64,000 bases of DNA. It comes from Crassaminicella thermophila. Its GTDB lineage: Bacteria > Bacillota > Clostridia > Peptostreptococcales > Thermotaleaceae. A program made the position numbers and the translations under genes. The stretch lies in NCBI RefSeq assembly GCF_008152325.1, contig NZ_CP042243.1:2175026-2239025 (forward strand), read 5' to 3'. Every line of letters begins with the position of its first letter. The first letter of the stretch is position 1. The notes under the pieces were generated by a model. It saw nothing but the letters and a program-made list of their open reading frames with translations, ran no database searches and was not told the origin of the DNA. Below, in pieces: positions 1-64,000 of the stretch.

Positions 1-474
1 AAAGCTATCGAAAATAAACTCAGTAAAAAATTATCTGGAGGCATGCAGAGGAAATTAATGATTGTTAAAGCTTTAGTAAACAATCCTGAAATTATTTTTT
101 TAGATGAGCCTACTGTGGGTATTGATGTAAATAATAGACGAAAAATATGGAACATGCTAAAAATTATGAATGACATGGGTAAAACAATTATTTTAACTAC
201 CCATTATATTGAAGAAGCTGAATATCTTTGTGATAAAATAGGTCTTATGGATAATGGAAAAATATTTTACTGTGATACTAGTGATCATTTAAAAAACAAT
301 CTCGGTAAGTTTACAGTAGAACATTTCAACAAAAATAAAATTACTGAGTATAAATACTTTCATACAATAGAAGAAGCAAAAAAATATGTAAATACTCTTT
401 CTGATCATTACATATTAAGAAACACCAACTTAGAAGATGTCTTTTATAATTTCACGAATAGGAAGGTACAATAA
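1..474 (+). CDS. ABC transporter ATP-binding protein (5' truncated by window edge)
   Basis: This is the C-terminal part of an ABC-2 type exporter ATPase. The reading frame is open from base 1, so the true start lies outside the window. The visible part opens with the ABC signature LSGGMQRK, followed by Walker B (IIFLDEPT, then the D-loop GID) and the switch histidine in TTHYIEEAE. That order is typical of the DrrA/CcmA-like ATPases that energise drug, lipid or polysaccharide exporters. The TAA stop directly abuts the ATG of the permease gene, so the two are surely one operon and one transporter. Substrate cannot be told from the sequence. Confidence 0.93.
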   Translation, partial: KAIENKLSKKLSGGMQRKLMIVKALVNNPEIIFLDEPTVGIDVNNRRKIWNMLKIMNDMGKTIILTTHYIEEAEYLCDKIGLMDNGKIFYCDTSDHLKNNLGKFTVEHFNKNKITEYKYFHTIEEAKKYVNTLSDHYILRNTNLEDVFYNFTNRKVQ

Positions 475-1206
475 ATGGAAGTTTTTACAATACTTTGGAG
501 AGAATTTACTTTTTTTAAAAAAAGAGCATTTAAAATTACTTCTTCTGCTGTCATCACTCCCCTTTTATATTTATTAGCCTTTGGTTGGGGACTTGGATCA
601 GATGTCTATATAGAAGGATTTAGCTACATGCATTATATTATTCCTGGAATTATCGCCATGTCTACCATGCATACAAGCTTTAATGCTGTATCTATTAGAA
701 TTTCTGTGGCAAGGCTTCACGAAAAAAGCTTTGAATATTACATGACAGCGCCTGTCAATATGTATTTATTGACTTTTGGATATGTCCTCGCAGGAGCACT
801 TCGGGGTTTTTATGCAGGACTCATAATTTTATTTGTATCCTGTTTATTTGGTACTTACATAAATTTAACTTTTTCCTTTTTACTAATATGTTTTTTAAAC
901 AGTATGTTATTTGCTGCTTTTGGATATTTTGCAGCAATGGTCATAAATACCCACTATGATATGAATCGTTTTACAAGCTTTGTCATTACACCTATGACAT
1001 TTTTATGCGGAACATTCTTTTCCTTAGAAAAGATGCCTCATCTTGTAAAAGAATTCATCTCAATACTACCTCTTACCCATGCTATATCAAGTCTTAGGAA
1101 TATAGCATTAAGAGGGGATACAAACTATTTATCTATATTGATATTATTTACATACTTTTTAGCATTTTACGCTTTAGGCGTTTATGCAAGCTACCGAGAA
1201 ATATAA
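475..1206 (+). CDS. ABC-2 type transporter permease
   Basis: A 243-residue integral membrane protein with about six hydrophobic segments, as expected for an ABC-2 (DrrB/NodJ-like) permease. The conserved region near residues 160-200 (a TPMTFLCGTFFSLEKMP stretch, then LPLTHA) is the usual ABC-2 signature before the last helices. The ATG follows the ATPase stop codon without a gap and has an AGGAAGG ribosome binding site inside the end of the upstream gene, so the two are translationally coupled. It pairs with the ATPase to form an exporter of unknown substrate. Confidence 0.9.
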   Translation: MEVFTILWREFTFFKKRAFKITSSAVITPLLYLLAFGWGLGSDVYIEGFSYMHYIIPGIIAMSTMHTSFNAVSIRISVARLHEKSFEYYMTAPVNMYLLTFGYVLAGALRGFYAGLIILFVSCLFGTYINLTFSFLLICFLNSMLFAAFGYFAAMVINTHYDMNRFTSFVITPMTFLCGTFFSLEKMPHLVKEFISILPLTHAISSLRNIALRGDTNYLSILILFTYFLAFYALGVYASYREI

Positions 1207-1222
1207 ACTTAGAAAGGGGGAA

Positions 1223-1247
1223 TTAACGAATATTACGTATTCGTTAA
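1223..1247 (+). promoter_or_regulatory. Perfect hairpin between Shine-Dalgarno and start codon of cbiL
   Basis: A perfect inverted repeat with 10-base arms (1223-1232 and 1238-1247) and a 5-base loop sits between the only good ribosome binding site (GAAAGGGGG, ending at 1220) and the cbiL ATG at 1254. The linear spacing of 33 bases is far too long for initiation. With the hairpin folded, 8 unpaired bases remain, which is near ideal. An in-frame stop at 1245 rules out an upstream start. Confidence 0.7.
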
Positions 1248-1253
1248 GCAAAT

Positions 1254-1964
1254 ATGTCAAAATTTTATGGGATTGGTACAGGACCTGGAGACAGTTCATT
1301 AGTTACAATCAAAGCAGTAAATACGATTAAAAATTTAGATATTCTTTTTACACCAGAACCAAAGGAAGGTGGAGAAAGTCTGGCATTATCCATTGTAAAA
1401 GAATACATTGAACCTAAAACTAAAATTAAACAAAGACATTTTCCAATGAATTTTAATGATCAAGAAAGAAATGAAGCTTGGAAAAAAATTGCACAAGAGA
1501 TTGAAAACGATGTGAAAAATGGAAATAATGTTGGCTTTATTACACTAGGAGACCCAATGCTTTATAGTACATATGTATACATCCTTGAACTTTTAAAAGA
1601 AAAAATAGAAATAGAAACAATTTCAGGAATAAGTGCTTTTTCAAACATTGCTGCAAGCCAAAACTTTCCTCTTGTAATGGATAAAGAGGCTTTGGTTGTC
1701 ATTCCATGTACAGCAGATGAAGAAAAAATTGATTTTACATTAAAAAACTATAACTCTATTGTGTTGATGAAAGTATATAAAAACTTCAAAGAAATCATTC
1801 AAAAGTTAAAAGCATATGATTTAATAAAATATGCAATCCTTGTAAGTAATTCTTCTCAAAATAACGAAGTTGTCTATAGAGATTTAGAAAACATTACTAA
1901 AGATAAAATTTCTTATTTCTCAACTATCCTGATTAATAAAAAACAACCAACAGCGCTAAGATAA
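1254..1964 (+). CDS. cbiL: Cobalt-factor II / precorrin-2 C20-methyltransferase
   Basis: A 236-residue tetrapyrrole methylase that transfers a methyl group from SAM to C20 of the corrin precursor in cobalamin synthesis. The N-terminal GIGTGPGD glycine loop, the FITLGDPMLYSTY motif (about residues 102-114) and the following GISAF segment are typical of the TP_methylase fold and of the CobI/CbiL branch. Length is normal for CbiL. No other cobalamin gene is in view, so it is either the tail of an operon upstream of the window or an isolated gene. Translation probably depends on the hairpin just upstream. The stop codon lies inside the terminator stem. Assignment to C20 rather than another corrin methylase rests on overall resemblance. 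Confidence 0.85.
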   Translation: MSKFYGIGTGPGDSSLVTIKAVNTIKNLDILFTPEPKEGGESLALSIVKEYIEPKTKIKQRHFPMNFNDQERNEAWKKIAQEIENDVKNGNNVGFITLGDPMLYSTYVYILELLKEKIEIETISGISAFSNIAASQNFPLVMDKEALVVIPCTADEEKIDFTLKNYNSIVLMKVYKNFKEIIQKLKAYDLIKYAILVSNSSQNNEVVYRDLENITKDKISYFSTILINKKQPTALR

Positions 1965-1980
1965 TCTTAGCGCTGTTTTC
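1949..1980. terminator. Bidirectional terminator cbiL/fabI
   Basis: Inverted repeat with 14-base arms (1949-1962 and 1964-1977), GC-rich in the middle, followed by TTTT on the plus strand and preceded by an A-rich stretch that gives U residues on the minus strand. It lies between convergent cbiL and fabI and overlaps the cbiL stop. Confidence 0.85.
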
Positions 1981-2750
1981 TAATAACCTAATATATTATA
2001 CCCACCATCTACATGAATCACTTCACCTGTTATACCACTGCTTAGAAAACTACAAAGAAAAAGTGCAGTATTTGCTACCTCTTCAGTCTTTACTAATCTT
2101 CCAATTGGAGCCTTTTCTTCAAACTCCTTAAGCATAGTATTAAAATTCCTTATTCCTTTCGCTGCCAATGTTTTAATAGGTCCTGCAGAAATTGCATTTA
2201 TTCTTATATTTTCTCTACCCAAATCTGCTGCTAAATATTTCACACTAGCTTCTAGGGCTGCTTTTGCCACACCCATTACATTATAGTTTTTAACAACTCT
2301 CTCTCCACCTAAATAAGTAAGTGCTACAATACTTCCACCTTCAGTCATAAGAGGCTTTGCATGCTTTGTAACCGATACCAAAGAATAAGCACTAATATCT
2401 TGTGCCATCAAATATCCTTCTCTCGATGTATTTATATATAGTCCTTCTAGTTCTTCTTTCCTCGCATGAGCTATACTGTGAATAACACCATCAAGTGTTT
2501 TAAATTCTTCTTTTAATTGTTCAAAAGTATTTTTTATATCATCATCTTTTGTAACATCACAAGGAATAAGTATAGATCCTTTAATATTTTGTGTTAGCTT
2601 TTTTACATGCTCATAACTTCTTTCCCCTTGATATGTAAAGGCAAGTCTTGCTCCTGCTTCATGAAAAGCTTTGGCAATTGCCCAGGCAATACTCCATTTA
2701 TTTGCAACACCCATAATTAAAATATTTTTATCTTTTAATAAATTATTCAT
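1980..2750 (-). CDS. fabI: Enoyl-[acyl-carrier-protein] reductase (NADH), FabI
   Basis: A 256-residue short-chain dehydrogenase/reductase that carries out the last reduction of each fatty acid elongation cycle. The divergent FabI glycine motif (GVANKWSIAWAIA, residues 14-26) and the active-site pair Tyr156 and Lys163, with Tyr146, fall at the same numbers as in the E. coli enzyme. Many clostridia rely on the flavoprotein FabK instead, so FabI here would be relevant to triclosan-type inhibitors. It has a strong AAAGGGGGG site and lies 14 bases downstream of the transpeptidase gene, so it is probably the last cistron of the FHA-FtsW-PBP operon. Confidence 0.93.
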   Translation of the reverse strand: MNNLLKDKNILIMGVANKWSIAWAIAKAFHEAGARLAFTYQGERSYEHVKKLTQNIKGSILIPCDVTKDDDIKNTFEQLKEEFKTLDGVIHSIAHARKEELEGLYINTSREGYLMAQDISAYSLVSVTKHAKPLMTEGGSIVALTYLGGERVVKNYNVMGVAKAALEASVKYLAADLGRENIRINAISAGPIKTLAAKGIRNFNTMLKEFEEKAPIGRLVKTEEVANTALFLCSFLSSGITGEVIHVDGGYNILGY

Positions 2751-2764
2751 GATACCCCCCTTTA

Positions 2765-4168
2765 TTATCTTAATCTATTTAATGCAGCCACCATAATATC
2801 TCTTGCAATCGGTGCTGCACTCTTTCCTCCTGTAGATCCAATATTTTCTAAAACTACAGCAATTGCTACTTTCGGATTATAGGCTGGTGCAAAACCAATA
2901 AACCATGCATGTTCTTTTTTGGATTCATTTTCTGCCGTACCCGTTTTGCCAGCTACCTCTACATTTTTAATCCTTGCATTTTTCCCTGTTCCTTCTTTTA
3001 CAACATCAATCATCATATCCTTTAATTCATCTGCTATCTTTTTGCTACATACTTTTGATAAAAGCTCGGTACGGTTTATTTTTATTGTTCTTCCCTCTGG
3101 GTTGATCACCTCCTTTACAATAATTGGCTTCATCATTTTCCCATCATTGGCAATAGCAGATGCTACCATTGCCATATTTAGAGGATTAACTAATATTTCA
3201 CCCTGCCCTATAGCAGTTGCTCCTAATTCTGGATTGCTCATATTCTTTTTATTTGGAAATATTGATTTTTTTATTTTCAAATCAAATGGAATAATCTTAT
3301 TAAACATATACTTTTCAGCCGCATTTTTTAATTTTTCTTCCCCTAACTGAAGCCCTATTTGACTAAAGGCAACATTGCAAGAAACTACTAAAGCTTTCTT
3401 TAAATCTACTTTTCCATGAGAAATTTCTTTGTAATCTCTTAGCATATATCCATCAATATTTACAGAACCTCTGCATTTAAATGTTTTGTCTATATTTTTA
3501 TCTTTCAGTGCTGCAGTAGCTGTTATTATCTTAAAGATAGAACCAGGGGTATAAAGTCCCATAGTTGCTCTATTTAAAAGAGGACTGTCTTTTTCTTCTG
3601 TTATTTCTGCCCAATTCTCTTTAATTTTTGATGGATCAAAATCTGGCTTGCTAACCATAGCATAGATTTCTCCATTTTTAGGATTCATCAAAACAATAGC
3701 TCCTTTTTTTCCTCTCATGAGCTTTTCTGCATAACTTTGAAGTTCATGATCAATGCTTAAAATTAAATGATTTCCTTCTTCTTTTGGTCCAATTATTTTT
3801 TCTGTAATTTCTTTTATTGGATTTTCATTTATATTTAATAATTCCTTATTATAAGAAGCTTCTAATCCAGCTTTTCCATACTCCTTAAAACTATATCCTA
3901 TAATATGACTATATAGTCTGCCAAATTTATAATGCCTTATTTGGTTACCTTCAATTTTTTCACTACTAGCTAAGGTTTTACCATTTCTATCAGCAATAAT
4001 CCCCCGAAGAACATATTCTTCATTTACCCATTGTCTTTTATTATAACTGTTTTTTACAATCTTTGATGCTTGAAAAATTTCAAAATAGCTTAGATACATA
4101 ACCAAACTTATAAACATCGCACAAAATACGATAAGAACTTTAACGATCCTCCTGGATATAATGTCCAT
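2765..4168 (-). CDS. Class B penicillin-binding protein (peptidoglycan transpeptidase)
   Basis: A 467-residue peptidoglycan D,D-transpeptidase anchored by one N-terminal helix (about residues 9-28) with its catalytic domain outside. The three active-site motifs are present: SIFK (Ser210, Lys213), SCN (263-265) and KTG (408-410). It is short compared with PBP2 or FtsI and resembles the PbpA-type partner of a SEDS polymerase. The gene overlaps the end of the ftsW/rodA gene by 29 bases and has its own AGGAGG site inside that gene, so polymerase and transpeptidase are coupled. Whether it serves division, elongation or sporulation cannot be told here. Confidence 0.92.
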   Translation of the reverse strand: MDIISRRIVKVLIVFCAMFISLVMYLSYFEIFQASKIVKNSYNKRQWVNEEYVLRGIIADRNGKTLASSEKIEGNQIRHYKFGRLYSHIIGYSFKEYGKAGLEASYNKELLNINENPIKEITEKIIGPKEEGNHLILSIDHELQSYAEKLMRGKKGAIVLMNPKNGEIYAMVSKPDFDPSKIKENWAEITEEKDSPLLNRATMGLYTPGSIFKIITATAALKDKNIDKTFKCRGSVNIDGYMLRDYKEISHGKVDLKKALVVSCNVAFSQIGLQLGEEKLKNAAEKYMFNKIIPFDLKIKKSIFPNKKNMSNPELGATAIGQGEILVNPLNMAMVASAIANDGKMMKPIIVKEVINPEGRTIKINRTELLSKVCSKKIADELKDMMIDVVKEGTGKNARIKNVEVAGKTGTAENESKKEHAWFIGFAPAYNPKVAIAVVLENIGSTGGKSAAPIARDIMVAALNRLR

Positions 4169-5387
4169 TTTTTTCCTCCTGTTCCAATTCTACCTCCTCA
4201 GAAGCTACCTGTAGTATCCCCAACGCTGCAAAGCTTGACACTAATGAACTTCCTCCATAACTGACAAATGGTAATGTTACACCAGTTAATGGAATCATCT
4301 TTATAACACCAGCAATAATAATAAAAGCCTGAAATCCTAACATAGCCGTCATTCCCAAAGCAATTATTTTGAAAAACCTATTATGCTGATTTAAAGCAAT
4401 TTTAAAGCCTCTATAAACCAAAATAAGGAATAACATAATTACCCCAATACCACCAAATATTCCCATTTCCTCGCAAATTGCTGAAAATATAAAATCTGTA
4501 TGCACTTCAGGGATAAATTCAGGATGCCCTAGTCCTATACCCGTACCAAAAAAACCTCCAGATGCAATAGCAAACAAAGATTGTGTAATCTGATATCCCT
4601 TATTGTCGATATATGGCCAAGGATTCAACCACGTAACAATTCTTATCTTTACATGATTGATAAAGAAATAGCTCAAAACAGCTATAACAAAAGCCCCTAC
4701 TAAATTATAGTATATTAGCTTTCTATCTTCTTCAAATATATAAAATATAGTCATAAATACAAAATAAAATATCATTGCAGTTCCTAAATCTCTTTGTATA
4801 AACAAAAAACCTATGTAAGTATATACAATTCCTATAAAAATATAGGTATTTTTTATTTTTTCCTTTTGCACATAGTAAGAAGCTAAAAAAAATACAAATA
4901 GTATTTTTATTAATTCTGCAGGTTGAAAGCTAAATCCTCCTATTTTTATCCAATTTGTAGCTCCTTTTATTTTTACACCGAAAACTAAAGTAAACAAAAA
5001 TAAAGCCATAGATATCCCAACATAAAACTCACACCATTTTTCAAAACCTTTTATATTTTTTGTCATAGCATAAAAGAAAAAAAAAGTTGCAATCCCTATA
5101 CCAAACCAAGTAATCTGCTTAAATCCATAACTAGGATCGATTCGATATATCATAATAATTCCTATGCTTACAAGCATAGCCATAATCAAAAATATATAAT
5201 GATCTCCTGAAGAAGTTTTAATCAATATAAAATTCGATAGATATATAAGAAAAGCTAACAGTACCCCTGACACCAAAATAAACTCATCAAAACCATCTTT
5301 ATAAAAATAAAGTAATAAAAGAGCCATAATATCTATCAAAAATATTAAATTTTGCGGCATTTTATAATTTAATAATTTTCTTATCAT
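4140..5387 (-). CDS. SEDS peptidoglycan glycosyltransferase (FtsW/RodA family)
   Basis: A polytopic membrane protein of 415 residues that polymerises lipid II into glycan strands. About ten hydrophobic segments are visible. The family motifs are clear: GATNWIKIGGFSFQPAE (near 143-158), the periplasmic HTDFIFSAICEE with the likely catalytic Asp298, and LPFVSYGGSS near the end. I start at the ATG at 5387, five bases after AGAGGTG; a GTG at 5393 overlaps that ribosome binding site. It lies between an FHA gene and its transpeptidase, the same order of functions as in the mycobacterial fhaB-rodA-pbpA cluster. Confidence 0.92.
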   Translation of the reverse strand: MIRKLLNYKMPQNLIFLIDIMALLLLYFYKDGFDEFILVSGVLLAFLIYLSNFILIKTSSGDHYIFLIMAMLVSIGIIMIYRIDPSYGFKQITWFGIGIATFFFFYAMTKNIKGFEKWCEFYVGISMALFLFTLVFGVKIKGATNWIKIGGFSFQPAELIKILFVFFLASYYVQKEKIKNTYIFIGIVYTYIGFLFIQRDLGTAMIFYFVFMTIFYIFEEDRKLIYYNLVGAFVIAVLSYFFINHVKIRIVTWLNPWPYIDNKGYQITQSLFAIASGGFFGTGIGLGHPEFIPEVHTDFIFSAICEEMGIFGGIGVIMLFLILVYRGFKIALNQHNRFFKIIALGMTAMLGFQAFIIIAGVIKMIPLTGVTLPFVSYGGSSLVSSFAALGILQVASEEVELEQEEKNGHYIQEDR

Positions 5388-5399
5388 AAGCACACCTCT

Positions 5400-5828
5400 T
5401 TACACATTGCTTACATATAAAAATTCCACTTGACCAAATTTGATTCTATCTCCATTTTCTAATTTTACAACATCTATAATTCTATCCCCATTCACGTATG
5501 TTCCATTGATACTATCTAAATCTTCAATAAAAAAATTTTCTTCATCTAATGTTATTTTTAAATGATAATTCGAAATATACGGATCCTTTATAACAATATC
5601 ATTTTCTTTTTTTCTCCCTATTGTAACGGTAGAATCAAGTGTATAAACCTCTTTGACTTTAAAAGGCAAACTATCCTTTCGATTAATTAACTTTAAATAT
5701 GGATAATTATCCATAACTCCACTCATGCTTTTAATATCTTGATAAATTAGATGTATAATACCAAAAATAAATAGATATATAACTAATATAAACAAATATC
5801 TAAATACAAGAGATAAAAAATTAAACAT
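5400..5828 (-). CDS. Membrane-anchored FHA domain protein
   Basis: A 142-residue protein with one N-terminal membrane helix (about residues 5-27) and a C-terminal forkhead-associated domain that binds phosphothreonine peptides. The FHA signature is complete: GRKKENDIVI, SNYHLKI and NGTYVNGDRI. The start is the ATG at 5828, preceded by AGGTGA; an in-frame TTG at 5843 lacks a ribosome binding site. It is the first gene of the operon with the SEDS polymerase and transpeptidase, which suggests control of wall synthesis by a Ser/Thr kinase. No such kinase is in view. Confidence 0.88.
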   Translation of the reverse strand: MFNFLSLVFRYLFILVIYLFIFGIIHLIYQDIKSMSGVMDNYPYLKLINRKDSLPFKVKEVYTLDSTVTIGRKKENDIVIKDPYISNYHLKITLDEENFFIEDLDSINGTYVNGDRIIDVVKLENGDRIKFGQVEFLYVSNV

Positions 5829-5866
5829 TGACTCACCTACCAAAATTTTATAATATTGCTACTACC

Positions 5867-5872
5867 ATTATA
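5867..5872 (-). promoter_or_regulatory. Candidate -10 box of the FHA-ftsW-pbp-fabI operon
   Basis: A perfect TATAAT on the minus strand, 39 bases upstream of the FHA start. No convincing -35 hexamer was found at 16-18 bases, so this is tentative. Confidence 0.35.
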
Positions 5873-5979
5873 CAAAATAATTCTATTCAAAAGAATGCTT
5901 TTTAAAACAAGTCCCACCTTTTAGTAATTTTAACCAATTGTTTGAAAATGCATACTTATACTTTCTCATCTACTCTAAA

Positions 5980-6007
5980 AAATAGGATGCTTAAAAGCAT
6001 CCTATTT
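5980..6007 (-). terminator. Terminator of pepF
   Basis: Eleven-base arms (5980-5990 and 5997-6007) with a 6-base loop, followed on the minus strand by a run of T. It begins within the last codons of pepF. Confidence 0.85.
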
Positions 6008-7811
6008 ATAGAATCATTTTTTCCATTTCATCTACTAAATTTTCAAAAACCTTTAATGCATTATGGATTGGTTTAGTTGTCGTCATATCCACTCCTGCTC
6101 CTTTTAAAAGATTCATTGGATAGTCTGAACCTCCACCCTTTAAGAAATTTAAATATTTTTCTACTGCAACTTCTCCCTCTTTTAAAATCTTTTGAGACAA
6201 TGAAATAGCTGCAGAATATCCTGTAGCATATTTATATACATAAAACGCATTGTAAAAATGAGGAATTCTTGCCCATTCCATCTTAATCTCATCGTCAATA
6301 ACTACATCAGGTCCATAGTACTTTCTGTTTAAATCAACATAAATTTCACAAAGAGTTTCTGGTGTTAGTGCTTCTTTATTTTCTACTTTTTCATGAATAA
6401 TTTTTTCAAACTTTGCAAACATGGTTTGTCTATAGACAGTTCCTCTAAATTGTTCAAGATAATGGTTAATTAAATACATCTTCATATTTTTATCATTTGT
6501 ATTTTTTAATAAATACTCCATAAGTAAAGCTTCGTTTACTGTAGAAGCTACTTCTGCAACAAATATAGCATATCCTCCATAAACATATGGTTGATTCTTA
6601 TGTGAATAATAAGAATGTAATGAATGCCCCATTTCATGAGCAAGAGTAAATAAATCATGAACTGTATTCTGATAATTCAAAAGTACATAAGGTGGACTAT
6701 CATAAGTTCCAAAGGAATATGCCCCACTAGTCTTTCCTTCATTCTCATAAACATCAATCCATCCATCTTTAAATCCTTTTTCTAAAATCTTAATATACTC
6801 TTCTCCTAAAGGATTTAAACCTTCTTTTACTTGCTGTTTTGCTTTTTCATAAGGTATTTCTATATCTATTTCTTTTACAATAGGTGTATATAGATCATAC
6901 ATATGAAGTTTTTCTACCCCTAATGCCTTTTTACGTAGTTTCACATATCGATACATAGCATCTAAATGATCTTCTACTGTTTGAATTAGATTGTCATACA
7001 CAGACACAGGAATATTATCTTCATCTAAAGATGCCTGCAAAGCAGATTTATATTTTCTCACCTTCGCATAAAATACATCTTTTTTCACGCTATAATTTAA
7101 TGTAGCTGCAATAGTATTCTTTTGTTTTTCATATGAACTATACAATGCTTTAAATGCATCTTTTCTTACCCTTCTATCACTGCTTTCTAAAAATTTAATA
7201 TATCTTCCTTTTGTTACTTCTATTTCTTTACCATTTTCATCTAAAATCGTAGGAAATTTTATATCTGCATTATTAAGCATACCAAATATGTTTTTCGGTG
7301 CTGCTGCTAACTCTCCCATTTGTGCTAAAATCTGTTCTTCTTCCTTAGAAAGAATATGTTCCTTTTGTCGAAGCAGCTCTTCTAAATAAAAATGATATAT
7401 TTTTAAATCTTTATGTTCTTTTAAAAAAGCTCTTATTTTTGCCTCATCAATACTAATAATTTCTGGTACCATAAATGATAAACTGCTTTGTACTTCTACT
7501 GCTAACCCTTGAGCTTTATCAGTCATAGCCTGATACTTTGTAACTGTATTATCCTCATCTTTACGCATCCTAGCATATACAAATACATTCTCTAATTTTC
7601 GAGAAATTTCATCCTTTAACTTAAGTGCATTAAATAAATTTTCTGCTGATTCCCCAAGCCTGCCAACATATTTTACAAGCTCCTTTACTTGATTTTTTAT
7701 ATGCAATACATCTTTTTCCCATAAGCTATCATTTTCATACATTTTTTCTAGCTTCCATTTAAATTCCTCTGGTATATCTTTTCTTTTTTGAATATTTTTT
7801 TTATCTTCCAT
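6006..7811 (-). CDS. pepF: Oligoendopeptidase F (M3B zinc metallopeptidase)
   Basis: A cytoplasmic peptidase of about 600 residues that trims oligopeptides. The zinc motif HEMGH lies at residues 392-396 counted from the ATG at 7811, inside the conserved FTLAHEMGHSLHSYYS stretch; the third ligand is expected in the EVASTVNEAL segment about 27 residues on. The N-terminal SLWEKD region matches the helical PepF_N domain. The start is uncertain. A GTG at 7832 is only two bases from AGGAGG, while the ATG at 7811 is 23 bases away with a small hairpin between; folding it leaves a spacing of 10. I prefer the ATG. Confidence 0.93.
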   Translation of the reverse strand: MEDKKNIQKRKDIPEEFKWKLEKMYENDSLWEKDVLHIKNQVKELVKYVGRLGESAENLFNALKLKDEISRKLENVFVYARMRKDEDNTVTKYQAMTDKAQGLAVEVQSSLSFMVPEIISIDEAKIRAFLKEHKDLKIYHFYLEELLRQKEHILSKEEEQILAQMGELAAAPKNIFGMLNNADIKFPTILDENGKEIEVTKGRYIKFLESSDRRVRKDAFKALYSSYEKQKNTIAATLNYSVKKDVFYAKVRKYKSALQASLDEDNIPVSVYDNLIQTVEDHLDAMYRYVKLRKKALGVEKLHMYDLYTPIVKEIDIEIPYEKAKQQVKEGLNPLGEEYIKILEKGFKDGWIDVYENEGKTSGAYSFGTYDSPPYVLLNYQNTVHDLFTLAHEMGHSLHSYYSHKNQPYVYGGYAIFVAEVASTVNEALLMEYLLKNTNDKNMKMYLINHYLEQFRGTVYRQTMFAKFEKIIHEKVENKEALTPETLCEIYVDLNRKYYGPDVVIDDEIKMEWARIPHFYNAFYVYKYATGYSAAISLSQKILKEGEVAVEKYLNFLKGGGSDYPMNLLKGAGVDMTTTKPIHNALKVFENLVDEMEKMIL

Positions 7812-7819
7812 ATTATTCT

Positions 7820-7832
7820 GTGGTAAAACCAC
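7820..7832 (-). promoter_or_regulatory. Small hairpin between pepF Shine-Dalgarno and ATG
   Basis: GTGGT-TTT-ACCAC on the minus strand forms a 5-bp stem just after AAAGGAGGAA and before the ATG at 7811. It reduces the effective spacing from 23 to 10 bases. It repeats, in weaker form, the arrangement seen at cbiL. Confidence 0.4.
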
Positions 7833-7963
7833 TTCCTCCTTTCTTATGGATTTATTCTATATTATACCCGTATTATAATATTTTTCCAATTATCATATAT
7901 ATTATAATTATTTCTTAAATAATAAATTTTTTCCAAATGATTTCATTAGTACGTAACCTATAG

Positions 7964-7969
7964 TATAAT
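7964..7969 (+). promoter_or_regulatory. Candidate -10 box for the DRTGG/hydrogenase-like operon
   Basis: TATAAT, with a weak TTTCAT-like -35 hexamer 17 bases upstream. The predicted 5' leader would be only about 15 bases before the TTG start at 7991. The rest of 7833-7990 is AT-rich divergent promoter DNA. Confidence 0.4.
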
Positions 7970-7990
7970 ATTTTTATTGGAGGTGTTCAT

Positions 7991-8344
7991 TTGAAACTAT
8001 CACAAATAATCGATCTGCTTTCAGCAAAAGTTTATACAAAAAATGTTGATTTAGACATTTTTTTTGATTATGGACGGGCTTCTGACTTATTAAGCGATGT
8101 TTTGAGAGACGATGTTTTAAGAGATCCTGCACATAATTGTATTTTTCTCACAGGACTAGTAAATCTTCAAGTTATAAGAACAGCTGAAATGATGGATATT
8201 AAAGCAATCGTTTTTGTTCGTGATAAAAAACCATCTAAAGAGATTATTGATTTAGCGACAAAGAATGGAATCATCTTACTAGGTACTAAATATAAACTTT
8301 ATAAATGCTGTGGCTTGTTATATAGTCATGGGCTACATGCTTAA
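7991..8344 (+). CDS. DRTGG-domain-like protein of the HydS cluster
   Basis: A 117-residue cytoplasmic protein resembling the small DRTGG-type proteins found next to sensory [FeFe]-hydrogenase genes in clostridia and Thermotogales. The segment CIFLTGLVNLQVIRTAEM and the repeated VxxxxxKxPxxEIIDLAxKNGIILL pattern are characteristic, though the literal DRTGG motif is not present. Initiation is at TTG, five bases after GGAGGTG; there is no better ATG. It sits 12 bases before the hydrogenase-like gene, so a joint role is likely. Its biochemical activity is unknown; a ligand-binding or regulatory role is inference. Confidence 0.75.
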   Translation: MKLSQIIDLLSAKVYTKNVDLDIFFDYGRASDLLSDVLRDDVLRDPAHNCIFLTGLVNLQVIRTAEMMDIKAIVFVRDKKPSKEIIDLATKNGIILLGTKYKLYKCCGLLYSHGLHA

Positions 8345-8356
8345 GAGGTGATTGAT

Positions 8357-9643
8357 ATGGGCGAATATTTCCACTCTGTTATATTAGAAGATGATAAATG
8401 TATAGGTTGTACTAATTGCATTAAAAGATGCCCTACAGAAGCTATCCGAGTTAAAAACGGAAAAGCAAGAATTATTAAAGAAAGATGCATAGATTGCGGT
8501 GAATGTATAAGAATATGTCCTCAACATGCAAAAAATAGCATTACAGATCCAATAGAGAGCATAAAAGATTTTAAATATAAAATTGCGCTTCCTGCACCTT
8601 CTTTACTAGGTCAATTTGATGAAAATACCGACCCTAAAAAAATATTATCTGCATTAAAATCGATTGGCTTTGATGAAGTATTTGAAGTATCAAGAGGTGC
8701 TGATATTGTATCTAATTATACAAGAGAATTATTAAAAAATCCTTCTAAGTTACCACTAATTTCATCATCATGTCCAGCTATTGTACGGCTTATACAGATA
8801 AGATTTCCTAGTCTGATTGATCATATTGTTCCAATTGAATCTCCTATGGAAGTAGCTGCTATGCTTGCGCGACAAAAATCAGTTCAAAAAACAGGACTAT
8901 CTCCAGAAGATATTGGTATTTTCTTTATCAGTCCTTGTCCTGCAAAAATAACTAGTGTAAAAAATCCAATAGGTAATTTTCATTCAAATGTAGATAGGAT
9001 TATCTCCATAAAATCTGTATATCCACTCATAAAGAAAAACTTAAAAAAAGATTTACAAAATGATGAAACTGAATTTTATGATTCTGGAAAAGCAATAGGT
9101 TGGGCAAGATCTGGTGGCGAAACCTTTTCATTAAACATACAAGATTATTTATGTGTAGACGGAATAGAAAATGTCATAAAAATACTAGATGAAATTGAGA
9201 ATGATAAATTAAAGAATATTAAGTTTGTAGAATGTTTAGCATGCATTAATGGATGCGTTGGAGGATCTTTAACTGTAGAAAATGCATTCGTTGCAAGAAA
9301 CAGAATTAGAAAACTTTCACAAAAATACATGAAAGAAAAAGAAATTCAATTAAATAAGACCATTAAAGATTTCTTGCTTAAAGAGAAAATCCTTCCTAAA
9401 AATGTTCGAAAATTGGATGATAATATCATAGAAGCAATGAAGAAAATGGAAAAAATCGATTACATTAATAGCTTACTACCTGATTTAGATTGTGGTGCTT
9501 GTGGCTCTCCTTCCTGTAGAGCCCTTGCTGAAGATATTGTATTAGGTTATTCTAATTTAGACGATTGTATGATTATATTTAGAGATAAGGTAAACGCTTT
9601 ACTTTCTAAGAAAAAAAATGCCTCCAAAAAGAATACTGACTAA
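8357..9643 (+). CDS. Sensory-type [FeFe]-hydrogenase-like iron-sulfur protein
   Basis: A 428-residue protein with two N-terminal [4Fe-4S] ferredoxin motifs (Cys15/18/21/25 and Cys44/47/50/54), a hydrogenase large-subunit domain, and a C-terminal four-cysteine Fe-S module (CGACGSPSC...C, near residues 380-410). The H-cluster cysteines are kept, in SSSCPAIV, SPCPAK and ECLACINGCVGG, but the surrounding residues differ from catalytic enzymes (TSCCPxW, MPCxxK). This fits the HydS-like group thought to sense H2 or redox state. The start is the ATG at 8357, six bases after AGAGGTG; the GTG at 8348 is part of that site. Whether it evolves H2 is not decidable from sequence. Confidence 0.85.
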   Translation: MGEYFHSVILEDDKCIGCTNCIKRCPTEAIRVKNGKARIIKERCIDCGECIRICPQHAKNSITDPIESIKDFKYKIALPAPSLLGQFDENTDPKKILSALKSIGFDEVFEVSRGADIVSNYTRELLKNPSKLPLISSSCPAIVRLIQIRFPSLIDHIVPIESPMEVAAMLARQKSVQKTGLSPEDIGIFFISPCPAKITSVKNPIGNFHSNVDRIISIKSVYPLIKKNLKKDLQNDETEFYDSGKAIGWARSGGETFSLNIQDYLCVDGIENVIKILDEIENDKLKNIKFVECLACINGCVGGSLTVENAFVARNRIRKLSQKYMKEKEIQLNKTIKDFLLKEKILPKNVRKLDDNIIEAMKKMEKIDYINSLLPDLDCGACGSPSCRALAEDIVLGYSNLDDCMIIFRDKVNALLSKKKNASKKNTD

Positions 9644-9656
9644 AATTAATTTGATC

Positions 9657-9702
9657 ATAAAAAAGACAGACATCTATAAAAATGGATATCTGTCTTTTTT
9701 TA
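9657..9702 (+). terminator. Terminator after the hydrogenase-like gene
   Basis: Stem from AAAAAGACAGACATC and GATATCTGTCTTTTT with one mismatch and a 10-base loop, ending in a run of seven T. Confidence 0.85.
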
Positions 9703-9832
9703 GATTTTTGATTATATAAAAGAAATACAAAGATAGTTCCATTAAGTTTTTTATAAATAGAGGTTTGTCATCTGTTATATGTAATTTACATAAAACATAT
9801 AATTATATATCAATATGCTAAGAGGTGTTTTT

Positions 9833-10900
9833 ATGAATCATTATCTAGAAAAGTATATCCCTTTAATTAGTAGAATCATTCTTATATGTACTATTGTTTT
9901 TAGCATATATTTTATATCTACAACCCTCATATTCTATATACTTCCTTTTGTTATTGCTTGGATTATAGCTTCCATTCTAGAGCCAGCAATAAATTTCTTT
10001 ACAAAGCACTTAAAAATCTCTCGAAATATATCTACATTTATAGTTTTATTATTTTTTGTTTCATGTATTGGTTCTATAATCGCACTTATTAGTGGTATCA
10101 TTATTGTACAATTAACAAAATTATCTGTTATGCTCCCTAAGTATTCAGAAAAATTATACTTTCACACAAATGATCTTACTCAAAAAATGGAACGTTTATA
10201 TATACAATTGCCTTATGACCTTGCACAATCCATTATAAACATGGTAAATACATTATCTGAAAGTTTAACATCTATTATAACAAAGCTCATCTCTTCATTA
10301 TTAAGTTTTATTTCCGCTATTCCTGGATTTTTTATATTTCTATTCGTAACAATTATAGCCACATTTTTCATTGCTAGAGATAAAAGTGAAATCAAAAAAT
10401 TTATTATAACCCAGTTACCTGCTAACACACTTTCTAAAAGCAGAATTTTCAAAAATGATCTATTATTTGCTTTAATGGGCTACATAAAAGCACAATTAAT
10501 TCTTATGTTTATAACTTTTATAGAAAGTACAATAGGTTTAACAATTATAGGTATTGACTATTCTGTACTTATTGCATTAATAGCAAGTATAATTGATGTC
10601 TTTCCTATATTAGGAACTGGCTGTGTATATATCCCCCTTATCTTATGGGAAATTTTATCAAACGATTATAAAAGTGCTATTGGTTTGGGCATACTATATG
10701 GAATAATCCTATTTATAAGACAATTATTTGAACCAAAAATTTTAGGAAACCAGATTGGACTTTATCCTCTTGTTACACTAATCTCCATGTATATAGGATT
10801 AAAATTATTTGGACTTTTAGGACTAATGATAGGTCCTATCTGTGTAATCATTTGCATAACACTTCAAAAAATTGACATTCTTCCTAGATGGAAAGAATAA
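9833..10900 (+). CDS. AI-2E family permease, YtvI-like sporulation membrane protein
   Basis: A 355-residue membrane protein of the AI-2E/PerM exporter superfamily with about seven to eight helices. Typical features are an N-terminal pair of helices, a soluble amphipathic middle region (about 100-170) and the conserved LFEPKILGNQIGLYPLVTLISMYIG segment near the end (given here by its parts LFEPKILG and GLYPLVTL). Among Firmicutes paralogues it most resembles YtvI, made in the mother cell during sporulation. I start at the ATG at 9833, five bases after AGAGGTG, rather than the ATG at 9815 upstream of it. It stands alone between two terminated units. Confidence 0.78.
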   Translation: MNHYLEKYIPLISRIILICTIVFSIYFISTTLIFYILPFVIAWIIASILEPAINFFTKHLKISRNISTFIVLLFFVSCIGSIIALISGIIIVQLTKLSVMLPKYSEKLYFHTNDLTQKMERLYIQLPYDLAQSIINMVNTLSESLTSIITKLISSLLSFISAIPGFFIFLFVTIIATFFIARDKSEIKKFIITQLPANTLSKSRIFKNDLLFALMGYIKAQLILMFITFIESTIGLTIIGIDYSVLIALIASIIDVFPILGTGCVYIPLILWEILSNDYKSAIGLGILYGIILFIRQLFEPKILGNQIGLYPLVTLISMYIGLKLFGLLGLMIGPICVIICITLQKIDILPRWKE

Positions 10901-11065
10901 AACATGAATTTTATTGTTGTTGTATTGAAAAATGTTCGTATTTTTATTTTGTATATTTATTTGTTTTATTGTATATTTATTTATTTTTTTAATATACTCA
11001 TTTTTTCTTGAAGTTTATAAAAGCAGTTTCTTTCAGGTTTTATAATAATTTTTATTTTTTTTATC

Positions 11066-11093
11066 TTTACAAAATTATAATTTGTGCTATAAT
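11066..11093 (+). promoter_or_regulatory. Promoter of the glutamine synthetase gene with an internal dyad
   Basis: TTTACA (11066-11071), a 16-base spacer and a perfect TATAAT (11088-11093). A perfect dyad ACAAA-N7-TTTGT (11069-11085) fills the spacer, so a bound repressor would block the promoter. It resembles the spacing of GlnR/TnrA-type sites but not their exact bases. The rest of 10901-11132 is T-rich, with the 14-base direct repeat TTGTATATTTATTT near 10950-10985. Confidence 0.55.
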
Positions 11094-11132
11094 TATTCAA
11101 TATAACAACAATTTAACTAAAGAGGTGATAAT

Positions 11133-13085
11133 ATGTCAAAAGAGGTTTTATGTTCTGAAACTGAAAAATTACTGTTTCTACTTCCTGCATCACATCATAC
11201 TCCTAAAACAATTACTTCTATATTAAATAACCATCCTGAAATTAAATTTGTTTCACTAGTTGGCGTTGATTTAGGTGGAAATGATACGGATGAAAAAATA
11301 CCTGTAAGCCTGTTCTTAAAAAATATTGACGATTTTCTAACCTTCGGTGTTCAAACAGATGGCTCTAGCGTTGTCCTTCCTGAAATTGCTACCTTAAACA
11401 ATGCAAAAGTCGACTTAATTCCTGATCTCTCTGTTAACTGGTTTGTTGACTATAATTTTGATCATATCGATACGCTTACTGGACTTCCTGTAGGAACCCT
11501 TAGAATCCCATCTTTCCTAGTTCACAATGGAGTAAAAGTAGATTCTCGTTCCATTTTGTTCAATGCTGTAAAAAATTTCAAATCACAAATACTTAAACTT
11601 ATGAAAGACTATCCATATATTCTAGAAAATCTAGGTATAGAATCAATAGATGAAATTGAGGATGTTGTACTTACTGCAGCAACAGAACTTGAATTCTGGG
11701 TAAAAACTCCAGATGATAAAGCAGATATAGAGCAACTTTCTACTTCTCAAGTATTAAAAGAACAATACTGGAAAAGAACAGTAGGTCCTGTTCGTACAGC
11801 AATGGAACAATCCTTAATGTATTTAGATGCTTACGGTTTAGAAGCAGAAATGGGTCATAAAGAAGTTGGTGGTGTAAAAGCAAAGCTTAAAGGTAATGGA
11901 AACTTTGAACATATAATGGAGCAATTAGAAATAGATTGGAAATATAGTACTGCACTACAAACTGCTGATAATGAATTAATTGCTCGAGACGTAGTAAAAG
12001 ATATCTTTATGGCAAATGGGTTAGAAGTTACATTCATGGCAAAACCAATTGAAGGAGTTGCTGGTAATGGTGAACATCATCACATTGGTGTAGCTGTTAA
12101 GCTAAAGAACGGAAAAATGAAAAATCTTTTTGCTCCTCTTGATATGAAAAAAGATTTTATGAATCCTATTGGATTTGGTGCGCTTATGGGATTACTTAAG
12201 AATTATGAAGTAGTAAATCCTTTTGTTACTTCTACAAATGATGCTTTTAATCGCTTAAAGCCAGGTTTTGAAGCCCCTGTATGTACAGTTTCTTCAATAG
12301 GTCATTCTCCTGATAATCCTTCACGTAACAGAACTGTTTTAGTTGGACTTATACGTGATATGAGCAATCCAATGGCTACTAGATTCGAACTACGTGCCCC
12401 AAACCCAACAAGTAACACTTATTTAGTATTAGCTTCTGTTTATCAAGCTATGTTAGACGGAATCACAGCTGTTTTAAAAAATCAAAAAACTTCTTCTGAA
12501 CTAGAATTAGAACTTTCTAAAAAACCTGGAGAATCAAGTTTCTACCTTGAAAAATCTAGAGCTTACAGAAGTGAACACGATGTATTTGAAGATTACACCG
12601 AAGAAGAAAGAAATAGTTTGTTTGGTAAACCACCAGCTACAGTATGGGATAATTTAGTAAACCTTGATAAATATCCTCAAAAAAAATCTGTTTTACTTGA
12701 AGGAAATGTATTTAATGAAGAGATTATTAATTCCTATAAAATGGCTACATTAACTCAATGGACAACTGAACTATATAACAGAATTATTCCTGAGAACATG
12801 GAAATTGTAAGAAACTGCAAAAAAATTCATGAAAGTGAATATGTTTCCGATTTAGATGTCGTAAATTGGGAAAAAATTAATGATTTAAGATATTATTTAA
12901 TGAAAGACAGCTTGCATAAAAAATCTTTATTTACAAAAATAAGAGAAGCCATAGATGCACAAGATTATCCTACTGTTTCTAATTTACAATTAGAAATGAG
13001 AAATAAAATGAATGAGCTAAATGAATTATATACAATATATAAAAGGAACCTATTTGAATTAAAAAAAGTACGTGCCTTAGGTTAA
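11133..13085 (+). CDS. glnA: Glutamine synthetase, long clostridial form
   Basis: A 650-residue enzyme that makes glutamine from glutamate, ammonia and ATP. The catalytic half carries GS motifs: GLEAEMGHKEVGG, GNGEHHHIG (metal and phosphate site), the RLKPGFEAPV segment, RNRTVLVG and ATRFELRAPNP. It is much longer than a type I enzyme (about 440-470) and shorter than classical type III (about 700). The extra 150 or so residues are a charged, helical C-terminal tail. Similar long forms occur in other clostridia. It has a strong AGAGGTGATA site and its own promoter and terminator. No amt or glnB gene is nearby, so control probably acts through the promoter dyad. Confidence 0.85.
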   Translation: MSKEVLCSETEKLLFLLPASHHTPKTITSILNNHPEIKFVSLVGVDLGGNDTDEKIPVSLFLKNIDDFLTFGVQTDGSSVVLPEIATLNNAKVDLIPDLSVNWFVDYNFDHIDTLTGLPVGTLRIPSFLVHNGVKVDSRSILFNAVKNFKSQILKLMKDYPYILENLGIESIDEIEDVVLTAATELEFWVKTPDDKADIEQLSTSQVLKEQYWKRTVGPVRTAMEQSLMYLDAYGLEAEMGHKEVGGVKAKLKGNGNFEHIMEQLEIDWKYSTALQTADNELIARDVVKDIFMANGLEVTFMAKPIEGVAGNGEHHHIGVAVKLKNGKMKNLFAPLDMKKDFMNPIGFGALMGLLKNYEVVNPFVTSTNDAFNRLKPGFEAPVCTVSSIGHSPDNPSRNRTVLVGLIRDMSNPMATRFELRAPNPTSNTYLVLASVYQAMLDGITAVLKNQKTSSELELELSKKPGESSFYLEKSRAYRSEHDVFEDYTEEERNSLFGKPPATVWDNLVNLDKYPQKKSVLLEGNVFNEEIINSYKMATLTQWTTELYNRIIPENMEIVRNCKKIHESEYVSDLDVVNWEKINDLRYYLMKDSLHKKSLFTKIREAIDAQDYPTVSNLQLEMRNKMNELNELYTIYKRNLFELKKVRALG

Positions 13086-13104
13086 ATACCTAAGGCTTTT
13101 TTTT
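13074..13104 (+). terminator. Terminator of glutamine synthetase gene
   Basis: GCCTTAGGT (13074-13082), loop TAAAT, ACCTAAGGC (13088-13096), then eight T. The stop codon falls in the loop. Confidence 0.95.
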
Positions 13105-13177
13105 ATATGAAGAATATGTCATACAATCATTGTAAAAAATACTATATATATTGAATTCTTCGGGGCTGGTGAAAAAT

Positions 13178-14026
13178 ATGGATTTATCATTTCTAAAAAA
13201 TATTCGTTTTACCAATAATATTAAACCTTTTTTTACTTCACTCATTATTCTTTTTATATCTTTTTGCCTTATTCGACTAATAATGTTCCTTACTGCTAAG
13301 ATCATAGAAATCACAAAATTTAATGAACAGCGAGAGATGACCATAAAAAGCATTATCGATTCTGTTTTTGCTTATTTTATTCTTACCCTTGCTATACTTA
13401 ATATTTTAAGTGAATTTGGACTTATAAAAGAATCTACTATTCTTACAGGTGCAGGTATTATTACTTTAATTGCAGGACTTGGTGCACAAAATCTTATCAA
13501 AGATATTATTAATGGCTTTTTTATTTTATTTGAAAGGCAAATGAAGGTTGGAGATTATGTCAGCATTAATGAGCAGTATTATGGAACGGTAGAAGAAATT
13601 GGTCTTCGATCAACAGCCATTCGAGAATGGTCTATGAGAAAAGTATACATACCAAATGGAGAAATTAAAACTTTGAAAAATTACTATAAAGAAAAATCAA
13701 GAGTTATTATAGAAATCGTTGTTCCTTTTGAAGAAGATCAACAATTAGTTGAAGAAACTTTAAATCATGTTTGTGAATATATTAACCAAAAGTACGAAGA
13801 TAAACTATATAAGATTGGTACTGCTAACTACTCAGAATTTAGTCTTTTAGGTGTTGTATCATTAGACGGTAAAGCTGGCGGAGCAAAATACATTATAATC
13901 GGTGTAGTTAATCCTCATTTTCAATGGTTTTTAAGGAATCGAACATATGAATACATTTTACAAGCTTTTAAGGAAAAAAATATTCGTATTGCATATCCAA
14001 AATTATATTGGCATGATGAAGAATAG
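13178..14026 (+). CDS. MscS-family mechanosensitive ion channel
   Basis: A 282-residue small-conductance mechanosensitive channel. Two or three N-terminal helices lead into the pore helix and MscS beta domain; the stretch TGAGIITLIAGLGAQNLI followed by KDIINGFFILFE and VGDYVSI is the family signature. It protects against hypo-osmotic shock. I start at the ATG at 13178 with GGTGA five bases upstream; a TTG at 13151 would add nine residues without a good ribosome binding site. It is monocistronic and terminated. The C-terminal alpha/beta domain appears complete. Confidence 0.9.
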   Translation: MDLSFLKNIRFTNNIKPFFTSLIILFISFCLIRLIMFLTAKIIEITKFNEQREMTIKSIIDSVFAYFILTLAILNILSEFGLIKESTILTGAGIITLIAGLGAQNLIKDIINGFFILFERQMKVGDYVSINEQYYGTVEEIGLRSTAIREWSMRKVYIPNGEIKTLKNYYKEKSRVIIEIVVPFEEDQQLVEETLNHVCEYINQKYEDKLYKIGTANYSEFSLLGVVSLDGKAGGAKYIIIGVVNPHFQWFLRNRTYEYILQAFKEKNIRIAYPKLYWHDEE

Positions 14027-14051
14027 TCTTCTATTGACTATTATTTTTTTT
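14022..14051 (+). terminator. Terminator after mscS-like gene
   Basis: Seven-base AT-rich arms (AATAGTC / GACTATT, 14022-14028 and 14036-14042) followed by a T-rich run. Modest stem strength. Confidence 0.6.
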
Positions 14052-14101
14052 GTAACAATTTTTTTATTTTTCCATACTATGTAAATTAGGAAAGATAATT
14101 T

Positions 14102-14156
14102 ATTAGCCAAAGCTAATTTATTTAATTTTTTTGATACCTTATTAGCCTTAGCTAAT
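14102..14156. promoter_or_regulatory. Twin palindromic operator upstream of feoA
   Basis: Two copies of the 16-bp dyad ATTAGC-N4-GCTAAT, at 14102-14117 and 14141-14156, 39 bp apart start to start. The second ends just before the feoA ribosome binding site. The half-site TTAGC and the symmetry resemble operators of DtxR-family metalloregulators, and a DtxR-family gene lies at the far end of the feo cluster. The motif is unlike the Fur boxes of the second feoAB locus. Confidence 0.65.
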
Positions 14157-14172
14157 ATAGAGGAGGTTAACT

Positions 14173-14427
14173 ATGAAAAATATTAATCTACAAATAAATC
14201 CTATTCCATTATCAAAGCTTTCTGTAGGAGCTATCGCTAAAGTTTCAGACTTATTAATATCTGGTTTATCTAGAAGAAGAATGTTGGATTTAGGGCTTGT
14301 TCCAGGAACAATTATAGAAGTAATTCGAAAAAGTCCTTTAGGAGATCCTATTGCATATAACATAAGAGGTGCTACCATTGCCTTAAGAAAAGAAGAAGCT
14401 TCTCAAATTTTAGTAAAACCAATGTAG
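14173..14427 (+). CDS. feoA: Ferrous iron transport protein A (first Feo system)
   Basis: An 84-residue cytoplasmic SH3-like protein that accompanies FeoB. The FeoA signature is present: RRRMLDLGLVPGT around residues 35-47, with a following GDPIAYNIRG and IALRKEEA. AGGAGG lies six bases before the ATG. It opens a three-gene cluster with the two feoB halves and is preceded by the twin ATTAGC dyads, so its transcription is probably repressed by a metal-loaded DtxR-family protein. Confidence 0.93.
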   Translation: MKNINLQINPIPLSKLSVGAIAKVSDLLISGLSRRRMLDLGLVPGTIIEVIRKSPLGDPIAYNIRGATIALRKEEASQILVKPM

Positions 14428-14450
14428 TATTTTGAAAGGAGAGCCTATAT

Positions 14451-15233
14451 ATGGGATTAACATGTCAATCTTGTGGTAAAGCCCTATTAAATGAACAATT
14501 AAATATAAAAGTAGGAGGTAATGAAAAATTCATAGTAGCCTTAGCTGGAAACCCAAATGTAGGAAAAAGCACTGTATTTAATGCTTTAACAGGACTTAAG
14601 CAACACACAGGAAATTGGCCAGGAAAGACTGTTACTAATGCTCGCGGTAGTTATACCTACAAAAATAGAAAATTTACACTAGTAGATTTACCAGGAACCT
14701 ATTCTCTTTTGGCTAACTCTGTTGAAGAACAAGTAGCAAGAGATTTTATTTGTTTTGGTAAACCAAATGCTACAATTGTTGTTACAGATGCAACTTGCCT
14801 TGAAAGAAATTTAAATTTGGTTCTTCAAGTTATGGAGTTAACAGATAACATAATACTATGTGTAAATTTAATGGATGAAGCCAAACGAAAAGGCATATCT
14901 GTAAATATACAAGCTTTACAAGAAATTTTAGGTGTTCCTGTAGTCGGAACCACTGCAAGAAATGGCAAAGGATTAAACCAATTAATGGACAAAGTTTATA
15001 ATATTGCTTTAGGTTTAGAAAAAACCTCTCCTAAAAAACCTGTATATAATGAAGCTATTGAAAAAGAAGTTGAACATCTTATCCCAAAATTAAAAAATAT
15101 ATTAGATGATAAATTAGACCCTCGATGGGTAGCATTAAAGCTTTTAGAAGGTGATCAAACCATATTAGATTCTATAAATCAATTTTTATATAAAAATACG
15201 CATAAGGAGGTGGTTTGTTTTTATGGATCCTAA
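14451..15233 (+). CDS. feoB: FeoB N-terminal GTPase subunit (split FeoB)
   Basis: A 260-residue soluble protein equal to the G-protein plus GDI part of FeoB. The G motifs are G1 GNPNVGKS (33-40), the G2 Thr60 region, G3 DLPG (79-82) and G4 NLMD (139-142). It begins with a Cys-x2-Cys motif (Cys5, Cys8) not seen in most FeoB proteins, possibly a metal or redox site. The membrane half is encoded by the next gene in another frame. The 11-base overlap and the next gene's own AAGGAGGTGG show a genuine split rather than a frameshift, since the protein ends at a natural domain boundary. Confidence 0.9.
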   Translation: MGLTCQSCGKALLNEQLNIKVGGNEKFIVALAGNPNVGKSTVFNALTGLKQHTGNWPGKTVTNARGSYTYKNRKFTLVDLPGTYSLLANSVEEQVARDFICFGKPNATIVVTDATCLERNLNLVLQVMELTDNIILCVNLMDEAKRKGISVNIQALQEILGVPVVGTTARNGKGLNQLMDKVYNIALGLEKTSPKKPVYNEAIEKEVEHLIPKLKNILDDKLDPRWVALKLLEGDQTILDSINQFLYKNTHKEVVCFYGS

Positions 15234-16626
15234 TAAAGTTTTAAGCCCATATGAAGTATTAGTTTCTCTTAAAGATGAAATTTCTAAAAAAGATCATGTT
15301 AAGTTTAGAGATGACATGGTTAGCAGTATTTATGCGCAAGCAGAAGAAATATCAAAAAAAGTTATTAAAAAAAATAATACAAAAAAGTATGATTGGGATA
15401 GAAAATTAGATAATATTCTTACTTCTAAATTTACAGGTTATCCAATTATGTTTCTTTTGCTCAGCTTAGTATTTTGGATTACAGTAACAGGTGCCAATTT
15501 ACCATCTTCTCTTTTAGCTGATTTCTTATTTGGCATAGAAGCACGCTTAAGTGCTTTATTTATAAACCTTAATGCTCCAGCATGGCTTCATGGAGTTCTT
15601 GTGTTAGGTATGTATCGCACCTTAGCATGGGTTGTTTCTGTTATGTTACCCCCTATGGCAATATTCTTCCCATGTTTTACTTTGCTTGAAGATTTAGGTT
15701 ATCTTCCTCGTATAGCTTTTAATCTTGATAAACTATTTAAAAAAGCTGGAACCCATGGGAAACAATCCCTTACAATGAGCATGGGTTTTGGATGCAATGC
15801 TGCAGGAATTATTGCATGTAGAATTATAGATTCCCCAAGAGAAAGACTTATTGCAATACTAACAAACAATTTTGTTCCATGCAATGGTCGTTTCCCTACA
15901 TTAATTGCCATATCAACTATTTTTATTGGTGGTACTGTAGCAAGTAAGTATCATTCAATCACTGCAACTTTATTTGTTTGTATACTTGTGTTATTTGGTA
16001 TTTTTATGACATTAATCGTATCATGGGGACTTTCAAAAACACTACTAAAAGGGATCCCTTCTTCATTTACATTAGAACTACCTCCTTATAGAAGACCACA
16101 AGTTGGTAAAATCCTATATCGTTCTTTAATTGATAGAACCATATTTGTATTGACTCGTGCTGTAGCTGTTGCTGCTCCAGCAGGTCTTATTACCTGGATT
16201 CTTGCCAATGTATTTATTAAAGATCAAAGCATTCTATCATATATAGCAGAATTTTTACAGCCTTTAGGTCATCTTATTGGTATGGATGGATTTATTTTGA
16301 TGGCTTTCATTCTTGGTCTACCTGCAAATGAAATTGTATTACCCATTTTAATTATGAGTTATATGTCTAAAGGGGCTATGTTAGAATTAGATAGTCTAAA
16401 AGCAATGGGAGACTTATTGGTTAAAAATGGATGGACTTGGCTAACAGCTTTAAATGTTATGCTTTTTTCATTACTTCACTTCCCTTGTGCTACTACACTA
16501 TGGACTATAAGAAAAGAATGTGGCAGCTTAAAATGGACTTTATTTGCTGCAATTATGCCTACATTAATTGCTATATCAACATGTTTTATCATAACTCAAA
16601 CGGTAAAGCTATTAGGACTTATATAA
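15223..16626 (+). CDS. feoB: FeoB C-terminal membrane subunit (split FeoB)
   Basis: A 467-residue polytopic protein carrying the two Gate domains of FeoB. Conserved pore motifs include GFGCNAAGIIACRIID with its cysteines, FVPCNGRFPT, and the later GLPANEIVLPI and LHFPCATTLWTI segments. It should form the Fe(II) path across the membrane and depend on the separate GTPase subunit. The N-terminal 55 residues are charged and probably contact that subunit. AAGGAGGTGG lies nine bases before its ATG, inside the upstream gene. Its terminator is shared with the convergent regulator gene. Confidence 0.9.
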   Translation: MDPNKVLSPYEVLVSLKDEISKKDHVKFRDDMVSSIYAQAEEISKKVIKKNNTKKYDWDRKLDNILTSKFTGYPIMFLLLSLVFWITVTGANLPSSLLADFLFGIEARLSALFINLNAPAWLHGVLVLGMYRTLAWVVSVMLPPMAIFFPCFTLLEDLGYLPRIAFNLDKLFKKAGTHGKQSLTMSMGFGCNAAGIIACRIIDSPRERLIAILTNNFVPCNGRFPTLIAISTIFIGGTVASKYHSITATLFVCILVLFGIFMTLIVSWGLSKTLLKGIPSSFTLELPPYRRPQVGKILYRSLIDRTIFVLTRAVAVAAPAGLITWILANVFIKDQSILSYIAEFLQPLGHLIGMDGFILMAFILGLPANEIVLPILIMSYMSKGAMLELDSLKAMGDLLVKNGWTWLTALNVMLFSLLHFPCATTLWTIRKECGSLKWTLFAAIMPTLIAISTCFIITQTVKLLGLI

Positions 16627-16655
16627 AAAGAAACACCATAAAAGTGTTTCTTTTT
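16625..16655. terminator. Bidirectional terminator feoB/dtxR-family gene
   Basis: Perfect 12-base arms (16625-16636 and 16644-16655), A-rich on the left and T-rich on the right, with a 7-base loop, between convergent genes. Confidence 0.9.
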
Positions 16656-17094
16656 ATTCTGTAATTTTCTCACTGCAATCCGCTTCTTCTCCCTCACAAA
16701 ATTTTAAGAATTTATCCATTATTTCCTCATCCTGCTTCATAAAATCTACTAATTTTTCTATAGCAGAAATAGTAGGCGCACTCAAATAATGCTCCATGGC
16801 TTCTGCTTCTTGTACTGCATCACAGTCGCTATGAATGACGGCTAGAAATTCTTGTAATACTCCATTTCTTTTCACTAATAAGTCTCCTAATTTTTTCCCT
16901 TTTTCTGTTAAATAAATACCTTCATATTTTTTATATTCTATATACTGATCTTTATTAAGTTTGCGTAATGCTTTTACAACTGATGGTGATGATACATTTA
17001 ATCTATGCGCTATATCTCGAATTCTTATTTCACTTTTTTGTAATGATAATCGATAAATTTCTTCTAAGTAATCTTCTAAACTTGGTGACAACAT
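16654..17094 (-). CDS. MntR/DtxR-family metal-dependent transcriptional repressor
   Basis: A 146-residue metalloregulator. The winged helix-turn-helix is at residues 5-65 (RIRDIAHRLNVSSPSVVKAL), followed by the dimer and metal domain; there is no SH3 domain, so the size matches Bacillus MntR. Compared with MntR, Asp8, Glu11, Glu98, Glu101 and His102 line up with metal ligands, but the position of ligand His77 is Asn77. Cysteines at 91, 133 and 140 are additional. The gene is convergent with the first feo cluster and likely represses it through the ATTAGC dyads. Its own mRNA begins with a yybP-ykoY riboswitch. The metal sensed by the protein is uncertain. Confidence 0.9.
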   Translation of the reverse strand: MLSPSLEDYLEEIYRLSLQKSEIRIRDIAHRLNVSSPSVVKALRKLNKDQYIEYKKYEGIYLTEKGKKLGDLLVKRNGVLQEFLAVIHSDCDAVQEAEAMEHYLSAPTISAIEKLVDFMKQDEEIMDKFLKFCEGEEADCSEKITE

Positions 17095-17125
17095 AATCTT
17101 TCCTCCTTTTTATGCAAAATAAATA

Positions 17126-17176
17126 AGACCTTTTATTTTAAGAATACAAAAACTAGCATTCTTAAAATAAAGGTCT
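17126..17176 (-). terminator. Riboswitch-controlled terminator before the MntR/DtxR-type gene
   Basis: Long stem with arms 17158-17176 and 17126-17145 (one bulged base) and a 12-base loop, then a U-rich stretch on the minus strand. Its first arm includes the AGACCUUU that closes helix P1 of the aptamer, so aptamer folding and terminator formation exclude each other. This predicts read-through when ligand is bound. Confidence 0.8.
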
Positions 17177-17272
17177 CGTTCCAAGATTATACTTGCACTA
17201 GAGCGGGTGTTTCCACCAGTATGTCGCAGCCAGTGATCAAAGCAAAAGCTTTGTGAACTACTCCCCTTTATC
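17168..17272 (-). ncRNA. yybP-ykoY (manganese) riboswitch aptamer
   Basis: On the minus strand the RNA opens with AAAGGGGAGUAG and closes with GAGACCUUU about 100 bases later, the conserved ends of the yybP-ykoY aptamer (compare the Lactococcus lactis example). Between them lie helices including the CAAAGC/GCUUUG hairpin and a GGUGG/CCACC-like hairpin flanked by CGACAUAC. Known members bind Mn2+ and turn genes on, mostly for exporters. Here the next gene is a MntR/DtxR-type repressor. Confidence 0.85.
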
Positions 17273-17286
17273 CATGTTTCTTATTT

Positions 17287-17317
17287 ATTATATGCATCCA
17301 TATAAAAAAAGTTCCAA
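17287..17317 (-). promoter_or_regulatory. Promoter of the riboswitch-repressor transcript
   Basis: Minus-strand TATAAT (17287-17292) with TTGGAA (17312-17317) 19 bases upstream, or TGGAAC with 18. The predicted transcript start lies just ahead of the aptamer. Confidence 0.5.
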
Positions 17318-17345
17318 GCTAAATCTTATTTTTTAATATTATCAT

Positions 17346-18190
17346 TTATTTTTGTATGAATACATAATCATTTACTTCTACGCCTATATCTCTAGCAATT
17401 ACAGGACATTTTGCCTTTAATAAGAAGAAAATTCCCCTTCCTTCATGGGATAATGTTTCATAATTCCCCTGTCCTTTGCTTATGATAATATCAGCCCCAT
17501 TGTATATTTGTTTAAATTCTTCACTACACTCATCTAAAACTACTCCTGGTGCATCACATCCTGTAGATATAATTTTAGCTCCATGATGCAATTTAGAAGC
17601 ATAAGCATCTTTAAAGGTAGCATCATTAATAATAGGGCTGTTTCTTACTGCATATATTATTTCATAATTTAAAAATTCTTCAACTAAAACTCTATCAAAA
17701 ACTGTTTCTCCTGCATTATCTCCTATTATTAATAATTGTTTCCCATTTTCAAGTTGTTTTTTTAGTTTCTCTATTTCACATATTTTAAATTTTTCATTAA
17801 TTTGTTCTAAAAAGTTTTCTTTTAAACTTTTTTCACCATAAATTGCTGCATCCATAACATTACCTACAGCAGAGATTTTTAAAGCCCAATATAATCTATC
17901 TTTTTGTCTATATAAAAAGTGCTTCATATCAGGATATATCTTTTCAGCAGTTTCTATACTCATTTTTTTAAGATTTTTATAAGGATCTTGCGTTTTTGTA
18001 TATTTCTTAACTAGTTGATGTATATCTCTTCCTACTTCTGGTGCAGTTCTATAGTGATCAATTTTTGCAATTATCTTTGTTGCCTCAATTAATATTTCTT
18101 TTTTTGAACCTCTCTATCCTCTGTATTCATCCTTGCTGCTTCTAATACTTGTCTTAGAAAGCAAGGCATACAATCAAGTTGTATTTTCAA
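17346..18190 (-). pseudogene. DUF89 family (ARMT1-like damage-control phosphatase) with a frameshift
   Basis: The N-terminal piece, from a TTG at 18190 with an AGAGAGGG site, reads KIQLDCMPCFLRQVLEAAR and runs into a stop near 18089. The C-terminal piece carries the metal-binding GDNAGETVFDR, SPIINDATF and GADIIISKGQGNYE motifs down to 17346. A seven-A tract (minus strand; 18099-18105 on plus) marks the break. One added A restores a continuous frame of about 281 residues, the normal DUF89 length, through IAKIDHYRTAPEVGRDIHQ. These Mn/Co/Ni-dependent phosphatases hydrolyse damaged sugar phosphates. Because both halves look well conserved, the lesion is recent, phase-variable or a sequencing error. 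Confidence 0.8.
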
Positions 18191-18406
18191 TTTTATCCCT
18201 CTCTTTATAATAATCCTTTTGTAATGAATATTAGTAAAATAACCTTTAGAACAACCTCCTTTCAATTTTTTATTACCAATACCATCCAATAATTGGTTTA
18301 TGTCATATGCCAATATATTATAAGAATATCAATATTTTGGGCATATATCAATAACCAAATTATGAATTTATAGATTTAATTAAGAGATTTTGTCAGTTTG
18401 ACTTAA

Positions 18407-18435
18407 TAGACATTAATTTTCTAATTTGATATAAT
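18407..18435 (+). promoter_or_regulatory. Promoter upstream of the hydE remnant
   Basis: TAGACA (18407-18412), a 17-base spacer and a perfect TATAAT (18430-18435). It would drive the truncated gene at 18502. Confidence 0.6.
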
Positions 18436-18501
18436 TACAAACAAATATTTTTGCACAATAACGAATTAATTATTTTATAAAAAAAACAAGGAGAAGCTTT
18501 T

Positions 18502-18798
18502 ATGGATATAAAAAAAGTCATTGATAAAATAGTTGTAAATTCTAAAGCTAGTATTGATGATATAGTAAGTATATTAAATTCAAATTGCAATGATTATCTA
18601 TTTGAACAAGCAAATAATATAAGAAAAAAATACTGCGGTGATAAAGTTGAATTAAGAGCCATAATTGAATTTTCAAACTACTGCAGATGTGACTGCTTAT
18701 ACTGTGGTATAAATAGACAAAATACATCTTTGAATAGATATAGAATGAAGCTAGATGAAATAATAGAATGCGCAAAAAAAGCATCTAAGATGCAATAG
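18502..18798 (+). pseudogene. Truncated HydE-like radical SAM protein (N-terminal fragment)
   Basis: A 98-residue reading frame with a good AAGGAGA site. Residues 50-90 match the start of HydE, the radical SAM maturase of [FeFe] hydrogenase: LRAIIEFSNYCRCDCLYCGI carries the CxxxCxxC cluster motif, then NRYRM and EIIECAKKAS. HydE normally runs to about 350 residues; this frame stops directly after the first helix past the cluster, and nothing HydE-like follows. It is probably a deletion remnant. A functional mini-protein is unlikely, as the TIM barrel is missing. An intact hydE would be needed elsewhere for the hydrogenases in this window. Confidence 0.75.
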
Positions 18799-18821
18799 AA
18801 ATATAAAATTCAAATAAAAAT

Positions 18822-18841
18822 GGGTCAAATTTACTTGACCC
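18822..18841 (-). terminator. Terminator of the DUF421 gene
   Basis: GGGTCAA / TTGACCC with a 6-base loop. The T-rich run follows on the minus strand, so it ends the DUF421 transcript rather than the hydE remnant. Confidence 0.75.
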
Positions 18842-18873
18842 TCTATAATTCATCATATTATTTCTATAGGAAA

Positions 18874-19602
18874 CTATATTCCTTCATTATCTTCGCTAAT
18901 ATCAATATTATTATTTAAATGATCATCATATTTATCAACATACATTTTTCCATTTAAATCTATGGTAGCATACATTACTTCTTCTACTCTGCTTACATTA
19001 AACATCTTTAAATTGTTTATTAAATCTTTTCCTGTTAATTGTCTTTTTCTTAAATTTTCATAGATAATCTGACCACCAATAATTATTTCAGTAGGAATGC
19101 TTTCTGAGGGTGCAACAAGGTTTAAATCTCCTATAGTTACATTTCTTTTATCTTGCCTTTTTATAATGCTCAAATCTCCATTGGTCTCAAGTAATCCATA
19201 TTCAACCTCATCTGGTGAAAAACAATCTTTTTGTCTTAATAATTGATTAATTTCATCCATACTATATCTTGTCCTCTTTAAATTTTTTTCTAGCAATTTA
19301 CCTTTTTCAATAATTATTATAGGCTCTCCATTTACAACTTTTCTAAAACTTCTTTTTTTCATTGAAATCATCGAAACAACTCCTGTAAGTATTCCAAATA
19401 GAACCAATCCAACTAAATGTTGATAAGTTTTTGTATTGATATCCGTAGCAAGTGTTGCAGCTATTGATCCAAAGGTTATACCATTTATATACTCATAGAG
19501 CGTCAATTGAGATACTTGCTGTCTTCCCAATAATCTTGTAATAAACAATATAGAAAAAAAAGCTAAAAAGGTTTGTATAATCACTTCAAATAATTCTTTC
19601 AT
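18874..19602 (-). CDS. DUF421 (YetF-like) membrane protein
   Basis: A 242-residue protein with two to three N-terminal helices (residues 5-75) and a cytoplasmic C-terminal domain, the layout of the YetF/DUF421 family. The motifs RLLGRQQVSQLTLYEYINGITFG (in part) and the later GEPIIIIEKG, LLRQKD and VEYGLLETNG are typical. Family members occur in spore-formers and have been linked to spores and stress; no biochemical activity is established. It is a single-gene transcript with AAGGTGATGAA before the ATG and a terminator. Confidence 0.88.
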   Translation of the reverse strand: MKELFEVIIQTFLAFFSILFITRLLGRQQVSQLTLYEYINGITFGSIAATLATDINTKTYQHLVGLVLFGILTGVVSMISMKKRSFRKVVNGEPIIIIEKGKLLEKNLKRTRYSMDEINQLLRQKDCFSPDEVEYGLLETNGDLSIIKRQDKRNVTIGDLNLVAPSESIPTEIIIGGQIIYENLRKRQLTGKDLINNLKMFNVSRVEEVMYATIDLNGKMYVDKYDDHLNNNIDISEDNEGI

Positions 19603-19698
19603 TTCATCACCTTCTTAAAAAATTTATTATATTATTTTTATAAAATTATGCCTATACTAACTGTATAAAGATTATTCATTGTGAATGAGGTGAATACA

Positions 19699-19791
19699 AT
19701 GAGCTTACTTTACGAAGCTTTATTTACATTTTTATTTATAGTAGTAGGTTTTATTATTATTTATGTTTTACATAAGAATGAAATTATATAA
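19699..19791 (+). CDS. Small membrane peptide of 30 residues
   Basis: A short frame beginning MSLLYEALFTFLF and ending HKNEII, with one hydrophobic helix (about residues 7-24). GAGGTGA lies five to six bases before the ATG, and a perfect bidirectional terminator follows ten bases after the stop. That makes a self-contained gene too small for most gene finders. I do not recognise the peptide. It resembles single-helix membrane miniproteins in general design, with a short acidic N-terminal side and a basic C-terminal side. It is divergent from DUF421. Confidence 0.6.
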   Translation: MSLLYEALFTFLFIVVGFIIIYVLHKNEII

Positions 19792-19801
19792 GTTAAAATA
19801 T

Positions 19802-19830
19802 AAAACCAGTGAATCTCATTCACTGGTTTT
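19802..19830. terminator. Bidirectional terminator
   Basis: Perfect 13-base arms (19802-19814, 19818-19830) with loop CTC, flanked by A-run and T-run. It serves the small peptide gene (+) and the GGDEF gene (-). Confidence 0.92.
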
Positions 19831-19844
19831 ATATTTTACATCTT

Positions 19845-21110
19845 TTAAGCCTTTTCTATTCTATTTCTTCCATTTTCTTTGGCTTTATATAATAATTTAT
19901 CTGATTTTCCAATTAATTTAAGAGCATTTTCTTTTTCTAGTTCTGCAACTCCTCCACTGATTGTTACCTTAATATTTTTTTCCTTAAATTTAATGTTTGA
20001 AATACTCTTTCTCAATCTTTCAGCCAATTTATATGCATCTTGCAAACCTGTTTCTGGTAGTATTATGATAAACTCTTCTCCTCCATATCTTCCGGCAATA
20101 TCGCTTTGTCTTATTTCGCTTTTTAATTTTTGGCTTATTTTTATTAAAACATCATCTCCAAATTGATGTCCATAAACATCATTAATACACTTGAACTTAT
20201 CAATATCAAACATAATTATTGAAAGTTTTTTATCATATCTTCTAGCTCTTTGTATCTCCTCTTCTAATCTTTCATACATGTATTTATGGTTATATAAGCT
20301 AGTTAATCCATCTATTTTTACCATTCTCTCTAACTCAAAATTTTTTTCCTTTAATTCTTGTAGTAATAAAAATGTTCTTATATTTGCTTTTAACCTCGCA
20401 ATAAAAACATTTTCATTAAAAGGTTTTGTAATATAATCATCTGCTCCAGAAGATAAAATATTTGAAATAATTTTTTGATTATCTATAGCAGATATAGCAA
20501 TAATTAAGGCATATTTATATTTTTTTCTCAATTCTAAAATAACTTGTTCTCCAGATATACTCGGCAAAACAAAATCTATTAAATACAAAGAATACGCTTG
20601 CATTTGATTTAAAAGTTCTTCTGCACAATTATAATAATCTACATTTGTAATATTGTTTAACTCAAATATTTTTTTTATAATCATAAGTTCTAATGAATTA
20701 TCATCTAAAACAGCTATTTTGGCTTTCTTTAATTGCTCATCTGCAAAGTCTACTAGCTCAAATCTATCAATATAATTTTTAAAACCATCTAAAAAGCTAC
20801 TTTTATGTATAAAGTCTATAACTCCTAAATTAAAAAGCTTATTTTTTGTTTCTATATCATCTTTTGCAGACAGCACAATAACAGGAATATTTTTATATGG
20901 GCTTTCATTTAAAGATTTTATAAAGTCCTCTCCTTTTTTATCTTTAAACTCTAATGCAGTTATAATAAGATCTATTTTTTTGTTTTTTAATACTTCAAAT
21001 GCTTCTCTAGGCGTTCTAACTGAAAAATACTCAAAATTTCTCTCTTCAATAATATCTTTTAAAATTTCTTTATAAAAAAAATTGTAATCTACATGCAAAA
21101 TCGATAACAT
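19845..21110 (-). CDS. Two-receiver diguanylate cyclase response regulator
   Basis: A 421-residue PleD-like protein: receiver 1 (1-118), receiver 2 (130-248), GGDEF (262-421). Receiver 2 has the acidic pair Asp136/137, phosphoacceptor Asp179 and Lys229, so it should be phosphorylated. Receiver 1 has Ala52 where the phosphoacceptor should be and HVDY instead of the acidic pair, so it is a pseudo-receiver. The GGDEF domain has an intact GGEEF (343-347) and the inhibitory I-site RQSD (334-337) five residues before it. It should make c-di-GMP with product inhibition. No kinase gene is adjacent. A target could be the exopolysaccharide operon 9 kb away. Confidence 0.92.
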   Translation of the reverse strand: MLSILHVDYNFFYKEILKDIIEERNFEYFSVRTPREAFEVLKNKKIDLIITALEFKDKKGEDFIKSLNESPYKNIPVIVLSAKDDIETKNKLFNLGVIDFIHKSSFLDGFKNYIDRFELVDFADEQLKKAKIAVLDDNSLELMIIKKIFELNNITNVDYYNCAEELLNQMQAYSLYLIDFVLPSISGEQVILELRKKYKYALIIAISAIDNQKIISNILSSGADDYITKPFNENVFIARLKANIRTFLLLQELKEKNFELERMVKIDGLTSLYNHKYMYERLEEEIQRARRYDKKLSIIMFDIDKFKCINDVYGHQFGDDVLIKISQKLKSEIRQSDIAGRYGGEEFIIILPETGLQDAYKLAERLRKSISNIKFKEKNIKVTISGGVAELEKENALKLIGKSDKLLYKAKENGRNRIEKA

Positions 21111-21345
21111 CTTATCACTTCCAAATTTATATTATATTTTCAATTATACTGCAATTTATCTGTTGTTTCTATGTATTCGTCAATTTTATTTTTACATACT
21201 TGAATTATTTTATTGTATACAGAAAAATACTTTGTCCATATTAATACGATTCTTTTTATGATTGTCTTTTTTTTACATTTCAAAAGGATTTATCCTTCAA
21301 AGATAGAATTTTTTTCTATGAAATACTTTTTTAAGGAGGATATTT

Positions 21346-23886
21346 ATGATAAATTCTAAAGCTATCAAAAAAGAGTTGTTGCTGATTATTTTTTTTCTTT
21401 TGATTTTCACAAAAGCTACTTGGGCTGCAAAAAATGAATTCTTAACAAGAATGGATATTATTATTGTCTCAAATGATAATACAAAAGGAACAGAATTACA
21501 GTATAAAAATATCTTCCATACCATTAGCCTTGATAGTAAAACAATAAAATTATCTGAATTAGATGACTTTGACTTAACTAATGTAAAATTATTAGTTCTC
21601 CCTGCATCTGTTTCAAAAAACCTTCATAGTTCTTTAGAAGAAAAAATTTTAGAAGAAGTACATAAAGGACTAAATGTCATCATAGAAGAAAAATCCAATC
21701 TGATTGAAAAATTTGGAATTAATTTTTCACAAGAATTTGTATGGATAAATGCTATTTTAGATACTAACCATAAAAATCTTCCGATTCATTGGCCTGAAAA
21801 AATAAAAATCGAAAAATTTAACCCTCATAACTTAACCATCTTTTGTATGGGAAATGAAGAAAAAGTAGAAAAAAAAGAAGATGAAACCTTTATTTTTCAC
21901 AAGTATAAAGAAGAAGGTATACCTGTTATAGTAGGTGGCTCTTATGGCGAAGGAAAATTCTTATATATGGCAGCTACTCTTGATGAAGTATCTAGGCATG
22001 GATATACCAGATTTCCTTTTTTTCATGAAATCATCATAGATTATTTTGACTGTAAACCTAAAGTATCTAGAAAACAATTAATTGCTTATATGGATTGGGG
22101 ATATCATTACTTTGAAAATCCAGATGAACTTGCTAAGAAATTAAAAAACTATGGCATTACTCAAATTCATTTTAGTGGTTGGTACCCTTTAGAAGAAACA
22201 AAAGATTTCCTAAATAGATTTATTGATGCCTGTCATAGTAATGGAATTTATGTTTGCTGTTGGTTAGAACTTCCAATGGTTACAGAAGATTTTTGGAATG
22301 AACATCCTGAATGGAGAGAAAAAACGGCTTTAGAAAATGATGCTAAAATCGACTGGCGCTATTTAATGGCACTAGAGATTCCAGAATGTATGAAAGCAGT
22401 GCAATTAGAAATAAAAAAACTTTTAAATCAGTTTGATTGGGATGGTGTAGATCTAGCAGAAATCTATTTTGAATCTCCTGATCTAGGATTTGATTATCCA
22501 GATTCCTTCACGCCAATGAGTGATATTGTTAGAAAAGAATTTAAAGCAAAATATGGAGTAGATCCAATCAAAATATTTGATCCTGAAGATAAACATTATA
22601 AAGAAAAAGATCTTAATGCTTTTAAAAACTTTGTTCAATATAGAACTGATTTGTGTACTAAACTCAATCAAGAAATGATTATGTTTTTAAAAAACAAGGA
22701 AAATTTCAATAAAAATTTAGACCTTATTGTAACACAAATTGACACTTTTTTTGCTGAAAAAATGGAAGAAGATATTGGTGTAGATACAGATGCATTACTT
22801 GATTTACAAAAAGAGTTTGACTTTATATTTCAAGTTGAAGATCCATTTCCTCTATGGGATTTAGGCCCTGATCGATATGCCAAAATTGGACAATCCTATA
22901 AAGAAAAAACAAAAGAACATCGAAAAATAAATGTTGATATTAACATTGTAGAAAGAACTTATACACAATGGCCAAATCCTAAGCAAATTGGTTTAGAATT
23001 CTTAATGTTATTAGCAGAAGCTTCTAAAAATTTCAATCAGGTGTGTATTTATGCTGTTAATTCTCCTTATCCTTTTGATTATGCTTATGCACCTTATGCA
23101 CTTGCTTCATCTGTTAAAATGCATGAAAAAAGAGCTAATTTTTATGAATTTTCATCTTCTTTTCCTTTTATCTTTCATATAGAAACAAAAGGAAAAAATT
23201 TCTATTTAAATCAAAATTTATGGCCTTGCATTAAAGATAATGGCGTGATCATTCCAGCAGGAGATCATACCCTATCTTTTGAAAAAAATGACCACAATAA
23301 AAACAAACTATATATTACCGGAATAAATGGAGACATAAACAATTGTTCTTATAAAGATAATAATATTTTTATTCAATATAGTGAGAATAAAAAAGTATTC
23401 ATAACCTTAAATAAATATCCTGCAAAGATTGATTTTAATGGAGTAGTAAAAGATTTGCCCATCTTTTATAATGATGAAGGATTTACTGTCATTTGTCCCC
23501 CTGGAAACAATACAGTCATTTTCTATGATGAAATGATTAAACAGCCAACAGTTTTTATTGATAATAAAATAATTGACTTTTCAACCTATTATATAAAAGA
23601 TGGTCATATTCTATATCCTTTAGATGAAATACTATATGAAATGAAAGCTGGATATACATGGAATATAAAAGAACAATCCTTGTCTGCAGAAAAAAATGGC
23701 TACGTATTATGGTGCCAAGTTGGCAATAAAAAAGCTAGAGCAAATGGAAATGATTTTTTATTAGAAGTTCCATTAGTTTTTTATAATAACCACGTAATGG
23801 CTCCGTTAAGGTTTATAGCTGAGTCTCTTAATTATGACGTTTATTGGATTCCTGAAAATAAAGTGATAAAAATTATTTCAAAATAA
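21346..23886 (+). CDS. Secreted glycosidase-like protein with GATase-like and copper-amine-oxidase-N domains
   Basis: An 846-residue exported protein. A signal peptide ends near residue 28 (TWA-A). Residues 35-245 look like a glutamine-amidotransferase-like or beta-galactosidase trimerisation fold (LLVLPASV, VGGSYGEGKFLYMAATLDE). Residues 250-600 look like a TIM-barrel hydrolase of the GHL10/DUF187 type, with YMDWGYHYFENPDELAKKL, FSGWYP and DWDGVDLAEIYFE as likely active-site strands. The C-terminal 110 residues match the copper amine oxidase N-terminal repeat (NHVMAPLRFIAESLNYDVYW), a wall or surface module in Firmicutes. It is convergent with the exopolysaccharide operon, so it may process that polymer. 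The substrate is unknown. Confidence 0.7.
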   Translation: MINSKAIKKELLLIIFFLLIFTKATWAAKNEFLTRMDIIIVSNDNTKGTELQYKNIFHTISLDSKTIKLSELDDFDLTNVKLLVLPASVSKNLHSSLEEKILEEVHKGLNVIIEEKSNLIEKFGINFSQEFVWINAILDTNHKNLPIHWPEKIKIEKFNPHNLTIFCMGNEEKVEKKEDETFIFHKYKEEGIPVIVGGSYGEGKFLYMAATLDEVSRHGYTRFPFFHEIIIDYFDCKPKVSRKQLIAYMDWGYHYFENPDELAKKLKNYGITQIHFSGWYPLEETKDFLNRFIDACHSNGIYVCCWLELPMVTEDFWNEHPEWREKTALENDAKIDWRYLMALEIPECMKAVQLEIKKLLNQFDWDGVDLAEIYFESPDLGFDYPDSFTPMSDIVRKEFKAKYGVDPIKIFDPEDKHYKEKDLNAFKNFVQYRTDLCTKLNQEMIMFLKNKENFNKNLDLIVTQIDTFFAEKMEEDIGVDTDALLDLQKEFDFIFQVEDPFPLWDLGPDRYAKIGQSYKEKTKEHRKINVDINIVERTYTQWPNPKQIGLEFLMLLAEASKNFNQVCIYAVNSPYPFDYAYAPYALASSVKMHEKRANFYEFSSSFPFIFHIETKGKNFYLNQNLWPCIKDNGVIIPAGDHTLSFEKNDHNKNKLYITGINGDINNCSYKDNNIFIQYSENKKVFITLNKYPAKIDFNGVVKDLPIFYNDEGFTVICPPGNNTVIFYDEMIKQPTVFIDNKIIDFSTYYIKDGHILYPLDEILYEMKAGYTWNIKEQSLSAEKNGYVLWCQVGNKKARANGNDFLLEVPLVFYNNHVMAPLRFIAESLNYDVYWIPENKVIKIISK

Positions 23887-23926
23887 GAAGAAAGAAATAA
23901 GCAAGTCTTATTTCTTTCTTCTTATT
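23882..23926. terminator. Twenty-base-pair bidirectional terminator made of two gene ends
   Basis: Perfect 20-base arms (23882-23901, 23907-23926) with a 5-base loop. The stem contains the stop codons of both convergent genes and the last lysine and arginine codons of the minus-strand gene. It is followed by AAAA or TTTT on either side. Confidence 0.9.
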
Positions 23927-26295
23927 AAAAATATAGAAATAATAATGATTATGGTTAAAGTTACTATAAGAAAAATGGTAAAGTATTTTAGCTTAGAAGT
24001 AAATATTTCTTTTGGTATATTTTTATGCTCTATATTTCTCTCTTTTATCTCTATTTGATTTTCAATACTCTTTCCATAATATTTACAAAAAACATTTCCC
24101 AGTTCATCTATTATTGTAGCATTTCCTTTTAATTTCACAATTAAATTAAAATCTGTCAAATACTTTTTGGCCCACCCTAAACCTTCATTTTTCATCGAAG
24201 TAATTACGAGTACTTTTTTATCATGATTATATGGAGACTTTATAAGCTGTATAGTAGCCACTTTACTATCAAAATCTTCTAATAAAGTTATCTTTTCATT
24301 AGATAAAAATTTAGTGTAATCTTCATTAAACTTAATATGCATATTTTTATTCATATTATCAATAAGCCTATTTTCTTTTGGAAGGCCTATAACTATCATA
24401 TTTTTATCTTTATATGTATTATTATATTCATCTGCAGTTATAACTTCAAAATCATCTAAATCGTTTGTTTCATGACCCAAAAAAGCCATAATATTTCCAG
24501 CAATACTTATTTCTTCTGATGATGGCTTCTCAGATAAAACCATTAATAAATCATTAAATTTGTTATTCTGTATAAATGGACTTGAATAGTATTCAAAAAA
24601 ACTATCTTTTCTGTTGCTATGTGGTAAATATAAAAAAGATTCATTCGATAAATAAACCCATGAATTACTATCTAATCTTGTATCACACTCTACCCCTTCA
24701 ATATCAAGATAGAAAGTAACTTTTAAATCATAATAAGTACTATCTTTTACATCTTTTGGAATAGTTATCTCAAAAACATCATCATTTGCATTTTCATAGC
24801 TTAGTCTCTTACTTCCTATAGGTATATTATTGATATAAACAGTCATAACTGATTTATCAAAATTTAATATTTGTGAATATCTCATTTTAAGATATAGCTT
24901 TGCATCATCTTGTATAATCCAATTTTTAGGAATGTTAATTCCAAACTTTGCATTTTGCCGAAAAAGCCCTTCTATAAAAACATCTGAATATCCCATATCT
25001 TTTAAGGAAATATAATCAGAAACCTTCTGATTCTTTTTAACTATATCCAAATTTTTTGAAATAAACTGGGTATTTTTTTTCATTTGCATTACCATATCTT
25101 CAACTGTTAAAGATTTTACTGCCTTTATAATTGACTTATAATCATCTGATAATATAAGTAGCATTTTAAAATTTTTATTGTAGGGAGAATTTACTTCTTT
25201 TATCAATGCTTCTTTCTTGATATGCTCTTTTTCTTCTGTAGTTAGCAATAAAGAAATTTCATTAGGTAAATTATTACTACTTCCTATAAATATAATATTG
25301 TTTTTATCTTTATCCTTCGAATCACTAAATTTTTCGATTTTAATATCTAAATTTTTAAATGCCTGCTTTTGACCAAAGTTTGTTGATAGCAGCATTGCAG
25401 CTTTAAGATGCTCATTTTTAAAATCATCTGGTATGATTATTAAAGAATTTACAGGAAGTTCTTTACTCTCCTTTAGATACGGATATGGGTACTCTTTTAA
25501 GCTATTCTCATCTATTTTTTCTCTAAATGCTATATGTATATAAGATTCTTTATGATATACAATCCAATTTGCTGGATTAATCTCATCTAGACAAGGGGTT
25601 GTTGAAATTCTGCTGTAAGTTCTTATTTTAACTTCATTAAAACCTTCTCTAATATATTCTATTGGAATACGAACTTTTATGACTTCTCGATTTTTCTTTT
25701 TATTTTGTAGTCGTGTGCTATAAATCGGATAATTATTAATATATATTGTCAAAGTAGAGTTTATACATTTCTCTATATCACTCTGGCTTAAGATTAACTC
25801 CATATAATTTCCATCTTCAATTTTCCAGTACTTATCTACCGTAAAAAAAGAGATATAACTTCCATAGACTCCTTCAATATGCACATCATTATCAAAAAAA
25901 CGATAGTTTTTTTCATTTGTTTTACTAAAATATTCATTAATTGATTTTATAGGTTTGCTTGAAATATTTTTATCATTAGGAAGAATCATATCAAAATTTT
26001 TCCTTATAACAATTCCATTAATGCCTATTTTTTCTATATCTCTTAAAACATTTACAGCTTCTTCCCTCGTTTTATAATTTCCAACATACACTTTTATTAA
26101 GTTGCTTTTAATTTTATAAGCAGCATAACCATTTTGTATTAATTTATTATAAGTTTTATCTGCATTATTCTCTGCTTTAAAAGCTCCTATTTGAATAGTA
26201 TATCTTTCATTTGTCTCCGCATACCCATAAGCTGTGAAGTAGCCTAAAGGATTTAGTAGAAAAATAATGAGCCACACTACAATTATTTTCTTCAT
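23908..26295 (-). CDS. BcsB-like exopolysaccharide synthase subunit with SPOR domain
   Basis: A 795-residue exported protein, last gene of the operon. After a signal peptide (about 1-25) comes a SPOR/peptidoglycan-binding domain (30-100, YTIQIGAFKAENNADKTYNK). Residues 130-740 look like BcsB, with two similar halves, each containing a carbohydrate-binding-like strand set (TLTIYINNYPIYSTRL near 185 and MTVYINNIPIGSKRL near 500) and a flavodoxin-like region. A C-terminal helix (about 768-790) anchors it, followed by a basic tail. BcsB guides nascent polymer away from the synthase. A SPOR domain on it is unusual and would suit a Gram-positive wall, tying the exporter to septal or denuded peptidoglycan. 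Confidence 0.8.
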   Translation of the reverse strand: MKKIIVVWLIIFLLNPLGYFTAYGYAETNERYTIQIGAFKAENNADKTYNKLIQNGYAAYKIKSNLIKVYVGNYKTREEAVNVLRDIEKIGINGIVIRKNFDMILPNDKNISSKPIKSINEYFSKTNEKNYRFFDNDVHIEGVYGSYISFFTVDKYWKIEDGNYMELILSQSDIEKCINSTLTIYINNYPIYSTRLQNKKKNREVIKVRIPIEYIREGFNEVKIRTYSRISTTPCLDEINPANWIVYHKESYIHIAFREKIDENSLKEYPYPYLKESKELPVNSLIIIPDDFKNEHLKAAMLLSTNFGQKQAFKNLDIKIEKFSDSKDKDKNNIIFIGSSNNLPNEISLLLTTEEKEHIKKEALIKEVNSPYNKNFKMLLILSDDYKSIIKAVKSLTVEDMVMQMKKNTQFISKNLDIVKKNQKVSDYISLKDMGYSDVFIEGLFRQNAKFGINIPKNWIIQDDAKLYLKMRYSQILNFDKSVMTVYINNIPIGSKRLSYENANDDVFEITIPKDVKDSTYYDLKVTFYLDIEGVECDTRLDSNSWVYLSNESFLYLPHSNRKDSFFEYYSSPFIQNNKFNDLLMVLSEKPSSEEISIAGNIMAFLGHETNDLDDFEVITADEYNNTYKDKNMIVIGLPKENRLIDNMNKNMHIKFNEDYTKFLSNEKITLLEDFDSKVATIQLIKSPYNHDKKVLVITSMKNEGLGWAKKYLTDFNLIVKLKGNATIIDELGNVFCKYYGKSIENQIEIKERNIEHKNIPKEIFTSKLKYFTIFLIVTLTIIIIISIFLIRRKK

Positions 26296-26315
26296 TTTGT
26301 CCCCCTTATTTTCTT

Positions 26316-27581
26316 TTAAAATCTTTCTGTTTTATACCACTTTGCTTGGCGTTTTAACATTTTACTGCGAAGATAACCAATCATTCCTTTTATAGCTACA
26401 ACAATCCAAAGCTGGCAGTAGGTAAAATACATAATAGTTACTAAAAAAATATTCTTATAGTTACTTTCTCCTTTTTCTAATGTTAATGTAATACTTACTT
26501 CTAATACAAATAAAACATATGATAAAATCCAAATAATTATAAAATTCCCTGATAAAGTAATTTTTAAATCTGTAAACAAACCTAATAAAAAAATAACATC
26601 TGATATGAGTACAGAGGATAAAAATAAAATATATATAGAAAAGAAATAATATAAATCAAATAATACGCTACCATTCTTTGCACTAAAAATCTCCTTAAAA
26701 TATTTTGCTAAAACATAGATATTTCCATTTGCCCATCTTGTTCTTTGCTTAAACCAAACCTTTAACGTTTCAGGTTCTTGCTCCCAAGTTACAGCCAATG
26801 GCATAAATGCAATTTGATATCCCATATTATAAATTCTAAAACTAATTTCCGTATCTTCAGCTATTGCATTTGGGTCCCATCCTCCTAATGATTCCATAAC
26901 ACTTCTTCTAACAATAAAATTTGTCCCAGGAATTGTACAAATTCTAAGGAGTTTCCATCTTCCAGCCTGAGCCATCCATTGAAAGCTTAAAGTCTCAATA
27001 TTGATAAATCTAGTTAACCAATTTCTATTTCTATTTCTCGTCCTAAATTTTCCAATCACTGCTCCATATTTTTCACAACCAACAATAGTACTTACTAAAT
27101 AACGTAAAGACAATTTTTCTGGTGTATTATCTGCATCATAAACAACAATAAATTCTCCGCTCGATGCATTAAACCCAATATTTAATGCATTTGATTTTCC
27201 TTTTCCTCCACTTATAGAATCTGTCGTAATTACTTTTATATTTCTATCTGCATAAGCATATTTTATTTCTTCTAAAACATTTTTTGTGTTATCAGTAGAA
27301 TTATCATTAATAACAATAACTTCTATTTTATCCGTAGGATAATCAAGTGATAAAACAGCCTTTAAGGTTCTTCCAATAACTTTTTCTTCATTATGAGCAG
27401 GAATTAATACAGATATAGTAGGGTATTTTTCTACATCTTTCAACACACTTATCCCATTTTTCGTAACATCTAAATTATATATATATCCACTTATGGTCAA
27501 AAATATATTTAAAAGCAACAACCACCAAGTAGAAATTAATGCATATAGAAATAAATAATCCATTATATTCATGCGCTTCAC
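26316..27581 (-). CDS. Family 2 processive glycosyltransferase (exopolysaccharide synthase)
   Basis: A 421-residue membrane polymerase of the BcsA/PgaC/hyaluronan synthase type. Helices lie at about 8-33 and in the C-terminal third. The D,D,D,Q(Q/R)xRW set is complete: Asp93, the DAD motif (149-151), AED (241-243) and QRTRW (279-283). There is no PilZ domain, unlike BcsA, so c-di-GMP control would have to come from another protein; the degenerate GGDEF protein two genes upstream fits. The ATG overlaps the DUF2334 stop by four bases, and the BcsB-like gene follows after 20. The sugar used cannot be read from these motifs. Confidence 0.9.
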   Translation of the reverse strand: MKRMNIMDYLFLYALISTWWLLLLNIFLTISGYIYNLDVTKNGISVLKDVEKYPTISVLIPAHNEEKVIGRTLKAVLSLDYPTDKIEVIVINDNSTDNTKNVLEEIKYAYADRNIKVITTDSISGGKGKSNALNIGFNASSGEFIVVYDADNTPEKLSLRYLVSTIVGCEKYGAVIGKFRTRNRNRNWLTRFINIETLSFQWMAQAGRWKLLRICTIPGTNFIVRRSVMESLGGWDPNAIAEDTEISFRIYNMGYQIAFMPLAVTWEQEPETLKVWFKQRTRWANGNIYVLAKYFKEIFSAKNGSVLFDLYYFFSIYILFLSSVLISDVIFLLGLFTDLKITLSGNFIIIWILSYVLFVLEVSITLTLEKGESNYKNIFLVTIMYFTYCQLWIVVAIKGMIGYLRSKMLKRQAKWYKTERF

Positions 27582-29197
27582 CTAAATAAGTCTTTATTTT
27601 TTTTATTTGATACTATAAAAATAACTAAAAATATTAAACAAAAAATCAATACAAAATAAGAAAGTATATTAATCCCTATATAAAAATAGCTTTTTTTATC
27701 TGTATCTTTTTCCCCATAACTATCTGCTTGAAAAATAATCTCCCCATTTTCTGATCTTATATAAATATCTTCCCATTTAACCCAATTATTCTCTTTTCTT
27801 AAATCATAAAATTCCACTTTTTTATCTTCAAATTTTCCAACAATGGTTTTAAGATAATTTATATCAAGGTACGGATGAAAAAAAACTCCAGCAGTATATC
27901 CCCTTACCATAGAAATTTTTGAAAAATTATCAAAAATATCATAAATAGCCAATGGATTATCTGGATCTACATAACCAAGATTCTCTGGTACTAGCTTATA
28001 AAACAAATTTGTATCATATAAATTATATGGATAAGAAACAGTAACAAAACCTGCATCACTTGTTTGAACTTGCCCAATATAAGTTGAAAAATATTTTTTT
28101 AAAACTTTATAGCCTTCTTGGCTCATAGCATAATGAGGAGCTTCAAATGCTAATGGATATATATCATTTTTTACACATTCCTCAATTCCTTTACCAACTC
28201 TTGTATATATCCATTCATTTATATCTACACTTAAGGGCTTATCATTTATCCCATCCCAAAACTCAAATCCTTCTCCTGTTACTTCTCCACCAAACGCCTG
28301 ATGGGTAAATCCATGTAAAACAACACTTCCTCCTAATTCTTGTAAATATTTTATCGTTTCTACAAATTCCTTATTATCAGACATTAAAGTGATATAACCA
28401 GTCTCTGGATCTTTGTAAGCAGGAATTAAAGCTATCATAAATGGTATATTTTTTTTGTATAAATATTCACCAACAGCTTTTAATTTTTTAACATCTCTAA
28501 ATGGATGTACATCTTCGATTCTTACATATACCCTGCTTTTTCCAATATTTTCTTCTCCAAAAACATCATATAAAAAATCTCCTATTATATAGAATAATTC
28601 AGAATTTATTTCAACTCTTGAAATATAATAAAAATTATTTTCTTGAATGATATAAGGATAACTCTTTTCTCCATTATCTACCCAAGCATAAACCTTTATA
28701 TTTTCAGATTTTCCATCCACAATGTTATATGCTTTTATGTCTTCATTATTAGTTATATAACAACTATTATTTTTGTAATTTACTTTTATAAAATTGTAAA
28801 ATTCTCCTTTATAAGCTAAATGAATTCTTTCATTTTCTTTAAGAAATTTTTCTACACCTTTTCCCATCCAGCATATAACTTTTTTTGTTTTTTTTATATC
28901 TTCCATAAACAATACATTAATAAAATCTCCTTCAATACCTATTATAAATACATAATCATATTTTTCTATTTCATGTTCTTTATAATCCTCAACATTTTTT
29001 TCAGTAACACTCACATTAAAATGTCCTAAAAGTTCTCTTACAGATGTTACAATATCCTCTATACTTCCAAAATTAGCTCTATGATCATAAACCAATAAAA
29101 CATTTTTCTTTTTTTCTTCTCCATAAGAATATTGCGAAAAATTAATAAATAGTAAGCAAATTAGAAAAAGCAATAGCATTTTCTTAAACAATATCAT
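27578..29197 (-). CDS. DUF2334 polysaccharide-deacetylase-like membrane protein
   Basis: A 539-residue protein with a signal peptide or anchor (about 1-26), an N-terminal flavodoxin-like region (residues 30-200), a DUF2334 domain (about 220-450) and a C-terminal helix (about 508-532). DUF2334 is a divergent NodB-like deacetylase fold: RVYVRIEDVHPF gives the acidic metal region and VVLHGFTHQAFGG the histidine region, with FEAPHYAMS further on. It overlaps its neighbours on both sides (14 and 4 bases). A role in trimming acetyl groups from an amino-sugar polymer at the membrane is likely but inferred. Confidence 0.8.
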   Translation of the reverse strand: MILFKKMLLLFLICLLFINFSQYSYGEEKKKNVLLVYDHRANFGSIEDIVTSVRELLGHFNVSVTEKNVEDYKEHEIEKYDYVFIIGIEGDFINVLFMEDIKKTKKVICWMGKGVEKFLKENERIHLAYKGEFYNFIKVNYKNNSCYITNNEDIKAYNIVDGKSENIKVYAWVDNGEKSYPYIIQENNFYYISRVEINSELFYIIGDFLYDVFGEENIGKSRVYVRIEDVHPFRDVKKLKAVGEYLYKKNIPFMIALIPAYKDPETGYITLMSDNKEFVETIKYLQELGGSVVLHGFTHQAFGGEVTGEGFEFWDGINDKPLSVDINEWIYTRVGKGIEECVKNDIYPLAFEAPHYAMSQEGYKVLKKYFSTYIGQVQTSDAGFVTVSYPYNLYDTNLFYKLVPENLGYVDPDNPLAIYDIFDNFSKISMVRGYTAGVFFHPYLDINYLKTIVGKFEDKKVEFYDLRKENNWVKWEDIYIRSENGEIIFQADSYGEKDTDKKSYFYIGINILSYFVLIFCLIFLVIFIVSNKKNKDLFR

Positions 29198-30032
29198 ATT
29201 CTAGCTCCTTTTCAGCTAACTCCTTATATTCAAAAATACTCGTAATCTGCTTATTGTATTGAATAAATCCTATCTTAATATCAAGTTTATATTCTTTTTC
29301 ATCATTTCCTTCTTGAATTATTATATGTGATAGCGCTTTCTTTAATCTCTCTTTTAAAATTTCTGCCCCTGTTGCATCCGTATTCTGAAGTATAATAGAA
29401 AAAATATTTTTATCTGTTCTATATTCTTTATCTTCATTTCTTATGGTTTTTGTAATAATTTTTGCAAATACTTTTATAATTTTTTCTACTTGTGTTTTTC
29501 CATAAATAGAAATTAGTTCTTCAAAATACTGAATCTCTATTACCATTAAAGTTAAATGAAAGTTATAACGATTCGCTCTGCTTATTTCTTCATCTAAATC
29601 TTTATAAAATTCCTTTGCATTACTTAATCCAGTAGCCTCATCAATAGTCACTAAATTTTGAATATCTTTTTCTATTTTCTCTAGCTCCCATCTCATATCC
29701 TTTAAATGTTTGCTAAATTTTCCAGTAATAAATGCTGTTAATGGGAAAATAATAATCCAATAAAAGCTTTTACTTATATCAAAACCCTTATTAAATATGC
29801 TTTGATAAAGAGCATAGCTTCCATATCCAAATATAAAAAATGCACTCGTTAATAATCCTGTAACTATATTCGTAAAATAAGCAATATATAATAGGATAAA
29901 AACCAATTCATATAAAATAAAATCTTTAAAATCAATTTCATCTACATCAAAAATCATGAATGTTGTTATAATGAATATTTCAAGTATTAATAGAAAAAAA
30001 TACATATCCACATATTTATTCGCTTTTTTCAT
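29184..30032 (-). CDS. Membrane protein with degenerate GGDEF and intact I-site (probable c-di-GMP receptor)
   Basis: A 282-residue protein with four or so helices (residues 10-105), a short coiled segment and a GGDEF-fold domain (125-282). The active-site loop is lost: where GGDEF should be, residues 207-211 read DKNIF. The inhibitory site RxxD survives as Arg198-Asn-Glu-Asp201, exactly five residues before that loop, as in active cyclases. Such proteins (PelD, and PssE of Listeria as I recall) bind c-di-GMP and switch on a polysaccharide synthase. The gene lies second in the operon, and the synthase lacks PilZ. Binding itself is inference. Confidence 0.82.
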   Translation of the reverse strand: MKKANKYVDMYFFLLILEIFIITTFMIFDVDEIDFKDFILYELVFILLYIAYFTNIVTGLLTSAFFIFGYGSYALYQSIFNKGFDISKSFYWIIIFPLTAFITGKFSKHLKDMRWELEKIEKDIQNLVTIDEATGLSNAKEFYKDLDEEISRANRYNFHLTLMVIEIQYFEELISIYGKTQVEKIIKVFAKIITKTIRNEDKEYRTDKNIFSIILQNTDATGAEILKERLKKALSHIIIQEGNDEKEYKLDIKIGFIQYNKQITSIFEYKELAEKELEYDIV

Positions 30033-30048
30033 AAAAGATCCTCCTAAA

Positions 30049-31152
30049 TTAAAAAGCTAGCAAAGCTTGTAAGTTATCAAAAGAAAAAACTTCATAAGTA
30101 TCTATATTCCCAAAAGCTCCATATAGTGGACTAGTCTTATCCAATATTTGTAGCCGTAGCATTCGTTTCATTGCCTGTTTATACAAAGCTTCATCTCTAA
30201 TATTTTTTGCTATTCTTGCCGTAATAGCATAAACTGCAGTAGATTCATCTTCACAAATAGGATATCCAGTTTTTATATTATATTCCAAAAAAATCCCTTT
30301 GCCAAAAACCTGTTTCCTAATCCATTTTATTGTCTCTTGTTTTACCAAATTCATTTCACTAAGATGTAAAACAACTAAAAGAGCTTCTATAGAATTTATA
30401 TTTTCATTGGTTGAATATCTTTTTGAGTCTATGTTAAAAGATTTTTTATACAAAGGCAGTTTATTAGAAATATACCCTCCTTGTATAATTTTTAATCCAT
30501 TTTTATAAGGCACTTCCCATTTTCTATGTACATTTCTAAGTAAATTCATAGTATATAAGTCAATATAACAAAGATCAATTTTTTTTGCTCTATATTTACT
30601 TCCAAATTCATAGTAACTAGTTAAATACCCTTTATTCGTACTATATTTTAATAATCCTTTGCTGATTCTTTTTAAGATTTTATAATATTTTTCTTCTTTC
30701 CATAAATCATAAGCATATATCAAAGAACGAACAATTCTTAAATCATCTAAGGATGCAGAACTATTAGATATTTGATTATTTTCTTCTCGTATTCTCCATC
30801 GAATCAACCCTTCGTCTCCCATCATCTTGTTTTTAACAAGATCTAGATGCTGATCAAAACCTTTTTTATCTCCTTTTTCAACATAATATTGCATGATTAG
30901 ACCTTCTGATTCAGAAAGAATCTGATAGCCTTTGGCTAACTCACCAATTTCATCTGTATCTAAATAATTTGTATATATCCCTCCCTTATTAGAGGACATT
31001 TTTGTCTTTATAAACTCTAAACAAGACTTTTCTTCTTCTAAATATTCATGGCCATATCCTATATTTCTTTCTAAGTAAAATTCAGGCTGTCTTAGCATAA
31101 TAAAACGTCCAAATAATATAATTATCATAAAAATTATAAAAATCCGCTTCAT
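30049..31152 (-). CDS. Glycoside hydrolase family 8-like protein
   Basis: A 367-residue protein with an N-terminal membrane anchor or signal peptide (about 3-20), first gene of the exopolysaccharide operon. The repeated helical pattern and the segment SASLDDLRIVRSLIYAYDLW, with an Asp in the place of the GH8 catalytic-base region, suggest the (alpha/alpha)6 barrel of GH8 enzymes such as BcsZ and Listeria PssZ. Glutamate of the GGIYTNYLDTDEI segment may be the acid, but the fit is loose. A hydrolase that trims or clears the polymer is common in such operons. A 16-base gap separates it from the next gene. Confidence 0.68.
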   Translation of the reverse strand: MKRIFIIFMIIILFGRFIMLRQPEFYLERNIGYGHEYLEEEKSCLEFIKTKMSSNKGGIYTNYLDTDEIGELAKGYQILSESEGLIMQYYVEKGDKKGFDQHLDLVKNKMMGDEGLIRWRIREENNQISNSSASLDDLRIVRSLIYAYDLWKEEKYYKILKRISKGLLKYSTNKGYLTSYYEFGSKYRAKKIDLCYIDLYTMNLLRNVHRKWEVPYKNGLKIIQGGYISNKLPLYKKSFNIDSKRYSTNENINSIEALLVVLHLSEMNLVKQETIKWIRKQVFGKGIFLEYNIKTGYPICEDESTAVYAITARIAKNIRDEALYKQAMKRMLRLQILDKTSPLYGAFGNIDTYEVFSFDNLQALLAF

Positions 31153-31370
31153 AATAAATCTTCCTTTACTTTTTTATATTAATGATACTTCGACATATTT
31201 TTCTAAATTATGATATATATTCTTCATTTTATACGATTTCCCTTTTTAAATATTTTTATCTATTAGCAATTTTACGAACAAAGACGCATATATAAATAGT
31301 TAGAAGATACTTTAAAATAAAAGTTTTTGCTTTATATACTTATAGCAATTATTCGAAAGGAGATGATTTT
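31153..31370. other. Divergent promoter region between exopolysaccharide and hydrogenase operons
   Basis: 218 AT-rich bases. TATACT near 31336 may serve the hydrogenase operon. I found no c-di-GMP riboswitch, attenuator or clear operator. Confidence 0.4.
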
Positions 31371-31859
31371 ATGAAAAATGTCACTTTAAACAAAGCGTTA
31401 TTTCTAAAAATAAATGAAATAATCAAAAAATATGAAAGTGACAAGCACAACCTTCTTGCAATTCTTCTGGAAACACAAGATTTAATCCCAAAACATTATA
31501 TTCCTATTGAAGCTGCTGCCTTTATCGGAGACAAGTTAAATATTCCCATAAGCAGAGTATACGATGTCATTTCTTTTTATTCAGCTTTAAACGATAAACC
31601 TAAGGCACAACATGTTATTAAACTATGTAAAAGTACTACTTGCAGGGTAAACAGATATCAAACTGTTCGAGATGTACTAGAAAAAGAGCTAGGAATTAAA
31701 ATGGGTCAAACAACACCTGATGGAAAATTTGCTCTTGAGTATAGCGCTTGCTTTGGTGCCTGTGACATCTCTCCAGCTTTTCGAATAGACACGGAAGTAT
31801 ACGGAAATCTGACTGAAAAGAAAATCAAAGAAATCATCAATAAATACAAGGAGGTATAA
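31371..31859 (+). CDS. hndA: NADH-linked [FeFe] hydrogenase, NuoE/HndA-like [2Fe-2S] subunit
   Basis: A 162-residue thioredoxin-fold ferredoxin subunit. Four cysteines bind [2Fe-2S]: Cys-x4-Cys in CKSTTC (about residues 86-91) and Cys-x3-Cys in CFGAC. The N-terminal helical bundle (LLAILLETQDLIPKHYIPIEAAAFI, in part) is that of NuoE. It passes electrons between the flavin subunit and the hydrogenase. AAAGGAGATGA precedes the ATG. It is first of three tightly spaced genes. Confidence 0.92.
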   Translation: MKNVTLNKALFLKINEIIKKYESDKHNLLAILLETQDLIPKHYIPIEAAAFIGDKLNIPISRVYDVISFYSALNDKPKAQHVIKLCKSTTCRVNRYQTVRDVLEKELGIKMGQTTPDGKFALEYSACFGACDISPAFRIDTEVYGNLTEKKIKEIINKYKEV

Positions 31860-31860
31860 A

Positions 31861-33126
31861 ATGAAAAAAACAGTTTCACTTATCTCAAAAAATTTCAAAA
31901 AAATTCATCCTGAATCGTTAAAAGAATACCTCAAAGCTGGAGGCTACGATGGACTAAAAAATGCTCTTCCCCTTACATCTTTAGAAGTAATTACAGCTGT
32001 AAAAAAATCTGGTATTAAAGGAAGAGGAGGTGCTGCCTACCCTACAGGATTAAAATGGGAACAAGCTGCTGCAATACCTGGTCCTAGAAAAATAGTCATT
32101 TGTAATGCAGATGAGGGAGAACCAGGAACATTTAAAGATAGATATTTATTAGAATATGATCCATTTAAAATAATAGAGGGCATGACTATTGCTGCTTATG
32201 CTGTTGGCGCAAATGAAGGCTATATCTATATAAGAGAAGAATACAAAAAGTTACAAAACCGCATGCGCAAAATTATTGATATAGCTATTCAAAATGGTTT
32301 TCTTGGAAATAACATATTAGGTACAAATTTTAAATTCAATATAAAAGTTTTTTCTGGTGCAGGGGCATATGTATGTGGTGAAAACTCTACCCTTATTGAA
32401 TCAATGGAAGGAAAAAGTGGTAGACCTAGAATTAAACCTCCATATATTAAAGAAAGAGGATTATTTAACCTTCCTACCCTTGTAAATAATGTAGAAACCT
32501 TTAGTATTATTCCAGTAATCTTTACAATAGGTCCAGAAGAATATGCTAAATATGGAACCCCAAATAGCAGAGGTACCAAACTTATTAGCATAGCAGGAAA
32601 TATTAAAAAGCCTGGCACATACGAAATTCCTTTCGGTATTACATTAAATGAAATTGTTTTTGATATTGGAGGAGGAATACGTAACAATAAAAAACTAAAA
32701 TTTTTACAAATTGGTGGTGCTTCTGGATCTATTGTTCCAGCCAGCATGACACATATTCGATACTGTTATGAAGATTTTAAAGAACATAATATCACTATGG
32801 GGTCAGGTGCAATTTTAGTTGCTGATGAAACCATTAAAGTTGTAGATTTTCTAAAATCTGTACAAGATTTCTTCCTCCATGAAAGCTGTGGTAAATGCAC
32901 TCCTTGTAGAGAAGGAAACAGACAATTATCAAAGATTTTTAATCGCTTTGTAAAGGGCAATGCAAGTATTGAAGATTTTAAGACAATCGAACGCTTTGGA
33001 AAAGTAATGAAATACTGCTCATTTTGTGGTCTTGGTCAATCTGCTACTACTGCACTCCTATCTGCTATAAAACATTTTCCTGATGAATTTTACACCCATA
33101 TTGATAAGGTACATAAAACTATATAA
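31861..33126 (+). CDS. hndC: NADH-linked [FeFe] hydrogenase, NuoF/HndC-like flavin subunit (short form)
   Basis: A 421-residue NAD- and FMN-binding subunit. GRGGAAYPTGLKW (about 54-66) and GAGAYVCGENSTLIESMEG mark the NADH and FMN sites, and ESCGKCTPCREG plus CSFCGLG bind [4Fe-4S]. The protein lacks both the N-terminal thioredoxin-like [2Fe-2S] domain and the C-terminal 2[4Fe-4S] ferredoxin domain of bifurcating HydB. Such short forms, as in Syntrophomonas wolfei Hyd1, couple NADH to H2 without ferredoxin. One base separates it from hndA. Confidence 0.92.
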   Translation: MKKTVSLISKNFKKIHPESLKEYLKAGGYDGLKNALPLTSLEVITAVKKSGIKGRGGAAYPTGLKWEQAAAIPGPRKIVICNADEGEPGTFKDRYLLEYDPFKIIEGMTIAAYAVGANEGYIYIREEYKKLQNRMRKIIDIAIQNGFLGNNILGTNFKFNIKVFSGAGAYVCGENSTLIESMEGKSGRPRIKPPYIKERGLFNLPTLVNNVETFSIIPVIFTIGPEEYAKYGTPNSRGTKLISIAGNIKKPGTYEIPFGITLNEIVFDIGGGIRNNKKLKFLQIGGASGSIVPASMTHIRYCYEDFKEHNITMGSGAILVADETIKVVDFLKSVQDFFLHESCGKCTPCREGNRQLSKIFNRFVKGNASIEDFKTIERFGKVMKYCSFCGLGQSATTALLSAIKHFPDEFYTHIDKVHKTI

Positions 33127-33150
33127 GCCTAAATAATAAGGAGGTTCATT

Positions 33151-34893
33151 ATGAAGTATTGTAATGTAATAATAGATAATAAAGAAATTACCGTTCCAGA
33201 AGGAACAACCATTTTAGAAGCCGCTAAAAAAATAAATATCAATATTCCTACCCTATGTTATCACCCTGATTTAAGTATAAAAGCCAATTGTAGAATTTGT
33301 AGTGTAGAAGTAAAAGGAAAAAATAAATTAGTTGCTGCTTGTTCTACCCCTATATGGGATGGTGCTAAAATTGTTACTAACTCTAAATTAGTTAGAGACA
33401 TGCAAAAAGGGGTTCTAGAATTAATTTTGGCAAATCATCCTCAGGATTGCCTACGATGTATTCGCAATGGAAAATGTGAACTACAAAAACTATGTGAAAT
33501 ATTTCATATATCCAAAAGCAATCTAGAAGATGAAGTAGATGCATTAGAAGTAGATTCATCTAGTCCATCTATTGTAAGGGATCATCGGAAATGTATTAAA
33601 TGTAATCGCTGTCTAGAAGTATGTCAAGAAAGCATCCTTAGCCATGCCCACCGATCTATTCACTATAGTATTACGCCAGCTTTTGAAAGAAAACTTATGG
33701 ATACATTGTGTGTTTTCTGTGGTCAGTGTTCTTCTGTTTGTCCTGTAGGTGCAATTTATGAAAAAGATGATACACAAAAAGTTTGGGATGCCATTCATAA
33801 TAAAGATAAACATGTCATTGTCCAAATTGCTCCTGCTGTGCGTGTAAGCATTGGCGATGAATTCGGTATGGATGCAGGAAAAAAAGTTACAGGTAAACTA
33901 GTTGCTGCTCTACGAAGAATCGGATTTGACAAGGTATTTGATACAGATTTCGCAGCAGATTTAACCATTATGGAAGAAAGTAGTGAACTATTGTATAGAA
34001 TTGAAAATGGTAAAACATTACCAATGATTACATCATGCAGTCCAGGATGGATTAATTTCATAGAAGGAAATTTTGAGCATTTACTAAAATATCTTTCTAC
34101 TTGTAAATCTCCACAGCAAATGTTTGGTGCTATCTCTAAAACATATTATCCTAAAATCATGAATATAGATCCATCTAGTATATTTACTGTATCCATAATG
34201 CCATGTACTGCAAAAAAATATGAAGCTACTAGAAAAGAAATGAATTCTAGCGGATTTAGAGATATTGATGTAGTATTAACAACACGTGAAATAGCACGAA
34301 TGATCAAGTCTTCCTGCATTGATTTTGAGGGAATCCAAGAAGAAGAATTTGATACACCTTTAGGAATATCTACTGGAGCAGGAGTAATATTTGGTGCAAC
34401 AGGTGGTGTTATGGAAGCAGCACTCAGAAGTGTATACGAAATAGCAACAGGTATGGCATTAAATAATTTGGAATTTATAGGAGTAAGAGGATTAGAAGGT
34501 ATAAAAGAAGCCAGTATTAATATAAACGGAAATACCATTAAGGTTGCAGTTGCTCATGGCCTTGACAATGCGAAAAAAATTTTAGAAATGATAGACAAAG
34601 GTAAATGTGACTATACTTTTATTGAAATTATGTGCTGTCCTGGAGGCTGTATAGGTGGTGGTGGTCAACCTATTGGAACTACTTTAGAAATAAAAGATAA
34701 ACGTATTCAAAGCATTTACAAAGTAGATGAAGAAATGCCTATTAGAAAATCCCATAAAAATCCTGCTGTATTAAAATTATACGAAGATTTTTTGGGAAAA
34801 CCTTTAGGCAATCTATCCCATAAACTATTACATACTAATTATAATCCTAAGAATAAAGATTATGATTTTTCACAAATATATGAGCTTAATTAG
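33151..34893 (+). CDS. hndD: [FeFe] hydrogenase catalytic subunit, HydA/HndD-like
   Basis: A 580-residue cytoplasmic hydrogenase. Domains in order: [2Fe-2S] (Cys36, 47, 50, 64), a His-Cys [4Fe-4S] segment (NHPQDCLRCIRNGKCELQ), two [4Fe-4S] clusters (CIKCNRCLEVC and CVFCGQCSSVCPVGA), then the H-cluster domain with TSCSPGW, MPCTAKKYEA and MCCPGGCIGGGGQP. These are the catalytic motifs, unlike the sensory homologue at 8357. A short C-terminal small-subunit domain follows. With HndA and HndC it should reoxidise NADH by making H2, or the reverse. It needs HydE, HydF and HydG, none intact here. Confidence 0.95.
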   Translation: MKYCNVIIDNKEITVPEGTTILEAAKKININIPTLCYHPDLSIKANCRICSVEVKGKNKLVAACSTPIWDGAKIVTNSKLVRDMQKGVLELILANHPQDCLRCIRNGKCELQKLCEIFHISKSNLEDEVDALEVDSSSPSIVRDHRKCIKCNRCLEVCQESILSHAHRSIHYSITPAFERKLMDTLCVFCGQCSSVCPVGAIYEKDDTQKVWDAIHNKDKHVIVQIAPAVRVSIGDEFGMDAGKKVTGKLVAALRRIGFDKVFDTDFAADLTIMEESSELLYRIENGKTLPMITSCSPGWINFIEGNFEHLLKYLSTCKSPQQMFGAISKTYYPKIMNIDPSSIFTVSIMPCTAKKYEATRKEMNSSGFRDIDVVLTTREIARMIKSSCIDFEGIQEEEFDTPLGISTGAGVIFGATGGVMEAALRSVYEIATGMALNNLEFIGVRGLEGIKEASININGNTIKVAVAHGLDNAKKILEMIDKGKCDYTFIEIMCCPGGCIGGGGQPIGTTLEIKDKRIQSIYKVDEEMPIRKSHKNPAVLKLYEDFLGKPLGNLSHKLLHTNYNPKNKDYDFSQIYELN

Positions 34894-34904
34894 CTCTCTT
34901 TTTT
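34882..34904 (+). terminator. Terminator of the hydrogenase operon
   Basis: Short GAGCT-TAATT-AGCTC stem overlapping the stop codon, then TCTTTTTTT. Confidence 0.6.
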
Positions 34905-35202
34905 TGTCTGAATTTTTAGTAATATTAATTTTTTGTAACAATTGCAAACCTTTTCCTGCTCTTATTTGTTTTCGTATTCTCTATATTCTAGTAATTTGAA
35001 TTATTTTAAGCATTTTATTTAAATATTTGTATATAATATTCTGAATTTAATGATTTTTAAAAAATGATTCCAAAAGATGTTATACTATAAATGCTAAAAG
35101 TTTATCTGTTACATATCATCTTCTAAGAAGATGAGCTTCTATTAACGAAGTACAATTTACAATCTATTCCCAAAAACTAAATCTATAAGAGGAGGACTTT
35201 TG
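34905..35202 (+). promoter_or_regulatory. Intergenic leader upstream of nhaC-like gene
   Basis: About 300 bases without a gene. TATACT at 35081-35086 is a likely -10 box with no clear -35. The predicted leader of about 110 bases holds a perfect 7-bp hairpin (CATCTTC-TAA-GAAGATG, 35117-35133) and an adjacent CTTC-N7-GAAG hairpin. I do not recognise a known riboswitch. The remainder is featureless AT-rich DNA. Confidence 0.4.
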
Positions 35203-36669
35203 ATGGTAGGATTTTTTAAAATTTCACCTGTCTTTGTAATGGCTGGACTTATGATGTCTGGGATGGATGCTTTAGTAGCAGCACCACTTGCTACTGTGTA
35301 TGCAGCAATTATTGCAATTATTACTGAAAGACTTAAATTTACAGAAATCATTGACTGTGCTGTTGAAAATGTTAAAGAAATGCAACTTGTATTCTTTATA
35401 TTAATGGCAGCTTATGCTATGGCTGAATGTTTCATGGCTACTGGTGTAGGTGCATCAATTATTAACGTTGCATTAAGTCTAGGACTAACTGCAAAAACAG
35501 TAGCTGTTACAGGATTCTTAGTAACTTGTATTCTTTCTGTTGCTACTGGTACTTCATGGGGAACCTTTGCAGCATGTGCACCAATATTTTTATGGTTAAA
35601 TCATATTGTTGGTGGAAATATTCTAATTACTACTGCTGCAATCGCAGGTGGAGCTTGTTTTGGAGACAATATCGGTCTTATTTCTGATACAACCGTAGTA
35701 AGTTCAGGTATTCAAAAAGTTGAAGTAATTCATAGAATTAGACACCAAGGTGTTTGGTCTTTATTATGTCTTATTGTAACAGCAGTTATAATATTTGGAC
35801 TAAGCATGGGATTACCAAGTACATCTGCTAATGCTGCTGATGCAATCAATCAAATTCCTCAAGAAGTTTGGGATAACTTAAATGAAGCTAGACCTTCAGC
35901 TGTTGCATTACTTAACCAAGTTAAAGAAGGCGTACCAACTTATATGATTATTCCTTTATTAGTGGTACTAGTTGTAGCAATCAAAGGTCTACCAACATTA
36001 GCTTGTCTTGGAATAGGTATTATTACATCTTTAGTATTAGGCCTTACTGCAGGCACAATTGAATCTTTTAATACATTCTTAGACCTTTTAAAGACAGGTT
36101 TCTCTGATGCAGGAAGTTGGGTTATCGTTATGATGATGTGGGTTGGTGCTTTTGGTGGTATCATGGGTAGAATCAAAGCATTTGCTCCAATCTCTAACTT
36201 TATTGCAAATATCGCTGGAAGCGTAAGACAGCTTATGTTTGCAAATGGTTTGCTTTCTATCATCGGAAATGCAGCTTTAGCTGATGAAATGGCACAAATC
36301 GTTACAATTGGTCCAATCCTTAAATCTTTAACAGATGAAAATGTAGAAGCTAGTGAAGAAGATATGTATAAATTACGTTTAAGAAATGCTACTTTTGGAG
36401 ATGCCTTAGGTGTATTTGGTTCACAGCTTATACCATGGCATGTATATATTGGTTTTTATGTAGGTATTGCTTCTGCAGTATATCCATTACATCAATTTGT
36501 AGCAATGGATATTATAAAATATAACATAATGGCTATGGTTGCTGTAGGGTCTATATTAATCCTAACCTTAACTGGACTTGATAGACTTATCCCATTATTT
36601 GGATTGCCTTCTGAACCTAGAGTTAGGTTAAAAAAACATAGTAAAACACCTGCAAGAAAAACTGCCTAA
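35203..36669 (+). CDS. NhaC-family Na+/H+ antiporter
   Basis: A 488-residue membrane protein with about twelve helices, in the NhaC family (Na+/H+ or malate-lactate type). TGTSWGTFAACAPIFLWL and GGACFGDNIGLISDTTVVSS hold the conserved Thr, Ser and Asp residues thought to line the ion path; a second inverted repeat half starts near residue 240. I start at the ATG at 35203, seven bases after AGGAGG; the TTG just before it is less likely. It is a single-gene transcript ending at a strong terminator. The coupling ion and exact substrate are uncertain. Confidence 0.85.
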   Translation: MVGFFKISPVFVMAGLMMSGMDALVAAPLATVYAAIIAIITERLKFTEIIDCAVENVKEMQLVFFILMAAYAMAECFMATGVGASIINVALSLGLTAKTVAVTGFLVTCILSVATGTSWGTFAACAPIFLWLNHIVGGNILITTAAIAGGACFGDNIGLISDTTVVSSGIQKVEVIHRIRHQGVWSLLCLIVTAVIIFGLSMGLPSTSANAADAINQIPQEVWDNLNEARPSAVALLNQVKEGVPTYMIIPLLVVLVVAIKGLPTLACLGIGIITSLVLGLTAGTIESFNTFLDLLKTGFSDAGSWVIVMMMWVGAFGGIMGRIKAFAPISNFIANIAGSVRQLMFANGLLSIIGNAALADEMAQIVTIGPILKSLTDENVEASEEDMYKLRLRNATFGDALGVFGSQLIPWHVYIGFYVGIASAVYPLHQFVAMDIIKYNIMAMVAVGSILILTLTGLDRLIPLFGLPSEPRVRLKKHSKTPARKTA

Positions 36670-36678
36670 AATTATTCG

Positions 36679-36701
36679 GCACCCTTTATGGGTGCTTTTT
36701 T
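36679..36701 (+). terminator. Terminator of the nhaC-like gene
   Basis: GCACCC-TTTAT-GGGTGC followed by six T. Confidence 0.95.
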
Positions 36702-36880
36702 CTATTGCTAGAAAGTAAGAGTAATTTGTAGCGTAGTTATATGCGACATACAAAACCTTAAATAAAACAAAAAAATGATAAAAAATAAAAATTTTTTAGC
36801 AAATATAGTATTTTACATATGTCTCTAATAGGAATAGTATATAGATTAGGCACAAAATAAAATAAGTGAGGTGTTTATTT

Positions 36881-38053
36881 ATGAATCCATTTATAAGCTT
36901 GGGTATGACACTCATTGTAGGAATTCTTTTCGGTCAGCTTATGAATAAATTCAAAGTTCCAGCTGTTGCTGGTTATATAATAGCAGGACTACTATTAGGA
37001 ACATCTGGACTAAATCTTGTCAATGGTGAAATGATTGAAAAACTATCTTTTTTAAGTGATTTTGCTTTAGGCATTATTGCCTTTAACATTGGAAGCGAAC
37101 TAAAAATATCAATCTTAAAAAAACTTGGAAAATCTATATTCATCATTGCAACTTGTGAAGCATTTATAGCTTTCGTATTTGTTACTGCTATTACTTTTGT
37201 TATAACAAAAAATATATCTATAGCATTAATATTAGGAGCTGTATCTTCAGCTACTGCTCCAGCAGCAACAGTCATGGTTTTGAAAGAATACAACGCAAAA
37301 GGCCCTTTAACAAGTACTTTACTTGGTGTTGTAGCAATCGATGATGCTATCTGTCTTATAATCTATGCTATTGCATCTGCTGTCGCAAAGGTATTTATAA
37401 AACATGAAACAATTACACTTTATAAAATATTTATACATCCTTTTACTGAAATTGCTTTATCTATTTTAGCAGGAATAGTCCTTGGAATCATTTTAACTTA
37501 TTTGATTAAAATATCCAAAAAAGAAACTGAACTACTTCCTTTTACTGCAGGAATGATTATATTGCTTGTGGGTATTGCTAATAAATTCCATTTATCACCA
37601 TTGCTTTCTGCCATGTCCTTAGGCATAATTGTTGCAAATATATCATCTAATAGCAGAAGAGTTTTTTCTAGTATTGAAAGCTTTTCACCCCCTATTATCG
37701 CAGCCTTTTTCACATTAGCAGGTTCAAGACTTGATATCTCTTTATTACCACATATCGGTATAATCGGTGTTGCATATTTAGTATTTAGAATCTTAGGAAA
37801 AGTATCAGGTGCTTCTATTGGAGGAATCATATCAAACGCTCCTATTGTTGTAAAAAAATATATAGGTTTCGGATTATTGTCACAAGTAGGGGTAGCTATT
37901 GGACTTGCAATTGTTGTAAATAAAGAATTTGCTGGTACTGAGCTTGGCTCACTGGTAATTACCATCCTATTAGCAACAACAATTATCACAGAAATAGTAG
38001 GCCCATTAGCCACAAAAAATGCTATAATAAAAGCTGAGGAAGCTCGTTTATAA
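36881..38053 (+). CDS. CPA2-type cation/proton antiporter
   Basis: A 390-residue membrane protein with about twelve helices and no cytoplasmic TrkA-N domain, resembling the membrane part of KefB/NapA-type antiporters. The Ala-rich GAVSSATAPAATVMVLKEY segment and the following VVAIDDAICLIIYA contain the conserved acidic pair of the ion site. I start at the ATG at 36881, seven bases after GAGGTG; the GTG at 36866 overlaps that site. The small PII-like gene 24 bases downstream is probably its regulator. Confidence 0.85.
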   Translation: MNPFISLGMTLIVGILFGQLMNKFKVPAVAGYIIAGLLLGTSGLNLVNGEMIEKLSFLSDFALGIIAFNIGSELKISILKKLGKSIFIIATCEAFIAFVFVTAITFVITKNISIALILGAVSSATAPAATVMVLKEYNAKGPLTSTLLGVVAIDDAICLIIYAIASAVAKVFIKHETITLYKIFIHPFTEIALSILAGIVLGIILTYLIKISKKETELLPFTAGMIILLVGIANKFHLSPLLSAMSLGIIVANISSNSRRVFSSIESFSPPIIAAFFTLAGSRLDISLLPHIGIIGVAYLVFRILGKVSGASIGGIISNAPIVVKKYIGFGLLSQVGVAIGLAIVVNKEFAGTELGSLVITILLATTIITEIVGPLATKNAIIKAEEARL

Positions 38054-38077
38054 TTTAAATAGGGGGAGGGAATGTAT

Positions 38078-38449
38078 ATGTACGCTCTGTTTTTAATATT
38101 AAATGAAGTAGAAAAATTAGATCAAATACACAATATATTTTATGAAACTGGTGTTGGTGCAACTACACTCGATAGTGTTGGTATGGGAAAAGTTTTATTA
38201 GAGCATCATGTAGATGTTCCTATATTTTCTAGCATTAGAAAACTAGTAGAAGGAAACAAACCTTATAATAAAACAATCATAAGTGTTATTCGAGAAGAAG
38301 AAAAGCTAAGAAAGATCATTGATCTAATTAATGAAGAACTAGATCATATTAATCAACCTGGTGTAGGATTTATGTTTGTATTACCAGTATTGGAATGCTA
38401 TGGTTCAAAACACACTGGTTCTAAAATAAGAGAAAAAAGCAAAAAATAA
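38078..38449 (+). CDS. PII-like small protein paired with antiporter
   Basis: A 123-residue cytoplasmic protein beginning MYALFLILNEVEKLD. The beta-alpha-beta pattern (ALFLILN, a helix, then GVGATTLDSVGMGK) and the closing FMFVLPVLECYG strand resemble the PII/GlnB-like fold, in which trimers bind nucleotides. The classical T-loop tyrosine motif is absent. I start at the ATG at 38078, seven bases after GGGGGAGGG; the ATG at 38072 is too near. It follows a cation/proton antiporter gene, suggesting ligand-controlled transport, as known for other PII-like proteins next to transporters. The ligand is unknown. Confidence 0.62.
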   Translation: MYALFLILNEVEKLDQIHNIFYETGVGATTLDSVGMGKVLLEHHVDVPIFSSIRKLVEGNKPYNKTIISVIREEEKLRKIIDLINEELDHINQPGVGFMFVLPVLECYGSKHTGSKIREKSKK

Positions 38450-38480
38450 AACTGAGGCGTTATCCTCAGTTTTATTTTTT
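38441..38480. terminator. Bidirectional terminator
   Basis: Perfect 17-base arms (38441-38457 and 38464-38480) with a 6-base loop between the PII-like gene (+) and the amidase gene (-). Confidence 0.95.
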
Positions 38481-39296
38481 ATAAAGTTCATATAAATCTG
38501 TTCTTCTATGTTTTAATAACGGCAGCTCTTTCCTAACTTTTTTTATCTTTTCAAAATCAATTTCACCGTATATAATGCACTCATTTTCATCCGCTTTACT
38601 TATTATTTCTCCCCATGGATTCACAATACTAGAATGTCCATAAGCATGATAAGCTGCCTCCATATTTCTTGATGGAGAAGCAGCAATAAAATACACTTGA
38701 TTGTCTAATGCTCTAGCTCTAAGTAATATATCCCAATGTGCAGGACCTGTTGTCATATTAAAAGCAGCTGGTACAACAATTATTTCTGCTCCTTCTAATG
38801 CCATAAGTCTCATAAGCTCTGGAAATCTCATATCATAGCATATAGCAACCCCTATTTTACAGTATTCAGTATCCACAACTGTCACTTTTTCTCCGTATCC
38901 TAAACTATCAGATTCCTTAAACTTAATTCCACCTTCAACATCAACATCAAATAAATGTACTTTTCTATGTTTTCCAATCATATTTCCTTTCTTATCAAAT
39001 ATATAAGAAGTATTATAAATAATATCTTTATCCTTTTCTGGAATCGACCCACCAATAATATATACTCCTAATGTTTTTGCTAAATTTGATAAAGCATTTG
39101 TCGTTTTTCCAGGATAATTTTCAGCAAATAATGGAAAGTATTTATTTTCATAAGGGCAATTGAACATCTCTGGCAAAATTATTAATTGACTACCATTTCT
39201 TACAGCCTCACGAATCATTTTTTCTGCATTTTCAATATTTTTCTCCTTATCCTCCACTACTTTTATTTGACATATGCCTACCTTTAATCGTTTCAT
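38472..39296 (-). CDS. Carbon-nitrogen hydrolase (Nit2/omega-amidase-like)
   Basis: A 274-residue nitrilase-superfamily amidase. The catalytic triad is Glu43 (LPEMFNCPY), Lys112 (HRKVHLFDVD) and Cys153 (GVAICYDMRFPE). The sequence around the triad most resembles the Nit2 branch, which hydrolyses alpha-ketoglutaramate or deaminated glutathione. It is a single gene on the minus strand with a GGGGAGG site. Its upstream DNA is occupied by a large palindromic repeat. The physiological substrate is inferred from the branch only. Confidence 0.88.
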   Translation of the reverse strand: MKRLKVGICQIKVVEDKEKNIENAEKMIREAVRNGSQLIILPEMFNCPYENKYFPLFAENYPGKTTNALSNLAKTLGVYIIGGSIPEKDKDIIYNTSYIFDKKGNMIGKHRKVHLFDVDVEGGIKFKESDSLGYGEKVTVVDTEYCKIGVAICYDMRFPELMRLMALEGAEIIVVPAAFNMTTGPAHWDILLRARALDNQVYFIAASPSRNMEAAYHAYGHSSIVNPWGEIISKADENECIIYGEIDFEKIKKVRKELPLLKHRRTDLYELYKK

Positions 39297-39330
39297 TTTT
39301 CCTCCCCTTCCTTTATTTACTATTATATAA

Positions 39331-39670
39331 TAAAAAATAAAAGCATGCCTATAAAATACTTAGCATGCTCAGACTTTAGACAAAATAAAATTTATGAATG
39401 AAAAATAAAAGTGAATAATTTAAAAGCTTTAGTAAAGAAAACTTGATGAAGAATTTCAGAAAAATCCGTAGGCTTAGCAAGGACGCTAAGCCAGCATCCT
39501 ACAAGATAGGATGTCTTGATTAGGTGCGTTAGGATTTTTCGAAATTATGAATCTTAGTTTTCTCTAAAGATTTGCTTATGAACGTTATTTTTCAATTCAT
39601 TGATAAATATAACTTTGTCAACAAACTCAGCATGCCTATAAAATACTTAGCATGCTTTTATTTTTTACCA
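39331..39670. repeat. Large imperfect palindrome with identical terminal hairpins
   Basis: A noncoding element of about 340 bases. An identical 28-base hairpin unit (7-base arms AGCATGC/GCATGCT, 14-base loop) lies at 39342-39369 and 39629-39656. Outside each is the mirror-image run TAAAAAATAAA / TTTATTTTTTA. Inside, the two halves pair imperfectly for about 130 bases (for example AAAAATCC at 39460-39467 with GGATTTTT at 39532-39539). The centre carries two further perfect hairpins: GGCTTAGC/GCTAAGCC (39471-39492) and CATCCTA/TAGGATG (39495-39513). It has no gene. It may be a MITE-like element or a structured RNA, and it also supplies a terminator for the LysM-CAP gene. Confidence 0.75.
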
Positions 39671-40291
39671 ATTTCTTGGTTTTATAAACATCTGTGTCCA
39701 ATAAGTAGTTCCTCTTTCATCTTTTGCAAATCCAACACCTATTTCTGTATAATTAGGATTTAAAATATTTCTTCGATGTCCAGATGAATTCATCCAACTA
39801 TGTACAACCTCTTGAGGACTTCTTTGGCCCTTTGCAATATTTTCACCTGCATATGAATATTTAATCCCAAAGTTTTTTATCATTTCAAATGGTGATCCAT
39901 AAATTGGTGAAGTATGAGAAAAGTAACCTTGTTCTTTCATGTCCTTTGATTTGTATCTTGCTACTCTTGATAACTGCCAATTTTCTTTCAAAGGCTTTAC
40001 TCCTACCTTTTCTCTCTCTATATTTACAAGTCTTATAACCTCTTTTTCAAATATTCTTCCTGCTTCCATATCTGGTATCATAATTTTCATACCAGGATAA
40101 ATAATATTTGGATTTTGAAGCTGTTTATTTTGGTCTATAAGTTCAGAAAGCCCTACCTCATATTTTTGCGCAATTTTCCAAAGTGTATCACCAGGCAAAA
40201 CCGTATGTACTTGACTAGCAGCTTGGACATTTAATGGATTTGCTGTAGATAATAAAATGGCTATAGCCCCTCCAATTAAAAACTTTTTCAT
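39665..40291 (-). CDS. Secreted LysM-CAP (YkwD-like) protein
   Basis: A 208-residue exported protein: signal peptide (about 1-24, ending VQA-A), one LysM peptidoglycan-binding repeat (about 27-72, HTVLPGDTLWKIAQKYEV) and a CAP/SCP domain (85-205) with the motifs FSHTSPIYGSPFEMI, YAGENIA and HSWMNSSGHRRNIL. This matches YkwD-type proteins of spore-formers; the enzymatic role of CAP domains in bacteria is unclear. The start is the ATG at 40291, seven bases after AGGGGG. Its 3' end touches the large palindrome. Confidence 0.88.
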   Translation of the reverse strand: MKKFLIGGAIAILLSTANPLNVQAASQVHTVLPGDTLWKIAQKYEVGLSELIDQNKQLQNPNIIYPGMKIMIPDMEAGRIFEKEVIRLVNIEREKVGVKPLKENWQLSRVARYKSKDMKEQGYFSHTSPIYGSPFEMIKNFGIKYSYAGENIAKGQRSPQEVVHSWMNSSGHRRNILNPNYTEIGVGFAKDERGTTYWTQMFIKPRNW

Positions 40292-40483
40292 TTTATCATT
40301 CCCCCTCATATACAAGTATATCGAATTTTTAAAAAACTGAAAAACCTCAATATTTGTAACTATTTGTACATATAACCACCAATAGAAAATATTACTTTAA
40401 TTGTTTCAAAACTTTTTATGAAAGAATATATTATAACAGGAAGAAAATGAAAAAAAAACATAAAAAATATTTATAAAATCATT

Positions 40484-40513
40484 CTTGACTTTCTTTGACT
40501 TTCGTTTTATAAT
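40484..40513 (+). promoter_or_regulatory. hsp20 promoter with CtsR-like operator
   Basis: TTGACT (40485-40490), 17-base spacer, perfect TATAAT (40508-40513). Overlapping the -35, CTTGACT-TTC-TTTGACT (40484-40500) matches the inverted form of the CtsR heptad repeat (RGTCAAA-NAN-RGTCAAA) at 13 of 14 heptad bases. It predicts heat-shock derepression. Confidence 0.75.
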
Positions 40514-40546
40514 AAAATTAACAAAAACTTAATGGAGGTGTTTTAT

Positions 40547-40966
40547 ATGTTTAGGGGATTGATTCCTTTTTCTAATGGTTCTAGAGATGTAGAAAATTTC
40601 TTTGAAAAAATGTTTGAAGATCATTTTGGATTTCCTACTCTCTCCACAGGAATGAAGGTAGATATTAAAGAAAATGAAAAAGAATATATTTTAGAAGCTG
40701 AAATCCCTGGAGCAAATAAAGAACAAATCCATATAGATTATCAAAACAATTATTTAACCATATCTGTTGAAAATATAAATGAAGTAAAAGAAGAAAGAGA
40801 AAATTATATCAGAAGAGAAAGAAAAGTTGGTAAATCTAGCAGATCTTTTTATATAGAAAACATTCAACATGATAATATTTTTGCAAAATATGAAAATGGT
40901 ATCCTAAAAGTAGTATTACCTAAAGACGAAAATCATAGAAAAAGAAAAAGAATTGAAATTCAATAA
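40547..40966 (+). CDS. Small heat shock protein, Hsp20 family
   Basis: A 139-residue ATP-independent holdase chaperone. The alpha-crystallin domain spans about residues 30-125, with the conserved ENGILKVVLPK motif near the end, and a basic RKRKRIEIQ tail carrying the IxI anchor (IEI) used in oligomer assembly. The start is the ATG at 40547, six bases after GGAGGTG; the ATG at 40532 precedes that site. Transcription is likely controlled by CtsR through the operator on its promoter. Confidence 0.92.
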   Translation: MFRGLIPFSNGSRDVENFFEKMFEDHFGFPTLSTGMKVDIKENEKEYILEAEIPGANKEQIHIDYQNNYLTISVENINEVKEERENYIRRERKVGKSSRSFYIENIQHDNIFAKYENGILKVVLPKDENHRKRKRIEIQ

Positions 40967-40989
40967 AAAGAGCCTTATAGGCTCTTTTT
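40965..40989. terminator. Bidirectional terminator hsp20/EAL gene
   Basis: AAAAAGAGCC-TTATA-GGCTCTTTTT, perfect 10-base arms, between convergent genes. Confidence 0.95.
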
Positions 40990-43305
40990 AAGAATTTTTT
41001 CAAACTCTATAGATGTTACTGGCGGACTAAAAAAATATCCTTGCGCATAATCACAATTTTGTTTCTTTAAAAATTCTAATTGTTCCTTTGTTTCTACTCC
41101 CTCTGCTATTACATTAAGATTTAAATTTTGTGCCATAGCAATTATTGTAGAAGCAATAGCTGCATCATTTTTATTTTCTATAATATCCTTTATAAATGAT
41201 TGATCAATTTTTAAATTATCAATAGCAAATTGCTTTAAGTAACTAAGTGATGAATATCCTGTTCCAAAGTCGTCTAAAGATATTTGAATATTCATCTCTT
41301 TTAATTTTTTCAATATCCCTATTGTATATTCTATATCTTCTACAGCAATGCTTTCTGTAATCTCTAACTCTAGATATTTTGGTTCTAATCCTGTTTCATC
41401 TAAAACATTCCTAACCATATCAACAAAATTTGGTTGTTGAAACTGACGAGCAGATATATTTACTGCTACTGTAACAGGTTCATAACCAGATTCCTGCCAC
41501 AGCTTATTTTGTCTACATGCAGTCTTAAGTACCCATTCTCCTATATGGATAATACAACCATTTACTTCTGCTAATGGGATAAATACTGCAGGAGAAATCA
41601 TTCCCTTCTGTGAATGCTTCCATCGTACTAATGCTTCCATTCCAACAATCTTTCCGGTATAAATATCAACTTTAGGCTGATAATATACCAATAGTTCTTC
41701 ATTTTTTATTGCATTATGTAGATCTTTGTCTAAAGACAATTTCTCTATCAATTTTTCATCCATAGATGATGTATAAAATTGATAGTCATTTCCTCCTTTT
41801 TCCTTTGCACGATGCATTGCTATATCTGCATTTTTAATAAGGGTAAGTTCATCCATGCCATCATCTGGATAATACGCAATCCCTATGCTAGCTGTCATAT
41901 AAAATTCATTTTCATCAATTACCCAACTCTTTTTTATACAATTTAATATTTTTTGAGCAATTTCAGCAGGATTTTTTCCTTTTCTAACTTCAGGAAGCAA
42001 TATGGTAAATTCACTTCCTCCTATGCGTGAAATTATGTCTTCTTCCCCTACACATTTTTTTAAGCTTTCTCCAACTTGTCTTAATAGTTTATCTCCAACA
42101 TTATGACCTAAAGTATCATTAATATTTTTAAATCGATCCAAACCAAAAACCATAACTGCTACTTTTTCTTTATTTCGTCTAGCATGTGATAATATAAGCT
42201 TTAGCTGTTTTCTAAAAAATTCTCTATTAGGTAAATCTGTTAAAGAATCATAATAGGTCATATACTGAATAGTTTTCATCATCATATTAAAACTTTTTGC
42301 TGCTCTTCCAATTTCATCATTTGAATCAATCTCTGCCCGAACAGTTAAATCTCCTTCAGCTCCCTTCATAAAGACTTCATTTAATCTAATAATAGGTTTT
42401 GAAATCCTTCTAGCCATAATAAAGCCTGCAAAATTTGCTAATATAACCCCTATTATTCCTATGCAAAACAACATTTTGCTAGTTTCACGAATAGGTTTTT
42501 TTATATATTCTATAGGAACCTTTGTAATAATCTTCCATCCATCAGTATTTGGAATTTCATGAAAATAGAATAAACTGCTCATACTATCTATTTTAGATAA
42601 TGGTTTTATGCAATCAGCATTTATTCCTTGTGATATAGCAGGAACTACATCTTTCATAATTCTTTCTTTATCAGGATGTGTTATAATTAGTCCATCTTTT
42701 GTTATAAGATAAGAGTAAGAATCAGTATGGTCTACTTTAAAATTTTTTATAAAACTATTTAATTTTATTAAATTCACATCAGCTCCCATTATTCCGATTA
42801 CTTCACCTTTTTCATTTTTTATAGGAACTGCTATTATTACAGTCTCATTACCTGTTGATTTTGAAATAACTGGATTTGACAATATTGTTTTTCCTTCCAT
42901 AACCGATTTAAAATATACTCTATCTTTTATATTAAAAAGCTCATTTGATAAGGTATTATGTGTATCTCCATTTTTATCTGAAATAAAAAACAAATCATAA
43001 ATATCTGTTTTATTTTCAATCTCTTTTTCTAAATAAGGTTTTACTTTTTCCCAATTCATTTCCTTTATCAAAGGGCTATTTGCATAAATTTGTATTTCAT
43101 TTATTCTTTCTTCAAACCATGCTCCAATGATCTCTGCATATAAAGCTACATTCTTTCCTTCTGTTTTTCCTATAACCCTTTGTAAATTATGAATTGATAT
43201 ATTTTCTGACATCAAAATTAAAACTGAAGCAATAAATAAACTTGCAATTAAAAACATAGCTAGTATTTTAGTTTTTATGCTCCTATAAAATCTTACTCTT
43301 TCCAT
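40975..43305 (-). CDS. Cache-HAMP-GGDEF-EAL protein (c-di-GMP phosphodiesterase)
   Basis: A 776-residue membrane sensor. A helix at 12-32 and another near 278-298 bracket an extracellular double-Cache domain; HAMP follows (about 298-350), then GGDEF (355-515) and EAL (525-776). The GGDEF motif is altered to GGSEF (429-433), so cyclase activity is doubtful; the domain may sense GTP. The EAL domain has EAL (557-559), NVSARQF, ELEITES, DDFGTGYSSL and AEGVET, all the metal and catalytic motifs, so it should degrade c-di-GMP. It opposes the synthase at 19845. It is monocistronic. Confidence 0.92.
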   Translation of the reverse strand: MERVRFYRSIKTKILAMFLIASLFIASVLILMSENISIHNLQRVIGKTEGKNVALYAEIIGAWFEERINEIQIYANSPLIKEMNWEKVKPYLEKEIENKTDIYDLFFISDKNGDTHNTLSNELFNIKDRVYFKSVMEGKTILSNPVISKSTGNETVIIAVPIKNEKGEVIGIMGADVNLIKLNSFIKNFKVDHTDSYSYLITKDGLIITHPDKERIMKDVVPAISQGINADCIKPLSKIDSMSSLFYFHEIPNTDGWKIITKVPIEYIKKPIRETSKMLFCIGIIGVILANFAGFIMARRISKPIIRLNEVFMKGAEGDLTVRAEIDSNDEIGRAAKSFNMMMKTIQYMTYYDSLTDLPNREFFRKQLKLILSHARRNKEKVAVMVFGLDRFKNINDTLGHNVGDKLLRQVGESLKKCVGEEDIISRIGGSEFTILLPEVRKGKNPAEIAQKILNCIKKSWVIDENEFYMTASIGIAYYPDDGMDELTLIKNADIAMHRAKEKGGNDYQFYTSSMDEKLIEKLSLDKDLHNAIKNEELLVYYQPKVDIYTGKIVGMEALVRWKHSQKGMISPAVFIPLAEVNGCIIHIGEWVLKTACRQNKLWQESGYEPVTVAVNISARQFQQPNFVDMVRNVLDETGLEPKYLELEITESIAVEDIEYTIGILKKLKEMNIQISLDDFGTGYSSLSYLKQFAIDNLKIDQSFIKDIIENKNDAAIASTIIAMAQNLNLNVIAEGVETKEQLEFLKKQNCDYAQGYFFSPPVTSIEFEKILKKSL

Positions 43306-43411
43306 ATCTTATCTCCTCATTAGAAAAAATTAACAACAGCATTATTATACGCCATTGTTATATATTCCACAACATAAAATTCCATTTTTTCTCATATTAT
43401 GACAAATATAA

Positions 43412-43441
43412 AAAATCTCCTGATTTAACTCAGGAGATTTT
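43412..43441 (-). terminator. Terminator of the two-component operon
   Basis: Perfect 12-base arms (43412-43423 and 43430-43441) with a 6-base loop; T-run follows on the minus strand. Confidence 0.92.
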
Positions 43442-43455
43442 GTTATAAAAGTATA

Positions 43456-44790
43456 TTATATTCTTGGCAGTTTTATTTGAAATACAGCACCTTTTCCTTC
43501 ATGATTATATGCAATAATTTCACCATTATGTCCTTTTATGATTGCTTTCGTTATTGCAAGTCCTAGTCCTGTATTTCCATTGATCCCCTTATAAAATCTA
43601 TTAAACACCTTATTTTCCTCTTTATCCTTAAAGCCTTCCCCATCATCTATTATATGAATTACTACATGTTTTGGGTAAATAGATGATTGAATAACAATGC
43701 TTTCATTTGCATATCTTACTCCATTGCTTAAAATATTAATAAAAGCCCTTTTTATTTTATTCTCATCATAAAATCCTTTGAATGTAAAATCTCCTTCTAC
43801 ACTTATTTTTATATTTTTTTCATAAGCCAAAGGTTTTACACTTTTTAATACATCTTTTAAAATATCCTCCATACAATGTTCTTTTAAGTGAAAAGTTTCT
43901 TCAACATTTTCAAGTTTTGTAAGATAGGTAATCTCCTCTACTATTTTCTTAAGCTGCTTACATTCTTCTATAATAATATCTAAGCTTTCTTCCATTTCCT
44001 CCCCTTCTACAATTCCATCCTTTATAGCTTCTGCATAACCTTGTATTGACATAAGGGGAGTTTTTAATTCATGGGATGTATTTTGTAGAAACATCTTTTG
44101 CTGCATATCATACTGCCTTAATCTATTCGCTAAAGAAGAAAAACATATAGAAAGTTCTTCTATTTCATCTCCTGTTTTGATCCTAAAATCTTTAGGAAAA
44201 TCCTTTAAAGAAAATTTCTTCATGCTTTCCATAAGCTTTCTAATAGGACGCGTCAAACCTCTTTGGAATAATATCCCTATTATAATAGCAAAAACTCCAG
44301 CAATACCAAAGCTTATAAATCTTGTTCTTCTCATTATCTGATTCATTGCCTTTAGTTCTTTTTTTTCCATCATTAAGAATACATATCCCTTTATTGTTCC
44401 CTTTTGTGTAAAAATAATAACCTTTTCAGTAATGTATCCTTTATCTTTATTGTTTTTTATCATCAATTTTAACAAATCTTTTTTATCTATATTTGTATAA
44501 AGTACTTTTCTATCCTTGTTAAAAACAATAATCTTTGAGTCAATAAATCTTCCTGCAATCCTTAACTCTCTTCTTGCTAATATTTTTTCTCGAACATCTC
44601 TATCTAAAAGAGGTATTTTTTTCAAAGTTTCAGCAATAGATTGTCCCTCAATCCTTAATTCTTCCTTTGCTTCCTTTATCAAATACCTTTCAGATAATAC
44701 ATGGTAAGATACAGTCGTTACAAAAAAAGCTACAAATAAAATAATAAAATATGTTATCAATAGTTTATTTCCAATTCTTAATTTAACCAT
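43456..44790 (-). CDS. Sensor histidine kinase
   Basis: A 444-residue membrane kinase: helices at about 10-32 and 158-178 around a small extracellular sensor, HAMP (178-230), HisKA with the phosphorylated His240 in NTSHELKTP, and HATPase with GDGEGFKD-like (DDGEGF) and GLGLAI boxes. I start at the ATG at 44790, which overlaps the last codons of the regulator gene (8-base overlap); an ATG at 44805 would add five residues. Partner of the OmpR-type regulator upstream. The signal is unknown. Confidence 0.9.
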   Translation of the reverse strand: MVKLRIGNKLLITYFIILFVAFFVTTVSYHVLSERYLIKEAKEELRIEGQSIAETLKKIPLLDRDVREKILARRELRIAGRFIDSKIIVFNKDRKVLYTNIDKKDLLKLMIKNNKDKGYITEKVIIFTQKGTIKGYVFLMMEKKELKAMNQIMRRTRFISFGIAGVFAIIIGILFQRGLTRPIRKLMESMKKFSLKDFPKDFRIKTGDEIEELSICFSSLANRLRQYDMQQKMFLQNTSHELKTPLMSIQGYAEAIKDGIVEGEEMEESLDIIIEECKQLKKIVEEITYLTKLENVEETFHLKEHCMEDILKDVLKSVKPLAYEKNIKISVEGDFTFKGFYDENKIKRAFINILSNGVRYANESIVIQSSIYPKHVVIHIIDDGEGFKDKEENKVFNRFYKGINGNTGLGLAITKAIIKGHNGEIIAYNHEGKGAVFQIKLPRI

Positions 44791-45460
44791 CAATTCTGTA
44801 CCCATACCCCCAAACTGTTATAATTTCAAGTTCTGATTCTAATTGTTTTAATTTTTTTCTAATCCTTTTTACTAAATCGTCAATAACCCTTGTATCCCCT
44901 ATATAATCATAACCCCATATTTTTTCTAATAACTGTTCTCTTGTAAATGGTATATTTTTATTCTTTACAAGCATTTCAAATAATTCATATTCCTTTGTAG
45001 TAAGCTTTAGTTCATCTCCATTTACTTCTATGTATCTTCGATTGCAATACATTTTCATATCTTTTAAAGCAATGCTTTCATTCTGTATATTATTCCCCTT
45101 TTCTATTCTTCTTAGAATAGTCTTGATTCTAACCACAAGCTCTCTTGGACTAAATGGTTTTGAAAGGTAATCGTCCGCTCCTAATTCTAATCCTAATATT
45201 CTATCAAATTCTTCATCCCTTGCAGATACAAATATAATTGGAATCTCACTTTTTTTACGAATTTCTCTACAGATTTCTAATCCATCTATTCCTGGCATCA
45301 TAATATCTAATACTAATAAATCTGGTTTTAATCTTCCTAATTCAGATAATACATTTTCTCCATTATTAAAAAGTGTAACCTTATATCCTTCCTTTTGAAG
45401 ATATTTTTTAATAAGCTCTCGAATGTTTGCTTCATCATCTACAACAAAAATATGTTTCAA
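44783..45460 (-). CDS. OmpR/PhoB-family response regulator
   Basis: A 225-residue DNA-binding regulator. The receiver has Asp8/Asp9, phosphoacceptor Asp52 (LVLDIMMPG) and the SARDEEFD and KPFSPRE segments; the winged helix (about 128-225) ends in RVIDDLVKRIRKKL and VWGYGYRID. It begins with TTG, five bases after GGAGGTG. It is first gene of the operon with the kinase. Targets are unknown; no direct repeat was recognised upstream. Confidence 0.92.
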   Translation of the reverse strand: MKHIFVVDDEANIRELIKKYLQKEGYKVTLFNNGENVLSELGRLKPDLLVLDIMMPGIDGLEICREIRKKSEIPIIFVSARDEEFDRILGLELGADDYLSKPFSPRELVVRIKTILRRIEKGNNIQNESIALKDMKMYCNRRYIEVNGDELKLTTKEYELFEMLVKNKNIPFTREQLLEKIWGYDYIGDTRVIDDLVKRIRKKLKQLESELEIITVWGYGYRIDG

Positions 45461-45555
45461 TTTCCCACCTCCACATCTGTATTATACCATGATAAAATTA
45501 CAAATTGGATATAATACATACTGTTATGAAAAAAATAATTTTTTCAAATTTTCGA

Positions 45556-45585
45556 TTGATTTCTATATACTAATTATGTTACAAT
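45556..45585 (+). promoter_or_regulatory. Promoter of glycine riboswitch transcript
   Basis: TTGATT (45556-45561), 18-base spacer, TACAAT (45580-45585), about 20 bases before the riboswitch fold. Confidence 0.5.
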
Positions 45586-45603
45586 AATCTACATAATTTC
45601 ATA

Positions 45604-45725
45604 TCACCGGTTGAAGGTAGCGGAAGTTTTTCGACCGTTATTGGACGGGCCTCTGGAGAGACTCTCATGAGCACCGAAGGGGAAAGCCATATATGGTGAA
45701 ACTCTCAGGTAAAAGGACAGGGGAT
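45604..45725 (+). ncRNA. Glycine riboswitch (single complete aptamer)
   Basis: The core at about 45650-45725 carries the conserved glycine aptamer sequence: CUGGAGAGACU, GAGCACCGAAGGGG, GUGAAACUCUCAGGUAAAAGGACAG. P1 can form from CCUCU (45651 on) and AGGGG (about 45719 on). The preceding 45604-45650 holds CCGGUUGAAGG and related pairings, perhaps a ghost first aptamer. Two terminator-like hairpins lie between it and the ACT-domain gene. Confidence 0.92.
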
Positions 45726-45745
45726 TTTAAATGGATGAAAAACAT

Positions 45746-45785
45746 TTCTATTTTTAAAAATTTATAAAAATAGAAGTTTTGTTCT
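45746..45785 (+). terminator. Hairpin 1 of the glycine riboswitch expression platform
   Basis: AT-rich 11-base arms (45746-45756 and 45765-45775), then GTTTTGTTCTTT. It may be a terminator or an alternative fold. Confidence 0.55.
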
Positions 45786-45807
45786 TTCATTTAAGATCTT
45801 GCTTTCT

Positions 45808-45838
45808 AGAGACGAATCCAATTGATTTCGTCTCTTTT
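45808..45838 (+). terminator. Hairpin 2 of the glycine riboswitch expression platform
   Basis: AGAGACGAA / TTCGTCTCT perfect 9-base arms (45808-45816 and 45827-45835), followed by TTT and a T-rich stretch, just before the ACT gene. Confidence 0.75.
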
Positions 45839-45865
45839 AATTTTAATAAAAAGGAGCTGATTTTA

Positions 45866-46138
45866 ATGAAAGCAGTTGTTACAGTAATTGGAAAAGATAA
45901 AATAGGAATAATTGCAAATGTTACTTCTGTTTTAGCAGAAAATAATATCAATATTTTAGACATTAGTCAAACTATTTTACAGGATTATTTTACTATGATC
46001 ATGATTGTAGATTTGGAAAAAATGCAAAGCAATTTCCAAGATATAAAAATTAAACTTGAAGAGGTTGGTAAAAGAATAGGTCTTTCTATAAAAATACAGC
46101 ATGAAGATATCTTTAATTCTATGCACAAAATTTCATAA
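45866..46138 (+). CDS. ACT-domain protein, UPF0237 family
   Basis: A 90-residue protein that is a single ACT domain, beginning MKAVVTVIGKDKIGIIANV. ACT domains bind amino acids at dimer interfaces. The family is usually encoded beside UPF0210, as here with a 15-base gap. AAGGAG lies nine bases before the ATG at 45866. Being behind a glycine riboswitch, it may sense glycine or serine as protein, in addition to the RNA sensor. No activity is known. Confidence 0.9.
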   Translation: MKAVVTVIGKDKIGIIANVTSVLAENNINILDISQTILQDYFTMIMIVDLEKMQSNFQDIKIKLEEVGKRIGLSIKIQHEDIFNSMHKIS

Positions 46139-46153
46139 TAGGAGATGAGAATA

Positions 46154-47512
46154 ATGAGTAAATTCAATAATATCATGGAAACCATCCAAATGATTGAAAA
46201 AGAAAAACTAGATATTCGAACGATTACAATGGGAATCTCTTTATTGGACTGTTGTGATTTTGATGGAAAAAAATCAAGAGAAAAAATTTATGATAAAATT
46301 ACTAGCTATGCAGAAAATTTAGTAAAAATAGGAGAAGATATTGAAACAGAATATGGAATACCTATTATAAACAAAAGGATATCTGTAACACCAATTTCAT
46401 TAGTTGCACAAACATGTTGTGATAAAAGTTATGTAGCATTTGCAAAAACACTTGATGATGCAGCTAAAGCTGTAGGGGTAAATTTTATTGGAGGCTTTTC
46501 AGCCCTTGTGCAAAAGGGATATTCAAAGGGAGATAGAATCCTTATAGATTCAATTCCTGAAGCACTTACTATTACAGAAAGGGTATGCTCTTCTGTAAAT
46601 ATTGGAGATACAAAATCAGGAATAAATATGGATGCAGTACGTCATATGGGAAAAATAATTAAAGATACAGCTTATCTTACAAGAGATAAAGATAGTATTG
46701 GATGTGCAAAATTTGTAGTATTTGCCAATGCTGTAGAAGATAATCCTTTCATGGCAGGAGCATTTCATGGTGTTGGAGAAGCTGAATCTATTATAAATGT
46801 AGGTGTTAGTGGTCCTGGCGTTGTAAAGGCAGCCCTTGAAAAAGTAAAAGGTGAAAGCTTTGATGTTGTTGCAGAAACTATAAAAAGAACTGCATTTAAA
46901 ATAACAAGAGTTGGACAACTAGTAGCTAAAGAAGCAGCAAAGAGACTAAATGTTCCATTTGGGATACTGGATTTATCCCTTGCTCCAACCCCTGCTGTAG
47001 GTGATAGTGTAGCAAGGATTCTAGAAGAAATAGGCATTGAAAGCTGTGGAGGTCATGGAACTACAGCAGCTTTGGCACTTTTAAACGATGCTGTAAAAAA
47101 AGGAGGTATTATGGCATCTTCTCATGTAGGTGGACTAAGTGGTGCATTTATTCCTGTAAGTGAAGATGAAGGAATGATTAATGCTGTAAACTGTGGTTCA
47201 CTGAATATTGAAAAATTAGAAGCTATGACATGCGTATGTTCCGTTGGGCTTGATATGATAGCAATACCTGGAGATACTCCTGATACAACTATATCGGCTA
47301 TTATAGCAGATGAAGCAGCAATTGGAGTTATCAATCACAAAACAACTGCTGTACGAATTATTCCTGTTTATGGGAAAGATGTTGGTGATACAGCAGAATT
47401 TGGAGGTCTTTTAGGAAGAGCACCCATTATACCTGTAAGCAAATTTAGTAGTGCTGATTTTGTAAATAGAGGAGGAAGAATTCCAGCTCCTGTCCATAGC
47501 TTTAAAAATTAA
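46154..47512 (+). CDS. UPF0210 (DUF711, PFL-like) protein
   Basis: A 452-residue cytoplasmic protein of the UPF0210/DUF711 family, structurally related to pyruvate formate-lyase but without known activity. The Gly-rich [22 protein letters not shown] and [23 protein letters not shown] stretches (quoted in parts: [23 protein letters not shown]) and the [16 protein letters not shown] motif are strongly conserved in the family. The start is the ATG at 46154, seven bases after GGAGATG; the ATG at 46145 is too close. A shared glycine riboswitch points to amino acid or one-carbon metabolism. Confidence 0.92.
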
Positions 47513-47519
47513 TTATAAA

Positions 47520-47544
47520 AAGGCAGATGATTTTCATCTGCCTT
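47520..47544. terminator. Bidirectional terminator UPF0210/TM1266-like
   Basis: AAGGCAGATGA-TTT-TCATCTGCCTT, perfect 11-base arms. Confidence 0.9.
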
Positions 47545-47785
47545 ATGCTTGCATGTGATTTACTTTTACTCCCTCTAATCCATTTAATTCGTCCATCATG
47601 TTTTGGATTCTAGCCATATCAGACCTTAAGTTTAAGGTAATCAATCCATGATTGACTTCATCAGGATCATGAATTCCAAATCTTCCAAGAATCAAATCAC
47701 CATTTTTCGTAAGAATCTCTTGCATACGAGGAGCAGAATCTGTTCTGTGATCTACTCTTATGCTCATAACACTTAAATGATCCAT
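47543..47785 (-). CDS. TM1266-family iron-only hydrogenase system regulator
   Basis: An 80-residue single ferredoxin-like (ACT/NikR-C-like) domain. HRTDSAPRMQEILTKNGDLILGRFG and the VNHGLITLNL strand match the TM1266 family, often encoded with hydrogenase maturation genes and named a putative hydrogenase system regulator. Here it is alone, with AGGAGG before the ATG. Function is unproven. Residues Arg14 and His13 are typical of family members. Confidence 0.85.
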   Translation of the reverse strand: MDHLSVMSIRVDHRTDSAPRMQEILTKNGDLILGRFGIHDPDEVNHGLITLNLRSDMARIQNMMDELNGLEGVKVNHMQA

Positions 47786-47940
47786 CTTTCATCCTCCTAT
47801 TTCTTTTTCTTTAAGTATTTTAGACAAGACCTAAAAAATATATACACATAAAGTAATTTTATTATCTTATAAAGTATCGTATACTATTATTAGGAGAATA
47901 GACAAGCAATATCAACTATGACATTAGGCAGGTGATAATA

Positions 47941-48558
47941 ATGAATCTTAATATGATTCAATCTAAATTTCAAAGTAGAAACTCTTCTCCTGAAGGAGAA
48001 TATGAGCGTTTTTCTGTTTTAGTACCTATTGTTAAAGTGAAAGATCAACTTGAACTTTTATTTGAAGTTCGTTCTAAAAGTTTAAAAGTTCAACCAAGAG
48101 AAATATGTTTTCCAGGAGGAAAACTAGAAAAAAATGAATCCATCAAACAATGTGCAATTAGAGAAACCTGCGAGGAATTAAATATTTCTCCAGAAAAAAT
48201 TCAAATTTTTGGTCCTCTAGATTTTTTAGTTTTGCCATATAATCTAATACTTTATCCTTTCTTAGGAACAATTTCTAATATCAATATTCATAATATATCT
48301 TTTAACAAAGATGAAGTATCAGAAATTTTTACAGTTCCTATAGATTTTTTCATAAAAAACAAACCACAAGAGCATCATATCTATCTTAACGCTAACATAC
48401 CTGAAGATTTTCCATATCATTTAATTCCAAGTGGAAAAAATTATAGCTGGAAAACAGGAAAGTATCCAGTTTTATTCTATAAATATAAAAACTACGTTAT
48501 ATGGGGAATAACTGCAAGGATTATCAAAAATCTTATTTCCATAATAAAAGATCAGTAA
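47941..48558 (+). CDS. NUDIX hydrolase, CoA pyrophosphatase-like
   Basis: A 205-residue hydrolase. The Nudix box FPGGKLEKNE...RETCEEL (about residues 58-83) is intact, and the PREICFPGGK segment immediately before it resembles the CoA-pyrophosphatase signature seen in NudL/YeaB. Such enzymes cleave CoA or acyl-CoA to 4'-phosphopantetheine and 3',5'-ADP. I start at the ATG at 47941, six bases after AGGTG. It is monocistronic and terminated. Confidence 0.88.
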   Translation: MNLNMIQSKFQSRNSSPEGEYERFSVLVPIVKVKDQLELLFEVRSKSLKVQPREICFPGGKLEKNESIKQCAIRETCEELNISPEKIQIFGPLDFLVLPYNLILYPFLGTISNINIHNISFNKDEVSEIFTVPIDFFIKNKPQEHHIYLNANIPEDFPYHLIPSGKNYSWKTGKYPVLFYKYKNYVIWGITARIIKNLISIIKDQ

Positions 48559-48562
48559 AAAC

Positions 48563-48602
48563 AAATATTCGTGTAAAGATTTTTCTCATTACACGAATAT
48601 TT
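48563..48602. terminator. Bidirectional terminator NUDIX/yhaN
   Basis: Perfect 14-base arms (48563-48576, 48589-48602), 12-base loop. Confidence 0.85.
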
Positions 48603-48610
48603 AATATGTT

Positions 48611-50716
48611 TTATAAATAAATAACATGGATACCTGAAAAATTTTTTAATTTTTCTATTTCTCTTTTTTGACAAGTAAACATCACCACTTGATGCTCTTT
48701 GGCATATTGGTATAAATATCTTAAAACAGCATCTAATCGTTTATCATCATATTGAACAAATGCATCATCTATTATCAAAGGAATAGTCTTTTCTTCTCCA
48801 ATAATTAACTTAGCAATACCTATTCTTAAAGCAAAATAAATCTGATCCCAAGTACCATTGCTAAAGTATGCTATATCTTTGATTTGATCTTCCTTTGAAT
48901 CTATAATTTTCACTTCATAATCCTCAGAGATTTTTAATGCATCATACTTATTTTTTGTTATTTCCCTTAAAATATCTCCTACCACTTTATTAAGTTTTAG
49001 TCCAAAACTTTTTTGTATTTCTTTAAAGGAATCCTGCAATGTTTCAATAGCAATATCTAATGAAGCTAGTACATCTTCATAATTCCCTATCTTTTCTTTG
49101 ATTCTCTCCATTTCTTCTTCTAATTCTGCAATATTTTTTCTACCATAAAATCTAGTTTGTACCCTATGCTCTAGATCCTTAATTTCTTTTTCTAACGTAA
49201 TAAGCTTTTGTACTTCCTCTTTCAATAAAGCTTCTATACTTTCTTCATCAATTATTTCCTCTAATTCTTCTGTAAAACTTTTAAACGCTTTTTTCATATT
49301 TTCAAAATCTCGCCCTTGTAACAAGGATTGGTAAATATCTTCTAAAGTAAAAATTTGTCTTTCGATTTCTATTTTTTTATTTAACAATTCCTGAAAATGC
49401 TTAAGTATTGGATCTATTTGCTCTATTTCAATGTTTCCTTTATAAAAAGGCCGTAATTTCCTCATCATTTCCTTTTTTATATTTTCAAGACTTTCTTTTT
49501 GTACTTGAAAAGCTTTCTCTATATTGTTCAATTCTTTTTCCATTTGTTTCATCATTGATGCAACACTTTTTTTCTTTTTAAAACCATAAATAAAAAGCAC
49601 TATTCCTATTCCAGATAAACCATAGTAATAGGCATTTTTAGTCCATCCTAACAAAAATCCTCCTAGTACGATAAAAATCCCTAAAAACAACACTTTCCAT
49701 ATATTTTTTATATTATCTTTTAAATAATCTTTTTTTTCTTCTATCCTAGCTTCTAAACTCTCTTTATGCACTTTTTTTATATCACAAATATTTTTTTGCT
49801 TCATCCACTGAATTTTTTTTGCTTTTATATTCTCAATAAAAACTTCATCTATACAATCATTACCAAATTTTAATTGCTCTATTAAGCTTTCTTTATCTTT
49901 TAAGAGCTTCTTTATCTTATTTTTATATTCAATCAGTTTTTTATATTCTTTATATATTCTTAATTGTTTCCATTTCTTTTTTTTTTCTTCTAGCTGATTT
50001 ATTCTATGTTGCAGCATACGTTTTTGCTCTATTTTTTCATTTAATTGTATTTGATCTTCTAGATTCTCTTCCTGCAGACGGATTCCCTCTCCCCACTCTT
50101 CTTGAATTTTTGCATAATCTTCTTTCAGTTTATCTATTTTTCCAGTTTTTCTTGAATGGATTAAGCTTTTCTTTAATTTTTCTAAATGATTTAATGCCTT
50201 ATAAAAAGAAACATCTTCATCTGCACTATTTTTAAGATTTGTAAGGCGCTTCATAATTTCATCTTCTTTATCTCTTTTTACTTCACTCATTAACTGCCTT
50301 ATAAATACAGTTTTTTCAAAGCTTTCCTCTCCTAATCCAAAAATACTTATACCAGGTATATCATGGTCAATATGTCCTACCGCTTTTCCTGTAATAGCAT
50401 CTAATACAATCGATTCATCTTCTCTTCTTTTTTTGCCAAAGGTTCGCTTAATCATATATTCATTTTTATAATCATCTTCAAAATAAAGCTCACCGGATGC
50501 TTTTTCTTCACTCCAGGGAAGAAATCTTTTCCTGTCATTTTCCCTGATTTTTTTCTTTTGAGAATTCATCCCGTAAAACATAGCTTTTATAAAAGCTTGT
50601 AACGTACTTTTTCCAGCTTCATTTTCTCCATATATAATATTCAATCCATCTTTTAATTCAATATGTAGATTCTTTAATTTCCCAAATCTATTAACATAAA
50701 GTTTTTTAATAATCAC
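48611..50716 (-). CDS. AAA/SMC-like ATPase, YhaN type (SbcC-related)
   Basis: A 701-residue Rad50/SbcC-related protein. Walker A GENEAGKST is at 30-38; the Q-loop-like FIRQLMSEV is near 138; the signature and Walker B region (FALRIGIAKLI, IPLIIDDAFVQYDD) lies in the last 100 residues. Coiled coils run about 170-335 and 385-590. Two membrane helices (341-358 and 363-379) stand where SbcC has its zinc hook, as in Bacillus YhaN. It starts with GTG, overlapping the stop of the nuclease gene by four bases (GTGA). With YhaO it likely processes DNA ends at the membrane. Confidence 0.9.
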   Translation of the reverse strand: MIIKKLYVNRFGKLKNLHIELKDGLNIIYGENEAGKSTLQAFIKAMFYGMNSQKKKIRENDRKRFLPWSEEKASGELYFEDDYKNEYMIKRTFGKKRREDESIVLDAITGKAVGHIDHDIPGISIFGLGEESFEKTVFIRQLMSEVKRDKEDEIMKRLTNLKNSADEDVSFYKALNHLEKLKKSLIHSRKTGKIDKLKEDYAKIQEEWGEGIRLQEENLEDQIQLNEKIEQKRMLQHRINQLEEKKKKWKQLRIYKEYKKLIEYKNKIKKLLKDKESLIEQLKFGNDCIDEVFIENIKAKKIQWMKQKNICDIKKVHKESLEARIEEKKDYLKDNIKNIWKVLFLGIFIVLGGFLLGWTKNAYYYGLSGIGIVLFIYGFKKKKSVASMMKQMEKELNNIEKAFQVQKESLENIKKEMMRKLRPFYKGNIEIEQIDPILKHFQELLNKKIEIERQIFTLEDIYQSLLQGRDFENMKKAFKSFTEELEEIIDEESIEALLKEEVQKLITLEKEIKDLEHRVQTRFYGRKNIAELEEEMERIKEKIGNYEDVLASLDIAIETLQDSFKEIQKSFGLKLNKVVGDILREITKNKYDALKISEDYEVKIIDSKEDQIKDIAYFSNGTWDQIYFALRIGIAKLIIGEEKTIPLIIDDAFVQYDDKRLDAVLRYLYQYAKEHQVVMFTCQKREIEKLKNFSGIHVIYL

Positions 50717-51840
50717 TCAAAGTTCAACTCCTCATCCTCTAATGCTTTCATTCCTATTTTTAAAGCTTCTAATAATCTTCTCCTCTCCACCTCATCCTTA
50801 GCCTCATTTATTTTTCTTCTCATGTTTCTTACAAATATTCCCTTTAGTGAAAATTCTTTTTCTAAAAAATCATAATCTATCTGAATCTGTGTATCATCTA
50901 TAATTCTTATAAAATAAAAATCTTCTTTTAGCTTTTGCTCTATAACAGAAGAATTTATAGAAAACCCTTTTTCTATTTGTCCAATTAGATGGATTTTATA
51001 TAGATTTTTACTTTTATCTGTATTGATTTTTTTATGAATCTTTCGAATTATTTCTTCATAAGTACTACAACCATATATATCTACCTTTTCTACAAAATAT
51101 TTTCTTTTGCATATTTCTTTAAAATTAAGATTGCAATACCCTTTTCCTATCTCTCCAAGTAATACTCCTTTTTCTCCTAGTTCATCAAACCCTCTTCCTT
51201 CAAGACATCCACTATAACTATAAAAAGTATTTTCTGCTTTCATTATCCCTAAATGTTTATGGGTATGCCCTAATGCTAAGTAGTCTAACTTAGTATTTCC
51301 GATCTGCTTTATTGTAATAGGATTATAAGCACTTGATTGCCCTTTTGATACTATATCCCCATGAAGTACCATAATATTTATATATTTGTCATCTTCTACA
51401 CAAAAGTTTTCTATCAAAGATTGTCTTTCATAAGGCCTTGAAAAGCCTATTCCATATACACATGTATTAATATTTGGAATAACTACTTTTTCTAAATTTT
51501 TATTAAATATATGTACATTAGAAGGCCACTTAATTATAGAATAAAATGATTTATAAGAATAATAATCATGATTTCCTGGAGAAATAAAAACTTTTGTATC
51601 TATAATTTCTTTAAATTTTTTATCAATATAATCTAAAGTTGTTTTCGTAACACTTGCATTATCAAACAAATCTCCACTAATCAGTAGAATATCTACGTTT
51701 TCTCTTTTAATAAGCTCTATCATTTTTCCAAATGTTTCACGTAAATCCTCTTTTCTATTCTCAGCCTCATTATAGGATAATTCGCGAAAAGGTGTATCAA
51801 AATGCAAATCTGCACAATGAATAATTTTTACTTTTTCCAT
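50713..51840 (-). CDS. Metallophosphoesterase nuclease, YhaO type (SbcD-related)
   Basis: A 375-residue calcineurin-like DNA exonuclease subunit. The metal motifs are in order: HCADLHFDTP (Asp, His), LLISGDLFDN, SPGNHDYY, VLHGD and LGHTHKH. The C-terminal capping region (about 260-375) is helical and charged and should contact the YhaN ATPase. AGGAGG precedes the ATG. First gene of the pair, preceded by its own intergenic region. Confidence 0.92.
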   Translation of the reverse strand: MEKVKIIHCADLHFDTPFRELSYNEAENRKEDLRETFGKMIELIKRENVDILLISGDLFDNASVTKTTLDYIDKKFKEIIDTKVFISPGNHDYYSYKSFYSIIKWPSNVHIFNKNLEKVVIPNINTCVYGIGFSRPYERQSLIENFCVEDDKYINIMVLHGDIVSKGQSSAYNPITIKQIGNTKLDYLALGHTHKHLGIMKAENTFYSYSGCLEGRGFDELGEKGVLLGEIGKGYCNLNFKEICKRKYFVEKVDIYGCSTYEEIIRKIHKKINTDKSKNLYKIHLIGQIEKGFSINSSVIEQKLKEDFYFIRIIDDTQIQIDYDFLEKEFSLKGIFVRNMRRKINEAKDEVERRRLLEALKIGMKALEDEELNFE

Positions 51841-51906
51841 TTGTACGCCTCCTAAAAGTCCTTTATATAAATTCTATCATACAGTTCGTTTAAGTAAAAT
51901 TCAAAA

Positions 51907-51937
51907 AAAATAGGCCCCCAAAATGGCGACCTATTTT
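51907..51937 (-). terminator. Terminator of cvfB-like gene
   Basis: AAAATAGG / CCTATTTT arms with an internal GGGGG region, T-run on the minus strand. Confidence 0.75.
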
Positions 51938-52767
51938 AACTTTAATCCATCCTCTGTTTGTTCCACTTTATTTTCCTTTAATAATCTTCCTACTGCTCTT
52001 TTGAAAGCAGACTTGCTCATTTTTAAATGGTATTTTATTTGTTCAGGAGCACTTTTATCATGAAGTTTTAGAAATCCTCCTTCTTCTTTTATCTTTTCTA
52101 AAATAATATCTGCATCTGTTGCCATTTGCTTGTATGCAGCCTTTCTTGTAGATAAATTTAACTTTCCATCTTCTCTAACCTTAGTAATTCTTACTTCTAT
52201 TTCATCTCCATTTCTTATATCATGAAAATATTCATTTTTAGGTATCAACCCTATGTATTTATTATCTACTGCTACAAAAGCACCTATATCCTTTTTTATC
52301 TTATAAACTGTTCCTTTTACTCTATCACCTTGTTTATATGGTGAATCTGTTTTTAGATATTTTTCAACATCTGTAGTGGCACTAAGTCTGTTGCTTTTAT
52401 CTACGTAAATATAAACTAAATAACTTCTTCCAGACTGTACCTTATATTTTTGTTCTCCAAAAGGTAAAAACAAATCCTTTTCTAATCCCCAATCTAAAAA
52501 TGCTCCTATTTTCGTAGTCTGAACAACTTTTAAATAAGCAAGTTCCCCTACCTGTGCAAAAGGTTTTTTCCTTGTTGCAATTAAACGATCCTTAGAATCC
52601 CTATAAATAAATACATCTAATATATCTCCTACCTTTATATTATCTGGCAATTGATTATTCGGAAGTAGAATATTATCATTAGGGTTATCTGTCATAGCAT
52701 CTAAATATGCACCTATTTGTACAATGTTTGCTACTTTTAATTTATTAAATTTTCCAACTTCTATCAT
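51931..52767 (-). CDS. cvfB: S1-like RNA-binding protein, CvfB/YitL family
   Basis: A 278-residue protein with three or four OB/S1-type units: about 1-65 (GAYLDAMTDNPND), 70-135 (VGELAYLKVVQTTKIGAFLDWG), 145-210 (GDRVKGTVYKIKKDIGAFVAVDN) and a C-terminal winged helix (215-278, MSKSAFKRAVGRLLKENKVE). That order is the CvfB fold; the protein binds RNA and affects virulence and growth in Staphylococcus. It is a single gene. AAAGGTGG lies upstream of the ATG. Confidence 0.92.
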   Translation of the reverse strand: MIEVGKFNKLKVANIVQIGAYLDAMTDNPNDNILLPNNQLPDNIKVGDILDVFIYRDSKDRLIATRKKPFAQVGELAYLKVVQTTKIGAFLDWGLEKDLFLPFGEQKYKVQSGRSYLVYIYVDKSNRLSATTDVEKYLKTDSPYKQGDRVKGTVYKIKKDIGAFVAVDNKYIGLIPKNEYFHDIRNGDEIEVRITKVREDGKLNLSTRKAAYKQMATDADIILEKIKEEGGFLKLHDKSAPEQIKYHLKMSKSAFKRAVGRLLKENKVEQTEDGLKLK

Positions 52768-52964
52768 GTCCTATTTCCACCTTTACTTTTATTGTTTTCT
52801 TTAGTTTTTTCTTTTTATAAACTTTTAATCAATTCTACCATATCTTTTAACTTTAGCAAATAAATACATTCTAAACTGTCCATCATAATATATATAGTTT
52901 ATCCACTATTGAAATGGGTATATAGTATTTACAAGTTTTTACGAACAAAAAGGAGGATATCCAT

Positions 52965-54146
52965 ATGAAAGCTTTTGAAATTAAAAATAAAATATACTGG
53001 ACAGGTGTTTTAGATCCAGAACTTGAAACTTTTGATATTATCATGAAAACACCCTATGGCTCTACTTACAATGCTTACTTTATTGATGACGATAAAAAGG
53101 TTTTAATTGATACAGTAAAAGCAAAGTTTAAAAGTGAATTTATTAATAAACTAAAATCATTTGTTGACATAAAGTCTATTGACTATGTCATCATTAATCA
53201 TACAGAACCAGATCATGCTGGAAGCTTAAAGTACTTATTAGAAATAAATCCAAACATAGAGGTATATTGTACAAAAGCAGCAAGTATATTTTTAAAAGAA
53301 CAAGTAAATAAAGATTTTAATATTCATATAATTTCTGATGGTGAAGTATTAGATATTGGTAGTCGTAAACTTACTTTCATTACAGCTCCATTCCTTCACT
53401 GGTCTGATACTATGTTTGTTTATAGTCAAGATGATAAAACTTTGTTTAGCTGTGATTGCTTTGGCTCTCATTACTGTGGCATAGATTCTAAAGAAGTACA
53501 AAAGGATTCATATGCTGATGCACTTAAACATTATTACAATGCTATCATAAAGCCTTTTGCACAACATTACTTAAAAGCTCATGAAAAAATAAAAGATCTT
53601 CCTATTGAAATAATTCTTACATCTCATGGTCCAATACTTTCAGAGGATCCTAAGAGAAATTTAAACCTCTACCGTCAGTGGTCTGAACATGAAATATCTA
53701 CACGTAATCAAAGACAAGTAGCTCTTATTTATCTTTCTGCCTATAAAAATACTGAATTAATGGCTCAAAAAATTAAAGAAGGATTAGAAGCTAATGGTGC
53801 AAAAGTAATATTTGTTGATGCAGAAAAAGAAGACCTCTCTGTCCTGCATGAAGTGATCAACACATCAAAGGGTATTATTTTAGGCTCTCCAACTATAAAT
53901 AAAACTATGATAAAACCTATATGGGATGTATTTTCTATTATTGATCCTATGTCAAATCTCGGTAAAATAGCAGGTGTTTTTGGATCTTACGGTTGGAGTG
54001 GTGAAGGGATAAAAATGGCTAATACATTATTAAAACAAATGGGCTTTAAAATACCACTAGAACCTATAGAAAAAAAATTTAGTCCATCAGAAGAAACACT
54101 TAAAAAATGTATTGAGTTTGGTAAAAAATTTGCAGAGAATATTTAA
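52965..54146 (+). CDS. Flavodiiron protein (FprA-like O2/NO reductase)
   Basis: A 393-residue soluble enzyme. The N-terminal metallo-beta-lactamase domain has the diiron ligands His79-x-Glu81-x-Asp83-His84, a His near 146, Asp165 and His near 226; the C-terminal flavodoxin domain (about 250-393) binds FMN (YLSAYKNTELMA, LGSPTINKTM). It reduces oxygen to water, or NO to N2O, protecting the strict anaerobe and its [FeFe] hydrogenases. No rubredoxin gene is adjacent. AAGGAGG lies six bases before the ATG. Confidence 0.95.
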   Translation: MKAFEIKNKIYWTGVLDPELETFDIIMKTPYGSTYNAYFIDDDKKVLIDTVKAKFKSEFINKLKSFVDIKSIDYVIINHTEPDHAGSLKYLLEINPNIEVYCTKAASIFLKEQVNKDFNIHIISDGEVLDIGSRKLTFITAPFLHWSDTMFVYSQDDKTLFSCDCFGSHYCGIDSKEVQKDSYADALKHYYNAIIKPFAQHYLKAHEKIKDLPIEIILTSHGPILSEDPKRNLNLYRQWSEHEISTRNQRQVALIYLSAYKNTELMAQKIKEGLEANGAKVIFVDAEKEDLSVLHEVINTSKGIILGSPTINKTMIKPIWDVFSIIDPMSNLGKIAGVFGSYGWSGEGIKMANTLLKQMGFKIPLEPIEKKFSPSEETLKKCIEFGKKFAENI

Positions 54147-54151
54147 ATAAA

Positions 54152-54176
54152 AACCACAAACATACTGTTTGTGGTT
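54152..54176 (-). terminator. Terminator of DUF4870 gene
   Basis: AACCACAAACA-TAC-TGTTTGTGGTT, perfect 11-base arms. The T-run lies on the minus-strand side; it may also stop the flavodiiron transcript. Confidence 0.75.
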
Positions 54177-54183
54177 AAACCTT

Positions 54184-54513
54184 CTATAAATTTTTTCTTG
54201 CAAAACTTCCTGTAATAGGATAAGAATAATCAATACCATCACATACTCTAATTACTGCAATTACTGGAAAAATCAAACTAGCAATACCTAATATTATTAA
54301 TAATGGAAAGCCTACTAGTAAAATACATAAAAAGCCAAAAATAGCCCCTAAAATAACTAAACCTATTTGAAATACCAATGCTTCTTTTGCTTGATTTTTT
54401 ACAAATATATCTTTCGTTAATAACATAATAATAAGTGGGGCAATAATAGGAAATCCTACAATCCATCCTAGGTGGGCTATCCCACACAATAATTTTTGCT
54501 CTGTTGTAAGCAT
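54184..54513 (-). CDS. DUF4870 small membrane protein
   Basis: A 109-residue protein with three hydrophobic helices (about 13-33, 44-68, 69-88), beginning MLTTEQKLLCGIAHLGWIVG. The QAKEALVFQI segment is conserved in DUF4870 (Tic20-like) proteins. The function is unknown. The start is the ATG at 54513, five to six bases after GGAGAGGTG; the longer frame upstream lacks a site. Confidence 0.82.
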   Translation of the reverse strand: MLTTEQKLLCGIAHLGWIVGFPIIAPLIIMLLTKDIFVKNQAKEALVFQIGLVILGAIFGFLCILLVGFPLLIILGIASLIFPVIAVIRVCDGIDYSYPITGSFARKNL

Positions 54514-54638
54514 AATACACCTCTCCTTATCTAAAACTGCTTTTATTATATCATATAGATAAGCAATATCAACATTTGAAAAGAAAAATATAAACAAGAA
54601 TTGTTTTATATATTTTATGCAAAAAGGAGGTAAATGGA

Positions 54639-55361
54639 ATGACCATAGCTGCTTTTTTTGATATTGATGGCACTTTATATCGTAATTCCTTGATGGTTGA
54701 ACACTTTAAGAAACTTGTAAAATACGAAGTACTCGATCCATCTCTATGGCATAGCCATGCAAAAAAGACATATAACGATTGGGATAAAAGACAAGGAAAC
54801 TATGATGATTATCTTCTTGAAATTGCAAATATTTATATTAAATCTTTGAAAGGACTTAATGAAAAACAAATGGATTTTATTTCAAGTCAAGTAATTCAAC
54901 TAAAAGGTGATCGAGTATATCGATATACTCGAGAACGGATTCATTGGCATAAAAGCCAAAATCATAGAGTCATATTTATTTCAGGAAGCCCATCATACTT
55001 AGTAGAAAAAATGGCAAAAAAATATGCTATAGAAGATTTTAAAGGAACAGAATATTTTACAGATGAATCTGGCAATTATACTGGTGAATTTATGCAAATG
55101 TGGGATTCTGAAAACAAACAAAAAGCTATGCTTGCCTTTAAAGAAAAATATCATATTGACATGGAAAATAGTTATGCTTATGGAGACACAAATGGAGATT
55201 TCTCTATGTTTCAAATGGTTGGTCATCCTATTGCCATAAATCCAACAAAAGAACTTTTGCAACATATTAAAAATGACGAAAAAGTCAAAGAAAAGATCAG
55301 TATTATTGTTGAAAGAAAAGATGTAATCTATAAACTAGATGCTAATGTGGAAATATTTTAG
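54639..55361 (+). CDS. HAD-IB family phosphatase (SerB-like fold)
   Basis: A 240-residue haloacid dehalogenase hydrolase. Motif I FDIDGTL (8-14, nucleophile Asp9 and acid Asp11), motif II FISGSPSYL, and motif III with YGDTNGDFSM are intact. Subclass IB includes phosphoserine phosphatase and lipid phosphatases; the helical cap here does not allow a choice. AAGGAGG precedes the ATG. The small gene at 55424 follows on the same strand. Confidence 0.88.
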   Translation: MTIAAFFDIDGTLYRNSLMVEHFKKLVKYEVLDPSLWHSHAKKTYNDWDKRQGNYDDYLLEIANIYIKSLKGLNEKQMDFISSQVIQLKGDRVYRYTRERIHWHKSQNHRVIFISGSPSYLVEKMAKKYAIEDFKGTEYFTDESGNYTGEFMQMWDSENKQKAMLAFKEKYHIDMENSYAYGDTNGDFSMFQMVGHPIAINPTKELLQHIKNDEKVKEKISIIVERKDVIYKLDANVEIF

Positions 55362-55423
55362 ATGAATTATTAAGCATACTTAATACATACTAATACTATA
55401 GGATAAAAATAAGGAGGATTTTT

Positions 55424-55588
55424 ATGACGCAAAAAACAAGAAAGGGCATTGTAGGGAAAAAAATTCCCACTACTAATAGCAGAGAAAATGTTGGCGTTGG
55501 GATAAGTTTTACAAGCGAGCATGTTTCTGATTCTGAATCCATTGAAAATATTGTAGAAAAGAAAAAAATAAAACAAGGGTTAAGATAA
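55424..55588 (+). CDS. Small basic protein of 54 residues, unrecognised
   Basis: A short frame with a strong AAGGAGG seven bases before the ATG and a terminator after it. It begins MTQKTRKGIVGKKIPTTNS and ends KKKIKQGLR, with no cysteine or membrane segment; about a quarter of residues are Lys or Arg. The charge pattern recalls small DNA- or ribosome-associated proteins, or spore proteins, but no known motif (SASP) is present. I do not recognise it. It lies 62 bases after the HAD gene. Confidence 0.6.
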   Translation: MTQKTRKGIVGKKIPTTNSRENVGVGISFTSEHVSDSESIENIVEKKKIKQGLR

Positions 55589-55602
55589 AAGCAAAAAAAT
55601 TT

Positions 55603-55620
55603 GGGCACTCTACAGTGCCC
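55603..55620 (+). terminator. Terminator after the 54-residue protein gene
   Basis: GGGCACT-CTAC-AGTGCCC, then ATTTCT. The remaining bases to 55735 hold an AAAGGAG but no convincing gene. Confidence 0.75.
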
Positions 55621-55735
55621 ATTTCTATAGCATTTTCCCGAACCTGAAAGAAAGGAGTTGCTTTATAAGTATATTATTCTATAATTGTATAAAAATTCCT
55701 GCTATTTTTTAAAAACATCTAATCTATTATAAAAT

Positions 55736-57808
55736 TTATTCAATTCCATACTTCCAAAGCTTTTCATATAAACTTGACCTACTAATATTCAAGATTTTAG
55801 CAGCTTTTGTTCTATTTCCATTAACTCGTTTTAAACAATCTAGTATTGCTTCTTTTTCTACTTGCTCTAATATATCCTTTAATTCTTTGTCTCCTTTAAT
55901 TTTCATGCTTCCTTCTTTTTTCCTGATGTGCATCGGTAAATGGCTTACTTGAATTTCTTTTCCATAATCAACCAAATTAATTGCTCTTTCTAAAACATTC
56001 TCTAACTCCCTTACATTTCCTGGCCAAGAATAACTTTTTAGATATTTCATAGCTTCTAAAGATACCTTGCTTACATAGTTTCCAACTTGTTCTGATATCT
56101 TATTTAACAAGTATTTAATCAGCGGCTCCAAATCCTCTGTACGCTCTCGAAGAGACGGTATATAAATATTCATAACATTTAATCGATAATATAAGTCTTC
56201 TCGAAACTCTCCTTTTTCCACCATTTCTTCAAGATTTCTATTCGTTGCAGCAATAATTCTTACATCTAAAGGAATATTTTTTGTTCCTCCTACTCTCTCA
56301 ACTTCTTTTTCTTGGAGTACTCTTAAAAGCTTTGCTTGCATGCTATGTGGCATATCTCCTATCTCATCAAGAAAAATACTTCCTCCATTTGCTAATTCAA
56401 ACTTACCTATTTTTCCTCCTCTTTTAGCCCCTGTAAAAGCACCTTCTTCATATCCAAACAATTCAGATTCCAAAAGATCAGCAGGAATTGCTGCACAATT
56501 TACTTTAATAAAAGGACCCATTGCTCTATTACTTGAAGCATGAATGGCATGAGCAAATAGTTCTTTACCCGTTCCACTTTCCCCTCTAATAAGTACATTT
56601 GAATTGGTATGGGTAGCCTTCTCAGCTAAGTATTTTGTCTCTTTTAAAGCATCACTTACACCAATAATATTATCAAAACTATACTTTGCACCACTAACTT
56701 CCTTTAATGCTGCTTTGTAATATTTTAACTCTCTCTCTATTTGATTAATTTTAGAAGCTAAAACATTTACTTCTTGCAAGTCTTTAAACATGATCTTTCC
56801 AATTGCACCTACTACTTTTCCTTCTTTATATATAGGTGTTCGCATAACTACAATATTTTTTCCTCTTACCTTCTGCACTTCTCCTATTTCTTCTTTTCCA
56901 GTCTTTACAACAATATGCAGCCTAGTCGTATCGATAATTTCTGTAGCATGCTTTCCTATAATATCTTCCTTATTACCTCCTAGAAATTTTGCATATGGAT
57001 CATTGATCATGGTAATATATCCCTCTTCATCTACTACAATAATTCCTTCATAAGCATTATCAATAATGGTTCTTAAAATTTCTGAAACATTTTTCTCATT
57101 TTCCAATTCTTTTGTCACTCTTTTTAGATCCGTAATATCCTGAAAAATGGCTACTGCACCTACAATTTCTTTATCCATAACAATAGGAGTTCTATTGATA
57201 ATCAATGTCCTACCATTAAAGTTCTCTTTTTTTCCTAATTCTCTTTCTCCAGTTTTTAACACTTCAGGAAGTCTAGAATCAGCAAGAACCTTACACACAT
57301 GACTTCCTATAGCGTCTTCTGACTTAACTCCCAATATTTTTTCTGCAGAATGATTGTAAACAATAATATCCTCATTTTTGTTAATAGCAATAATCCCATT
57401 ATACGTTGAATCCAATATGGCATGAAACTCATTAGAAAGATACTGTTTACTATGAAAGTACTCTTTTACAATTTTATCTTTTTGAATCACGCCTTTAAAA
57501 CGTTGTTCATCATCCACCACGACAATATATTGGTCAATTATAGGAAAAACTTTTTCTATATCATCATTTTCTTTTACCATAACAAATTTATCTTTTATCA
57601 GTTCCTCTATGCTGCCAAATGAAAGTTCTTGGTCTAACATAAGATTGTATAAATTATTTTTTGAAATAATGTTTTGAATACGTTGACTCTCATCTACTAT
57701 AGGAATAAACTCTAAACCACTATCTTTTAATAAAACTGCCACATCCTTTAAACTACATTCTTGCCTAATAGCTAAGGTACTATATGTGGTATAATCCTTT
57801 ACTTTCAT
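55736..57808 (-). CDS. Sigma-54-dependent activator with CBS and PAS domains
   Basis: A 690-residue enhancer-binding protein: two CBS repeats (1-120), PAS (about 130-235), PAS (about 245-350), AAA+ sigma-54 domain (383-612) and Fis-type helix-turn-helix (650-690). GESGTGKE (Walker A), GAFTGA (the sigma-54 contact loop) and [11 protein letters not shown] (Walker B) are intact. CBS domains sense adenine nucleotides and PAS domains redox or ligands. The target operon is not obvious: no TGGCAC-N5-TTGC promoter was found by eye in nearby intergenic DNA. AAGGAGG precedes the ATG. Confidence 0.92.
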
Positions 57809-57948
57809 TGGCTGTACCTCCTTAAAGCCTAAAAATGCTAATTTAATAAACCCATTATATCACAATTTTTTTCTCATTTTTATGTTATATATCAAATATA
57901 ATAATTTCCCTTTATCTCTTTATTGTATTAAATTTGAAAGAAAATATA

Positions 57949-58028
57949 TTGACAATCATTCTCATTTATTATATACTTAATAATATACTCTTAAATTATT
58001 TATAATTGTATTTTGATAATGAATTTCA
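57949..58028 (+). promoter_or_regulatory. Fur-controlled promoter of second feoAB
   Basis: TTGACA (57949-57954), 17-base spacer, TATACT (57972-57977). A Fur box (reverse strand TGAGAAT-G-ATTGTCA, 57950-57964) matches the 7-1-7 consensus TGATAAT-N-ATTATCA at 12 of 14 positions and overlaps the -35. A second box TGATAAT-G-AATTTCA (58014-58028) lies downstream, also 12 of 14. Confidence 0.82.
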
Positions 58029-58075
58029 TTTTATAATCATATTAATTCTTATATTGATTAAAAGGAGGTAATCCT

Positions 58076-58294
58076 ATGACACTTGATCTAGCAAATAAAG
58101 GACAAAAACTAGAAGTTGTAAACATTCCTGATTCATCAATTCGTGCTCAGGCTATACGATTAGGCATATATGAAGGTGCAAGATTAATTTGCTCAGAAAA
58201 ACTACCTGCAGGTCCTGTAATCCTTCAAAATAGAATGCAGGAAATTGCTATAGGAAGAAATTTAGCAAAAAAAATAACCATCAAATCGATATAA
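58076..58294 (+). CDS. feoA: Ferrous iron transport protein A (second Feo system)
   Basis: A 72-residue SH3-like FeoA. It is shorter and distinct from the first copy, with LGIYEGARLICSEKLPAGPVIL as the core (quoted in parts: LGIYEGARL, PAGPVIL). AAGGAGGT precedes the ATG. It lies 40 bases before a full-length feoB and behind the Fur-type promoter. This is the classical iron-starvation locus, in contrast to the first cluster. Confidence 0.9.
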   Translation: MTLDLANKGQKLEVVNIPDSSIRAQAIRLGIYEGARLICSEKLPAGPVILQNRMQEIAIGRNLAKKITIKSI

Positions 58295-58334
58295 TAATCA
58301 TTGTTGCAATAAGTTGCAGTAAGGAGGTTTTTAA

Positions 58335-60194
58335 ATGAATTGTCATAATCCTATCAGCAGTATGGATATACCAGAGAGAGCAAAAAAAATCGTACTTGCT
58401 GGGAATCCAAATGTAGGAAAATCTGTTTTTTTTAACGCATTAACTGGTTTGTATGTAGATGTTTCAAATTTCCCAGGTACAACTGTTGATATTAGTGTAG
58501 GAAAATATAAGGATTCTGTCGTTATGGATACTCCTGGAGTATATGGTGTATCCTCTTTTAATGATGAAGAAAGAGTTGCAAGAGATGTTATTTTATTCGC
58601 TGATGTTATACTAAATGTTGTAGATGCAGTTCATTTAGAGCGAGACTTATTTTTAACACAACAAATCATTGATATGGGAATTCCTGTTGTAATTGCTTTA
58701 AATATGATGGATGAAGTAAAAAGAAATGGTTTAAAAATCGATATAGAAAAGCTTTCTAAAGAATTAGGTGTAGAAATTATTCCAACAACAGCTACTAAAA
58801 AAGAAGGTATCGAAGAAGTTAAGGCGGCTTTAGATCGAGCTAAAGTCGGTAATAGAATTCCACAAATAAAGACATTAATGGATAAAGTTATTGATAAAGT
58901 TGATATAGAAGCTGAAGCACTTCTTGTTGTTGAAGAAGATGAAAATGTATTATCACGACATAATCTTAAAAATGAATATGGAAAAAGAGACCATATCTAT
59001 AAGCTAAGAAGGGATCGTGTCGATACAATAGTTGATGCTATTATAACAGAAACAAATGAAGGAGCATCTTTTAAAACAAAACTAGGAAGATGGATGTTAA
59101 AGCCTTTGACTGGTATTCCAATTTTATTAGTAGCTTTATACTTAACCTACCAATTAATTGGTGTTTTTGTAGCTCAAACAGTCGTAGGTATAACAGAAGA
59201 AATAATAATGGGACAATATTATTATGATTTTATAATGAATATCTTAACAAATTTTGTAAATGAAGGAAGCTTCATCGGCCAATTACTTATTGGAGAATTT
59301 GGAATTCTTACTATGGCTCCTATTTACTTATTTGGTTTATTACTTCCTCTTGTTGTTGGATTTTACTTTATCCTTTCTTTTATGGAGGATTCTGGATATT
59401 TACCAAGGATTGCTGCTATGGTAGACAGACTGCTTACATTTTTTGGATTGAATGGACGAGCTATTATTCCTATTATTCTTGGTTTTGGCTGTGTAACTAT
59501 GGCAACAATTACAACCCGTTTATTAGGTTCTAAAAGAGAGCGATTCATTGCTACAATGCTTTTAGGTCTAGCGATTCCATGTTCTGCACAACTTGGTGTA
59601 ATTGCTGGACTAATCGCTCCCCTTGGTACAAAAATGTTTTTATTATATGCAGTTTCAATTTTTATTGTATTTGTACTAACTGGAACTATTTTAAACAAAA
59701 TAATGCCTGGAGAATCTACAGATTTATTAATTGATCTTCCACCTATTAGAATGCCTATTTTGAAGAATGTACTTCAAAAGACCTATCTTAAATCAAAAAT
59801 GTTTATTTTAGAAGCAGGTCCTCTATTTGTTTTAGGTGCTGTTATAATAACCATATTGCAATATACAGGCGCACTAGAAATCATTTCAGATGCATTAGCA
59901 CCAATTACTGTTGGATTTTTAAAACTTCCTAAAGAAACTGCACAAACATTTATCATGGGAATCATAAGACGTGATTTTGGTGCAGCAGGACTCAATACAC
60001 TAGCACAGCAAGGTCTTTTAAATCCACTACAAGTAGTTATATCACTCGTTGCTATTACCTTATTTGTACCTTGTATTGCAGCAATTATGGTTATCTTCAA
60101 GGAAAGAAGCTGGCAAGAATCTGCCCTTATTTGGATCGGAAGCTTTGTTATATCATTCTTAGCAGCTGGTATTCTTGCCCATATTGTTTTATAG
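58335..60194 (+). CDS. feoB: Ferrous iron transport protein B (full length, second Feo system)
   Basis: A 619-residue membrane protein with the GTPase fused to the permease. G1 GNPNVGKS (23-30), G3 DTPG (66-69) and G4 NMMD (124-127) are intact. The spacer (about 170-250) is longer and more charged than in the split form. The Gate motifs GFGCVTMATITTRLL and IPCSAQLGVIAGL follow, with a further conserved cysteine (FVPCIAAI) near the end. The N-terminus has Cys3. It imports Fe(II) with the FeoA just upstream. Confidence 0.93.
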   Translation: MNCHNPISSMDIPERAKKIVLAGNPNVGKSVFFNALTGLYVDVSNFPGTTVDISVGKYKDSVVMDTPGVYGVSSFNDEERVARDVILFADVILNVVDAVHLERDLFLTQQIIDMGIPVVIALNMMDEVKRNGLKIDIEKLSKELGVEIIPTTATKKEGIEEVKAALDRAKVGNRIPQIKTLMDKVIDKVDIEAEALLVVEEDENVLSRHNLKNEYGKRDHIYKLRRDRVDTIVDAIITETNEGASFKTKLGRWMLKPLTGIPILLVALYLTYQLIGVFVAQTVVGITEEIIMGQYYYDFIMNILTNFVNEGSFIGQLLIGEFGILTMAPIYLFGLLLPLVVGFYFILSFMEDSGYLPRIAAMVDRLLTFFGLNGRAIIPIILGFGCVTMATITTRLLGSKRERFIATMLLGLAIPCSAQLGVIAGLIAPLGTKMFLLYAVSIFIVFVLTGTILNKIMPGESTDLLIDLPPIRMPILKNVLQKTYLKSKMFILEAGPLFVLGAVIITILQYTGALEIISDALAPITVGFLKLPKETAQTFIMGIIRRDFGAAGLNTLAQQGLLNPLQVVISLVAITLFVPCIAAIMVIFKERSWQESALIWIGSFVISFLAAGILAHIVL

Positions 60195-60199
60195 CAAGT

Positions 60200-60230
60200 A
60201 AAATCCCTTGTAATTACAAGGGATTTTTTA
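60200..60230. terminator. Bidirectional terminator
   Basis: AAAATCCCTTGT-AATT-ACAAGGGATTTT, perfect 12-base arms, then T-run; between feoB (+) and the following minus-strand gene. Confidence 0.92.
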
Positions 60231-61427
60231 ATTCTTTCTTATATTCCAATAAATCACAAGTATGAAAATCACAATTCCCATATTAAATAATATAAAAGAC
60301 CGATAAGAAAAATTTTCTTTTTTTACATAGTTTAATACATTTTCATCTTGATTGTTTATAAAGGTTTTATACTTTTCTTTTATTCCAACAGGCAAATTCA
60401 TTAATTCCTGTTTTGCCCATATTGTAACCAATTCATTATCATGTTTTACTTTTATAATTTTCATTAATGTATGTATATACCGATCTATATCTCCATTTGT
60501 TTTATATAAGATAGCCAACTTATACTGATTTGTATCATGAAGCATTCCATTCATTTTAAAATAATAGGCAGCTTCTTCATATCTTCCCCTTTCCATTAAA
60601 ATAATTGCTCTGTAATAATCTAAAAAATTTTCCAATTTTAAAGCGTAGCTAGTAACTTCTTCATTTCCATTTTCTTTATAGGATGCTATTTTATCCATAT
60701 TGGCCAAAGCTTCTTCATAATTTTTTTTCATGTAATTATCATATGCTGCCTTTGCTAAATTCTGCATATGCCACTTTTCTTTATCAAGAGGAGAACATAT
60801 ATTTTCTAATAAGTATTGTTTTTGCTTATCTATAATATCTCTATGATAAATAGTAATGTTTGATGGAACCTTCAAATGGTAAAACTCCAAAATTATTTTT
60901 CTTTTCTCTGGAAGTATTTTAACCTTTATGTTTCTATTATTTTTATAGTTTATTAGTTTAAAATCCTCTGGGTTAAAATCTTTATCAAAATATACTGTAA
61001 CTTTACCATAATCCCCTCTTAAAATATAATCGATAACTTCTCCTCCTATTGAATCATATGTATTATATACCCAGTAATTATTCTCTACTTTATGTACTTC
61101 TTTATCAAACGCTATTTCCCAAAAATACCAATACACTTTATCTTTTAATTCTTTTTTTACGAAAATCTTTTTTCCATCAACATATGTTTCAAAATTATAT
61201 AACTTTTTATTTGTCGGAAATCCTACCCTAACTTTTTCTTCTCCTGTACTTTTTAATATAAATTCACTATGAACATAAGATATTCCATTCTTTACTTTGA
61301 TTTCTATATTTCCTGACATAATTTGAATAGGTGTATCAAATATTGAATGTACAAATACACTATTATCTGCATATGTTATAATACTAAAAATAAAAATTAT
61401 GCTTAACAATATAATAAACTTTCTCAT
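60228..61427 (-). CDS. Secreted, C-terminally anchored protein with TPR-like repeats, unrecognised
   Basis: A 399-residue exported protein. The signal peptide is about residues 1-19 (TYA-D). Residues 20-190 look like beta-sandwich (FVHSIFDTPIQIMSGNIEIKV, quoted in part: HSIFDTPIQI), residues 215-350 like helical TPR-type repeats (YEEALANMDKIA, GRYEEAAYYFKMNG), and a C-terminal helix (about 375-393) anchors it with a basic RKN tail. The start is the ATG at 61427 behind AGGAAAG. I do not recognise a family; the beta domain vaguely recalls DUF4424-type proteins. It precedes no known partner except the small anchored protein upstream. Confidence 0.7.
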   Translation of the reverse strand: MRKFIILLSIIFIFSIITYADNSVFVHSIFDTPIQIMSGNIEIKVKNGISYVHSEFILKSTGEEKVRVGFPTNKKLYNFETYVDGKKIFVKKELKDKVYWYFWEIAFDKEVHKVENNYWVYNTYDSIGGEVIDYILRGDYGKVTVYFDKDFNPEDFKLINYKNNRNIKVKILPEKRKIILEFYHLKVPSNITIYHRDIIDKQKQYLLENICSPLDKEKWHMQNLAKAAYDNYMKKNYEEALANMDKIASYKENGNEEVTSYALKLENFLDYYRAIILMERGRYEEAAYYFKMNGMLHDTNQYKLAILYKTNGDIDRYIHTLMKIIKVKHDNELVTIWAKQELMNLPVGIKEKYKTFINNQDENVLNYVKKENFSYRSFILFNMGIVIFILVIYWNIRKN

Positions 61428-61516
61428 TATCTTTCCTCTTTCCTTTTTAATAAAAAAATTATCATTAATCAATAATCCACAATTTTAAGATATTTATAAT
61501 TTCCTAAAGAATTAAA

Positions 61517-61545
61517 AAGAGCTCTATAAGTTGAGCTCTTACTTT
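61517..61545 (-). terminator. Terminator of the anchored 178-residue protein gene
   Basis: AAGAGCTC-N8-GAGCTCTT with T-run on the minus strand. Confidence 0.85.
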
Positions 61546-62081
61546 TATAATTGTGCTGCAAAACACCAGTTTTTATTTTCTTTAATAAATTTTAATTTAT
61601 AACAACAAGTACCTTCTTCATAAATTTCTACTACATCAATATAAGCAGTATCTTCATCATCATATGTAATATTGGAATAATTTAATTCTTTAAGCTGACC
61701 ATTTCCTATAATATTTTTCAGTCTATATACAAAAAACTCTTCAGGAATATTTCTTTTATAAATATTACTAGACATTTCATAAATAAGTTTAGCAGCTTCC
61801 TTCTTATCAAGCTTTCCCTGTGAAGTTCTTTGAATAATTTCTTTCCAAGTATCTAAAGCCTTTTTTAGATTATCTAGTTTAGAAATATTAATTGGTAATA
61901 TTTCCTTTTCTATTTTTTGTTCTTTTAAAATATTATTTTCCACATTTTCTTTAATATCTGAATGGTTTTGTATCTTAATACTATCAGAAAGAGAATATCC
62001 AACAAATATTCCAAAAACTCCCCCTAGCATAACAAAAGTAAAAAATATAAAAATACCTACAGCTACATTCTTATGATCCAT
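61545..62081 (-). CDS. Membrane-anchored protein of 178 residues, unrecognised
   Basis: One N-terminal helix (about residues 8-29, GVFGIFVGYSL) followed by a charged linker (30-65), a helical region (68-115) and a small beta domain ending in a Cys-Cys pair (GTCCYKLKFI, about 158-159) and Cys173. The tail resembles the extracytoplasmic NTF2-like or DUF4878-type lipoprotein folds, but I cannot assign it. Three cysteines suggest a possible disulfide. AGAGGTG precedes the ATG. It may be co-regulated with the neighbouring secreted protein. Confidence 0.7.
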   Translation of the reverse strand: MDHKNVAVGIFIFFTFVMLGGVFGIFVGYSLSDSIKIQNHSDIKENVENNILKEQKIEKEILPINISKLDNLKKALDTWKEIIQRTSQGKLDKKEAAKLIYEMSSNIYKRNIPEEFFVYRLKNIIGNGQLKELNYSNITYDDEDTAYIDVVEIYEEGTCCYKLKFIKENKNWCFAAQL

Positions 62082-62188
62082 CCTGTCACCTCTTTGTCAG
62101 TCAATTGATCATTTTCTTCATATTTTATCATAATTCTTTATATTTTTCATTACCTTAAATAAAATTATATGAATTTTTCAAAAACATA

Positions 62189-62215
62189 TTGACATAATGA
62201 TCCTATTGGTATAAA
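62189..62215 (+). promoter_or_regulatory. Promoter of SAM riboswitch transcript
   Basis: Perfect TTGACA (62189-62194) with TATAAA 15 bases on (62210-62215), or TAAACT at 17. The transcript would start about 35 bases before the aptamer. Confidence 0.55.
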
Positions 62216-62250
62216 CTTACTACTAAATCAATAAAAACTGAATATTTTAA

Positions 62251-62350
62251 CTCTTATCCAGAGTGGCGGAGGGATCTGGCCCTATGAAGCCCGGCAACCA
62301 GCATATTATGCAATGGTGCTAATTCCAGCGGTATAACCGACAGATGAGAG
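62251..62350 (+). ncRNA. SAM-I (S-box) riboswitch
   Basis: Conserved S-box sequence: CUCUUAUCCAGAGUGGCGGAG at 62251 on (quoted in part: CUUAUCCAGAG), GGAUCUGGCCC, GAAGCCCGGCAACC, GGUGCUAAUUCCAGC and CGACAGAUGAGAG. All four helices can be drawn. It should switch off the downstream genes when SAM is abundant. Confidence 0.97.
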
Positions 62351-62361
62351 CGTTATATTAA

Positions 62362-62396
62362 AAAACTTCTTTCACTGTCAAAGAAGTTTTTTTATT
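62362..62396 (+). terminator. SAM riboswitch terminator
   Basis: AAAACTTCTTT / AAAGAAGTTTT arms (62362-62372 and 62380-62390) with a 7-base loop, followed by TTTATTTTAT. Confidence 0.93.
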
Positions 62397-62420
62397 TTAT
62401 ATAAGAAAGGAAGATGTAAT

Positions 62421-63593
62421 ATGTCTATAAAAAAGACTTATGAAGAAATCAATGAAAAAATCAAAAATGGTTGTGCAGTTGTTGTAAGTGCTGAAGAAGT
62501 AATAGATATTGTAAAAGAAAAAGGTATCAAAGACGCTGCAAAATATGTAGATGTAGTTACAACAGCAACTTTTGGCCCTATGTGTTCAACAGGAGCTTTT
62601 TTAAACTTCGGTCATTCAGATCCCCCAATTAGAATGACAAAGGTTACATTAAATGATGTAGCAGCATATTCTGGTCTTGCAGCTGTTGATGCTTATATTG
62701 GTGCTACAGAAATTTCTGAAAGCAAAGGAATTGAATATGGAGGTGCGCATGTTATTTGCGACTTGATTGATGGAAAAAAAATACGTCTAAAAGCAACTTC
62801 TCCTGGAACTGATTGCTATCCAAGATTAGAAATTGATACTTATATCACAAAAGACAGTATTAATGAAGCCTATTTGTTCAACCCAAGAAATGCTTATCAA
62901 AATTATAGTGCTGCAATCAACACCTCAGATAAAGCTCTTTATACTTATATGGGGATTCTACAACCAAATATGGGGAATATCAACTACTGTACTTCTGGAC
63001 AGTTAAGCCCCCTTTTTAATGATCCCCTCTATCGAACAATAGGCATTGGAACAAGGATATTCCTTGCTGGAACAACAGGATATATCTCTTGGCAAGGAAC
63101 CCAATTTTTTTCTGATCGTGAAAGGGATGAAAATGGTATTCCTCTATCTCCTGCAGCTACCCTTGCAGTAGTTGGTGATTTAAAGAAAATGAGCACTGAG
63201 TATATAAAACCAGCCGTTTTTGAGAAATATGGCATATCTATGTTTGTTGGAATAGGAATTCCTATCCCTATACTTGATGAAGAAATGATGAAATTTGTTT
63301 CTATTGAAGATAAGGACCTTTATACGAGTATAGTAGATTATAGCGTCCCAAGTAGAAACAAACCAACTCTTGGCAGAGTTAATTATGCACAATTAAGAAG
63401 TGGCTCTATTAATTTAAATGGAAAAAGTATTAAAACAGCTCCTATTACAAGTTTATATAAATCAAGAAAAATTGCAGAAGAATTAAAAAAATTGATTATG
63501 GAAGGAAATTTTTACCTTCAACAACCAATTGAAGCATTTCCACTAAATAATCGTTTAAATACCCTTGAAATTATCGATGCAGAGGAGGAATAA
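62421..63593 (+). CDS. Homocysteine biosynthesis protein, DUF39 family
   Basis: A 390-residue protein of the DUF39/HcyBio family. In methanogens the homologue, with a NIL-ferredoxin partner, makes homocysteine from aspartate semialdehyde and sulfide. Conserved residues include VVTTATFGPMCSTGAFLNFGHSDPPI (quoted in parts: TTATFGPMCSTG, GHSDPPIRM), GTDCYP, NYCTSGQLSP and GTTGYISWQGTQ; the cysteines of the MCS, DCY and NYC motifs are likely catalytic or carry persulfide. The SAM riboswitch upstream fits a methionine pathway gene. The partner gene starts two bases after its stop. Confidence 0.93.
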   Translation: MSIKKTYEEINEKIKNGCAVVVSAEEVIDIVKEKGIKDAAKYVDVVTTATFGPMCSTGAFLNFGHSDPPIRMTKVTLNDVAAYSGLAAVDAYIGATEISESKGIEYGGAHVICDLIDGKKIRLKATSPGTDCYPRLEIDTYITKDSINEAYLFNPRNAYQNYSAAINTSDKALYTYMGILQPNMGNINYCTSGQLSPLFNDPLYRTIGIGTRIFLAGTTGYISWQGTQFFSDRERDENGIPLSPAATLAVVGDLKKMSTEYIKPAVFEKYGISMFVGIGIPIPILDEEMMKFVSIEDKDLYTSIVDYSVPSRNKPTLGRVNYAQLRSGSINLNGKSIKTAPITSLYKSRKIAEELKKLIMEGNFYLQQPIEAFPLNNRLNTLEIIDAEEE

Positions 63594-63595
63594 AA

Positions 63596-64000
63596 ATGAA
63601 AAAAAAGATTTTTTTAATCTTTCCACCCCATTTAACAGATCAACCCATTACTTATACATTAATAAAAAAATATGATTTAAAAACAAATATATTAAGAGCT
63701 TCTATAAACTACAATACACAAGGGAATCTTTTATTGGAACTTGAAGGTACAAAAGAAAACATATCATCAGGCATTCGCTATCTAGAAAATATTGGAGTAA
63801 AAGTTGACTTTATTCATACTGAAATAAAGTGGGATGAAAAAGCTTGCATCCATTGTGGTGCTTGTACAGCTGTTTGCCCTTCAGATGCTTTAAAGCTAGA
63901 TTCAAATAGTTGGCTTTTATCTTTCAATGCAGAAGAATGTTTAGGCTGTAAACTTTGTATTAAAGCATGTCCTTTAAAAATTATTACAAATGGCTTATAG
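63596..64000 (+). CDS. NIL-domain ferredoxin (partner of DUF39 protein)
   Basis: A complete 134-residue protein ending with TAG at the last base of the window. The N-terminal NIL domain (about 1-75, ILRASINYNTQGNLLLELEG, quoted in part: NTQGNLLLELEG) resembles the substrate-binding domain of methionine transporters; two [4Fe-4S] motifs follow, ACIHCGACTAVCPSDAL and CLGCKLCIKACP. It matches the MA1822-type partner of DUF39 and should supply electrons. AGAGGAGG precedes the ATG. It is in the SAM-controlled operon. Confidence 0.93.
   Translation: MKKKIFLIFPPHLTDQPITYTLIKKYDLKTNILRASINYNTQGNLLLELEGTKENISSGIRYLENIGVKVDFIHTEIKWDEKACIHCGACTAVCPSDALKLDSNSWLLSFNAEECLGCKLCIKACPLKIITNGL

Follow-up and report, generated by a model that had tools for sequence, protein, structure and literature searches.

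The 64,000-nucleotide stretch of Crassaminicella thermophila DNA analysed here (contig NZ_CP042243.1, positions 2,175,026 to 2,239,025; hereafter the window) harbors a five-gene operon that is very likely the clostridial orthologue of the ydaJKLMN and pss exopolysaccharide (EPS) machines of Bacillus subtilis and Listeria, combining a probably c-di-GMP-switched synthase with predicted deacetylation, trimming and SPOR tethering (Table 1). The system itself is known YdaJKLMN/Pss biology, and what is new is a modest variation on it, namely a SPOR fusion, an intact metal triad in the DUF2334 protein and a second receptor-exporter pair.

By analogy with the characterised homologues, the PssE/YdaK-like protein would be anchored in the membrane, its dead GGDEF domain facing the cytoplasm, and binding of c-di-GMP at its RxxD I-site would activate the GT2 synthase, which would polymerise a nucleotide sugar into an EPS chain and hand it to the membrane-anchored BcsB outside. 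The GH126 enzyme would then trim or release the polymer. Two further steps are suggested by domain or fold: the DUF2334 protein may remove N-acetyl groups from the polymer as it emerges, and the SPOR domain of BcsB may tether the exporter to denuded peptidoglycan, focusing export at septa or new poles.

Table 1. Features of the operon, its surroundings and the related gene pair elsewhere in the genome (window positions unless a locus is given; operon genes in 5' to 3' order).
Feature	Position	Strand	Description
Five-gene operon	31152 to 23908	-	
pssZ/ydaJ-like GH126 glycoside hydrolase	30049..31152	-	N-terminal hydrophobic anchor or signal
pssE/ydaK-like membrane protein	29184..30032	-	Four helices and degenerate GGDEF domain
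ydaL/pssB-like DUF2334 protein	27578..29197	-	RIEDVH, HGFTH and EAPHY intact; hydrophobic helix at both ends
ydaM/pssC-like processive GT2 synthase	26316..27581	-	GTG start; DADN, AEDTE, QRTRW
ydaN/pssD-like BcsB	23908..26295	-	N-terminal extracytoplasmic SPOR (residues 29-98) after signal peptide
Inverted repeat	23882-23901/23907-23926		Perfect, 20 nt, 5-nt loop; junction of convergent genes
Secreted 846-aa protein	21346-23886	+	GHL10/GHL6-like glycosidase domain, C-terminal Cu_amine_oxidN1
Receiver-receiver-GGDEF protein	19845-21110	-	GGEEF and RxxD intact
Glycine and SAM riboswitches	45643-45730 and 62251-62350	+	
pyrC-linked PssE-BcsB pair	L020:7050-10115 = G000:C1, about 2117050-2120115		

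Operon layout and known relatives

Open reading frame and Pfam scans delimit the operon, whose genes are separated by +16, -14, -4 and +20 nt and are therefore read as a single transcriptional unit. The initial annotation described the five close-set minus-strand genes correctly in their content, motifs and spacing, but its range of 21346-31152 begins too low, as the first part of it is occupied by a convergent plus-strand gene. The secreted protein encoded there is possibly a hydrolase related to the polymer, and a sequence search found no solved relative of it. The inverted repeat at the junction is probably a bidirectional terminator that is common to both convergent genes and ends the operon. 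At Rfam gathering scores no c-di-GMP riboswitch was found in the window that could precede the operon, the riboswitches present being those for glycine and SAM, and a promoter scan gave no excess over shuffled sequences.

The B. subtilis ydaJKLMN operon matches that of the window in its five product types and in their order, the order being taken from the papers and not from a sequence alignment; it comprises a glycosyl hydrolase, a degenerate GGDEF receptor that carries RxxD five residues before SDERI and changes conformation upon binding c-di-GMP, and the L, M and N proteins for EPS synthesis (PMC5422440, PMC7064775, PMC13274460). BcsB and DUF2334 are also present in B. subtilis as one of the control genomes. 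The ydaJKLMN operon is under SigB control, and the literature consulted for comparison mentions no SPOR domain in YdaN, whereas the BcsB of the window has one.

Homologues of Listeria PssB, PssC, PssD, PssE and PssZ (GH126) are all found in the operon, and a Listeria locus (L016) correspondingly holds homologues of the DUF2334, GT2, BcsB and GGDEF genes. The Listeria order, however, is A-B-C-D-E with pssZ elsewhere, as against Z-E-B-C-D in the window, and its DUF2334 protein is without the metal triad and its BcsB without SPOR. More generally, two main orders were observed: (Z)-E-B-C-D is that of Clostridia, (Z)-A-B-C-D-E that of Paenibacillus, Acetobacterium and Listeria, and A-E-B-C-D occurs as an intermediate in a few loci. 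Of the comparisons proposed in the initial annotation, that with Listeria pss reveals a relationship and that with the clostridial ccs cluster a different system, while ydaJKLMN, the closest counterpart, had been missed. The ccsZABHI cluster is likewise a clostridial GT2 synthase operon with a hydrolase, but it has a GT2-PilZ fusion, a GH5 enzyme and MBOAT acetylation genes, and no BcsB homologue (PMC7710045). The Pel system resembles the operon in having a degenerate GGDEF I-site receptor with four membrane helices (PelD); nevertheless, membership was rejected, as the GAF-GGDEF arrangement of PelD, PelE, the GT4 enzyme PelF and PelG are all missing from the operon.

SPOR-BcsB fusion and the second PssE-BcsB pair

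The last gene of the operon matches BcsB (Pfam E-value 2.5e-66) and SPOR (1e-13), and its SPOR domain opens with YTIQIGAF, the usual start of this domain. The same fusion is found in Petromonas, Peptoclostridium, Fusibacter, a Tepidanaerobacteraceae bin, another Bacillota bin and several relatives, and in none of the 57 PssA-bearing loci. As judged from these sequences, a SPOR-BcsB fusion that recurs in several clostridial families goes beyond the described systems, and we found no description of it in the literature. Most homologues are without SPOR, which indicates that the domain is dispensable to the machine.

Denuded septal glycan is the ligand of SPOR domains (PMC6895207), and the proposal of the initial annotation that SPOR couples export to the cell wall is plausible on the strength of the domain. 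Since YdaK, YdaM and YdaN gather at the septa and poles of B. subtilis cells (PMC5422440, PMC7064775, PMC13274460), the fusion may make explicit a septal or polar placement. Alternatively, SPOR could be a spacer or bind the wall in a generic way without positioning the machine, a lesser but substantial possibility that would sit well with the at least four changes in SPOR presence on the GT2 tree and with its being missing from the BcsB of close relatives such as Tepidibacter. On the other hand, of the three SPOR matches in the genome that of the window is the strongest, and the domain lies directly behind the signal peptide in every SPOR-bearing BcsB whose start was read.

The genome has only one synthase of the PssC/YdaM kind, yet it encodes a second PssE (RVED-KRYCI-GKDSF) adjoining a SPOR-less BcsB near pyrC, with no synthase beside the pair. 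In a relative (G015), no PssE or BcsB was found apart from the pyrC-linked pair, and the hydrolase and GT2 are 1.65 Mb away. The pyrC pairs of the two genomes are syntenic and orthologous, and group with high support in both trees. The sole pair of G015, being far from the synthase, suggests that receptor and exporter form a module that may serve a synthase at a distance. Together, the SPOR fusion and the split pair offer handles on the septal or polar siting of Yda proteins and on the partner subunits of PssE.

The degenerate GGDEF protein as a probable receptor

The PssE-like protein carries an I-site (R198-NE-D201), followed after exactly five residues by DKNIF where GG[DE]EF is expected (RNED-KEYRT-DKNIF), and its GGDEF domain aligns without gaps, downstream R229 included, to a GGDEF domain solved with c-di-GMP (PDB identifier 3ign). 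Listeria PssE shares the I-site and has DKDDA in place of DKNIF. The loss of GGDEF with retention of RNED at I-site spacing, as first noted from the sequence, is thus borne out. The AlphaFold2 model (mean pLDDT 87) consists of four N-terminal helices and a GGDEF fold, and it matches c-di-GMP-bound GGDEF structures, for example 3ign and 6tts, with a TM-score of about 0.8 by target length.

Of 76 PssE/YdaK-type sequences, 75 retain RxxD and none has GG[DE]EF; the set was drawn mostly from loci around related synthases and includes some few sequences that duplicate parts of the genome of the window. This pattern in the sequences is far beyond chance. In an alignment of 32 diverse members, R155, R198 and D201 never vary and R229 hardly does. 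Retention of the I-site along with disposal of the active site by selection is the pattern expected of a receptor, and virtually all copies show it, the cyclase site being gone and the receptor site preserved. Thus, an I-site receptor route to EPS that was known from two Bacilli appears widespread in Clostridia, and systems of the YdaK/PssE type seem to be a frequent way for Gram-positive bacteria to do without PilZ. The sole member without RxxD is the homologue from Enterococcus faecalis (L017:10342-11202), the rest of whose cluster is kept. E. faecalis is not known to have diguanylate cyclases, and its PssE homologue is possibly a c-di-GMP-independent version.

Homology to characterised proteins supports well the receptor role assigned in the initial annotation: Listeria PssE, without which no EPS is made, binds c-di-GMP with a Kd of 0.79 uM (PMC4125290), and B. 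subtilis YdaK must have its I-site (R202, D205) intact for EPS to be formed (PMC5422440, PMC7064775). The PssE-like protein is therefore very probably a c-di-GMP receptor, by analogy, and this is established biology rather than a new finding. A different role is nonetheless conceivable, in which the dead GGDEF protein mainly docks an active diguanylate cyclase, its I-site gripping the c-di-GMP-loaded cyclase in a hand-over and the contact gating the synthase. YdaK does bind DgcK directly through a contact that needs I-site residue R202 (PMC7064775), and a candidate cyclase for the operon, the intact receiver-receiver-GGDEF protein of Table 1, is encoded nearby. This cyclase, however, appears to be soluble, and another gene lies between it and the operon; moreover, c-di-GMP by itself is bound in vitro by the domains of YdaK and PssE (PMC4125290, PMC5422440). 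Hence, we regard docking as the main function to be unlikely and favor a receptor that responds to c-di-GMP itself.

Synthase, hydrolase and DUF2334 protein

The GT2 synthase (421 aa) shares 57% identity with Listeria PssC from end to end. Pfam finds no PilZ domain in it, the only PilZ match of the genome lying elsewhere, and the protein ends (KWYKTERF) soon after its last hydrophobic segment, leaving no room for such a domain; a cryptic PilZ domain is therefore excluded by length. While the absence of PilZ and the presence of the catalytic motifs agree with the initial annotation, its further suggestion that the receptor function had moved away from PilZ is not supported. The GT2 fits the PgaC/IcaA model (181 bits) better than that of CelA/BcsA (91 bits), the GT2 relatives compared likewise end without a PilZ-sized tail, and the PilZ-type ccs cluster of clostridia is a different gene set, as described above. 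A PilZ-free origin of the synthase is the simpler reading of these sequences. A GT2 tree of PgaC versus BcsA ancestry was uninformative, its E. coli outgroups being too distant. The synthase is not a PNAG synthase of the pga/ica type either, as its 181 bits are below the equivalog cut-off of 422.3, and the operon has no ORF for a small partner of the PgaD/IcaD type.

The hydrolase had been called GH8-like, and it does match the GH8 clan in Pfam; its family, however, is GH126, as its best solved relatives are CPF_2247 (PDB identifier 3ren, E-value 4.5e-64) and Listeria PssZ (6r2m, 1e-18). Residues with roles assigned in GH126 (PMC7479077) are present, viz., the Glu of SESEG, the Asp and Arg of DDLR, and the Tyr of CYIDL and of TAVY. 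The specificity of GH126 is unsettled, 3ren being termed a probable amylase and 6r2m an EPS glycosidase. A cellulose synthase of the ccs/bcs type, which the combination of GT2, BcsB and a GH8-clan hydrolase might bring to mind, is highly improbable given the GT2 scores, the lack of PilZ, a hydrolase that is neither GH8 nor GH5, and the dissimilar ccsZABHI gene set.

The DUF2334 protein (Pfam E-value 9.3e-55) retrieved no relevant match in a sequence search of the PDB, and fold comparison was used instead. Foldseek matches to its model (pLDDT 88) are headed by PelA, the heparan sulfate N-deacetylase NDST1 and CE4 deacetylases, the best being PelA (PDB identifier 9cgy, E-value 1.1e-8). The predicted metal ligands, an Asp (RIEDVH) and an HxxxH motif (HGFTH), are present, and the model thus shows a deacetylase fold of the PelA/CE4 type with the metal triad kept. 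The complete triad is kept by 15 of the 20 loci that lack PssA and by none of the 56 that carry PssA, and DUF2334 proteins of the Listeria/Paenibacillus type have lost the triad. This is to be read as a clade difference and not as a statistical association, as PssA changes only once on the tree and counts as a single event. PssA is a membrane protein for which a weak PMT_2 match was obtained in one of six tested members; it is absent from the locus, and a search run without a positive control found no match to it in the same genome. From the models, we predict that the clostridial polymer is de-N-acetylated and the listerial polymer not, so that the intact and dead triads translate into a testable chemical difference between the two.

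These observations may be combined, tentatively, into a reading that we consider rather doubtful as a whole. The system would be a modular clostridial variant in which SPOR anchors secretion to septal peptidoglycan, one synthase works with two alternative receptor-exporter pairs (that of the operon with SPOR and that near pyrC without), and the intact DUF2334 protein de-N-acetylates the polymer; the Listeria/Paenibacillus type, by comparison, would have a dead DUF2334 protein and PssA, which may be a GT-C enzyme that adds side-chain sugars. If so, the site of polymer deposition, and the signal that brings it about, could depend on which pair is used.

Among the loci compared, a record titled 'Lutibacter sp. 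B2' (L023), which bears the name of a Bacteroidota genus, carries a clostridial Z-E-C-D locus with a PssE identical to that of G008 (L104), a member of the window's own family, and this public name looks wrong.
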